Below, in pieces: positions 1-33,131 of a stretch of 33,131 nt of DNA. The position numbers and the translations under genes were made by a program. The first letter of the stretch is position 1. Each line of letters begins with the position of its first letter. This DNA is from a virus, in the IMG/VR virus record IMGVR_UViG_3300033149_001272, positions 1 through 33,131 of that record. One strand, written 5' to 3'. A model generated the notes under the pieces. The model did no database searches. It was not told the origin of the DNA and was given only the letters and a program-made list of their open reading frames with translations.

Positions 1-22
1 CCTTTAAAAGAGGGTTCGAGAA
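1..22 (+). repeat. Leader repeat, copy A
   Basis: A 22-nt sequence with core AAAAGAGGGTTCGAGAA recurs at 31246-31267 with one mismatch (position 5, T against G). Both copies sit just upstream of a start codon: 9 nt before the ATG at 32 here, 2 nt before the ATG at 31270 there. The GAGGG could serve as a Shine-Dalgarno-like site or the block could be a shared regulatory leader. Confidence 0.6.
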
Positions 23-31
23 AGAAGAAGA

Positions 32-355
32 ATGAAAGAAGAGATATTACAAAAGGCATACAATATAGACAAGGCAACATCAAAGGTATTGTTATTATTA
101 TTGAAAGAGAAGAAAGGGTTATTAGTTTTATACTTATGTGGTCAGTTAGATTACTCTAGGAGTTGCGTACAGAAGGCTTTAATTAAATTACAACAATTAG
201 GGTTAGTGAACAAAGCACAGGAGAACACCGAGCCAAGAGGTTTCAGATACGTTTATTATTCCAAGACAGAAGAAGAAGTACTAAAAGAAGTAAAAGAGAT
301 AATTGGAACTTACATGAAAGAGCTAGAGACAACTATAAACACTTGGAAAGAATGA
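32..355 (+). CDS. Winged-helix DNA-binding regulator
   Basis: A 107-residue protein with a compact winged helix-turn-helix pattern at about residues 15-75: a first helix rich in Leu (KVLLLLLKEKKG), a probable recognition helix (YSRSCVQKALIKLQQLGLV) and a wing with aromatic residues (GFRYVYYS). The tail from residue 76 is a charged helix, as in dimerising TrmB- or MarR-like archaeal regulators. It heads the small early operon and overlaps the next gene by 13 nt, so an early transcriptional regulator is likely. Which promoters it binds cannot be seen. The start is the first ATG after the repeat at 1-22. Confidence 0.65.
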   Translation: MKEEILQKAYNIDKATSKVLLLLLKEKKGLLVLYLCGQLDYSRSCVQKALIKLQQLGLVNKAQENTEPRGFRYVYYSKTEEEVLKEVKEIIGTYMKELETTINTWKE

Positions 356-555
356 CTGAAGTATGTTTAACAGAATTATTAGAACAAGAAGAGATAAAAG
401 ATTTCAAGATGATTGCAATGGAGAATATGAGGTACACTAGATTAAAAGTAAAGCATAACCCTACTAATGATCATTATTTAGAGGGAGCAAGAGAAGCTTA
501 TCAGAATACCTTTCACGCAATAACAAATTATGAATATATGAAAAATGGGAATTAG
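343..555 (+). CDS. Hypothetical protein, 70 aa
   Basis: Not recognised. A helical, acidic N-terminal half (LTELLEQEEIKDFKM) is followed by a Tyr/Asn-rich tail. The ATG at 343 overlaps the upstream regulator by 13 nt; an in-frame ATG at 352 is an alternative start. It overlaps the following gene by 11 nt, so it is part of a translationally coupled early operon. Confidence 0.5.
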   Translation: MERMTEVCLTELLEQEEIKDFKMIAMENMRYTRLKVKHNPTNDHYLEGAREAYQNTFHAITNYEYMKNGN

Positions 556-778
556 TATAGATGGAGTAGACCAGAAAGGAAAGGATTTAGTTAATATCTT
601 AAGAGAGATAGCAGTAGACAATAATAGTACTTTATTAGTAGATAAGCACGATTGTGTAAGTTATTTAATGGCAGTTGATAAGGGTTTAGAATTACATAAA
701 TGTTATAGTTGTGGAGATAGTGAGAAGTATTTAAGTTGTAATGAATATGTTCCTTGTATGAATAAGGTTAGAAAATGA
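545..778 (+). CDS. Small Cys-containing protein, 77 aa
   Basis: Not recognised. The C-terminal third carries C-x2-C (CYSC) followed by two more Cys (SCNEYVPC), a plausible four-Cys zinc site at about residues 53-71. The N-terminal half has alternating hydrophobic segments (KDLVNILREIAV, NSTLLVDKHDCVSYL) that could form a small alpha/beta fold. It overlaps the previous gene by 11 nt and the next by 4 nt (ATGA). Confidence 0.5.
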   Translation: MGISIDGVDQKGKDLVNILREIAVDNNSTLLVDKHDCVSYLMAVDKGLELHKCYSCGDSEKYLSCNEYVPCMNKVRK

Positions 779-1032
779 TAATGGATGATGAAATAAAAAA
801 ACAACTAAAACAATTAAAAAAGAGAAGTAAGGGATTGGCAATTGATTTACCTCACGAATTAGGTTATCAATGCCCTTTATGTAAAGAAGCAGGAGAAGGT
901 TTAGATTGGAGCGAATACGAAGGTTTTATATGGTGTTATGATTGTAAATTAGATATTCCATCTTGTTTATGTATTAGACCAGTGGAATTACAAATAGAAA
1001 TATTTATTAAAACATTAAGTACATATAATTAA
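775..1032 (+). CDS. Small zinc-ribbon protein, 85 aa
   Basis: Two C-x2-C knuckles, CPLC and CYDC, are separated by about 18 residues, the layout of a zinc ribbon; a third Cys pair (CLC) follows. The N-terminus is a Lys-rich helix. Zinc ribbons of this size in viruses usually bind nucleic acid or transcription factors, but no specific family is recognised. ATG 775 makes an ATGA overlap with the preceding stop; ATG 781 is an alternative start. Confidence 0.55.
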   Translation: MIMDDEIKKQLKQLKKRSKGLAIDLPHELGYQCPLCKEAGEGLDWSEYEGFIWCYDCKLDIPSCLCIRPVELQIEIFIKTLSTYN

Positions 1033-1042
1033 AATAAGTAGA

Positions 1043-1159
1043 ATGGATTATAAAAAAATATGTAGAGATAGAAAAATAAGATATGAAGATGGAGAGTTTA
1101 ACCTAAAAGTACGCATAACAATGATTATACGAACAAGGAGAAAGAGAAATGAATTTTAA
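1043..1159 (+). CDS. Hypothetical micro-protein, 38 aa
   Basis: A 38-codon reading frame, strongly basic (Arg/Lys-rich, ending RTRRKRNEF). Its last third is encoded by the left arm of the inverted repeat at 1109-1134 and the following bases, so this end may be a tail acquired when the bracketed cassette arrived. It overlaps the next gene by 11 nt. Expression is uncertain. Confidence 0.3.
   Translation: MDYKKICRDRKIRYEDGEFNLKVRITMIIRTRRKRNEF
1109..1134 (+). repeat. Inverted repeat, left arm of two-gene cassette
   Basis: Pairs with 1506-1531: 21 of 26 positions are complementary, including an uninterrupted inner 11 bp (ATTATACGAAC with GTTCGTATAAT) and an outer GTAC on both arms. The arms enclose exactly two small genes (1149-1295 and 1298-1501). 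This resembles terminal inverted repeats of a small mobile cassette or a very long-range RNA stem. Confidence 0.7.
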
Positions 1160-1295
1160 CAAATTTAAAAAAAATAAAATAAGAGAATTAGATGAAGGAA
1201 ATGAATTAGAAGATTTTAGAAAAGATAAAGAAGTAAATAAATTTTTTAATAAATTAAGAATTTCACATAACGAAGATATGGACAAAGGGGATTAA
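1149..1295 (+). CDS. Hypothetical protein, 48 aa
   Basis: Not recognised. Highly charged and probably helical (NKFKKNKIRELDEGNELED). A GGAG sequence about 9 nt before the ATG could be a ribosome-binding site. Together with the next gene, 2 nt downstream, it is one of two genes enclosed by the inverted repeat 1109-1134/1506-1531. Confidence 0.4.
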   Translation: MNFNKFKKNKIRELDEGNELEDFRKDKEVNKFFNKLRISHNEDMDKGD

Positions 1296-1297
1296 AA

Positions 1298-1501
1298 ATG
1301 TCACTTAAAGAAAAATTAGAAAAACATAAAGAATTCGGAGTTTGCAGTGATGATGTTTTAGAAGATATTAAAAAACAAATTCTTTGTTTTAGGGAGGATT
1401 TAGATGTTAAAATAAAAACTACTAATATTGAAACTTCTATACATTTTGAACAAATAAAAGCTGTTTACGATGACCAATTTGGAAAATATGTGAATAAATA
1501 A
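1298..1501 (+). CDS. Hypothetical protein, 67 aa
   Basis: Not recognised. An amphipathic helix (SLKEKLEKHKEFGV) is followed by a segment with two Cys and an acidic helix (DDVLEDIKKQILCF). The stop-to-start junction with the previous gene is TAA-AA-ATG, and AAAGGGG upstream could aid initiation. The stop is 4 nt before the right arm of the inverted repeat. Confidence 0.45.
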   Translation: MSLKEKLEKHKEFGVCSDDVLEDIKKQILCFREDLDVKIKTTNIETSIHFEQIKAVYDDQFGKYVNK

Positions 1502-1505
1502 AAAT

Positions 1506-1531
1506 GTTCGTATAATAAAGGTTATATGTAC
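1506..1531 (+). repeat. Inverted repeat, right arm of two-gene cassette
   Basis: Partner of 1109-1134 (21 of 26 complementary positions). It lies between the stop of the 67-aa gene and the zinc-finger-like gene at 1548, so it is fully intergenic. Confidence 0.7.
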
Positions 1532-1547
1532 AAATAAATATAGTAAA

Positions 1548-1718
1548 ATGATAGAACTAAAAGAGATTGAATACATAATGGACAAAGCAAACGGAGAGTT
1601 TGGAACTAAAGAGAGTTATTGTTTGTTTTGCAATTCAAAGGAGTATAATACTAAAGTAGGAATAGTGCACCATAAGTTATGTATGATACAACGATTAAGG
1701 GACGAGATAAAGAAATGA
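1548..1718 (+). CDS. Small zinc-finger-like protein, 56 aa
   Basis: Has CLFC (C-x2-C) at about residues 25-28 and an HHKLC motif about 15 residues later, so a C2HC-type zinc site is possible. The rest is charged and helical (CMIQRLRDEIKK). No family is recognised. Its stop overlaps the start of the next gene in an ATGA. Confidence 0.45.
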   Translation: MIELKEIEYIMDKANGEFGTKESYCLFCNSKEYNTKVGIVHHKLCMIQRLRDEIKK

Positions 1719-1810
1719 TATTCGAAGCAAAGTTAGCGTTAGTAGGATTAGGAATAGAAATGATAGCGATAATAGTAGTTGTATTGTTCTTACTTTACGA
1801 TAATAGATAA
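1715..1810 (+). CDS. Single-pass membrane micro-protein, 31 aa
   Basis: Almost the whole protein is one hydrophobic helix (LVGLGIEMIAIIVVVLFLLY) ending in a short polar tail (DNR). It is translationally coupled to the upstream gene by ATGA. Two other 31-aa single-helix proteins occur at 16512-16607 and 32163-32258. The role is unknown; small viral membrane proteins may be holin-like or bind host membrane proteins. Confidence 0.45.
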   Translation: MIFEAKLALVGLGIEMIAIIVVVLFLLYDNR

Positions 1811-1849
1811 GTTTATTAAAGATAAAGAAGAGTAATAATTACAATGATA

Positions 1850-2096
1850 CCTATTGATTCTACGGAGTCGATAGATGACTATCTGCTAGCCAAGTAATAT
1901 TGGTTAATGGATTTCGAATACTAGCTATTTGAACAATTATTTTAACATACTATAACGGCAAATTATGTATATCGTTGATTAATTGAATGGCTAAAGGTCT
2001 CGTAAGTCTTTAGTTTTTATCTGTTAAGTAGGTAAAACTATTTAATGGATTTTTAGTTGTGTTAATGAGGTTTAAATCCTCACTTAGCTTTAATCA
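1850..2096 (+). ncRNA. Candidate structured non-coding RNA
   Basis: At least six hairpins are visible. (1) 1851-1860 with 1865-1874, 10 bp with two G-U pairs and a C(UACG)G tetraloop. (2) 1885-1889 with 1921-1925, enclosing a CCAA/TTGG hairpin. (3) 1934-1939 with 1980-1985. (4) 1991-1996 with 2008-2013. (5) 2036-2040 with 2054-2058. (6) 2066-2070 with 2078-2082, 7-nt loop. The 11-mer TTAATGGATTT occurs twice (1904-1914 and 2042-2052), inside the loops of hairpins 2 and 5. No known RNA class is recognised; a packaging RNA, a regulatory RNA or a DNA packaging site are possible. Confidence 0.45.
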
Positions 2097-2128
2097 ATAC
2101 TTAATAATTTTAAACAATAACCCAAAAG

Positions 2129-2136
2129 TTTATAAA
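2129..2136 (+). promoter_or_regulatory. TATA box for the terminase genes
   Basis: TTTATAAA preceded by purine-rich AAAAG. Transcription would start near 2157, leaving a leader of about 35 nt that contains the tandem repeat at 2162-2182. Confidence 0.5.
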
Positions 2137-2161
2137 TTCTCAATCTAATTCTATAGTATAT

Positions 2162-2182
2162 TAATTACCCACTAATTACCCA
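2162..2182 (+). repeat. Tandem 10-bp repeat before terS
   Basis: TAATTACCCA occurs twice (2162-2171 and 2173-2182), 11 bp apart and thus on about the same DNA face. It ends 10 bp before the small terminase ATG. Candidate operator or terminase-binding site. Confidence 0.5.
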
Positions 2183-2192
2183 ATTGCTAAAA

Positions 2193-2663
2193 ATGGCTCG
2201 AAAAACTAAACGTGAAATAGATTTAATCGTCGATGAACTGCGCTCACTCGTCCAATCTGGAGAGATATTACGTTACACGGAGAAAGACTTGGAAAAAAGA
2301 TTATCGTGGACTAGGAAGAGTATACGGAAACATTTGCGAGATATCAAATCCGAATATGGAAATAGAAGTTTACAAGTTATTACTATTGATTTTATAGAAA
2401 CTATGGACATTATGATGACAGATATAAAAGATGCCTGGTTAGCTGCAAGAAAGAGTGGTGAGGAGTATTTGATAGAGAAACACACTAATAGGATGTTTAA
2501 AGCATGGTATCAGTTTGCAGAGTTATTGGAACGATTCGGAATAAAACCTAAAGCAGTAGAGAATATAGACATTAATGCTAAAATAGAGACAGTACAGTTG
2601 AGTATTAATATGGATATAACTGACTTTAACCAAATACAAGAACTAGAGACAAGGAGAGTATAA
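2193..2663 (+). CDS. Small terminase subunit-like DNA-binding protein
   Basis: A 156-residue protein directly upstream of, and overlapping by TAATG, the large terminase. The N-terminal 55 residues look like a helix-turn-helix domain (RYTEKDLEKRLSWTRKSIRKHLRDI), followed by a long helical region. This matches small terminase subunits, which bind viral DNA and present it to the packaging motor. Sequence conservation in this family is low, so the call leans on position, size and the HTH. I chose ATG 2193 over a TTG at 2184 because AAA-ATG-G is the start context used throughout this genome. Confidence 0.65.
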   Translation: MARKTKREIDLIVDELRSLVQSGEILRYTEKDLEKRLSWTRKSIRKHLRDIKSEYGNRSLQVITIDFIETMDIMMTDIKDAWLAARKSGEEYLIEKHTNRMFKAWYQFAELLERFGIKPKAVENIDINAKIETVQLSINMDITDFNQIQELETRRV

Positions 2664-4021
2664 TGGTGTTTGAGCCGTTCAGTAAGCAAAAAGTAGCTTT
2701 GTATTACCTTACACAAAACAACGGAGTTAAGTTTATAGGTTACGGTGGTTCGGCTGGTGGCGGAAAAAGTTATATTGGTAGTTTTTGGATATTTAGTAGT
2801 TGTTTAAACAATCCTGGTGCAGTGTTTGTAATGGGTAGGCGGTCTCTTACTAATCTAAAGAAAACAACCTTTTTATCGTTTATTAAAGTAATTTCTAACA
2901 AGAAAGAAGGCTTAGGGCTTAATCCTGACGATTTCTTTAAAGTTAATCATCAGTCTAACATAATAGAATTCCATAACGGTTCGAAAATATTCTTAATGGA
3001 TATGGCACACCAACCTAGTGACCCTGAGTACCTTAGATTTGGGGGTTTAGAGCTTGACGGTGCGTTTGTTGATGAGAGTAACGAGTGCGATAAAAAGGCT
3101 TTAGACATATTATCTTCAAGGATAGGGAGGGGAATTACTGACTTACCTACTAAGTTATTAGAATCATTTAACCCTTCAAAGAATCATGTATATAGTAGGT
3201 TTTATCAACCGTGGAAGCTAAGGAACTTTGATAAGAATACAGTGTTCATACCTGCCCTACCTACTGATAACCATCATTTAAGTCCTGAGTATTTAGATAT
3301 GTTAAGGACTCTTCCAGAAGTACAACAACAGAGATTACTTCACGGTAACTTTGATTATGATGATGATGATAGGGCTTTATGTAGGTTTGACAAGATACTT
3401 GATTGTTTCACTAACACTCATTTAATAGCCGATAACGACAGTTCTGACCATTTCATTACTTCAGATTTAGCGATGCAAGGAAGAGATAATTTTGTTGTTA
3501 CTAGTTGGAAGGGTTTAAACTGTAAGTTTGAGCATATAAGTCCTAAGAACACAGGAAAAGATATTGAGATTACTTTAAAAAACACTGCAGAACAAACAAG
3601 AACTCCTAGAAGTAATATAGTCTATGATTATGATGGTATGGGTAATTTCTTAGGTTCGTATTTCGAAGGTACGATAGCCTTTAAGAACGGTTCAGCTGCA
3701 GTAGACAAGACTACTTACAGGAATCTAAAGTCCGAGTGTGCGTTCAAATTAGCGGAGTTAATCAATGAGGGTAAGTTGTTTATAGACATACCTAAAGGCT
3801 TTATTGTAAGAGTGGACGGTAAGGATATAGAGCTTAGAGAGGTCTTATTGGAGGAGTTAGGTCAGTTAAAGAGAGATAACCTTGATAAGGACGACCAGAA
3901 ACTAAAGATAATAAGTAAAGAAGAAATGAAAACTAATATTGGTAGAAGCCCTGATTTCTTAGATTGTTTGATAATGCGTATGTTCTGGGAAGTGAAACCC
4001 AATTATGGTTTAAGTTTCTAA
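2663..4021 (+). CDS. terL: Large terminase subunit (packaging ATPase-nuclease)
   Basis: A 452-residue packaging motor. The N-terminal ATPase has a Walker A GGSAGGGKS at residues 28-36 and a Walker B ending in Asp137-Glu138 (GAFVDESNE). The C-terminal RNase H-like nuclease has candidate metal-binding acids at Asp271 (SDLAMQGRD), in the YDYDG strand around 321-325, and at Asp431 (SPDFLDC). The protein docks on the portal (5803-7401), drives DNA into the prohead and cuts the concatemer. The length is normal for the family and the key residues look intact. Confidence 0.93.
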   Translation: MVFEPFSKQKVALYYLTQNNGVKFIGYGGSAGGGKSYIGSFWIFSSCLNNPGAVFVMGRRSLTNLKKTTFLSFIKVISNKKEGLGLNPDDFFKVNHQSNIIEFHNGSKIFLMDMAHQPSDPEYLRFGGLELDGAFVDESNECDKKALDILSSRIGRGITDLPTKLLESFNPSKNHVYSRFYQPWKLRNFDKNTVFIPALPTDNHHLSPEYLDMLRTLPEVQQQRLLHGNFDYDDDDRALCRFDKILDCFTNTHLIADNDSSDHFITSDLAMQGRDNFVVTSWKGLNCKFEHISPKNTGKDIEITLKNTAEQTRTPRSNIVYDYDGMGNFLGSYFEGTIAFKNGSAAVDKTTYRNLKSECAFKLAELINEGKLFIDIPKGFIVRVDGKDIELREVLLEELGQLKRDNLDKDDQKLKIISKEEMKTNIGRSPDFLDCLIMRMFWEVKPNYGLSF

Positions 4022-4059
4022 GTTAAAATGTACCACTAACTTTAACTAGTAGTAACGTC

Positions 4060-4075
4060 TTATACACTTATACAC
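4060..4075 (+). promoter_or_regulatory. Tandem TTATACAC repeat, candidate operator
   Basis: TTATACAC occurs twice back to back, 4 bp upstream of the TATA box of the RHH gene at 4109. RHH repressors often bind tandem half-sites and repress their own gene. The ATACAC core also occurs at 10619-10624 beside the second RHH gene. Confidence 0.45.
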
Positions 4076-4079
4076 AAAC

Positions 4080-4088
4080 TTTATAAAA
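4080..4088 (+). promoter_or_regulatory. TATA box for RHH gene
   Basis: CAAAC-TTTATAAAA, 29 nt from its first T to the ATG at 4109; the transcript should begin at or next to the start codon (leaderless). Confidence 0.65.
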
Positions 4089-4108
4089 GAATGTAACTAT
4101 AAGTATAT

Positions 4109-4252
4109 ATGGATAAAGTAAGTGAAAGAATTCAGGTGTCCATAACTGAAAAAGACAAAAAGAAACTCGAGGAGTTGAAGGAAGTATTTTATCAATCAAC
4201 TTATTCTGGTGTTGTTAGGATATTAATAAGATATCATAGTATGAAAAAATGA
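4109..4252 (+). CDS. Ribbon-helix-helix (CopG/Arc-like) repressor
   Basis: A 47-residue protein with the RHH layout: an N-terminal beta strand (ERIQVSI), helix 1 (TEKDKKKLEELKEVFY) and helix 2 (TYSGVVRILIRYHSM). Such proteins dimerise through the strand, which inserts in the DNA major groove. It has its own leaderless promoter and a tandem repeat upstream that could be its operator, so autoregulation is likely. It shares an ATGA overlap with the next gene. Confidence 0.7.
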   Translation: MDKVSERIQVSITEKDKKKLEELKEVFYQSTYSGVVRILIRYHSMKK

Positions 4253-4380
4253 AATACGAAGAAATATTTGATGTTATAGTGGAATTAGATTATATTAAAA
4301 ACACTACAAATAACGATACGGAATTTACGACAAATGTTCTTAAATTTTTAGAAGAACTTAGAGAACAAGAAAATATTTAG
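4249..4380 (+). CDS. Hypothetical protein, 43 aa
   Basis: Not recognised. Acidic and probably two helices (YEEIFDVIVELDYI and TNVLKFLEELREQE). It is coupled to the RHH repressor by a 4-nt overlap, so it could act together with it, but nothing in the sequence shows how. Confidence 0.4.
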   Translation: MKYEEIFDVIVELDYIKNTTNNDTEFTTNVLKFLEELREQENI

Positions 4381-4388
4381 AATAGAAA

Positions 4389-4706
4389 ATGGAATATTGT
4401 AGCAAATATATAGATGATGATGGCAGTGAAGGTTATAGATTAAATTTAAAAGCACCCGACAAATTAATTGAAAATGAATTATGCCGAATATTTGATCAAA
4501 AACTTGAGATAAAGGACAATTATTTATATATTAGGGATAAAATGGAACTATTACCTATTGCTGAAATGATGGTATGGGCTGAAAATGGAATTAATAATTT
4601 TAATTTAACCGAAGAAGAATCCTGGCAAGTAGTTAGAATGTTTATTAATGAAATAAAATTAGAGAAAAAACAAAAGAAATATTTAAAATATTTAAATAAA
4701 GAATGA
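4389..4706 (+). CDS. Hypothetical protein, 105 aa
   Basis: Not recognised. A mixed alpha/beta N-terminal half with alternating strands (EGYRLNLKAPDK, LEIKDNYLYIRD) precedes helices (LPIAEMMVWAENGI, SWQVVRMFINEIKL) and a Lys-rich tail. It overlaps the next gene by 4 nt. Confidence 0.5.
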   Translation: MEYCSKYIDDDGSEGYRLNLKAPDKLIENELCRIFDQKLEIKDNYLYIRDKMELLPIAEMMVWAENGINNFNLTEEESWQVVRMFINEIKLEKKQKKYLKYLNKE

Positions 4707-5230
4707 GCGAGAAATATAAATTATTAGAAGACGGAAGAGTTGAGTACACATTCCAAACAGAGACAATGGACTTCAAGAACGAAGAAAAAGAACTAATCGG
4801 AGAGTATTATAACACTTCTGTTACTTATTTAAAGGACAAGGAAACTGCTATTAGTCATCTAGAGAAACAACAAACTACTACTGAAGAAAGTTTGAAAGGT
4901 GTTAGAGCAGAATTGGAAGGGATTAAAATTAACGATTCACTAGCGATAGAATTGAAAGAGATAACTAAATTAACTGCTGACATGTTGGAAGAAATCAAAA
5001 AGATAAATGATTTCAGTAACGAAAAGTACGTATCAAATAACCCTCAGAAGTTCGGTAAGATGTTAAGGGAAGCTAGAATGTTAAAAGAGAATGTATTGGG
5101 AGAGATTCAAGAGATTGATAAGGTTACTAGACTACACACTAGAAAGGAAGACTTAACCTCTCAAAAGAAACTATACTCTGAGCAGTTAGAAAAGATGACT
5201 CGTCAATTAAAAGAAGTTAAGGAGTTATAA
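4703..5230 (+). CDS. Coiled-coil protein, 175 aa
   Basis: Mostly a long charged helix with heptad-like hydrophobics at about residues 45-95 and 125-175 (AISHLEKQQTTTEESLKGV, LYSEQLEKMTRQLKEVKEL). It lies between terminase and portal genes. A structural or scaffolding accessory role is possible, but the head already appears to have a scaffold fused to the protease. No family recognised. Confidence 0.55.
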   Translation: MSEKYKLLEDGRVEYTFQTETMDFKNEEKELIGEYYNTSVTYLKDKETAISHLEKQQTTTEESLKGVRAELEGIKINDSLAIELKEITKLTADMLEEIKKINDFSNEKYVSNNPQKFGKMLREARMLKENVLGEIQEIDKVTRLHTRKEDLTSQKKLYSEQLEKMTRQLKEVKEL

Positions 5231-5231
5231 A

Positions 5232-5291
5232 ATGTCAGATGTGGGAGATGTAGTTAAAGAAATAATCGAAAATGGTAAAAAAGAAGAATGA
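5232..5291 (+). CDS. Possible 19-aa micro-ORF
   Basis: A short frame (MSDVGDVVKEIIENGKKEE) begins 1 nt after the previous stop in the usual TAA-A-ATG arrangement and overlaps the next gene by 20 nt. It may only serve to carry ribosomes from the coiled-coil gene to the gene at 5272. Confidence 0.25.
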   Translation: MSDVGDVVKEIIENGKKEE

Positions 5292-5610
5292 ACAAGCGGA
5301 ATACAATAAGGAAAGGTTAGTTGATATTAATCTAATCCTTCAGTACATGGAGAGTTTAGACGTTACAAAGGAATACTTCACGGAACTTGGAGAAGGTCAT
5401 CTTAGAGGTTTAGGTAGTGTTAAGGACGAGATTAAATTTATAAGTAAAAAAGGTTTTAATATAATTTTTGAAGAACGTGAACTTTATAAAAGAGCTATGG
5501 TAGAACTAGAAATAGAGAATAAAGAATTACAAGATACTATTACTGGTTTGAAGATTATATGTAAATCTCAGAAGAAACGATTAGATAAGAAGTGGTTTAA
5601 AAATGGCTAG
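5272..5610 (+). CDS. Hypothetical helical protein, 112 aa
   Basis: Not recognised. A Lys-rich start, a central segment (YFTELGEGHLRGLGSVKDEI) and a C-terminal coiled-coil-like helix (YKRAMVELEIENKELQDTI) ending in a basic tail. It overlaps the next gene by 8 nt. Start context AAA-ATG-G matches the local rule. Confidence 0.5.
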   Translation: MVKKKNEQAEYNKERLVDINLILQYMESLDVTKEYFTELGEGHLRGLGSVKDEIKFISKKGFNIIFEERELYKRAMVELEIENKELQDTITGLKIICKSQKKRLDKKWFKNG

Positions 5611-5779
5611 TTTAATGGACGAAAGAGATAAAACTCCTTTAACTGAATTTGTTAATGAGTATGGACATGAAATTGAATGTTTATGTGGTGTTAGATATTG
5701 GTCAAAACAAGAATTACATTGTCCAGTATGTAAGTTAATGCCTCAATACGGACAAATAAAAAATCCCAAACTTTTATAA
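5603..5779 (+). CDS. Small zinc-ribbon protein, 58 aa
   Basis: Two knuckles, CLC (C-x-C) near residue 26-28 and CPVC near 40-43, can bind one zinc. The final codons (CTT TTA TAA) are part of the TATA box of the portal gene, so the coding end and the downstream promoter share bases. Confidence 0.5.
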   Translation: MASLMDERDKTPLTEFVNEYGHEIECLCGVRYWSKQELHCPVCKLMPQYGQIKNPKLL

Positions 5780-5780
5780 A
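5773..5780 (+). promoter_or_regulatory. TATA box for the head operon
   Basis: CAAACT-TTTATAAA overlapping the stop codon of the zinc-ribbon gene; its first T is 30 nt from the portal ATG at 5803, so the mRNA should be essentially leaderless. Confidence 0.7.
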
Positions 5781-5802
5781 TAAAAAACATCAATAAAATT
5801 AT

Positions 5803-7401
5803 ATGAGTATATTAAACCTGAAATCTATCCAAGAACTTAAGGCTACAAACAGTCCTTTAAGTAACGACCAACTAAGCGGTATAAGTGAACAAATAATAGA
5901 CAATCAAGACAATAACCCTTTATTTAAGGCAACAGTCCCAGAATTCCTATTTAGACCGCCTTTTGGTACACCAAGGAACATCCACGCTCCTTTTTTAAGG
6001 GAGATAAGTAAGAATCCTTACATTTTTTCTATTATTAAAACATTGCAAGACGAAGCTGCATCAACTAAATGGGATATTGTAGTTAAAGAAGGTTTTGAAG
6101 TAACAGAAGAGGACGAGAAGGAACGAATGTTTATTAAGAACTTCTTTCTTAACCCTAATAGTGATAACGAATCTTTCCAGCATATAATCCGTAAACTTAT
6201 CTGGGACATAAGTGTTCTAGATTCTGGTGTTATTGTTAAAGTGTACAACAAACTTCAAGAGTTACTTCAAATAAGGGTAGTGGACGGGGCTAGTATTAAC
6301 AAGAACCCTGACCAGTTCGGTAGTATATCAGGAAGGGAGGACTATGTCCCCCTGAACATATTCCAGACTGCGCAATCAAATACTTCTGCGGCGTACAAGG
6401 AATTAGAGACTCAGTTTAGAAGCCAGTTTGATACTATCGCTGCTTATTATCAATTTAGTACTACTGTTATGAACTCGACACCTATCCCGTTTGGAAAGAA
6501 AGAGATTGTTTATATAATGCAACACCCTAACTCTGCTGGTGTTTATTCAGTTACTAGTCCTGTTCAAGCGAGCGTAGACATTGTATTAAGCCTTATTTTC
6601 GGTGCTAAGTACCATTTAGATTATTTTATGAACGGTAACGGTCCAGAAGGTATTATTTCTTTACCAGGTGCTAATCAAGTGACTACTGACGCTTTCAAAC
6701 AAAAGCTTAATGCTAGTATAATGACAGGTAAAGACCAGTTCGGTATGCAAAGGAGAATAGGTCACAGAATGCCTGTAGTAGGTAATGATAGTGTCAGTTT
6801 TACGCCTTTAAGCTTTCCGTCTAAGGACATGGAGATAATCGACCAACAACAATGGTTTACTAAAATTCTTTGGATGCAGTTTGGGGTTACACCCTCGGAA
6901 ATGGGCTTCACAGAGGACGCTAGTAAGAATGTGGACGAGAATCAAAGCAAGATAGCCATTAGAAGGGGTGTTAAACCTATCTTAGAAAACATTGCTTTTC
7001 ATTTAAACTCGCAAATCATTCCAGAGCTTAATAAAAAGAATATGTTTGAGTTCAAGTGGGACGAAGTAGACATTAGTGAGGATATAAAAAAGCGTTCATT
7101 ACAAGAACAGGAAATCAGAATGGGTATTAAAACTCCGCAGATGATAATGGAAGAGGAAGGTATTGATATTAATAGGGTAGAAAAGGACAAGAAAGATAAT
7201 ATAGAACAATCACAAGAGTTTATGTTTAGTGAAAGTAATCCTCAAGACAACGATGATAAAGAAATGAATGACGAACCTGAATCTAAACCGAAAATCGAAG
7301 GTAAAGCCAAGCTTCCTGAAAAGTCAGCATTAGAAGTTACTATTGAAGAATACGAAAAAGAGTTTACTGAGATGGTAAAAGAAGTAATAAATAAAGCATA
7401 A
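5803..7401 (+). CDS. Portal protein
   Basis: 532 residues, next structural gene after terminase and followed by a MuF-like protein, the usual order. The body matches portal proteins: an N-terminal arm, a clip/stem region with alternating helices (NPYIFSIIKTLQDEAASTKW), the segment VTSPVQASVDIVLSLIFGAK, and a crown-side stretch (QQQWFTKILWMQFGVTPSEM) typical of HK97/SPP1-type portals. The last 80 residues are acidic and probably disordered, ending in a charged helix. It forms the dodecameric gate for DNA at one capsid vertex. Confidence 0.85.
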   Translation: MSILNLKSIQELKATNSPLSNDQLSGISEQIIDNQDNNPLFKATVPEFLFRPPFGTPRNIHAPFLREISKNPYIFSIIKTLQDEAASTKWDIVVKEGFEVTEEDEKERMFIKNFFLNPNSDNESFQHIIRKLIWDISVLDSGVIVKVYNKLQELLQIRVVDGASINKNPDQFGSISGREDYVPLNIFQTAQSNTSAAYKELETQFRSQFDTIAAYYQFSTTVMNSTPIPFGKKEIVYIMQHPNSAGVYSVTSPVQASVDIVLSLIFGAKYHLDYFMNGNGPEGIISLPGANQVTTDAFKQKLNASIMTGKDQFGMQRRIGHRMPVVGNDSVSFTPLSFPSKDMEIIDQQQWFTKILWMQFGVTPSEMGFTEDASKNVDENQSKIAIRRGVKPILENIAFHLNSQIIPELNKKNMFEFKWDEVDISEDIKKRSLQEQEIRMGIKTPQMIMEEEGIDINRVEKDKKDNIEQSQEFMFSESNPQDNDDKEMNDEPESKPKIEGKAKLPEKSALEVTIEEYEKEFTEMVKEVINKA

Positions 7402-7403
7402 AA

Positions 7404-8042
7404 ATGGCAAAACAAAAAGAAGATTACTTTGATAAACTTTTAAAAAAGTTTTTACCTAAATTCCTTAAAGCATTAAAGATTGACTGGGGGATTGGGAGTG
7501 CTTTCACTATAATTAATGCAAAGAAATCAGACCATAAAACTACTATGAGTCCATTAAGTTTAACAAAGAAAGACCAGGAAGCCAATATAAAGATAATTGG
7601 TGAATTTGTTAAAGGCGTTAACACTGATATGAGTAGAAAGATAAATCGATTAGTTAACGATAATATAAGTGCTAGAGGTAGTGATAAGGATTTGGCTAAA
7701 CAGTTAAAAGGTTTGTTTGACAAAGAGAGTCCAAACTATTTTAATTATAAAAACCGATTTAAAACAATGGCATTTCATGAGACTAATAGAATCCAAAATA
7801 ATAGTGCTTTTATAACTGCTAAGGAAAGATTAAAATTCACTCACAAATATCTTGGACAAGGAAGAAGGAACCCATGGCCTGATAGTTTAATCGCATTAGG
7901 TAAATATGGTTCAGAAGATAAAGCAATCCCTATTGATGAGAACTTTGAGATAACTTATAATAAGAAAACACAAATATATATGTTTCCCCCTGGACGAGTT
8001 AATGATTCTGAAATGGTATTTTTCACTAACAAGGAGGACTAA
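7404..8042 (+). CDS. MuF/SPP1 gp7-like head morphogenesis protein
   Basis: 212 residues. The signature is at about residues 118-143 (RFKTMAFHETNRIQNNSAF), matching the R..x..A..ET.R..N.A pattern of minor head proteins that bind the portal and are packaged in the head. The following segment (IALGKYGSEDKAIPIDENF) fits the usual C-terminal part. It is at the short end for the family and has no extra enzymatic or toxin domain. The junction with portal is TAA-AA-ATG. Confidence 0.75.
   Translation: MAKQKEDYFDKLLKKFLPKFLKALKIDWGIGSAFTIINAKKSDHKTTMSPLSLTKKDQEANIKIIGEFVKGVNTDMSRKINRLVNDNISARGSDKDLAKQLKGLFDKESPNYFNYKNRFKTMAFHETNRIQNNSAFITAKERLKFTHKYLGQGRRNPWPDSLIALGKYGSEDKAIPIDENFEITYNKKTQIYMFPPGRVNDSEMVFFTNKED
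8033..8037 (+). promoter_or_regulatory. Shine-Dalgarno site
   Basis: GGAGG, 7 nt before the ATG at 8045, one of the few clear ribosome-binding sites in the window; it lies within the end of the MuF-like gene. Confidence 0.6.
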
Positions 8043-8044
8043 AA

Positions 8045-8407
8045 ATGTTAAAGATAATTAAGAAAGAGAACATAATCGAAGACGGAGTAATATCAACACA
8101 AGTAAAAGGTAAACTAATTAAATTCAATTTCAGGTGTAAATATCCTAACGTGATGTTACGGATAGAGAACCAGGATAACGAGGTTTTATGGCAAGGTAGT
8201 TTAGACCAAGAGAAGTTAAACATATACCCTCGAAAGACAATAGAGATTTTGGACACTACTAAATTAGAGAACTTTTACTTGTTCCCTGATAATGTAGACG
8301 GAAATAATTTGTTTATTCGTATTACTGGTTTGGAAGAAGGGCAAAGGATAGATTTAATTAAAGTACTTTACGATGATATGGGTTTGAGTAATACTATAAA
8401 TAAATAA
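8045..8407 (+). CDS. Hypothetical beta-rich head protein, 120 aa
   Basis: Not recognised. Predicted mostly beta strands by eye (VKGKLIKFNFRCKY, NVMLRIENQDNEVLW, NNLFIRITGL), ending in a short polar helix. Located in the head module between MuF-like and decoration-like genes, so a minor head or decoration protein is a reasonable guess. Well translated given its strong Shine-Dalgarno site. Confidence 0.5.
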   Translation: MLKIIKKENIIEDGVISTQVKGKLIKFNFRCKYPNVMLRIENQDNEVLWQGSLDQEKLNIYPRKTIEILDTTKLENFYLFPDNVDGNNLFIRITGLEEGQRIDLIKVLYDDMGLSNTINK

Positions 8408-8412
8408 TTAAA

Positions 8413-8420
8413 TTTATAAA
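8413..8420 (+). promoter_or_regulatory. TATA box before gene 8442
   Basis: TTTATAAA, 29 nt from the ATG at 8442; leaderless transcript expected. The flanking sequence resembles that of the TATA box at 15763. Confidence 0.6.
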
Positions 8421-8441
8421 TGTGATTTACATTAAACTAAT

Positions 8442-8744
8442 ATGACAAAATATATAGGAGAACTTACAAGTCCAGGAACCTTAACTTTTAAAGACACTAA
8501 AAGACATGAGCATCATAAAATAATTGTTAGTGTTTCTAATTTCGTTAGCGATGTTGTAATAAAGATAGAAGAGAAGACAAGCCCTTCTACAAATGCAGTT
8601 AATCTTGACGAATTAAACCGAAGTTTCACTTTAACAGAGGATGGTGATGAGAGTTTCGTGTTAGAGAACATGCGAATAGATAACTTAATAATAAACTTTG
8701 TTTCAGGCGATGCAATGATAAAATGTCATTATGATGGATTTTAA
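8442..8744 (+). CDS. Probable capsid decoration-type protein, 100 aa
   Basis: Beta-strand-rich throughout (TSPGTLTFKDTKRHEHHKI, VSVSNFVSDVVIKIEE, FTLTEDGDESFVLENM), resembling a small Ig-like or jelly-roll domain. It has its own leaderless promoter inside the head operon, as would suit a protein needed in many copies. The 2-nt junction to the next large beta protein suggests they work together on the capsid surface. No family match recognised. Confidence 0.45.
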   Translation: MTKYIGELTSPGTLTFKDTKRHEHHKIIVSVSNFVSDVVIKIEEKTSPSTNAVNLDELNRSFTLTEDGDESFVLENMRIDNLIINFVSGDAMIKCHYDGF

Positions 8745-8746
8745 AA

Positions 8747-10228
8747 ATGGGAAAAACTAATTATTTGAATAAAAAAACAACTGCTTTAATTGATGAGAGA
8801 GGTAATCTTGTAGACGAAACAAACCCTTCATACACTAGCCATCTTTTCGGAGTACCTAATTCATTTACTAAAGAGACATCAAATCAAGTAAAATTTAATG
8901 TTGCTAAAGGTCAAGTAAATAACTTCAGGCTAAGACCACAGATATTAAATGAACACGCAGAAAGTTCAAGAGAGATACAATCGACCGTAACAGCCACCAA
9001 TAAAGTATGCCAGATATTCAAAGCAAGCCAAGACAACATAAATGAAGGTTATTTGACAGTATCTAGTGCGGAGGCAGTATTTATTGACGGATTTGAGACT
9101 TATGACAATGATTCAGAGTTACAAGCAGTTTGGGTAGCATCCAATAGATTAGCAGCTTTAGAAACTAGTATAGTAAAAACTGGTGAAAAGAGTATGGCAT
9201 TACCTACTACTACTGGAGGTGATGAATGGATAAGGACTTCAACAGTTATTGATTACACTAATTTTACAGGTAGTTTTGATGCTTACTTTACTGACAGTTA
9301 TAGTAATTTAAAGGTAGCAGTATTCATTGGTGACGGTACAAACACTAAAAGCACTACCTTAGTTTTCAATACAGCTAATAACTGGGTTCATTTTGATATT
9401 TTAGAATCTAATATGGAAGAGGATGGAGCAGGGACTACTAATGTGACTGCAATAACTCAAATAGGTTTTAGGATAGTTGATAGGGATTACGGTTCTTATT
9501 GTTATATAGATAATTTAAGTGCTGCACCAGAACCAGGTACTTTAGGTTTAGAGTTATGGGACTTAGGAGCTACTTTACCTGTGGACGGAGTTACTAGTTT
9601 GGATGATGGAACTCAGTACGAACAATTAGGAGATATAAGTTCTGTTAGTCCAGTTAGTCAAGTAGAAATACCTTTATTGGGCGGAAAAAGACTTTATCAT
9701 TTACATAATTTCGTTGCAGGAGTTGCTCACGAGATACCTGACAATAAATTACTTAACGTGAACAATTATTATGCTTTAGTATTAACTTATACTGATACCA
9801 ATGTGATAGTTTACGGTCCTAATTCTTCTTACGAGGTAGATTATTATGAAAATGGTTTTGCTTTCACTGCTCCTGATAACTCTACACCTATAACTAAAAT
9901 AGGAACTTATAATGATTTAATGTTTAGTATATTTAGTACACAGGACGTTTATTTAACTAAATCTGTCGCAATCGCTAACGCAACACCTGGTAGTGATGCA
10001 AACTTTATGAGTAGTGTAGAGGACGAAAACATGAAGACTTCAGATATAGTTATAACTCACGGAGTTTATGCAGCGATTGCAGGTGAGGTATTATTTGATA
10101 ATAGACCAATATATTTGCCTAAAGGAGGTAAATTCAATTTAGATTACAATGACGATTACTCAGACGGCGTAGAGACAATCGTATTCGGTGCGAGATATGT
10201 TTTTGAACCACCAAACACAAACGGATAA
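8747..10228 (+). CDS. Large beta-structured head protein with inserted jelly-roll domain
   Basis: 493 residues, beta-rich. Residues about 110-255 look like a carbohydrate-binding or concanavalin-like jelly-roll: FIDGFETYDNDSELQAVW, a strand pair around KTGEKSMALP, NWVHFDILESNM, then IGFRIVDRDYGSYCYIDNLS. The flanking parts (LWDLGATLPVDGVTSLDDG and the C-terminal IAGEVLFDNRPIYLPKGG) resemble structural spike or fibre proteins. Position between portal/MuF and protease suggests a head fibre or decoration protein rather than a tail fibre; a glycan-binding role on the capsid is inference. Confidence 0.5.
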   Translation: MGKTNYLNKKTTALIDERGNLVDETNPSYTSHLFGVPNSFTKETSNQVKFNVAKGQVNNFRLRPQILNEHAESSREIQSTVTATNKVCQIFKASQDNINEGYLTVSSAEAVFIDGFETYDNDSELQAVWVASNRLAALETSIVKTGEKSMALPTTTGGDEWIRTSTVIDYTNFTGSFDAYFTDSYSNLKVAVFIGDGTNTKSTTLVFNTANNWVHFDILESNMEEDGAGTTNVTAITQIGFRIVDRDYGSYCYIDNLSAAPEPGTLGLELWDLGATLPVDGVTSLDDGTQYEQLGDISSVSPVSQVEIPLLGGKRLYHLHNFVAGVAHEIPDNKLLNVNNYYALVLTYTDTNVIVYGPNSSYEVDYYENGFAFTAPDNSTPITKIGTYNDLMFSIFSTQDVYLTKSVAIANATPGSDANFMSSVEDENMKTSDIVITHGVYAAIAGEVLFDNRPIYLPKGGKFNLDYNDDYSDGVETIVFGARYVFEPPNTNG

Positions 10229-10230
10229 AA

Positions 10231-10437
10231 ATGGCAAAATTAATAAAAGAAAATGATAAAGTATTAAGATACACTAATGGTACTACTATATTTATAGTAG
10301 TAAGACACATAACTAATTTTAGTTATACGGGAACTTATGACATTACTTTAACTACAACTAGTGGTGATATTGTGTTAGGTTTCAATAGTACTTTTGAAAG
10401 GAATGAAGCAAAGAAACTAGTATTGAGAAGTATATAA
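10231..10437 (+). CDS. Small beta protein, 68 aa
   Basis: Not recognised. Short beta strands (TTIFIVVRHITNF, TYDITLTTTSGDIVLGF) and a C-terminal basic segment. Coupled to the preceding head protein by TAA-AA-ATG. It ends 1 nt before the stop of the minus-strand RHH gene, so the two converge. Confidence 0.45.
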   Translation: MAKLIKENDKVLRYTNGTTIFIVVRHITNFSYTGTYDITLTTTSGDIVLGFNSTFERNEAKKLVLRSI

Positions 10438-10438
10438 A

Positions 10439-10576
10439 TTAAGGATTATTTTTTATATATTCTTCCATTGCTAATTCTATCACTCTAGATAGTACTCTAC
10501 CTGTTTTATCACACCATTCTTCCCACGTCATTACTTTTGCTATATCTACATAAATTGTTTTTGCTGATTTAACCAT
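10439..10576 (-). CDS. Ribbon-helix-helix protein on the minus strand
   Basis: 45 residues with an RHH-like pattern: strand (KTIYVDIAKV), helix 1 (TWEEWCDKTG) and helix 2 (RVLSRVIELAMEEYIKN). This is the only credible minus-strand gene in the window. Its promoter (TATA 10596-10605) diverges from that of the protease-capsid operon (TATA 10635-10642), and an inverted repeat lies between them. A switch controlling capsid-gene expression is a natural hypothesis. Confidence 0.6.
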   Translation of the reverse strand: MVKSAKTIYVDIAKVMTWEEWCDKTGRVLSRVIELAMEEYIKNNP

Positions 10577-10595
10577 AATAGATTATCATTGTACG

Positions 10596-10605
10596 TATAT
10601 ATAAG
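10596..10605 (-). promoter_or_regulatory. TATA box for minus-strand RHH gene
   Basis: On the minus strand CTTATATATA begins 29 nt before the ATG whose first base is 10576, matching the leaderless spacing of the plus-strand promoters. Confidence 0.55.
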
Positions 10606-10624
10606 TGTATGTATTTATATACAC
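10605..10624. promoter_or_regulatory. Inverted repeat between divergent promoters
   Basis: GTGTAT, 8-bp spacer, ATACAC. It abuts the minus-strand TATA box and lies 10 bp upstream of the plus-strand TATA box. The ATACAC core is shared with the tandem repeat at 4060-4075 near the other RHH gene. Candidate operator. Confidence 0.45.
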
Positions 10625-10634
10625 GCCTAAACCT

Positions 10635-10642
10635 TTTATAAA
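10635..10642 (+). promoter_or_regulatory. TATA box for protease-capsid operon
   Basis: AAACCT-TTTATAAA; the ATG is 43 nt downstream, so a short leader of about 12-15 nt is expected. Confidence 0.6.
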
Positions 10643-10677
10643 ATAAAAAAATCATTACTTATTAATATACTAAAAGA

Positions 10678-11535
10678 ATGACAAATACCGATACTATTGC
10701 TTACGAAAAGTTTAATTTAATTGAAGTTAAATCTGAAGAAGGTGAGAAGAATTATTTTATTGAAGGACACATATCTACTATTGACCCTGATAGTGTGAAA
10801 GACATTACTACTAATAGTTGCCAAGATGATTTAGTTGTTCAAACTAAAACTAAAGACATTACTATGGACTTGGACCATGAAAGTTTCAGAAACGAGGATG
10901 GAACTACTCCTGATAGAGATTTAAATAAAATCCCTGTGGCGAAGATAGTTGAGTCTAAAAGGACTGCAATAGGTACTTATGTTAAGGCTATGTTGAATTC
11001 TAGTCATCCTCAATTCAAGAATATTTTATCAAGTATCAAGAATGGGTTTTTACATTCGTTTAGTATTGCTTATCATGTTCAAGAAGCTGTTAATAAAATA
11101 ATTGATGGTGAAAACTTTAGATTATTAAATAAAGTTGAGTTAAGGAATGTTGGAATAACAGGTAATCCTGTTAATTCTAATGCGACATTCTCGGTTTCTT
11201 TGAAATCATATATAAACAAAATGGAAGAAAAACAAGATTATTCCAAACTAGAAGAAGCAATTGCTGAAATCAAGTCTACAGTAGATTCATTAGTTAATGG
11301 ATTGAAATCTAAAGAAGATGAAAAAGTTGAAGCTAAATCTAAAGAAGCTAGTGATAAACTAGAATCATTAGAAGCTGAAGTTAAATCATTAACTGAATCT
11401 GTAGAAGTAAAAGATAAAGAGCTTGCTGATTTAAAAAGTAAATTAGAAGAACCAGTTATGACTGGTGCGGTTGAGGCTGAAGTAAAGTCCGAACCTGCAA
11501 AGAACGAAACAAGAAGTTTCGATACATACATTTAA
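10678..11535 (+). CDS. Prohead protease fused to a scaffold-like coiled coil
   Basis: 285 residues. The N-terminal ~180 residues match HK97-type prohead serine proteases: candidate catalytic His67 in MDLDHE, Ser129 in HSFSIAY, and the conserved ELRNVGITGNPVNSNA segment around 154-169. Residues 180-260 are a Lys/Glu/Ser-rich coiled coil (IAEIKSTVDSLVNGLKSK), as expected for a scaffold or delta domain that directs assembly and is then cleaved. The major capsid gene follows after one base. The fusion explains why no separate scaffold gene is obvious. Confidence 0.8.
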   Translation: MTNTDTIAYEKFNLIEVKSEEGEKNYFIEGHISTIDPDSVKDITTNSCQDDLVVQTKTKDITMDLDHESFRNEDGTTPDRDLNKIPVAKIVESKRTAIGTYVKAMLNSSHPQFKNILSSIKNGFLHSFSIAYHVQEAVNKIIDGENFRLLNKVELRNVGITGNPVNSNATFSVSLKSYINKMEEKQDYSKLEEAIAEIKSTVDSLVNGLKSKEDEKVEAKSKEASDKLESLEAEVKSLTESVEVKDKELADLKSKLEEPVMTGAVEAEVKSEPAKNETRSFDTYI

Positions 11536-11536
11536 A

Positions 11537-12664
11537 ATGGTAAATTTTGGAAATGGTGTTGATGTAAACCCTAATATGGCTTTTAACCAGTCATTCATGG
11601 GAGCAGTAGCAGACCAACAAGTATATAGTGACCCAATGGGTGCGTATAAAAGAGTAGGCGTTAAAAGTAATTTAGCTCCTCAGTTATGGAACAGATTTGA
11701 AGCAATTCAAACTGAGATTAAATCAACTGCAACTACAACAGGTGGAACAGGTTTAACAGACAATGTTTTAATCCCTATTGCACACGACCACAAAGTGGTT
11801 GATTTGACAAGGAAACAAACTCCTGCAGTTAACATTATTCCTAGAGTAGCAAATCAAGGTATTGTAGCTCCTTACAAGCAAATTACTGATAAAGGTTCAG
11901 CTAGTTTCGCTTTAGAGAACGCAGCAATCCCAGTAAACGATTTCACTCCTGACGTATCAAGTGTTAATATGAAATACATGTACGCAAGAGGAAGTGTAAC
12001 AGGTCAAGTTCAAGTAGCTGCACCAGGACATACTTTAACAGGTTTCCAACCAACAGGTGGAGCAGTAGGAAGTTTTACTGACCAATCAGCTGGTAATATG
12101 AACCAATTTAACGTATTAGTTCAAGCTGCTGCAATGAGAGAACTGGAAGAAGAAACTATCTTTAACGGAGATGCTTCAACAGATACTAAAGAATACTCAG
12201 GTATTATTAAAACAATGGGAATTACTAACACAGTAGATAAGAACGACTCAGCTTTAAGCTTAGACGATTATAACACTGCTGCAAGGTATGCTTTTGAAGA
12301 CGGTGGATTACCTAGTGTTGCTTTTTGTGATACTGCAACTTTCCAAGATACTCTTGACTTGATTAATGCAAAACAAGGATTCTTCCAAGGTGCTACAATG
12401 ACTGAATATGGTTTCACAAGTGTAAAACTAAATGTAGGTCACGGACAAATTGATTTAATTCAAAGTAGATTTATCTCAAACACAGCAGCATCTAAGAGTG
12501 TTTATATGTTAGATTTAAGTGTATGGGAAATGAGAGTTTTACTTGATATGACTTTCGAAAGATTAGCAAAAACTAGAGATAGTGATGAGTTCATGTTAAA
12601 GATGTACGAAGCTTTACTATGTCGTGCCCCTCAATTCAATTCAAGTATTACTGAAATTGCTTAA
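11537..12664 (+). CDS. Major capsid protein (HK97 fold)
   Basis: 375 residues, directly after the protease-scaffold gene. The N-terminal ~50 residues could be a shortened delta/N-arm. Core features fitting the HK97 fold: the E-loop region near NVLIPIAHDHKVVDLTRKQT, the long spine helix LVQAAAMRELEEETIFNG around 194-211, the A-domain helix LDDYNTAARYAFEDG, and a C-terminal P-domain part ending VWEMRVLLDMTFERLAKT. High expression is suggested by regular codon use and the tight junction. After its stop comes the HNH cassette. Confidence 0.82.
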   Translation: MVNFGNGVDVNPNMAFNQSFMGAVADQQVYSDPMGAYKRVGVKSNLAPQLWNRFEAIQTEIKSTATTTGGTGLTDNVLIPIAHDHKVVDLTRKQTPAVNIIPRVANQGIVAPYKQITDKGSASFALENAAIPVNDFTPDVSSVNMKYMYARGSVTGQVQVAAPGHTLTGFQPTGGAVGSFTDQSAGNMNQFNVLVQAAAMRELEEETIFNGDASTDTKEYSGIIKTMGITNTVDKNDSALSLDDYNTAARYAFEDGGLPSVAFCDTATFQDTLDLINAKQGFFQGATMTEYGFTSVKLNVGHGQIDLIQSRFISNTAASKSVYMLDLSVWEMRVLLDMTFERLAKTRDSDEFMLKMYEALLCRAPQFNSSITEIA

Positions 12665-12673
12665 AGGCAAAAC

Positions 12674-12681
12674 TTTATAAA
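12674..12681 (+). promoter_or_regulatory. TATA box now driving HNH gene 1
   Basis: AAAAC-TTTATAAA. Predicted transcription start is about 12702-12706, at the foot of the first hairpin of the structured leader, so the mRNA would begin with that hairpin. Confidence 0.55.
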
Positions 12682-12704
12682 TTAATTAGTCGTATAATTA
12701 ATTA
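12680..12704 (+). repeat. Inverted repeat, left arm around HNH gene 1
   Basis: Pairs with 13277-13300. The core is 12 bp perfect (ATTAGTCGTATA 12685-12696 with 13283-13294) and extends on both sides to roughly two dozen pairs with two single-base bulges. It brackets the HNH gene and its leader. Confidence 0.7.
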
Positions 12705-12705
12705 C

Positions 12706-12747
12706 GTAGAGTGCCTTAATCACTCTACATCTTTATTAAGGGAAGAT
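12706..12747 (+). promoter_or_regulatory. Double-hairpin leader with complementary loops, copy 1
   Basis: Hairpin 1: GTAGAGTG (12706-12713), loop CCTTAAT (12714-12720), CACTCTAC (12721-12728). Hairpin 2: ATCTTT (12729-12734), loop ATTAAGG (12735-12741), GAAGAT (12742-12747). The two 7-nt loops are perfect reverse complements, allowing a kissing complex, or a pseudoknot if hairpin 2 opens. The AAGGGAAG ribosome-binding purines and the first two bases of the ATG (12746) lie in hairpin 2. The same architecture with compensatory changes is at 27207-27249, so this is very likely a translational control element of HNH genes. Confidence 0.8.
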
Positions 12748-13261
12748 GGACGAAATAACATATAAAAATATTCTATTTAAGAAAATAAGAGACTTTAATT
12801 ATTACTATGTAAGTAAATGTGGTAAAATATATAATTTTAAAAGTAATAAAATAAGAAAATTACAGAAATGTAAAAAAGGCTATCCTAGATTGTGTTTAAC
12901 AGAAACTCGTAATTATTCTAAAACAATAAGAGTTCATCGCTTAGTTGCTGAAACTTGGTTGCATAAAGTGAAAGGAAAACAACAAGTCAATCATATTAAC
13001 GGAATTAAGACTGATAATCGAGTAGAAAATTTAGAATGGTGTACTAATTCAGAAAATCAATTACATTCACATAGGGTGTTAGGTAATCCTCCACAAAGGA
13101 GGACAAAAGTTAAACAATTAGATTTAAATAATAATTTAATAAAAATATGGGATTCTATGACTGACGCATACAACGAATTAGGAATACATCAACAAAATAT
13201 AGGTAGAGTTTGCAAAAAAAAAGCTAAAACTACAGGAGGTTTCAAATGGGAATATTTATAA
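12746..13261 (+). CDS. Free-standing HNH homing endonuclease (NUMOD4-HNH-NUMOD1)
   Basis: 171 residues. NUMOD4-like start (FKKIRDFNYYYVSKCGKIYN, about 10-30), HNH core at about 65-115 (VHRLVAETWL, VNHINGIKTDNRVENLEW) and a NUMOD1-like DNA-binding end (VKQLDLNNNLIKIWDSMTDA, then GGFKWEYL). The family nicks or cuts a specific site to spread its own gene. It lies between the major capsid gene and the next head gene, interrupts neither, and is flanked by an inverted repeat. Clearly paralogous to 27248-27781. Free-standing rather than intronic, since no coding sequence is split. Confidence 0.88.
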   Translation: MDEITYKNILFKKIRDFNYYYVSKCGKIYNFKSNKIRKLQKCKKGYPRLCLTETRNYSKTIRVHRLVAETWLHKVKGKQQVNHINGIKTDNRVENLEWCTNSENQLHSHRVLGNPPQRRTKVKQLDLNNNLIKIWDSMTDAYNELGIHQQNIGRVCKKKAKTTGGFKWEYL

Positions 13262-13276
13262 ATAATGAAATTGTAA

Positions 13277-13300
13277 AATTAATATACGACTAATAATTTA
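13277..13300 (+). repeat. Inverted repeat, right arm around HNH gene 1
   Basis: Complement of 12680-12704, with the perfect core TATACGACTAAT at 13283-13294. Lies in the short gap between the HNH stop and the next head gene. Confidence 0.7.
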
Positions 13301-13326
13301 ACACAAAAAACAAATAAATAAATAAA

Positions 13327-13617
13327 ATGGCAGATATAACTAGTGAAATTACAATTAAAAGAGTAGGTAATGATGAGGCAACTCAATTAATAATTACTAC
13401 TCTTAATACAGCAGACGATGGCGATACTTTAGATGTGACTTTAGCAGATTACGGTATCGAGACTTTTCAAGCAATCTTAGGACAAACACACTCAACAGAA
13501 GATAGTATTGTTATTACTGAAGCACCTACTACAGCTGTGACTTCCGGAGTATTGACTGTTACTGTTGGTGGTTCTACTGATAATAAGAAAAGAGTATTCA
13601 TTGTGTACGGTGAATAA
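13327..13617 (+). CDS. Small beta-rich head protein, 96 aa
   Basis: Probably all-beta (EITIKRVGNDEATQLIITTL, SGVLTVTVGG, KKRVFIVYGE). It follows the capsid gene, where decoration and head-stabilising proteins often lie. The C-terminal pattern (strand, turn, ..K..VFIVYG) resembles that of the next gene, so the pair may be an old tandem duplication. No TATA box lies at the usual distance upstream; the nearest good one (12674) is on the far side of the HNH cassette. Confidence 0.5.
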   Translation: MADITSEITIKRVGNDEATQLIITTLNTADDGDTLDVTLADYGIETFQAILGQTHSTEDSIVITEAPTTAVTSGVLTVTVGGSTDNKKRVFIVYGE

Positions 13618-13619
13618 AA

Positions 13620-13883
13620 ATGACTAACGTAAATGTAGCTGCTGTGGAAGTAATTCCTCAAGCAGGTTCAAACGCAAGCGGTCAAAAGATAGGATTGGTT
13701 GATTCAGTAGCTAAGGCTGTACAAAATGATACTGTTACTATTACAAACGCTTCCGGTGTTCAAGTATTGTCTATTATTGATGATACTACTGGAGCTTTTG
13801 AAACACACACAGTTTCAGGTAATGTGGTTACTATGACTAGTGCTACTACTGGGGCTAAAACCTTAATGGTTTTATATAGATAA
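13620..13883 (+). CDS. Small beta-rich head protein, 87 aa
   Basis: All-beta by pattern (DTVTITNASGVQVLSIID, SGNVVTMTSATTGAKTLMVL). Possible paralogue of the previous gene, coupled by TAA-AA-ATG. Likely a capsid decoration or stabilising protein by position; family not recognised. Confidence 0.5.
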   Translation: MTNVNVAAVEVIPQAGSNASGQKIGLVDSVAKAVQNDTVTITNASGVQVLSIIDDTTGAFETHTVSGNVVTMTSATTGAKTLMVLYR

Positions 13884-13916
13884 TTAATTTTATCTATTTT
13901 ATTCTAATTAGAAACT

Positions 13917-13924
13917 TTTATAAA
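13917..13924 (+). promoter_or_regulatory. TATA box before gene 13948
   Basis: GAAACT-TTTATAAA, 31 nt from the ATG at 13948. A T-rich stretch (13889-13908) upstream may terminate the preceding transcript. Confidence 0.65.
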
Positions 13925-13947
13925 CAAAAAACATAATATATATACTT

Positions 13948-14214
13948 ATGGCTGATAATTTTAATAAAAATGCTAAGCAAGAAGTAAAGAAAGAACCTAC
14001 TCAAGAGGTTAAAAGAGAAGAACCTGCGAAAAAAGCAACAAAACCAACAACATTTGAAACAAGGGCTAAGATAGAAGCAGAAGTAAAAATGATTAAGATT
14101 GGAAAAGACCCAGCAGGGAGATGGATTTGGAGAAGGTCTGACAGGATTAATTCTGCGGACAAAAAACAAAGAGAATCCATGTTAGAGAAAATCAGAAAAG
14201 GTTTAAAAGTATAA
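13948..14214 (+). CDS. Basic hypothetical protein, 88 aa
   Basis: The first ~45 residues are Lys/Glu/Pro/Thr-rich and probably disordered (VKKEPTQEVKREEPAKKATK). The second half is a basic compact segment with Trp residues (DPAGRWIWRRSDRINSADKK) and a C-terminal helix. It has its own leaderless promoter and a T-run terminator directly after it, so it is a single-gene unit. Function unknown; nucleic acid or head-interior binding is possible from its charge. Confidence 0.5.
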   Translation: MADNFNKNAKQEVKKEPTQEVKREEPAKKATKPTTFETRAKIEAEVKMIKIGKDPAGRWIWRRSDRINSADKKQRESMLEKIRKGLKV

Positions 14215-14225
14215 TTTTTTTTCTT
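14215..14225 (+). terminator. T-run terminator
   Basis: Eight T residues (14215-14222) immediately after the stop of the 88-aa gene and just upstream of the next TATA box, fitting intrinsic archaeal termination at T-tracts. Confidence 0.5.
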
Positions 14226-14232
14226 ACAAACT

Positions 14233-14240
14233 TTTATAAA
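14233..14240 (+). promoter_or_regulatory. TATA box for the neck operon
   Basis: CAAACT-TTTATAAA, 29 nt from the ATG at 14262; leaderless transcript expected. Confidence 0.65.
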
Positions 14241-14261
14241 CAAAGTTTATCATAAATATTT

Positions 14262-15110
14262 ATGACTAATTTAATTTCAATAGACGATATTAGAAATACT
14301 TCTGGAGCTACTACCGAATTAATCGAGGACGCTAAGATAACTGATATTATTACAAAAAGCCAAGCCCAAGCACTTTCTACATGGAAGATATACGTTGAAC
14401 CTACTAAAGTGTTTGAAGTAAGGGACGGACAGAATTCTCAAGACGCAGTAGTAAACTTACCTAATGATGAGACTATTTTAAGGTATCCAATGGTATGGAA
14501 GATGCTACAAGTGAACATTCAAGAGACTGATTTAGATTTAGAGTATATTCAAATCAATCCAGAACGAGGAACTTTCAGAATAGAGAGATATGAAGGTAAT
14601 GCTTATAGGTATGTGTACGGATACAGGACTAGATTGAAGTACTTATCCGCTTTCATGGAAAGAACTACAATAATCACTGAAAGTACTGCAGAAATAAGTG
14701 TAGGGAGTTCCGTTACTATTGCCGTAGATGATGAAAGTTCTTTCGCAGTCGATGATTGGGTAGTAATTGAAGGTGCGGACGGCAATTTGGAAGCTGCTAA
14801 GATAACTGCTACTGCGAGTGATGAGATTACTGTTGATTCTATCGTACAAAGTCACGAATCCAATAGTGTAATAACCAAACTCCAAACTGATGAAGCTTTA
14901 ACACAGTTTATTTTATATGATAGTGCCACCAATGTAGCTAATTATATCGTAGGTAATACTTCTAACTTAGCGACAGGATATACTTATCCCGAATATTCGG
15001 TACAGAAAGGTGTAGCATACACACATTGGCGTGAAGCTGCAGAAAGGTTTGCGCGTAAAAGGGATGAGTTTAAAGCCAAAGTAGAGCTAAAACTAAATGC
15101 AATGAGTTAA
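14262..15110 (+). CDS. Probable head-tail connector (adaptor) protein
   Basis: 282 residues at the head-to-tail boundary. The helical N-terminus (SIDDIRNTSGATTELIEDAK, then DIITKSQAQALSTW) and the helical C-terminus resemble head-tail adaptors of the gp6/gp15 type that bind the portal. Residues about 135-200 form an extra beta segment (AEISVGSSVTIAVDDESSFA, VDDWVVIEGADGNLEAAKI), making the protein longer than typical adaptors. Assignment rests on position plus fold pattern. Confidence 0.5.
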   Translation: MTNLISIDDIRNTSGATTELIEDAKITDIITKSQAQALSTWKIYVEPTKVFEVRDGQNSQDAVVNLPNDETILRYPMVWKMLQVNIQETDLDLEYIQINPERGTFRIERYEGNAYRYVYGYRTRLKYLSAFMERTTIITESTAEISVGSSVTIAVDDESSFAVDDWVVIEGADGNLEAAKITATASDEITVDSIVQSHESNSVITKLQTDEALTQFILYDSATNVANYIVGNTSNLATGYTYPEYSVQKGVAYTHWREAAERFARKRDEFKAKVELKLNAMS

Positions 15111-15111
15111 A

Positions 15112-15477
15112 ATGGCAAGCGTAATACAATCAAACGATTTTACTGATTTTGCTTTAGCGGACAATAGTATAACTGTTAAGCATTATGTGTCAACTAAAAT
15201 CCAATTAAGTAAAGGTAACGAGAAACTATCTTATGATGCGGGCACAGATATAAGTGCTATATTTCATTTAGGTAAAACAGATTATAAGAACGGTAAAGAA
15301 GGAGATGCTGTGACTTCTGATGGTTATATTATGGTTGGTCCTACTTCTACCATAAAGAAGAATGATTTGATAGAATTCGATGGTGTTCAATATATTTTAT
15401 TTAATATTAGAAAAAGAGGTCCAAGTGGTTCAACTGTATTTTATATTTATAGTCAGTTTAATTTATATGAATTATGA
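15112..15477 (+). CDS. Probable head closure (stopper) protein
   Basis: 121 residues, beta-rich (YIMVGPTSTIKKNDLIEF, GVQYILFNIRKRGPSGSTVF). The GPTST..KKND.I...G..Y.I pattern and the place between adaptor and gp10-like genes fit SPP1 gp16-type stoppers, which form a ring below the adaptor and hold DNA in. It overlaps the next gene by 4 nt. Confidence 0.5.
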   Translation: MASVIQSNDFTDFALADNSITVKHYVSTKIQLSKGNEKLSYDAGTDISAIFHLGKTDYKNGKEGDAVTSDGYIMVGPTSTIKKNDLIEFDGVQYILFNIRKRGPSGSTVFYIYSQFNLYEL

Positions 15478-15761
15478 ACGAGAAAGAATTTGAAGAAGCT
15501 TTTATAGAACTGTTTGCATTCGAGATAAGTCAAGAGATAGCTAAGGCATCACCAAAAGATAGTGGAAGGATGGCTAAAACATTCATGCCTACTGCAATGG
15601 TAGTTGATGGAAATAGGATAACTTGGACTCCTCCCTATTACTGGGAGTATGTTGAATATGGAACTATTAAAATGAATCCTAACCCTTTTGTTAGGACTAC
15701 TCTAGAAACTAAGGCAGACAAGGTAGTAGAAAAAGTTTTGAATCGTATGTCTAAGAGATAA
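15474..15761 (+). CDS. HK97 gp10-like neck/tail component
   Basis: 95 residues with the family signature: KASPKDSGRMAKTF near residue 24, then YYWEYVEYGTIKMNPNPFV near 58-76 (the Y..YVE.GT...P.PF motif). Family members connect the neck to the tail tube. Complete length, ATGA-coupled to the stopper. Confidence 0.78.
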   Translation: MNEKEFEEAFIELFAFEISQEIAKASPKDSGRMAKTFMPTAMVVDGNRITWTPPYYWEYVEYGTIKMNPNPFVRTTLETKADKVVEKVLNRMSKR

Positions 15762-15762
15762 A

Positions 15763-15770
15763 TTTATAAA
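15763..15770 (+). promoter_or_regulatory. TATA box for the tail operon
   Basis: AAA-TTTATAAA. The next start codon is 72 nt downstream, so the leader would be about 40 nt (15793-15834); it contains a small GCC-AAGT-GGC hairpin right before the start. Confidence 0.5.
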
Positions 15771-15834
15771 TGTTGATTTTGTGTTATTATTAGTTTAAAG
15801 TCTAAGCGGACAAAAAACTAGCCAAGTGGCAAAA

Positions 15835-16509
15835 ATGGTACAAGCACAATCTATAAGAAAACAGAAACAAGAGTTAAGAAACTTCTTACGTAATAGTGAT
15901 ATAATTTCTACTACGATAAGAGGAGTGACAACAACTACTGATGATTTTAATGGCACAGGAAGTCAAACAGATTTTATTTTAACTGGTACTGGTGTTAAGA
16001 ATATTCGTAGTGTTATTGTTGATTCTGTTACTTTGACTTATGGCAAGGATTATAATATTGAAGAAGACGATGATGCTATTACTACTTTAACATTCACTAT
16101 TGCACCGGATTCTGGGACAGATAATGTAAATATTGAATATGATTACGGATTAACTGATAAAATATTTGATGATTTCCCTCAAGATTTCATTACAATTAAC
16201 GCATTTCCTAGAATAGGGTTTGACATAATTTCTAGCCCTACTAGAGCTATTGCATTTTCAGGTAGTGCATTCCAAAGTAATAAATTAGTTCAAGTGAATG
16301 TATACAGTAAAGATACTGATGAAGTAGAATTGTTTTTAGATAACATTAGACAACTTATACTAAATAATAGTAAGAGTTTTCATTATTGGAATTTTATCAT
16401 GCCAGATAATTTAGGCCCTATGTTGCCTAGTGATGTAAAAGGTGGTAAGATATTCCAACGTAATATAGATTTGAGAGCAGAGTTTGAGTTCGAAGGAACT
16501 GATTGTTAA
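15835..16509 (+). CDS. Probable tail terminator/completion protein with inserted beta module
   Basis: 224 residues. The C-terminal part (KLVQVNVYSKDTDEVELFLD, then FEFEGTDC) resembles tail-completion proteins that cap the tube and join it to the neck. Residues about 38-105 form an extra beta module (FNGTGSQTDFILTGTGVKNI ... PDSGTDNVNIEYDYG) that also occurs in the tail hub at 20009. A GTG at 15826 is an alternative start; ATG 15835 has the usual AAA-ATG-G context. Confidence 0.5.
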   Translation: MVQAQSIRKQKQELRNFLRNSDIISTTIRGVTTTTDDFNGTGSQTDFILTGTGVKNIRSVIVDSVTLTYGKDYNIEEDDDAITTLTFTIAPDSGTDNVNIEYDYGLTDKIFDDFPQDFITINAFPRIGFDIISSPTRAIAFSGSAFQSNKLVQVNVYSKDTDEVELFLDNIRQLILNNSKSFHYWNFIMPDNLGPMLPSDVKGGKIFQRNIDLRAEFEFEGTDC

Positions 16510-16511
16510 GA

Positions 16512-16607
16512 ATGGATAAAATAACTGATAAAAATAAACTAAAATTAATGAAGATATTTACAATATTATTTTTCATTGTTTTATTTTATTGTTGGATGGT
16601 GCCTTAG
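16512..16607 (+). CDS. Single-pass membrane micro-protein, 31 aa
   Basis: A polar Lys-rich start (MDKITDKNKLKLMK) and one hydrophobic helix (IFTILFFIVLFYCWMV). It sits in the tail operon 2 nt after the preceding stop and 1 nt before the next start, so it is likely translated. Unknown role. Confidence 0.45.
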   Translation: MDKITDKNKLKLMKIFTILFFIVLFYCWMVP

Positions 16608-16608
16608 A

Positions 16609-16767
16609 ATGGTAAAATTAAAAGCATTAAAGGATTGTAAGATTGCGTTCAAATATAAAGGTGAAGTGATTAAGTTTGAGTTCAAGCAAGGAGATATAAT
16701 AAATAAGATAGATACTTATATCATAGACAAATTAATTAACACAAAATTAATAATAATAATAGATTAA
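16609..16767 (+). CDS. Small beta-barrel-like protein, 52 aa
   Basis: Pattern of short strands (KLKALKDCKIAFKYKGEVIK, FEFKQGDIIN) seen in small phage SH3-like proteins, then a helix and a hydrophobic end (NTKLIIIID). I chose ATG 16609 (1 nt after the previous stop, followed by GTAAAA) over an upstream ATG at 16576 that would overlap the membrane micro-protein. It precedes the tail tube gene. Confidence 0.5.
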   Translation: MVKLKALKDCKIAFKYKGEVIKFEFKQGDIINKIDTYIIDKLINTKLIIIID

Positions 16768-16768
16768 A

Positions 16769-17755
16769 ATGGCATACACAGGAAGTAATACATTCCTTTT
16801 ATTAGGAGAAGAGACAACTTTTAACACAGAAGCAGGAACAATTACTAAGAACTTAGGTTTCGTAGAAAATTGTAATAGTGCATCAAAGAATAATACTCAA
16901 CAAATTAGGAGTTTGGGTGACAGACAGGTAGAAGAAAACGTACCAGGTAACTTTGATGATACTTTAAGTATTGATGGATATTTAAACTCAGGAGCAATTC
17001 TTGAGATGTTTTTCGGTCAAGTAAATGAAGTTGAGACTACAGGAGATTACACTCATACATTTTTAGATACAGCGGGAACTCCCAGTAGTTTACCTTGTAG
17101 TTTAAAGAGCTATACATTACAAGAGAATATGAGCTGTAATAGTGATATTGTTTTAACTCATACTGGCTGTAAGGCTAACACTTGTGATATTACTCTAGAA
17201 ACAAACAATACTCTTAAATTCAGTAGTGAAGTTCTAGCAACAAGTTTAGATAAAGATACTACTGCGGGGACAAGAACAGTAGAGACTACTAAACCTTTAG
17301 GTGGATTTCAAGGAAATATCTCGATGGCAGATACTGGAAGTTCTTACACTGCCGTAGGATTGCCTAGTAAGTTTGATTTGAAATTGAACAATAATATGAG
17401 TGTTGATGATTTAAAAGCATTAGGTAGTAGGTTTAATCAAGAGTTAATACCTAAGAACTTAGACGCACCGATTAGTTTTACTCAAAAGTTTGCTAATAGT
17501 GTAGAGTTTGAACAGTTTTTAGGAGGTACAAGTCCAGGTGATATTGTAATTAATACTGATTTCAAGATAGAGATAACTAATGATATTACATTAGGTAGTG
17601 GAAGGATAGAGTTTTTTGTAGAACTTGAGAACGGACAATTAGAGACTGCAGAAATAAACAAAGCACATGATGGTATTGTTGAAGCTACTTACAATTACGT
17701 AGGTGGAAGGATTAAGAACATTTACTTTGTTGATGCTGTAGCAAGTTACTTTTAA
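16769..17755 (+). CDS. Major tail tube protein
   Basis: 328 residues, beta-rich, immediately upstream of the chaperone pair and tape measure gene, where the tube gene lies in siphoviruses. Segments such as GYLNSGAILEMFFGQVNEVE and FDLKLNNNMSVDDLKALGSR resemble tail-tube folds with a central helix, and repeated IVLTHTGCKANTCDITLE-like strands suggest extra decoration. There is no sheath gene, so the tail is non-contractile. Confidence 0.7.
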   Translation: MAYTGSNTFLLLGEETTFNTEAGTITKNLGFVENCNSASKNNTQQIRSLGDRQVEENVPGNFDDTLSIDGYLNSGAILEMFFGQVNEVETTGDYTHTFLDTAGTPSSLPCSLKSYTLQENMSCNSDIVLTHTGCKANTCDITLETNNTLKFSSEVLATSLDKDTTAGTRTVETTKPLGGFQGNISMADTGSSYTAVGLPSKFDLKLNNNMSVDDLKALGSRFNQELIPKNLDAPISFTQKFANSVEFEQFLGGTSPGDIVINTDFKIEITNDITLGSGRIEFFVELENGQLETAEINKAHDGIVEATYNYVGGRIKNIYFVDAVASYF

Positions 17756-17757
17756 AA

Positions 17758-18078
17758 ATGGAATTTGAGAAAAAAATGGAGGTCCAGTATTTGGACGGCA
17801 ATAAGGTTATGCACACATTCAAAGTTATGAGTGGAGACCAAAGAAATAATATCTTTGGCGAGTATTTGGATATGAAGAAGTTCGTGGGCTCAAAAGACGC
17901 TAAAGACAAAAACCCTATGGAATTTATCTTAGAAGGTAAAAACATACTAGACTTCACAAAAGCAGTCTTAAAATCGTCATGTGCGACTCTAGAGACTAAT
18001 AATATCCCTAGTTATGTTCAAGATAAGTTATTTGAAGAACTAAACGAGTTTATCTTCACAGGTGGTTTAAAAAATTAG
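17758..18078 (+). CDS. Tail assembly chaperone, short form (gpG-like)
   Basis: 106 residues, acidic/basic mixed, helical (MEFILEGKNILDFTKAVLKS). Position between tube and tape measure, the size and the slippery site at its end identify it as the gpG-type chaperone that coats the tape measure during tail assembly. Most ribosomes would end at TAG 18076-18078; a fraction would slip back one base at 18066-18072 and make the 231-residue G-T fusion. Confidence 0.78.
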   Translation: MEFEKKMEVQYLDGNKVMHTFKVMSGDQRNNIFGEYLDMKKFVGSKDAKDKNPMEFILEGKNILDFTKAVLKSSCATLETNNIPSYVQDKLFEELNEFIFTGGLKN

Positions 18079-18147
18079 GTCCCTACTTCCGTGATTTGAT
18101 TAGATTCAAAAAACCTCCTTCAGTACCTTTCGAGGTAACGGAAGTAG
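18066..18147 (+). other. Programmed -1 frameshift signal
   Basis: Slippery heptamer T TTA AAA at 18066-18072, in frame with the chaperone gene and 3 nt before its stop. After a 10-nt spacer, CTACTTCCGT (18083-18092) pairs perfectly with ACGGAAGTAG (18138-18147). Directly stacked on the 3' strand is a second hairpin, TACCT (18124-18128), loop TTCG, AGGTA (18133-18137). The -1 frame is open from 18072 to 18452. The same kind of frameshift is known in chaperone genes of many tailed phages (the lambda G/GT system). Confidence 0.88.
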
Positions 18148-18452
18148 TAAGAATATATAGTTTAATTCAAATAGGCATAAGTTATGATGATATAATGGAT
18201 ACAACAACATACCTAGAAACTGAAAAAATTGATTTAAATTATTTATTAAATCCTTTTATATGGATTTATAATAAAATTTCAAAAACAAAAAAATCATATT
18301 ATAAACAATATAAAAATAAAATTAAAAAACAATTCAAACAAGGAATGTCGGCAGGAATGGGTGACGCTTTAATTGAATTACATAAAGAGTTAAAGGAATA
18401 TGAGGCAGACGAAATGGAGAAACAATCAAAAATGAATAAAAGAGGTTATTAA
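18072..18452 (+). CDS. Tail assembly chaperone extension (gpT-like, -1 frame)
   Basis: 126 residues read after the -1 slip. There is no ATG near its beginning (only a TTG at 18096; the first ATG is about 40 codons in), which supports synthesis as a fusion to the 17758 product. The region begins KLGPYFRDLIRFKKPPSVPF and ends in charged helices with a Lys-rich middle. The T part is thought to link the chaperone to the tube and recruit tube protein in lambda. Tape measure gene follows after 1 nt. Confidence 0.75.
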   Translation, partial: KLGPYFRDLIRFKKPPSVPFEVTEVVRIYSLIQIGISYDDIMDTTTYLETEKIDLNYLLNPFIWIYNKISKTKKSYYKQYKNKIKKQFKQGMSAGMGDALIELHKELKEYEADEMEKQSKMNKRGY

Positions 18453-18453
18453 A

Positions 18454-19539
18454 GTGGTTACGCTAAATTTAGATATAATAATAAAGAACCTTGACAAGAT
18501 AGGTGACGCTGTACAGAAGTCACTAGAGAACGTTAAATCTAATGGCAAAAGTGGAGGTGGTGCTAGTGCAGTTGGAATAGGTTCAGCAGTTGCTATATTA
18601 ACTAAATTACTTAATAGTACTGACAGTGTGGTGAAATTACTAGAGATAGTAGGCGCGTTGATAAATCAATTAGTTGCTCCTTTCGTTCCAATACTTCTAG
18701 GACTGATTAAACCAGTTTTCGTATTATTACAGAAGTTTCTGTTTGGTGCTTTGGCAGGTTTAGGTGTTGGTGGATTTGGTGGCGAAGAGACAATCGGTAC
18801 TGGTGAAAAAATAATTAAATTAGCTTTAGGAATTATTGCGGGAGCTTTTGCTGGTATTGTTGCAGGATTATTGGGGGCTTCTGTCGGTTGGATTATAGCA
18901 ATAGGTGCTGCATTCTTTTTATTGGTACCGATTTTAGTTGACTTTGGAAAACAATTAGGACAGAGTTTGATTGATGCAGGAAAGAGTATATCGGATTTTT
19001 TCACTAACGGGATAGTTTCAGTCTTACAGTCAATATTTGATATATTTGGTATTGATTTACTTGAACCTTTAAAGACAATCCTTAACGAAGTAATAGATAT
19101 ATTTAGTGGACTTATTGATATAGTTTTAGGAGTGTTTACTTTAGATTGGGAGTTAATTAAATCAGGTTTCATAGAAGTGTTCAGTAGTTTATGGGAGATT
19201 ATGCTAACAGTTTGGAATCTCGCGGGTGAGGTTTTAGGTATGATAATGTCTGGTGCTTGGGAAGGACTTAAAAGTATCTGGGAATGGTTATTGGGTGCAA
19301 TGAAATCAGGAGTTAGTACTTTTGCTAGTTTGTTCATTAAAGGACTTAATGCGTTAATAGGTTTACTTAATAAAATACCTGGCGTTAATATAGGAAAAGT
19401 AAAAAGTAGTAATGCAGTTGGTGATTTGAAGACCACTATCAATGTAACAGTTCAAGGTAATACTAATGATGATACAATATCACAAATGTTGACTGCATTA
19501 AGACGAGAACAAAACAAGAGAGGTACTGGAAGCTTTTAA
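18454..19539 (+). CDS. Tail tape measure protein
   Basis: 361 residues from a GTG start, preceded by GAGG and 1 nt after the chaperone stop. Very hydrophobic middle with several membrane-like helices (about 56-175, for example GIIAGAFAGIVAGLLGASVG), a Trp-containing repeat-like region (LIKSGFIEVFSSLWEIMLTV, GAWEGLKSIWEWLLGAM) and a polar end. Tape measure proteins set tail length at about 0.15 nm per residue, which would give a short tail near 54 nm. The hydrophobic helices may insert in the host membrane during DNA entry. Confidence 0.75.
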   Translation: MVTLNLDIIIKNLDKIGDAVQKSLENVKSNGKSGGGASAVGIGSAVAILTKLLNSTDSVVKLLEIVGALINQLVAPFVPILLGLIKPVFVLLQKFLFGALAGLGVGGFGGEETIGTGEKIIKLALGIIAGAFAGIVAGLLGASVGWIIAIGAAFFLLVPILVDFGKQLGQSLIDAGKSISDFFTNGIVSVLQSIFDIFGIDLLEPLKTILNEVIDIFSGLIDIVLGVFTLDWELIKSGFIEVFSSLWEIMLTVWNLAGEVLGMIMSGAWEGLKSIWEWLLGAMKSGVSTFASLFIKGLNALIGLLNKIPGVNIGKVKSSNAVGDLKTTINVTVQGNTNDDTISQMLTALRREQNKRGTGSF

Positions 19540-19541
19540 AA

Positions 19542-20006
19542 ATGACAAGTATTAATCAATCAAAAATAGAAAACCTATCAAGTAATTTAGGTTTGAAATT
19601 CCATAACGCTTGGATAGTTACTGATAATGTTACAATAAACAATATTTCGATAGCCAATCCTACAGGTAATAGTACTGAAAACTATTCACGTAATTGGGGA
19701 GGTTTTAGGAGATTAATAACAGTTAATTTCTTATTATTCAATGACGGAACTGATAAGAGTATAACTAGTGCTAGTAAAATAACTTTATCGGACCAAAGAA
19801 ATTATTTAAATCAAGGAACTGGTGTGATTCAGAGTAAAGCAATAGCAAGCAATGTGGCTGACGTTGTTTATAGGTTAACTGTTTATGAGGACGGAATCAC
19901 TAACACTTATTCAGGTAGTATAGAAGACATTAATATTGCTAGTACACCAGACGAGAGTAATATGCTTAGAGGTAGTATAAATATGTTTGAAGGTAAGCCT
20001 AACTAA
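19542..20006 (+). CDS. Probable distal tail protein
   Basis: 154 residues, beta-rich (AWIVTDNVTINNISIANPTG, RRLITVNFLLFNDG, YRLTVYEDGITNTYSGSIED). It follows the tape measure gene and precedes the hub, the place of distal tail (Dit-like) proteins, which form the ring joining the tube to the hub. No motif is decisive. Confidence 0.5.
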   Translation: MTSINQSKIENLSSNLGLKFHNAWIVTDNVTINNISIANPTGNSTENYSRNWGGFRRLITVNFLLFNDGTDKSITSASKITLSDQRNYLNQGTGVIQSKAIASNVADVVYRLTVYEDGITNTYSGSIEDINIASTPDESNMLRGSINMFEGKPN

Positions 20007-20008
20007 AA

Positions 20009-21922
20009 ATGACGCTTAGAGAATTCACTTATGGAGTTGATAACGCAACAGCAGTAATTATCCGTGAGGATAAACAAAATGTCGACACTATGACACTTAA
20101 AACTGATTTTGATGTTACTACGGTTATCGGTGACGAGATTAAGTTTTATGATGAGAATAATGCTCTGGCTTTTGCTGGTTTTATTGAAAGGCGCGAAGTT
20201 ACTGGAGTACAAACTTTATATTGTGAGGATTATGGTAGTATTTTAAAGCGTAGTATAACTAATAAAATCTTTGTTGATTATTTGGCAGAGGATATAATGG
20301 CTGAAGTGGTAACAAACGCTGGATTGACTTATGTTTCTACTATAACTACTACGGAGATTATCCCTACTTATTCTGCTGATAAAAAGAACTCGCAAGAAAT
20401 AGTAGAAGAACTAGCTGACAAACTATTAGCTAATTATACTACTGACGTAAACAAAAACTGGAAACTAGAATTAGAAGCAGGAACTAATAGCAGTAAGACT
20501 ATTGACAACTCAAGAGCAACTATAGACGGTACTTGGGAAGAAGATATAACTGAATTAGTTAATGATGTTTATGTTGAAGGAGATAATCGTAGTGTTTTCA
20601 ATAAAGAAGAATCTTTTAACGGTACTGGAAGTTTAGACACATTTACTCTTACAGAAATACCTATCGATATTCGTGTAGAGCATCCTGTTGGCACTTTATT
20701 AACTGGTTATGTAAAAGGACAGAGTACTGGAGATTATCAGATATTAAGAGACCAGAAGAAGGTTATCTTTGATATTTCACCAGGTTCTGGTACAGATAAT
20801 GTTTTTATTAGTTATAATTATAGTATTCCTGTGTCTATTCGTAGGCGTAATAAGGCTAGTATTGATTCTCTTGGTGGTGACCCTGAAGGAGTTAGAAGTA
20901 GTATTGTTAGAAAGAACTGGGTAGTTACTAGGGAAGACGCACGAGGTTACGCTAATTATATTATACAAAATTTCAGTAACCCTTTAGTAAGTAGTACTTG
21001 GATAATTAATAATCAGACAGATATAAATGACTGGCAAAACTATTTACCTAATCAAGCAATTTTCGTTAATGATGATTTAAGAGGTTATTCAGATTTCTAT
21101 AATATAAGAAAGGTAGAACGTAAATACGGTACAGGTCCAGCATTGAAAATCACTTTGGGCAGTCCAGAAACTAATCTGGCGTTATGGGATAAACAAGTAG
21201 CTGACAGGATTAGACAACTTGAACAAAGCGATAATAACAGTACTATCTTAAACGAGGACGAGTATATAGAAGAAAATGTTACTCAACAGTTTGACGTAGA
21301 TGTTTTTGATATCGAAAAGAAAACATTCGCTAGTGATACTTTTTATCTGGAAGAAAACTCTTCAGGTACTAGAAACCAAATGTTAGAGAGTGGTTTAGGA
21401 CCAGTTATGCGGGAAGTAGGTTATACTAGTTCTAGTGTATTGGTTACTAATTCTATTAGGGTGACAGAAGATGATATGACTGAAAGATTGACTGAGGGCG
21501 GAGAAATCAGATTAACGGAAGCAGGAAATCTAGATATAAACAATCAAGGAGCAGTTACAATAACTTATATGAATTTAGCGAGAACTAATTTTATTAATAA
21601 TCTTGAATCAAATATAACTCATATAGCAGTAGGTGATGATGATACTACTCCGACAGAATCAGACACTACTTTAGGTAACGAGACTTTTATTGACGCACTT
21701 TTTGATGTTATAGTTTCCACTAGTACTACTTTAAGTATGACTATGTTTATGGATACTGTAGACAATAATGGTAATGATATTAAAGAAACAGGAGTATTTG
21801 ATGCTAGTAGTGGAGGTAATTTATATAATCATAGTTTGACTAATATAATATCTAAAGATTCTACTATAGAAGTTTTCATAGAAACACAGTTTAAATTCTC
21901 TGTAGAAAACACAAATATTTAA
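20009..21922 (+). CDS. Tail hub/baseplate protein with modular C-terminus
   Basis: 637 residues. The N-terminal ~200 residues (DNATAVIIREDKQNVDTMTL, LAFAGFIERREVTGVQTL) fit gp27/Tal-like hub domains. Residues about 203-271 carry the beta module FNGTGSLDTFTLTE...SPGSGTDNVFISYNYS also found in the tail terminator protein. From about 330 comes another hub-like region (VTREDARGYANYIIQNFSNP). The last ~110 residues (ITHIAVGDDDTTPTESDTTL, IKETGVFDASSGGNL) are homologous to the whole next gene. It probably closes the tail tube and holds the fibres. Confidence 0.65.
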   Translation: MTLREFTYGVDNATAVIIREDKQNVDTMTLKTDFDVTTVIGDEIKFYDENNALAFAGFIERREVTGVQTLYCEDYGSILKRSITNKIFVDYLAEDIMAEVVTNAGLTYVSTITTTEIIPTYSADKKNSQEIVEELADKLLANYTTDVNKNWKLELEAGTNSSKTIDNSRATIDGTWEEDITELVNDVYVEGDNRSVFNKEESFNGTGSLDTFTLTEIPIDIRVEHPVGTLLTGYVKGQSTGDYQILRDQKKVIFDISPGSGTDNVFISYNYSIPVSIRRRNKASIDSLGGDPEGVRSSIVRKNWVVTREDARGYANYIIQNFSNPLVSSTWIINNQTDINDWQNYLPNQAIFVNDDLRGYSDFYNIRKVERKYGTGPALKITLGSPETNLALWDKQVADRIRQLEQSDNNSTILNEDEYIEENVTQQFDVDVFDIEKKTFASDTFYLEENSSGTRNQMLESGLGPVMREVGYTSSSVLVTNSIRVTEDDMTERLTEGGEIRLTEAGNLDINNQGAVTITYMNLARTNFINNLESNITHIAVGDDDTTPTESDTTLGNETFIDALFDVIVSTSTTLSMTMFMDTVDNNGNDIKETGVFDASSGGNLYNHSLTNIISKDSTIEVFIETQFKFSVENTNI

Positions 21923-21947
21923 AAATAATAAAGATGAGGAATAAACA

Positions 21948-22319
21948 ATGACAATAGTTGAACATACATTAATCATAGGAAACACTGAAAGTTTGAATGT
22001 ATTTGATAGTATAACTCATATGGCTTTCGGGAACAGTTCAATTAGTCCTAGCGAGTCTCAATCAGCTTTACAGAACGAATTATTACGAGTAGTAGCAATT
22101 AACATTACTAAAAACACTACAGACAATAATTATAAGTTCACAGGTAGAATTCCTATTACTGAGTACAATAGTGATACTGTTTACGAGATAGGACTGTTTG
22201 ATTCAGATACTGACGGCAATATGGCAACGAGGACTGTTCTTGACACAGGTTTAACTAAGACATCGTCCGATGAATTGGTTTTTATAATTAATATAGAGGT
22301 AAATACAATAAACGCATAA
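21948..22319 (+). CDS. Tail tip/fibre attachment protein, 123 aa
   Basis: Paralogous to the hub C-terminus: ITHMAFGNSSISPSESQSAL against ITHIAVGDDDTTPTESDTTL, and VYEIGLFDSDTDGNMATR against IKETGVFDASSGGNLYNH. This domain resembles those at the base of phage fibres. Probably another ring or adaptor of the tip. A GAGG sequence 10 nt upstream may help initiation. Confidence 0.5.
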   Translation: MTIVEHTLIIGNTESLNVFDSITHMAFGNSSISPSESQSALQNELLRVVAINITKNTTDNNYKFTGRIPITEYNSDTVYEIGLFDSDTDGNMATRTVLDTGLTKTSSDELVFIINIEVNTINA

Positions 22320-22320
22320 A

Positions 22321-23265
22321 ATGGGAAACAGAAACGGAAAATTTAAAAATGGTGTTGATTGGGGTGAAGAAGGTTTAAAACCTACTACAGACTTAAACCC
22401 AACACTAAACGAGATAATAGACTTTGCAGGCGGAGGTATGGCTGAAGGACAATACAGAGTATTACAAAGTAATAACGTATATACTAACGGAGACCATTTC
22501 GTAGTGGACGAGTTCACAGACGCAACAGGGACTAATAATACTGTTAATACTGGAAGTACTAATGCGAATTACGAAATAACAGATAAATTATATTATTTAA
22601 CTTATACTGATGCGGTCAACATTGACGACAATACTGAAGTTAATGTTTTAGGAGATAACTCTAAAACATTAGTTAAAACTATTTCTTCCGTAAATAAAAT
22701 CATCTCTAAACACGATTATGAAATATGGGGACACCATTATGGAGGAGGCTCAGCAGGGCACGATTATAAAATTTATTCTAAGTTTTATTATAGTGATTCA
22801 ACAAGTGAAGAAGTTAGCGAAACATTTGTATTTACTACAAGTACAGATGATGTATGGACTACAGGGAGTGTTGATAACCCACAATTATATAAAAAGGTTT
22901 CTTATGTTGAAATATATTTAGAAATAGACTATAGTATTTCTCCTGAAGAAATGAAAACAAGAAATAATTCTTTAGATGTCCAAGATTTTGATTCAACTAG
23001 TAGTGTAGTTTGTGATACTAATACGAAAACTCTGGACGGAACTGAAGAAAGTGTATTAGTTTACGGAGATAAAACAAACACAAGTAATACAAATATAACT
23101 GTAGACATTTCAGACGGAACTACTACTTTAAGTTCTCAACCATTAAACGAAGTAATTGCCTTGACAGGATTTACTTCAGGGACTTTAGAGTTAACTTTCA
23201 ATTTAACTACTACTGATTCAAGTGAAACGCCTACAATAGGAGGGTTTTCAAGTTATATAAGATAA
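22321..23265 (+). CDS. Tail fibre-type protein, 314 aa
   Basis: A polar N-terminus (NRNGKFKNGVDWGEEGLKPT) that could attach to the tail tip, a Gly/His-rich spot (GHHYGGGSAGHDYKIYSKFY) and a C-terminal Thr/Ser-rich beta-sandwich (NITVDISDGTTTLSSQPLNE). Typical of phage fibre or tail-associated binding proteins. No enzymatic motif seen. Confidence 0.5.
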   Translation: MGNRNGKFKNGVDWGEEGLKPTTDLNPTLNEIIDFAGGGMAEGQYRVLQSNNVYTNGDHFVVDEFTDATGTNNTVNTGSTNANYEITDKLYYLTYTDAVNIDDNTEVNVLGDNSKTLVKTISSVNKIISKHDYEIWGHHYGGGSAGHDYKIYSKFYYSDSTSEEVSETFVFTTSTDDVWTTGSVDNPQLYKKVSYVEIYLEIDYSISPEEMKTRNNSLDVQDFDSTSSVVCDTNTKTLDGTEESVLVYGDKTNTSNTNITVDISDGTTTLSSQPLNEVIALTGFTSGTLELTFNLTTTDSSETPTIGGFSSYIR

Positions 23266-23266
23266 A

Positions 23267-23464
23267 ATGGATGCTAATAAAATAAATATAGGAATGAAAC
23301 TAACAAAGAAGTTCGAGGCTGGACAGTTTGACGAGATTAAGATATTAAGAAAAACTCTTAAACTTTTGATTTCTAAACTAGATTACGATACTTTAACAGA
23401 AGCTGAAAAGGAAACATTTAATAATTTTAGTAATTATAATAATGTAATAGAGGGAGAAAAATGA
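23267..23464 (+). CDS. Hypothetical protein, 65 aa
   Basis: Helical and charged (MKLTKKFEAGQFDEIKILRK, LTEAEKETFNNFSNYNNV). It sits between two fibre genes with a 1-nt gap upstream and a 4-nt overlap downstream. A small chaperone or linker for the fibre is possible, as phages often encode fibre assembly factors here, but this is position only. Confidence 0.45.
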   Translation: MDANKINIGMKLTKKFEAGQFDEIKILRKTLKLLISKLDYDTLTEAEKETFNNFSNYNNVIEGEK

Positions 23465-24789
23465 GTAAAAAAATAAGTGAGTTGGATGAGTTAACAACAA
23501 CAGCAACAAATGATATAATAGAAATAGTGGACGTATCAGACACTAGTGAAGCTCTTACGGGAACTAATAAAAAACTTCAATTAAGTAATATTGACATAAC
23601 TGCAAGTCAAGTAACAGATTTCGATACAGAGGTAAGCAATAATACTGACGTTGATGCAAGTAAGACTAAAACTGATTTTATTACAGTAACTCAAGCAGTA
23701 GATTTAGATACTATGGAAACTGATGTAGGATTAAATAATACTCATAGAAGTTCGGATGGGACTGATCATAGTTATATTGACCAAGACGTTACTACTACTG
23801 CTAGTCCTACTTTTGACGGTGCTAATTTTACAGGTAGAATTTATGGTGATGCTACAAACCCTTATGTTTCTTTAACTAATGCAGGAGGTTCTTCGATAGG
23901 ATATACTGGTTCAAATAATTATAATCTATTGATAGGTAGTGGAAATATAAGATTAAGGCAAAATACAATAGATATAGCTAATTTCAGTCCGACAATTATT
24001 GATTTCGAAACTGATTTGAATGTTGATGGTGATGTTATAGTAAATGGTACTCAAGACATAGTAGGTACTGCTGCTAAATTACTAGATATTAAACAAAGCG
24101 GTTCAAGTTCAGGCGATTCTGCTTTAATTGATTTCCAAGATAGGGCTACTATTGGTTATGATGGAGCTACAGGTAACTTAATTCATCAAGCGTTCGGAGG
24201 TAAAGGTATTATATACTACGTTGATGAGACTACGGAAGCTATGCGAATACTAGATACTGGTGAAGTAGGTATTGGTACAGCTTCTCCAGATAGTCTTTTA
24301 CACTTAGAATCTGGAGGAGCAACTACTTTAACTATAGAAGGAAGTAATGCTGACCAGAAAACAGTTATTAAAAAAAGTGGAGTTTCTCAATTTGTGTATG
24401 GATATGATAATACTGACGGAGATTTCAAGATAGAAAGGGGGGAATTCTTAGGATTAAATAATGATTTCGTTATTGATTCATCCAATGGTAATGTAGGAAT
24501 AGGTACTACTTCTCCAGGGGCTAAACTAGAGATACAAGACGATGGAACTAACATAGGTTGCTTAATTGATATGAATGGAAATAATAATGGATTAGTTATA
24601 GATAGTGAAGCAACAAGTAAACCTTTAATTGATTTATCTCCACACATCAATAACACTAGAGGAGATATAGCATTTAGTACAGTAAGAACATCAGACCCAA
24701 GCTCACCAAGTGAAGGAGATATGTGGTATAACTCCACAGATAACCAATTTAAAGGCTATAATGGAACAAGTGTTGTAGTATTAGGATAA
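23461..24789 (+). CDS. Receptor-binding tail fibre
   Basis: 442 residues. N-terminal helical/attachment part (KISELDELTTTATNDIIEIV), then beta-helical shaft-like repeats. Two copies of a knob motif (GEVGIGTASPDSLLHLES at about 270 and GNVGIGTTSPGAKLEI at about 343) are typical of trimeric phage fibres, and the C-terminus (SPSEGDMWYNSTDNQFKGYN) is the common tip pattern. As the last fibre gene, it probably contacts the host surface. GGGAGAAAA before the ATG could be a ribosome-binding site. Confidence 0.68.
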   Translation: MSKKISELDELTTTATNDIIEIVDVSDTSEALTGTNKKLQLSNIDITASQVTDFDTEVSNNTDVDASKTKTDFITVTQAVDLDTMETDVGLNNTHRSSDGTDHSYIDQDVTTTASPTFDGANFTGRIYGDATNPYVSLTNAGGSSIGYTGSNNYNLLIGSGNIRLRQNTIDIANFSPTIIDFETDLNVDGDVIVNGTQDIVGTAAKLLDIKQSGSSSGDSALIDFQDRATIGYDGATGNLIHQAFGGKGIIYYVDETTEAMRILDTGEVGIGTASPDSLLHLESGGATTLTIEGSNADQKTVIKKSGVSQFVYGYDNTDGDFKIERGEFLGLNNDFVIDSSNGNVGIGTTSPGAKLEIQDDGTNIGCLIDMNGNNNGLVIDSEATSKPLIDLSPHINNTRGDIAFSTVRTSDPSSPSEGDMWYNSTDNQFKGYNGTSVVVLG

Positions 24790-24795
24790 AATAAA

Positions 24796-24945
24796 ATGGG
24801 ATATTTGCTAATAATAATGCCTTTTTATATAGTGTTCTTAATGGACGTTGTATATAAATACTCTCCAGAGGGTTTAAGGGTTTTAAATTATATTGGATTA
24901 ATGTTCATACATGCAATCATAGCACATTTAACAATATATTTATAA
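24796..24945 (+). CDS. Two-helix membrane protein, 49 aa (holin-like)
   Basis: Two hydrophobic helices (YLLIIMPFYIVFLMDVVY and VLNYIGLMFIHAIIAHLTIY) with a short loop (KYSPEGLR), the topology of small holins. It follows the last fibre gene and opens the probable lysis cassette. Its end (TTA TAA) is part of the TATA box of the next gene. Confidence 0.5.
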   Translation: MGYLLIIMPFYIVFLMDVVYKYSPEGLRVLNYIGLMFIHAIIAHLTIYL

Positions 24946-24946
24946 A
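24939..24946 (+). promoter_or_regulatory. TATA box before gene 24971
   Basis: TTTATAAA overlapping the previous stop codon; 32 nt to the ATG at 24971. Confidence 0.55.
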
Positions 24947-24970
24947 TATTAAATACGAATAATAAATAAA

Positions 24971-25144
24971 ATGGAAGAAAAGAAAAAATACATAATTAAA
25001 GAAGAGACAGTAAACAAAGTGCTAAATTACTTAGCAAACAAACCTTTCGCCGAAGTGTCAGGATTGATTAACGAAATCCGAACAACACTTCAACTTGTTA
25101 AGGAAGAGCAAGAAAACACAGAGGAAACAAAAAATGGGAATTAA
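24971..25144 (+). CDS. Hypothetical helical protein, 57 aa
   Basis: Charged and helical (EETVNKVLNYLANKPFAEVS, GLINEIRTTLQLVKEEQENT). The pattern KVLNYLANKPFAEVSGLIN is common among small phage proteins of unknown function found near fibre/lysis genes. Overlaps the next gene by 11 nt. Confidence 0.5.
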   Translation: MEEKKKYIIKEETVNKVLNYLANKPFAEVSGLINEIRTTLQLVKEEQENTEETKNGN

Positions 25145-25520
25145 AACAGAATATACAACAAGACATGGTATTTTATTACCAGATGCGTACGTGAGATTAA
25201 CACGATTGATAACTAATAGGAATTTAGTTAGTATGAGATTTTATGTTTATATGGATGAACAAAGTTACATAGACAACAAACCACACATAGAACTTATACA
25301 GAAAGAACTAGGCGAAGGAAGACCGGAGATTCCAGCAACAGAAGAAGTACTTGACGAGGAAGGTAACGTATTAACTCAAGCAGTTGAAGCAATTCCACAA
25401 GTACTTGGCATGGATGATTATTTTAGTATAGAATTACTTGACGGAAACACTAATCCAATTAGACAAGCTTATATTTATTTAATGAGCCTTCCTGAGTTTG
25501 AAACTGGGGTAGAGGTTTGA
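25134..25520 (+). CDS. Hypothetical tail-associated protein, 128 aa
   Basis: Beta-rich N-terminus (TRHGILLPDAYVRLTRLI, RFYVYMDEQSYIDNKPHIEL) and a compact C-terminal segment (NPIRQAYIYLMSLPEFETG). Small proteins with this layout often follow tail fibre genes in phages. I start it at ATG 25134, in AAA-ATG-G context, rather than further upstream in-frame. Function unknown. Confidence 0.5.
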   Translation: MGIKTEYTTRHGILLPDAYVRLTRLITNRNLVSMRFYVYMDEQSYIDNKPHIELIQKELGEGRPEIPATEEVLDEEGNVLTQAVEAIPQVLGMDDYFSIELLDGNTNPIRQAYIYLMSLPEFETGVEV

Positions 25521-25521
25521 A

Positions 25522-25539
25522 TAGGTTTATAAAAACCTA
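25522..25539 (+). promoter_or_regulatory. TATA box within a perfect palindrome
   Basis: TAGGTTT (25522-25528), ATAA, AAACCTA (25533-25539). The TATA box TTTATAAA is 25526-25533, so a repressor that binds the palindrome would block TBP directly. ATG of the 87-aa gene is 35 nt after the TATA box. In RNA from upstream it would be a 7-bp hairpin right after the stop at 25520. Confidence 0.55.
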
Positions 25540-25560
25540 AAACTAAATTTAAATAACAAG

Positions 25561-25824
25561 ATGGAAAAAAAACAAGAAAAAATAAACAAATCAACAGTAG
25601 TATGGTTAATGGTTATTGTAATCGCAATTTTAATATCAGGATTATGTGTTAAGTATGTTAAAGTGTCTACAGAAGATATAATTAACGAGACAGTAATAGA
25701 GACTGATGAGAATGTTATTAACTTAACAGAAGTAAACATGACAGTTCCAGAGTATATTAACTTAACTTACGAGAACGAGATTTACAATTTAAGTTTAAAT
25801 AACACTAACATCATAGAAGGATAA
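25561..25824 (+). CDS. Signal-anchored protein rich in N-glycosylation sites
   Basis: 87 residues: a short Lys-rich cytoplasmic start, one membrane helix at about 13-32 (VVWLMVIVIAILISGLCV) and an external tail. The tail has six Asn-X-Ser/Thr sites in about 50 residues (NET, NLT, NMT, NLT, NLS, NNT), which archaeal oligosaccharyltransferases could modify. Position next to the hydrolase suggests an egress or envelope role; a spanin-like function is inference. Confidence 0.55.
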   Translation: MEKKQEKINKSTVVWLMVIVIAILISGLCVKYVKVSTEDIINETVIETDENVINLTEVNMTVPEYINLTYENEIYNLSLNNTNIIEG

Positions 25825-25826
25825 CA

Positions 25827-25834
25827 TTTATAAA
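25827..25834 (+). promoter_or_regulatory. TATA box before hydrolase gene
   Basis: ACA-TTTATAAA, 29 nt from the ATG at 25856; leaderless transcript expected. Confidence 0.6.
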
Positions 25835-25855
25835 ACTTATTCTTCATATATTCTT

Positions 25856-26407
25856 ATGTCACTTAAATATAAACCTGGACTAGTTCTTAATTTTCGTTAC
25901 AATAACTTCTTTTCTAACACTATCACTATGGGTATGGGTCATTATTTTTCTCACACAGCATGGATAATCTCAGTAAATGAAGATAATGTATTAATACAAG
26001 AAGCTAGAGGGAGCAAAGAAAAGAAAGTAGTAAGTAATTGGTACAAGAAAGAATATCTTAACACTATGTTCAGAGAGAACAATCTAAAAATAATGGATTT
26101 TGGTATTGTTAATAATGATGATTTCTTGAAAGTAGTATCAGAATTAAACGGGATTCCTTACGATTATTTTACCATAATGGAACTAGCTTTTATCAGGATA
26201 AGGAAACTGTTCGGACTGAAAGTAAAGATTTCTGATGTGACTACTCCTAAAAAGGTAGATTGTTCTGAAGCGATTTCTAGAGCAATAAATGAACTAACTA
26301 ATATAAATCCTTTAGAAGTGTTAAAAGTCTCCAAATATGACTTAATAACTCCCCAAATGATGAGTATTATGTATGACAAACTTACTATAATTAAGAAACT
26401 AAAATGA
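25856..26407 (+). CDS. Permuted NlpC/P60-like (YiiX-type) hydrolase
   Basis: 183 residues. In this circularly permuted papain-like family the catalytic His precedes the Cys: here His33 in FSHTAWI, a polar third residue candidate Glu49 (IQEA), the GIPYDY motif at 99-104, and Cys136 in VDCSEAI. No signal peptide is visible, so it acts inside the cell or is released through membrane lesions. Known members cleave peptide-like amides or acyl groups. As most archaea lack murein, its substrate could be pseudomurein, another envelope bond or a lipid; the neighbours suggest host lysis. Overlaps the next gene by 4 nt. Confidence 0.6.
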   Translation: MSLKYKPGLVLNFRYNNFFSNTITMGMGHYFSHTAWIISVNEDNVLIQEARGSKEKKVVSNWYKKEYLNTMFRENNLKIMDFGIVNNDDFLKVVSELNGIPYDYFTIMELAFIRIRKLFGLKVKISDVTTPKKVDCSEAISRAINELTNINPLEVLKVSKYDLITPQMMSIMYDKLTIIKKLK

Positions 26408-26694
26408 AAATCAAAAAGAAATGTATTAGGAAGATTAGAGGAGATGTAAAATCTGCAGTATTAGACGAGATTATAGGAATCAATACTGCTGACAAAATAA
26501 CATTGAAAGAAGAGTTAAGAAAAGAGATCAAAGCAGAAGTAAACAAACAAACACCCAACAAGTATATTATTTGGTTAAAGAGATTAGGTATAACTTATTT
26601 GCTTATCATGTACACATTTTCTAAAATCACTTCCGTTCAAGGTTTAGACGATTTAACTTTAATAGAGATAATAAAATTGTTTGTTAGTTTTTAA
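26404..26694 (+). CDS. C-terminal membrane-anchored protein, 96 aa
   Basis: A Lys-rich, helical N-terminal two-thirds (LKEELRKEIKAEVNKQT) and a hydrophobic segment (WLKRLGITYLLIMYTF), then a second weaker one (LTLIEIIKLFVSF). ATGA-coupled to the hydrolase, so likely part of the lysis machinery, for instance as a holin or regulator. No family recognised. Confidence 0.5.
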   Translation: MKIKKKCIRKIRGDVKSAVLDEIIGINTADKITLKEELRKEIKAEVNKQTPNKYIIWLKRLGITYLLIMYTFSKITSVQGLDDLTLIEIIKLFVSF

Positions 26695-26710
26695 CTATAT
26701 AATTAATACA

Positions 26711-26732
26711 TTTTTATTTAATGTTTCTTTTT
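26711..26732 (+). terminator. T-tract terminator of the lysis cassette
   Basis: Three T-runs (26711-26715, 26724-26726, 26728-26732) shortly after the last lysis gene stop, matching archaeal T-rich terminators. Confidence 0.45.
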
Positions 26733-26796
26733 CCTGTATATAATGTCATTGCGACAACAACCAATTTTTACAATATTTAGGTATTTAATACTACAA

Positions 26797-26826
26797 AATA
26801 ATGGGGGGTCGCACGCTCCCCTTATT
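26797..26826 (+). other. GC-rich hairpin in a non-coding region
   Basis: AATAA (26797-26801) and GGGG (26803-26806) pair with CCCC (26818-26821) and TTATT (26822-26826), with one bulged T (26802) and an 11-nt loop rich in G and C. It is the only long GC-rich run in the non-coding DNA here. Terminator, origin or protein-binding site are possible. Confidence 0.4.
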
Positions 26827-26921
26827 AAACCAAACAGCCTTTTTCTTTAATAACGAAAATCCTTATTATAGTTAGTTTATTGTTTTGAGTGCAAAAGAAC
26901 CTTATTCTTTATAATAGTTAA

Positions 26922-26931
26922 GTTTATATAT
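26922..26931 (+). promoter_or_regulatory. TATA box before gene 26956
   Basis: GTTTATATAT-type box, 34 nt from the ATG at 26956. Confidence 0.45.
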
Positions 26932-26955
26932 TAGTAGTAACATATATATAATAAG

Positions 26956-27177
26956 ATGACCTATATTACATTAAATGGAAAGAAAATGACTATTACTAAT
27001 GCTAGGAAGGTTTTGGATGATTTATCTAATTTAGGTTGGAAATTCAAACCAATCCCTAGTTTTGATGGTCAAGAACTATATTTAGCTTACAAAAACGATA
27101 ACCCACTTACTTCTTATCCAGTAGAAATTACTGGAATTAAACCCTCTATTCTTTTTAATGAAAAACTATTAGCATAA
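26956..27177 (+). CDS. Hypothetical protein, 73 aa
   Basis: Not recognised. A short beta/alpha pattern (YITLNGKKMTITNARKVLDD, NLGWKFKPIPSFDG) and a proline-rich second half. It is a single gene with its own TATA box, ending in a stop 2 nt before the TATA box of HNH gene 2. Confidence 0.45.
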   Translation: MTYITLNGKKMTITNARKVLDDLSNLGWKFKPIPSFDGQELYLAYKNDNPLTSYPVEITGIKPSILFNEKLLA

Positions 27178-27178
27178 T

Positions 27179-27186
27179 TTTATAAA
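27179..27186 (+). promoter_or_regulatory. TATA box for HNH gene 2
   Basis: TTTATAAA; predicted transcription start is about 27206-27209, again at the foot of hairpin 1 of the leader, as for HNH gene 1. Confidence 0.55.
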
Positions 27187-27206
27187 TATTAACATATAAA
27201 TATAAT

Positions 27207-27249
27207 TAGATTGGTGCCTGAATCACTAATCTATCTTATTCAGGAAGAT
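27207..27249 (+). promoter_or_regulatory. Double-hairpin leader with complementary loops, copy 2
   Basis: Hairpin 1: TAGATTGGTG (27207-27216), loop CCTGAAT (27217-27223), CACTAATCTA (27224-27233), ten pairs with one G-U. Hairpin 2: ATCTT (27233-27237), loop ATTCAGG (27238-27244), AAGAT (27245-27249); A27233 is shared by both stems. The loops are again fully complementary. Compared with copy 1, three stem-1 pairs and one loop-loop pair changed on both sides. The AGGA ribosome-binding purines sit in loop 2 and the first two bases of the ATG (27248) in its stem. Confidence 0.8.
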
Positions 27250-27781
27250 GGAGACAATAATATATAAAACTATTCTATTCAAGCAAATTGAGGACTTCCC
27301 TAATTATTATGTTAGTAAATGTGGTAAAGTATATTCTAAAAAAAGAAATATAATATTAAAATCTAAGAATGATGGTAGAGGTTATTTTAAAGTAAATATA
27401 AAATCTACATCTACATCAGTACATCGTTTAGTAGCTTTAACTTGGATTTCTAATTTAGAAAATAAACCAGAAGTTAATCATATTAATGGTATTCGTAACG
27501 ATAATAGAGTAGAAAATTTAGAATGGAACACAAGATTAGAAAATCAACAACATTCATGGAGAGAATTAAAAAGAGTTGGGAGTTTAAAAAATAAATTTGG
27601 TAAAAATCATCCAAAGAGTAAAAAAGTTGTGCAATATGATTTAGATGGAAATTTAATAAAAACTTGGGATTCTATTATTGATATAGAAAAAAATTTAAAT
27701 ATTAATTCTGGAAATATATGTTCGGTTTGTAAAGGTAATTATAAAACTGCTGGTGGATTTAAATGGAAATATTATTTTTAA
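27248..27781 (+). CDS. Free-standing HNH homing endonuclease (NUMOD4-HNH-NUMOD1)
   Basis: 177 residues, same domain order as 12746-13261: NUMOD4-like (FKQIEDFPNYYVSKCGKVYS), HNH core (VHRLVALTWI, VNHINGIRNDNRVENLEW) and NUMOD1-like end (VVQYDLDGNLIKTWDSIIDI, AGGFKWKYYF). Residues about 110-125 are a small Lys/Asn-rich insertion relative to the first copy. It sits alone between the 73-aa gene and the replication operon. Short complementary segments flank it (27197-27205 with 27802-27810, 9 bp), much weaker than the repeat around copy 1. Confidence 0.88.
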   Translation: METIIYKTILFKQIEDFPNYYVSKCGKVYSKKRNIILKSKNDGRGYFKVNIKSTSTSVHRLVALTWISNLENKPEVNHINGIRNDNRVENLEWNTRLENQQHSWRELKRVGSLKNKFGKNHPKSKKVVQYDLDGNLIKTWDSIIDIEKNLNINSGNICSVCKGNYKTAGGFKWKYYF

Positions 27782-27842
27782 GTAGTAAATTCATTAACCA
27801 CTTATATTTAATAAAAAGATTTAAAAAGATTCTTGATTCTAG

Positions 27843-27850
27843 TATAAATA
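27843..27850 (+). promoter_or_regulatory. TATA box for the replication operon
   Basis: TATAAATA; transcription would begin near 27868, where the structured leader starts. Confidence 0.45.
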
Positions 27851-27866
27851 AGACATTAAGAAAATG

Positions 27867-27943
27867 AAAAGGTTTGTCGAGAACCTTTAAAGAAATAACG
27901 AATTGATTACTTATTTCTGTATTTGTTTATTAATAAACCTTTT
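27867..27943 (+). promoter_or_regulatory. Structured leader with competing folds
   Basis: Fold A: 27867-27877 (AAAAGGTTTGT) pairs with 27933-27943 (ATAAACCTTTT), 11 bp with one G-U, enclosing an 8-bp hairpin AGAAATAA (27891-27898)/TTATTTCT (27911-27918). Fold B: 27868-27874 (AAAGGTT) pairs with the near AACCTTT (27882-27888). The folds exclude each other, as in attenuators or riboswitches. A T-rich stretch follows (27941-27950). The operon's first gene starts at 27970. Confidence 0.5.
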
Positions 27944-27969
27944 GTTTTCTAAGTCTATTTAAGATAAAA

Positions 27970-28164
27970 ATGGATAGTAAAAATTATATAATTGAATCAG
28001 TATTAGAAGAAAATGGAGATAATCGTTCACCAACATTTTATATGAATGTAATTTGGAAAGAAGCTCAGAAAGAGTTATTACAAGAGATTAAAGATAATTG
28101 GGATAAATATGATGACATTTATGATAGAATCATAATAAAGAGACTAAAGGAGTTAGAAGAATGA
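27970..28164 (+). CDS. Hypothetical protein, 64 aa
   Basis: Not recognised. Acidic, helical (VIWKEAQKELLQEIKDNW, DDIYDRIIIKRLKELEE). First gene of the operon ending with the MCM helicase and ATGA-coupled to the next gene. Confidence 0.5.
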   Translation: MDSKNYIIESVLEENGDNRSPTFYMNVIWKEAQKELLQEIKDNWDKYDDIYDRIIIKRLKELEE

Positions 28165-28382
28165 AGTTATGTGATGAGGATTGTAATAATTGTCCTTTAA
28201 TGAGACATCCTAATTCTAGAATGATAACTAAGATATTAAATAAAGCTTATGATAAGTTTGGAGATGAATTTTATAAAATAGTTCAAGATAATTGTCCAAG
28301 TATGACAGTATGTTATGATTGTAGAATAGATGATTTTTGTCATAGTGAAGGTTGTGAATTATATGATGGTGATGAGAAATGA
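28161..28382 (+). CDS. Cys-rich protein, 73 aa
   Basis: Eight Cys: CDEDCNNC at residues 4-11, one at about 45, CYDC at about 51-54, and CHSEGC at about 60-65. This spacing suggests a zinc- or iron-sulphur-binding fold. Lies in the replication operon between two coupled genes. A role with nucleic acids or as an accessory factor of MCM is possible; no family recognised. Confidence 0.5.
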   Translation: MKLCDEDCNNCPLMRHPNSRMITKILNKAYDKFGDEFYKIVQDNCPSMTVCYDCRIDDFCHSEGCELYDGDEK

Positions 28383-28954
28383 AGTTTAAAGTAGATGGGA
28401 TAACAGACAATGAGTTAGAGATGTTAATAAATAATGATAATAAAATAAATAAAGATATATATATATATAATAATAGAACTAGTACTAGTATTAATACTAC
28501 TAGTAGTTATAATAATACATACATAACAAATAAATATTATTCTTCTATAATATATTTACTAATAAAAAAAGGTTTTACTTACTATTCAGAACTAAAGAAA
28601 CTCTTAGGAGTTACAAACAATTTTCATTTACCTAAACTAGAAAGAGATGATTTGATATTTAACAGAGAACTTACTATAGAAGAAAAGAATTATTTATTAT
28701 CATTATATCCTAATATGCCGAAAAAAGGAATAAGTACTATGAAAGTTTATGAACTAACTACTAACGCTAAAGAGTATTACTCTCAACCTAGTAATTATGA
28801 TTTATTGAAAAGATTTTCTAACTCTAATATAGATGATTATATTATTTTACAAAAGAACGATTACGAAATTAAACAAAGACTTTTAGAAGAAAAAGAACTC
28901 CAAAAAGAAAGAGAATTAAAAGCAAGACTTAGAAACTGGGGTATAAAAGAATGA
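28379..28954 (+). CDS. Possible replication accessory protein, 191 aa
   Basis: The N-terminal ~45 residues include a low-complexity Asn/Thr/Ser/Tyr segment encoded by an AT repeat and palindrome. The centre (SSIIYLLIKKGFTYYSELKK, then LLGVTNNFHLPKLERDDLI) looks like a winged-helix domain. The C-terminus is a charged helix (RLLEEKELQKERELKARLRN). It is ATGA-coupled to MCM, so a helicase loader or origin-binding partner is a reasonable guess, unproven. Confidence 0.45.
   Translation: MKFKVDGITDNELEMLINNDNKINKDIYIYNNRTSTSINTTSSYNNTYITNKYYSSIIYLLIKKGFTYYSELKKLLGVTNNFHLPKLERDDLIFNRELTIEEKNYLLSLYPNMPKKGISTMKVYELTTNAKEYYSQPSNYDLLKRFSNSNIDDYIILQKNDYEIKQRLLEEKELQKERELKARLRNWGIKE
28475..28506. repeat. 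32-bp imperfect palindrome in coding sequence
   Basis: Centred at 28490/28491 with 14 of 16 half-site positions matching, rich in ACTAGT. It is preceded by an AT dinucleotide run (28455-28470). Encodes a Thr/Ser/Asn stretch. Could be an origin, operator or recombination element, or simply low-complexity coding DNA. Confidence 0.45.
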
Positions 28955-30936
28955 ACGAACATATTAAATCAGATAAAGTAATAAAATTAATATACAAATA
29001 TTTTGATATGTGGGAAACTACTAAAATAAAGAAAACCCTAAACGAGGATTTATTATTTATTGAAATAGATTTAGCAGACCTGGAAACTTTTAGTTATAAG
29101 TTAGTTGATTTATTAAGATTATATCCTGAAGATATGGTAAGTATATTTAATAACACTATTAGAAACTTTAAAGAAAACTCAAACCAAAACAATATTAAAG
29201 TAAGGTTCAAGAACTTACCAAAAGTAGACCACTTGAATTTAAACGAGTTAAGGCAAGAACACATAGGAAAGTTAATTAGTTTCAAAGGAATGTTAAAGAG
29301 AAAGACAGACATATTACCAAAGACTAAATTCATTCATTATCTATGCACTAACCCTACTTGCAAATATGCTGAGAATTATTTAAATGTGCCACAAATAAAT
29401 ACAAAATTAAAGAAATTAAAGTCTTGTCTTAATTGTAAATCATCAGTAGAAGAGGTGAGCGAAACAATAACAGACTTCCAACAATTAGTTTTAGAAGAAG
29501 ATTTCGAGGACTTGACTGACTCAAACGACCAGCCTAAACAAAAGTACGTAGAGATAGAAGACGATTTAACTACTCCGTTAAAGGACACTAGTTTAATAGT
29601 AGGCTCAAAAGTAGAAGTAATCGGTATCGTAAAGAAACGTAACGAGGAGACTCAGAAAGGAAAATCAACTATTGGAGAGATTTACATTGAAGCAAATAAT
29701 ATTTTACCATTACAAGAGACTTTAATCAATATAAAGATAACCAAACAAGACGAGCAAGACATAATCGAATTATCAAAGAAAGATAATCTATTACAATTAC
29801 TTAACTCTAATATAGCGCCAACAATCGCAGGAAGGACAGAACAGAAACAAGCAGTATTATATCATATAGTGGGCGGTTCAAAGAAAAAGAACCAAAGAAG
29901 TCATATTCATATTAATATCATAGGAAACGCAAGTTTAGGTAAAAGCCAAATTTTAAGACGATTAAAACAATTCTTACCCAAGGCGGTTTACGTGTCGGCA
30001 GAGAACGCTTCAGGAGTAGGTTTAACCGGTTCTGTTATGAAAGACGAGCTAACAGGACAATGGGCAGTAGAGGCTGGAGCTATCGCTTACGCAAACAAAG
30101 GCTACTTTTATCTTGACGAGGCAGACAAACTAAAGAAAGAAGACATAACCAAAATGAACGAGGCTTTAGAACACTCTACCATCAGTATAAACAAAGCAGG
30201 AATAAAAACTCAATTAAAAGCAGACTGTCCTATTATCTCTGTAGCAAACCCGAAAGGTGGCAAGTTCAACGAAGACCAGGACTATATTAAACAAATCAAT
30301 TTCGACCCTACTTATTTGTCCAGGTTCGATTTAATCTTTATCTTGGACGGAAAGGACGGAGACTCTGAACAGGATTTAGTACTTGACAGGCTTTGTGGGT
30401 TCGATTCTGAAGACTTTGAAACCCTTGATGATGATTTACTAAGAAAATATTTAATGTACGCTAAAAACCTTAATCCAAGGATAAGCAAACAATTACTATT
30501 AAAGTTACAGAATTACTATAAACAAATCGCTGCAATGGCAAAAAGAAAAAAGTCAATAGACATTACTTATAGACAGTTTACTGGTTTAATTAGGATGAGT
30601 GAGGCAAGAGCTAAATTGTTTTTAAGGGACGAGGTTTTAATGGAGGACGTGAAAGAAGTAATCAAACTAATGAATTTTACTTTAGAAAAGCTTAATATCT
30701 CAGAGATAACGTCAGGGATAAGTAACACTAATAGAAGCCTAGCAGAATTAATCCCTGAAGTGATAAAACTCCTTGAAGGTAAGGGAATAAAGGCAAGCAA
30801 CGAGAACATAATAACTCAAATAGAAGAAATGACAACAAAGTTTAATAAGAATAAGATAGAAAAGATGATAGAACAAATGATAAGGGAAGGTGAGTTATTC
30901 AGTCCCAGAAAAAATGAGTTGAGGATTATAGGATAA
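28951..30936 (+). CDS. mcm: MCM replicative DNA helicase
   Basis: 661 residues, full-length archaeal-type MCM. The N-terminal domain has a C4 zinc site (Cys132, 137, 159, 162) and OB-type strands. The AAA+ domain has Walker A GNASLGKSQ at 325-333 (usual form GDPGTAKSQ), Walker B with Asp389-Glu390 (YFYLDEADKL), the EALEHSTISINKAGI segment, and SVANPKGGKFN. The arginine finger is Arg458 (LSRFDL). A C-terminal winged helix (ASNENIITQIEEMTTKFNKN) completes it. It should unwind viral DNA ahead of the host polymerase, since no viral polymerase is visible. The key residues are intact. Confidence 0.93.
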   Translation: MNEHIKSDKVIKLIYKYFDMWETTKIKKTLNEDLLFIEIDLADLETFSYKLVDLLRLYPEDMVSIFNNTIRNFKENSNQNNIKVRFKNLPKVDHLNLNELRQEHIGKLISFKGMLKRKTDILPKTKFIHYLCTNPTCKYAENYLNVPQINTKLKKLKSCLNCKSSVEEVSETITDFQQLVLEEDFEDLTDSNDQPKQKYVEIEDDLTTPLKDTSLIVGSKVEVIGIVKKRNEETQKGKSTIGEIYIEANNILPLQETLINIKITKQDEQDIIELSKKDNLLQLLNSNIAPTIAGRTEQKQAVLYHIVGGSKKKNQRSHIHINIIGNASLGKSQILRRLKQFLPKAVYVSAENASGVGLTGSVMKDELTGQWAVEAGAIAYANKGYFYLDEADKLKKEDITKMNEALEHSTISINKAGIKTQLKADCPIISVANPKGGKFNEDQDYIKQINFDPTYLSRFDLIFILDGKDGDSEQDLVLDRLCGFDSEDFETLDDDLLRKYLMYAKNLNPRISKQLLLKLQNYYKQIAAMAKRKKSIDITYRQFTGLIRMSEARAKLFLRDEVLMEDVKEVIKLMNFTLEKLNISEITSGISNTNRSLAELIPEVIKLLEGKGIKASNENIITQIEEMTTKFNKNKIEKMIEQMIREGELFSPRKNELRIIG

Positions 30937-30937
30937 A

Positions 30938-31090
30938 ATGGATAAAGAATATTTAAGAGTTTGGAATGAAGGTAGTAATTTTAATTATCATCATCCTGAG
31001 ATGAATACGGGCACTATGTTAGCATTGATAGGTTATTTAGAAATAGTAAAAAGAGATTTAGTACAGAAAATAAAAGAGATAGAAGAATGA
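30938..31090 (+). CDS. Hypothetical protein, 50 aa
   Basis: Not recognised. Contains YHHPEM and a C-terminal helix (LVQKIKEIEE). Follows MCM after 1 nt and is ATGA-coupled to the next gene. Confidence 0.4.
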   Translation: MDKEYLRVWNEGSNFNYHHPEMNTGTMLALIGYLEIVKRDLVQKIKEIEE

Positions 31091-31194
31091 GTAAATTAAA
31101 AGGAAAAAAGATATCAAGTTATACAAACAATATAGAGTATTTTATCATTAATTGTTATGACGAAAGTCTATACGAGGTTGAATATGACTCTTAA
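31087..31194 (+). CDS. Hypothetical micro-protein, 35 aa
   Basis: Not recognised; short, with strands (IEYFIINCYDESLYEVEYDS). Supported by ATGA coupling to the preceding gene. Confidence 0.35.
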   Translation: MSKLKGKKISSYTNNIEYFIINCYDESLYEVEYDS

Positions 31195-31214
31195 CTTTAG
31201 AATAATGACAAAGA

Positions 31215-31224
31215 CTTATATAAG
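31215..31224 (+). promoter_or_regulatory. TATA box before gene 31270
   Basis: CTTATATAAG (itself palindromic); transcription start near 31243, so the mRNA leader would consist almost only of the 22-nt repeat at 31246-31267. Confidence 0.5.
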
Positions 31225-31245
31225 ATTCTTACTTAGTATTATTAT

Positions 31246-31267
31246 CCTTGAAAAGAGGGTTCGAGAA
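31246..31267 (+). repeat. Leader repeat, copy B
   Basis: Same 22-nt block as 1-22, one mismatch. Here CTTGAA (31247-31252) and TTCGAG (31260-31265) can pair (one G-U), presenting loop AAGAGGG; in copy A this stem has a mismatch. Start codon ATG is 2 nt after the repeat. Confidence 0.6.
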
Positions 31268-31269
31268 TA

Positions 31270-31440
31270 ATGGCATCAGAAAAAGAAAAGAAATTTTATT
31301 TAGAAAACCACATAAAGAAGAAGAAGAAAGTTAGAGATTATATTAATCATTTAACAGTACATAGTGAGTCTTATAGGATTCATTCGTATATAATAAAATA
31401 TTTAGAAAATGAGGACGACGGATTTAATAACATATACTGA
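31270..31440 (+). CDS. Hypothetical protein, 56 aa
   Basis: Not recognised. Strongly basic start (NHIKKKKKVRDYINH) and His-rich middle (LTVHSESYRIHSYI), suggesting nucleic acid binding by charge only. First gene of an early sub-operon with its own promoter. Confidence 0.45.
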   Translation: MASEKEKKFYLENHIKKKKKVRDYINHLTVHSESYRIHSYIIKYLENEDDGFNNIY

Positions 31441-31489
31441 GCTGGAATTATTTCGGCTAGAAGTAGAATTGAGGGAGATTGAAGAATGA
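31409..31489 (+). CDS. Hypothetical micro-protein, 26 aa
   Basis: A 26-codon frame ending LEVELREIEE, overlapping the previous gene by 32 nt and the next by ATGA. May be translated mainly to couple ribosomes to the annealing-protein gene. Confidence 0.3.
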   Translation: MRTTDLITYTELELFRLEVELREIEE

Positions 31490-31920
31490 AAGAAAATAAA
31501 TTAGAAACAAACAAAAGCGTGTTCGATACGTTAAGTAAAGTAAAGTTAACTCTTCAAAAAAAGGGGCGTTTTAATTATGCTTCTTGGGCGGAAGCATGGA
31601 GTAAGGTAAAAAGTATTTATCCTGAAGCTAATTATAGGGTTATTTCTTATAAAACTCCTGAGAAAGGGGACAAGTTAGTTCATCCTATTAGTAAAAACGG
31701 AGGAGGTTTTGTTTTAGTAGAAGTTACTTTAGGTAATTTAACTCATCAAGAGTATTTTCCTATATTAAACAATTTCAATAAATCTATTGCTTATGATATG
31801 ATTACTGCTTTTGATGTTAATACTAGTATTAAAAGGGGATTGGTTAAGTGTCTGGCACTTCATGGACTCGGGTTATATGTGTTCGATGGTGACGAATTCC
31901 CACAAGAGGAAGGCAAATAA
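31486..31920 (+). CDS. Sak-like single-strand annealing protein (DUF1071-type)
   Basis: 144 residues matching the Sak1/DUF1071 pattern: VFDTLSKVKLTLQKKGRFNY, ASWAEAWSKVKSIYPEANY, a VEVTLG strand, FPILNNFNKSIAYDM, FDVNTSIKRGLVKCLALHGL and GLYVFDGDEFP. These Rad52-like proteins bind ssDNA and anneal complementary strands for recombination-dependent replication. The protein ends soon after the core, so the C-terminal tail used for SSB contact in longer members is missing. Start ATG is coupled to the preceding micro-ORF. Confidence 0.8.
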   Translation: MKENKLETNKSVFDTLSKVKLTLQKKGRFNYASWAEAWSKVKSIYPEANYRVISYKTPEKGDKLVHPISKNGGGFVLVEVTLGNLTHQEYFPILNNFNKSIAYDMITAFDVNTSIKRGLVKCLALHGLGLYVFDGDEFPQEEGK

Positions 31921-32166
31921 ATGGCAAGACAGTATAAACTTGGAAATAAGACATTTATTATCACTTCTGAAACCTTATTTCATAGTTTTTTTAAAGATAG
32001 TATTACTTTAAGTTTGTTATTGGGGTTAGCATATATAAATTATAATTATATTGGAAATACTTGGTATGTTGGTTTATTTATTGTTTGGATAGTGATAGGA
32101 TTTACTGCTTTAGCATTTAAAGAAGAAATAACTAAAGAAGATATTTTAAAGGAGTTAGAAGAATGA
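31921..32166 (+). CDS. Two-helix membrane protein, 81 aa
   Basis: Two hydrophobic segments (ITLSLLLGLAYINYNYIG and WYVGLFIVWIVIGFTALAF) with an acidic Lys/Glu tail (KEEITKEDILKELEE). The ATG immediately follows the previous stop, and the end overlaps the next gene by ATGA. An early viral membrane protein of unknown role, perhaps acting on host membrane functions. Confidence 0.55.
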   Translation: MARQYKLGNKTFIITSETLFHSFFKDSITLSLLLGLAYINYNYIGNTWYVGLFIVWIVIGFTALAFKEEITKEDILKELEE

Positions 32167-32258
32167 ATAAAGTAAGTTTAAGGTTTAAAGTAGTCTTAAC
32201 TCTTTGGTTATTAGTAACTATTGGTTTTAATGTGTTCATGTATTTGGAGGTTTTCTAA
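32163..32258 (+). CDS. Single-pass membrane micro-protein, 31 aa
   Basis: One hydrophobic helix (VVLTLWLLVTIGFNVFMYL) after a basic start (NKVSLRFK), so Nin-Cout topology is likely. Coupled to neighbours by ATGA upstream and TAATG downstream. Its coding end contains the ribosome-binding site of the next gene. Confidence 0.5.
   Translation: MNKVSLRFKVVLTLWLLVTIGFNVFMYLEVF
32246..32251 (+). promoter_or_regulatory. Shine-Dalgarno site
   Basis: GGAGGT, 6 nt before the ATG at 32258; one of the strongest ribosome-binding sites in the window. Confidence 0.65.
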
Positions 32259-32623
32259 TGGCAGATTTTAATCAAGCAATCGAATGGCTTAAAGAAGGTA
32301 AGAAAGTAACAAGACATTGTGATGTATATTGTAAGTTAGTGGATAATGATATTAAATATTTTAATTACTCTAATGAGTCCGTTATTAATCAAAATATGGA
32401 CATTTTTAGTTTAGAAGCAACAGACTGGATGATTTATGATGAGGAAGATAACTGGAATATTACGTTTAATATGAAATCAAATAAATATGTTGGTTATTAT
32501 GTTGATAGTGATTTATTAGAAACTCTTAAAGAAAAGATTTTAGAAGATTTGGAAAATAATGAAGGAGTTATAGATATGAGAGAAATATTAGATAAGAGGT
32601 TCGGATTCCAGAATGGTAACTAA
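32258..32623 (+). CDS. Possible DUF2829/Tad2-like protein
   Basis: 121 residues. The start FNQAIEWLKEGKKVTR and the later FSLEATDWMIYDE resemble the DUF2829 layout (F.eAl..lK.GkkVaR ... a.DW.v). In that family, Tad2 proteins bind the cyclic nucleotide signal of the Thoeris defence and so protect phages. The similarity is short and weak, and this protein has a C-terminal helical extension (LLETLKEKILEDLENNEGVI). The strong Shine-Dalgarno site suggests ample early expression, as expected for an anti-defence protein. Could also be an unrelated small beta protein. Confidence 0.4.
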   Translation: MADFNQAIEWLKEGKKVTRHCDVYCKLVDNDIKYFNYSNESVINQNMDIFSLEATDWMIYDEEDNWNITFNMKSNKYVGYYVDSDLLETLKEKILEDLENNEGVIDMREILDKRFGFQNGN

Positions 32624-32816
32624 TGAAGAAAGAGAGAAGTTAGAACAACAATTTATTAACGAGAGCAGACCAGAAGACTCAGAGATAAAGAAAAGTATTA
32701 AAAGAATCCAAGAGATGAAAACAACTTTAAGTAACATATCTAATAGTTATGAATCAATGGAAAGACAATTACATGAAGAGAGATTTAGACTAGACGAGTT
32801 AAAGAAAATAAAATGA
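32613..32816 (+). CDS. Coiled-coil protein, 67 aa
   Basis: Nearly all charged helix with heptads (IKKSIKRIQEMKTTLSNISN, MERQLHEERFRLDELKKIK). Overlaps both neighbours. Function unknown. Confidence 0.5.
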   Translation: MVTNEEREKLEQQFINESRPEDSEIKKSIKRIQEMKTTLSNISNSYESMERQLHEERFRLDELKKIK

Positions 32817-32923
32817 GAGATAGCAAAATAATAGAATTATTAAAAGATTATGATAAACTTGAGTGGGAAACTCACGATTTAAGTTTTTATGAGTACTGTA
32901 AATTAAGAGCAATAAAAGAATGA
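32813..32923 (+). CDS. Hypothetical micro-protein, 36 aa
   Basis: Not recognised; helical and acidic (SKIIELLKDYDKLEWETHDL). ATGA-coupled to both neighbouring genes, which supports translation. Confidence 0.4.
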   Translation: MRDSKIIELLKDYDKLEWETHDLSFYEYCKLRAIKE

Positions 32924-33131
32924 AAGTTAATCCTAAATATACAAAAGCACAGATTAAGCGTGTGATGACAGATGAAGTAAAACAAATATCCAGTAACGTG
33001 TATTTAGTTAATAATAAGAATACTGTAATAGACAATAAGAAAAACTTCAGATGTAATTGTAAATGGGCTCAGGACAATAAGCTTCATATAAAATACTGTC
33101 ATTGTTGTTTAGCAGTTTTACATTTAATTGA
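32920..33131 (+). CDS. SWIM-like zinc-finger protein (runs off the window)
   Basis: 70 complete codons to the window end. Near the end is CNC followed by about 14 residues and YCHCCLAVLHLI, resembling the SWIM pattern CxC...CxH..AV but with Cys in place of the last His. SWIM domains bind DNA or proteins. If the sequence is circular, the frame continues for two codons and stops at bases 5-7 of the window, giving a 72-residue protein; otherwise it is truncated here. Confidence 0.5.
   Translation, partial: MKVNPKYTKAQIKRVMTDEVKQISSNVYLVNNKNTVIDNKKNFRCNCKWAQDNKLHIKYCHCCLAVLHLI

Follow-up and report, generated by a model that had tools for sequence, protein, structure and literature searches.

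The DNA considered here, referred to as the window, is a viral stretch of 33,131 nucleotides, identical in length to its record (33,131 bp), which has a GC content of 31% and is classed as linear and may be a fragment. Among its genes are those for a large terminase, a portal, an SU10-type major capsid protein, a prohead protease and an MCM replicative helicase, a set that indicates a tailed archaeal virus. A quick maximum-likelihood tree places the viral MCM (28951-30936) with two Nanobdellota-type genomes (SH-aLRT 98) within the Woesearchaeota/Pacearchaeota clade, on a long branch which makes the grouping a lead. Strong relatives of the portal occur in 2 of the 371 Nanobdellota genomes searched, and in one of the two the match lies on a 36-kb contig, together with relatives of the capsid and protease genes. 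Judging from the MCM phylogeny and from these portal relatives in Nanobdellota MAGs, the host is likely a DPANN archaeon, probably a member of the Nanobdellota. Single-protein queries of IMG/VR, one with terS and one with MCM, came back without any relative, alignment-based queries being far more productive. An exact 13-mer, GAGGGTTCGAGAA, occurs near both ends of the record (10-22 and 31255-31267), just ahead of a start codon. The segment 32258-32623 displays a weak similarity to a Thoeris anti-defence Tad2-like domain (E 0.003, below the cut-off).

The locus of interest lies immediately ahead of the packaging genes and comprises the following features:

1812-1820, plus strand: TTTATTAAA, a weak TATA-like box of archaeal type (45th among about 66,000 positions scored with the TATA matrix)
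1841-2110, plus strand: predicted transcript (fold z -4.71 over 1840-2110; both ends estimated, the 3' end uncertain)
1851-1874, plus strand: hairpin 1, a perfect 10-bp stem with a UACG tetraloop (pair probability 1.0)
1875-2060, plus strand: central domain, a multiloop of five hairpins with the closing helix 1875-1881/2054-2060 (helix probability 0.87)
1881-1912, plus strand: hairpin A in the predicted fold, AUCUG-N8-GUAAUA-N8-UGGAU, repeat copy 1
1913-1933, plus strand: hairpin 3 in the predicted fold, 8 bp with a CUAGC loop
1934-1985, plus strand: hairpin 4 in the predicted fold, a long interrupted stem with a weak apical part (p 0.55-0.68)
1989-2015, plus strand: hairpin 5 in the predicted fold, with a CGUA loop and a weak resemblance to hairpin 1
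2019-2050, plus strand: hairpin B in the predicted fold, a perfect 13-bp stem, AUCUG-N8-GUAAAA-N8-UGGAU, repeat copy 2
2061-2088, plus strand: 3' hairpin in the predicted fold, two 5-bp helices with one bulged C and a UUUAAAU loop
2129-2137, plus strand: strong archaeal TATA box of terS, TTTATAAAT (matrix rank 10 of about 66,000)
2193-2663, plus strand: probable small terminase terS, 156 aa, all-helical, assigned from its position and from a homologous terS-terL pair in the related locus L231
2663-4021, plus strand: large terminase terL (PHROG 979 and Pfam Terminase_3)

The terS product matches no PHROG or Pfam family, and its AlphaFold model, which is all-helical (pLDDT 74), gave no significant fold match in the PDB. 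The 3' hairpin (2061-2088) resembles a tRNA T-arm, without matching any tRNA model.

Genes of the window are preceded by TTTATAAA boxes, and in six leaderless cases the first T of the box stands 29-31 nt before the ATG, a spacing that fits archaeal promoters. Regular TTTATAAA promoters followed by leaderless ATGs are located at 4080, 5773, 8413, 13917, 14233 and 25827, many of them directly at the end of the preceding gene. When the leaderless spacing of 29-31 nt is applied to the 1812 box, a transcription start is predicted near 1841, ten bases ahead of hairpin 1. From the 2129 box, which is the top-scoring site outside the matrix training set, terS would be transcribed from near 2158 with a short 5' UTR devoid of the hairpin fold. 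Owing to this strong box of its own, placed downstream of the RNA, terS should not need the hairpin RNA as a leader. No T5 run was found between the RNA and terS, which leaves the 3' end of the RNA uncertain; most genes in the window likewise have none.

The gap 1811-2192 contains no open reading frame of at least 20 aa except a single 29-aa frame at 2059-2148, in agreement with the original prediction, which had described 1850-2096 as a gene-free stretch of 247 bp. Folded as plus-strand RNA, this stretch yields seven hairpins, where at least six had been announced, with 89 pairs (16 of them G-U) at a mean pair probability of 0.92; the 10-bp stem carrying a C(UACG)G tetraloop that had been singled out among them turns out to be perfect (1851-1874). 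The minimum free energy amounts to -65.9 kcal/mol (-64.1 in a second computation), corresponding to a z of -5.04 against 200 dinucleotide shuffles, and a repeat test with 3000 shuffles gave a z of -4.6, with none of the 3000 equally stable. Neither the minus-strand RNA (z -1.5) nor the folds computed with DNA parameters (z -1.3 for the plus strand and -0.7 for the minus strand) are unusual, so that the structure belongs to the RNA level and to the sense strand. A DNA cruciform would give no such strand-specific RNA signal.

The boundaries of 1850-2096 were picked by eye. On a fixed grid of 240-nt tiles, the best local tile (z -4.0) peaks at this same place without any choice of boundaries, and its GC-corrected residual ranks second among the 824 tiles in the window; for this genome, the z values of 120-nt tiles follow a well-calibrated null (mean 0, sd 1.08). 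The entire ORF-free gap 1811-2192 reaches a z of only -2.1 because its flanks are AT-rich and unstructured, and the structure is therefore graded as probable, short of certain. Several other tiles of the window with a low folding energy attain z values of -3 to -4.8, e.g., 11281-11520, which falls within the protease gene (z -4.8), and 27841-27960 in the gap after the HNH endonuclease (z -3.1, on both strands). A GC-rich palindrome, GGGGGGTCGCACGCTCCCC, occupies positions 26803-26830 in a 260-bp AT-rich gap without genes. Viruses of this kind seldom contain long noncoding gaps: over all scanned loci, only 46 gaps of at least 130 nt were counted.

Hairpins A and B have AUCUG...GUAAWA...UGGAUUU in common, with an identical spacing. 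They differ at nine positions, eight of which belong to the stem: three pairs are altered on both sides and still paired, one pair is altered on one side (G-U to A-U), and one pair is broken in copy A (A-C). Pairing is found for 12-13 of the 13 stem positions, and random substitution yields 13/13 in about 0.1% of trials. A and B have the appearance of copies that diverged with coordinated changes in their stems, the pairing having been kept if they are copies. These compensatory changes in the duplicated stem, together with a strand-specific signal that appears with RNA energies only, lend support to the RNA rather than DNA function proposed at the outset. Since hairpins 1 and 5 also resemble each other, a two-hairpin module (1+A and 5+B) may have been duplicated, the similarity between the two halves of the region being modest (p about 0.01 against shuffles).

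The hairpin repeat had initially been perceived as an 11-mer, TTAATGGATTT, located in the loops of two hairpins. Both occurrences are real; their placement in loops is not, as TTAATGGAT forms the 3' arms of the stems 1882-1911 and 2019-2050 (pair probability 0.84-0.98), and the repeat is better described as two entire hairpins of 32 nt. The pseudoknot envisaged between GGAUUU and AAAUCC (2074-2079) is unsupported, because it would break both stems as well as the 3' hairpin, and the helices competing with it have a probability of 0.84-0.99. A pattern scan of IMG/VR for the repeated hairpin returned 26 matches, which were discarded as chance, since none possesses a nearby second copy or a comparable stem.

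Rfam 15 produced no match in the whole window at the gathering score; when E values up to 10 were admitted, nothing came up beyond sub-threshold models, eukaryotic or streptococcal. Relatives were gathered by two alignment-guided scans, which provided about 80 portal and about 80 TerL relatives (~160 viral loci). Among these loci, blastn, nhmmer and a single-sequence covariance model did not find the RNA and gave chance matches only, as did the search of phages and plasmids, and no homologue was found in the 371 Nanobdellota genomes sampled. Distant homologues may be missed, owing to the limited reach of a single-sequence model, and the compensatory changes of the present data are those between the two internal hairpin copies, without homologues. 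Taken as it stands, 1850-2096 is probably a real RNA structure, outside any known family and confined to one virus in the present data.

The nearest terS relative, L231 (terS 41-45% and TerL 47% identical), possesses an ORF-free gap upstream of terS whose folding is unremarkable (z -1.3) and which the covariance model fails to match even with filters off; its two T(A/T)ATGGA motifs and its 10-bp hairpin were accordingly not retained as a homologous RNA. Structured gaps in two other loci were also set aside, that of L159 as low-complexity repeats, and that of L292, whose neighbours are unlike those of the window, as an unrelated phage. L022 encodes a portal and a capsid protein 85% and 89% identical to those of the window virus, yet its TerL (L022 1-1090 versus window 2663-4021) is unrelated, and its contig ends there; as read from these sequences, the terminase module has been swapped. 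The TerL genes of L140 (16078-18051) and L231 (1103-3397) look intein-interrupted, that of L231 apparently with an HNH-type segment. Genes for tRNA-Thr(UGU) occur before terL in L140, together with a tRNA-Val, between terS and terL in L159, and before the portal gene in L148, so that small RNA genes recur near the packaging and portal genes of the relatives.

Another repeat surrounds the terS promoter, where three copies of AATWACCCA occur on the plus strand at 2116-2124, 2163-2171 and 2174-2182, the first upstream of the 2129 TATA box and the other two as a pair spaced 11 bp. This tandem AATTACCC (2163-2182), with units ~10-11 bp apart, lies just downstream of the predicted terS start. It is kept upstream of terS in L231 (642-659), where the surrounding noncoding DNA does not align with the window, and within the 2.3 Mb of fetched loci it occurs in the window and L231 only. 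The tandem repeat appears as a better candidate for an operator, a TerS-binding site or a pac site than the hairpins, whose suggested role as a pac/cos site is disfavoured by their poor folding as DNA.

The best explanation, held tentatively and at somewhat less than an even chance, is that of a lineage-specific, stand-alone structured ncRNA of ~250 nt, belonging to a tailed archaeal (probably DPANN) virus and acting in trans; transcription, both transcript ends, protein binding and the action in trans are what we infer here. The host RNA polymerase would start near 1841 from the 1812 TATA-like box, and the RNA would fold compactly into a 5' UNCG hairpin, a central domain of five hairpins and a 3' hairpin, the whole fold being closed by UGAU (1846-1849), which is able to pair with AUCA (2093-2096). 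A single protein, of the virus or of the host, would bind at the two AUCUG...GUAAWA...UGGAU hairpins, and the RNA would function in trans as a ligand or decoy for protein at about the transition to late genes. The promoter context at 1812 and 2129 favours a separate RNA, with a leader close behind. The 1812 box stands at the position expected for a start immediately 5' of the fold, which counts for a stand-alone RNA; the weakness of this box, the lack of homologues and hence of comparative covariation, the missing T5 run before terS, the z of only -2.1 over the full gap, the modest similarity between the two halves, and the absence of the fold from the same slot in L231 despite a homologous terS-terL pair count against it. 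Among the roles first suggested, that of a regulatory RNA stays plausible, in the wider form of a regulatory or structural RNA.

A role in cis, as the 5' leader of the late transcript carrying terS and terL, is possible, if rather unlikely. Read-through from about 1841, or from upstream genes, would extend into terS, and the fold would control elongation, stability or translation, possibly via the binding of a late protein (autoregulation). The location of the RNA directly upstream of terS on the same strand, the plus-strand orientation of the upstream genes and the absence of a T5 run before terS suit such a leader, whereas the strong 2129 box would give terS a short, structure-free 5' UTR (longer transcripts being possible) and the homologous terS of L231 has a TATA box and the repeat without the fold. 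It is unlikely that the structure is now non-functional, as a product of chance or a relic (e.g., a decayed RNA gene or a duplicated palindromic element) in a fast-evolving gap. The absence of any homologue found, the lack of the fold in L231, the full-gap z of -2.1 and the other tiles at z -3 to -4.8 are consistent with this idea, against which stand the strand-specific, RNA-only effect, the compensatory differences between hairpins A and B, and the rarity of long noncoding gaps in these viruses.

The tRNA-Thr(UGU) genes of L140, L159 and L148 and the T-arm-like 3' hairpin invite the idea that the RNA descends from, or has taken the place of, the tRNA genes beside the packaging and portal genes of relatives. 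This is very unlikely, as ARAGORN detected 0 tRNA genes, RF00005 does not appear even when E values up to 10 are admitted, and manual folding could not accommodate an anticodon arm between the D-like and T-like segments. In some headful phages repeats adjoin terS, as they do here, and repeats of the hairpin region could represent a DNA pac site which binds TerS and starts packaging; this is still less probable, given that the region does not fold unusually as DNA and that the conserved terS-linked repeat, AATTACCC at 2163-2182, is outside the hairpin stretch. The least probable reading is a packaging RNA acting in a DNA-translocating motor like the phi29 pRNA. Apart from its proximity to the packaging genes nothing speaks for this role, which had been among those first proposed: the virus has a TerS-TerL terminase, the fold is not conserved with the terminase in L231, and no packaging-RNA relative was found in Rfam at the gathering score.

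The phi29 pRNA is a viral structured RNA tied to packaging genes, a description that also applies to the RNA of the window, which differs by the lack of any sequence or structure match, by the presence of TerS-TerL and by the missing fold in L231. To our knowledge, phi29-type motors operate without a TerS-TerL pair. The lambda 6S leader and the HK022 put RNAs are leader RNAs of late operons, the put RNAs consisting of paired hairpins. They share with the RNA of the window the position of a structured RNA at the entry to the late genes; here, however, transcription is archaeal, terS has its own TATA box downstream, and read-through is a hypothesis. The viral tRNA genes of L140 and L159 are similarly small RNA genes near packaging genes within the same virus group, from which the RNA of the window is distinguished by the outcome of ARAGORN and RF00005. 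GOLLD and ROOL are large structured RNAs of bacteria and phages (PMC12286853). The RNA of the window is, like them, a long and highly structured ncRNA, and some RNAs of the GOLLD/ROOL type occur in phages; it is much smaller, belongs to an archaeal virus, and has neither an Rfam match nor comparative support.

Structured ncRNAs of archaeal viruses are hardly described in the literature surveyed, and DPANN viruses are little known. It is doubtful that the RNA is the first of a new class of structured RNAs in tailed viruses of DPANN archaea, with a duplicated putative protein-binding hairpin at the early-late boundary and a role in late-gene control or packaging, its novelty being weakly supported since it is based on the absence of relatives. 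An orphan RNA without homologue constitutes a lead for transcriptomics, short of a finding, with the conserved AATTACCC repeat ahead of terS as a companion lead that is directly testable. If confirmed, an RNA of 250 nt just before the packaging genes would mean that regulation by RNA, or the use of complexes between RNA and protein, extends to these reduced systems of virus and host.
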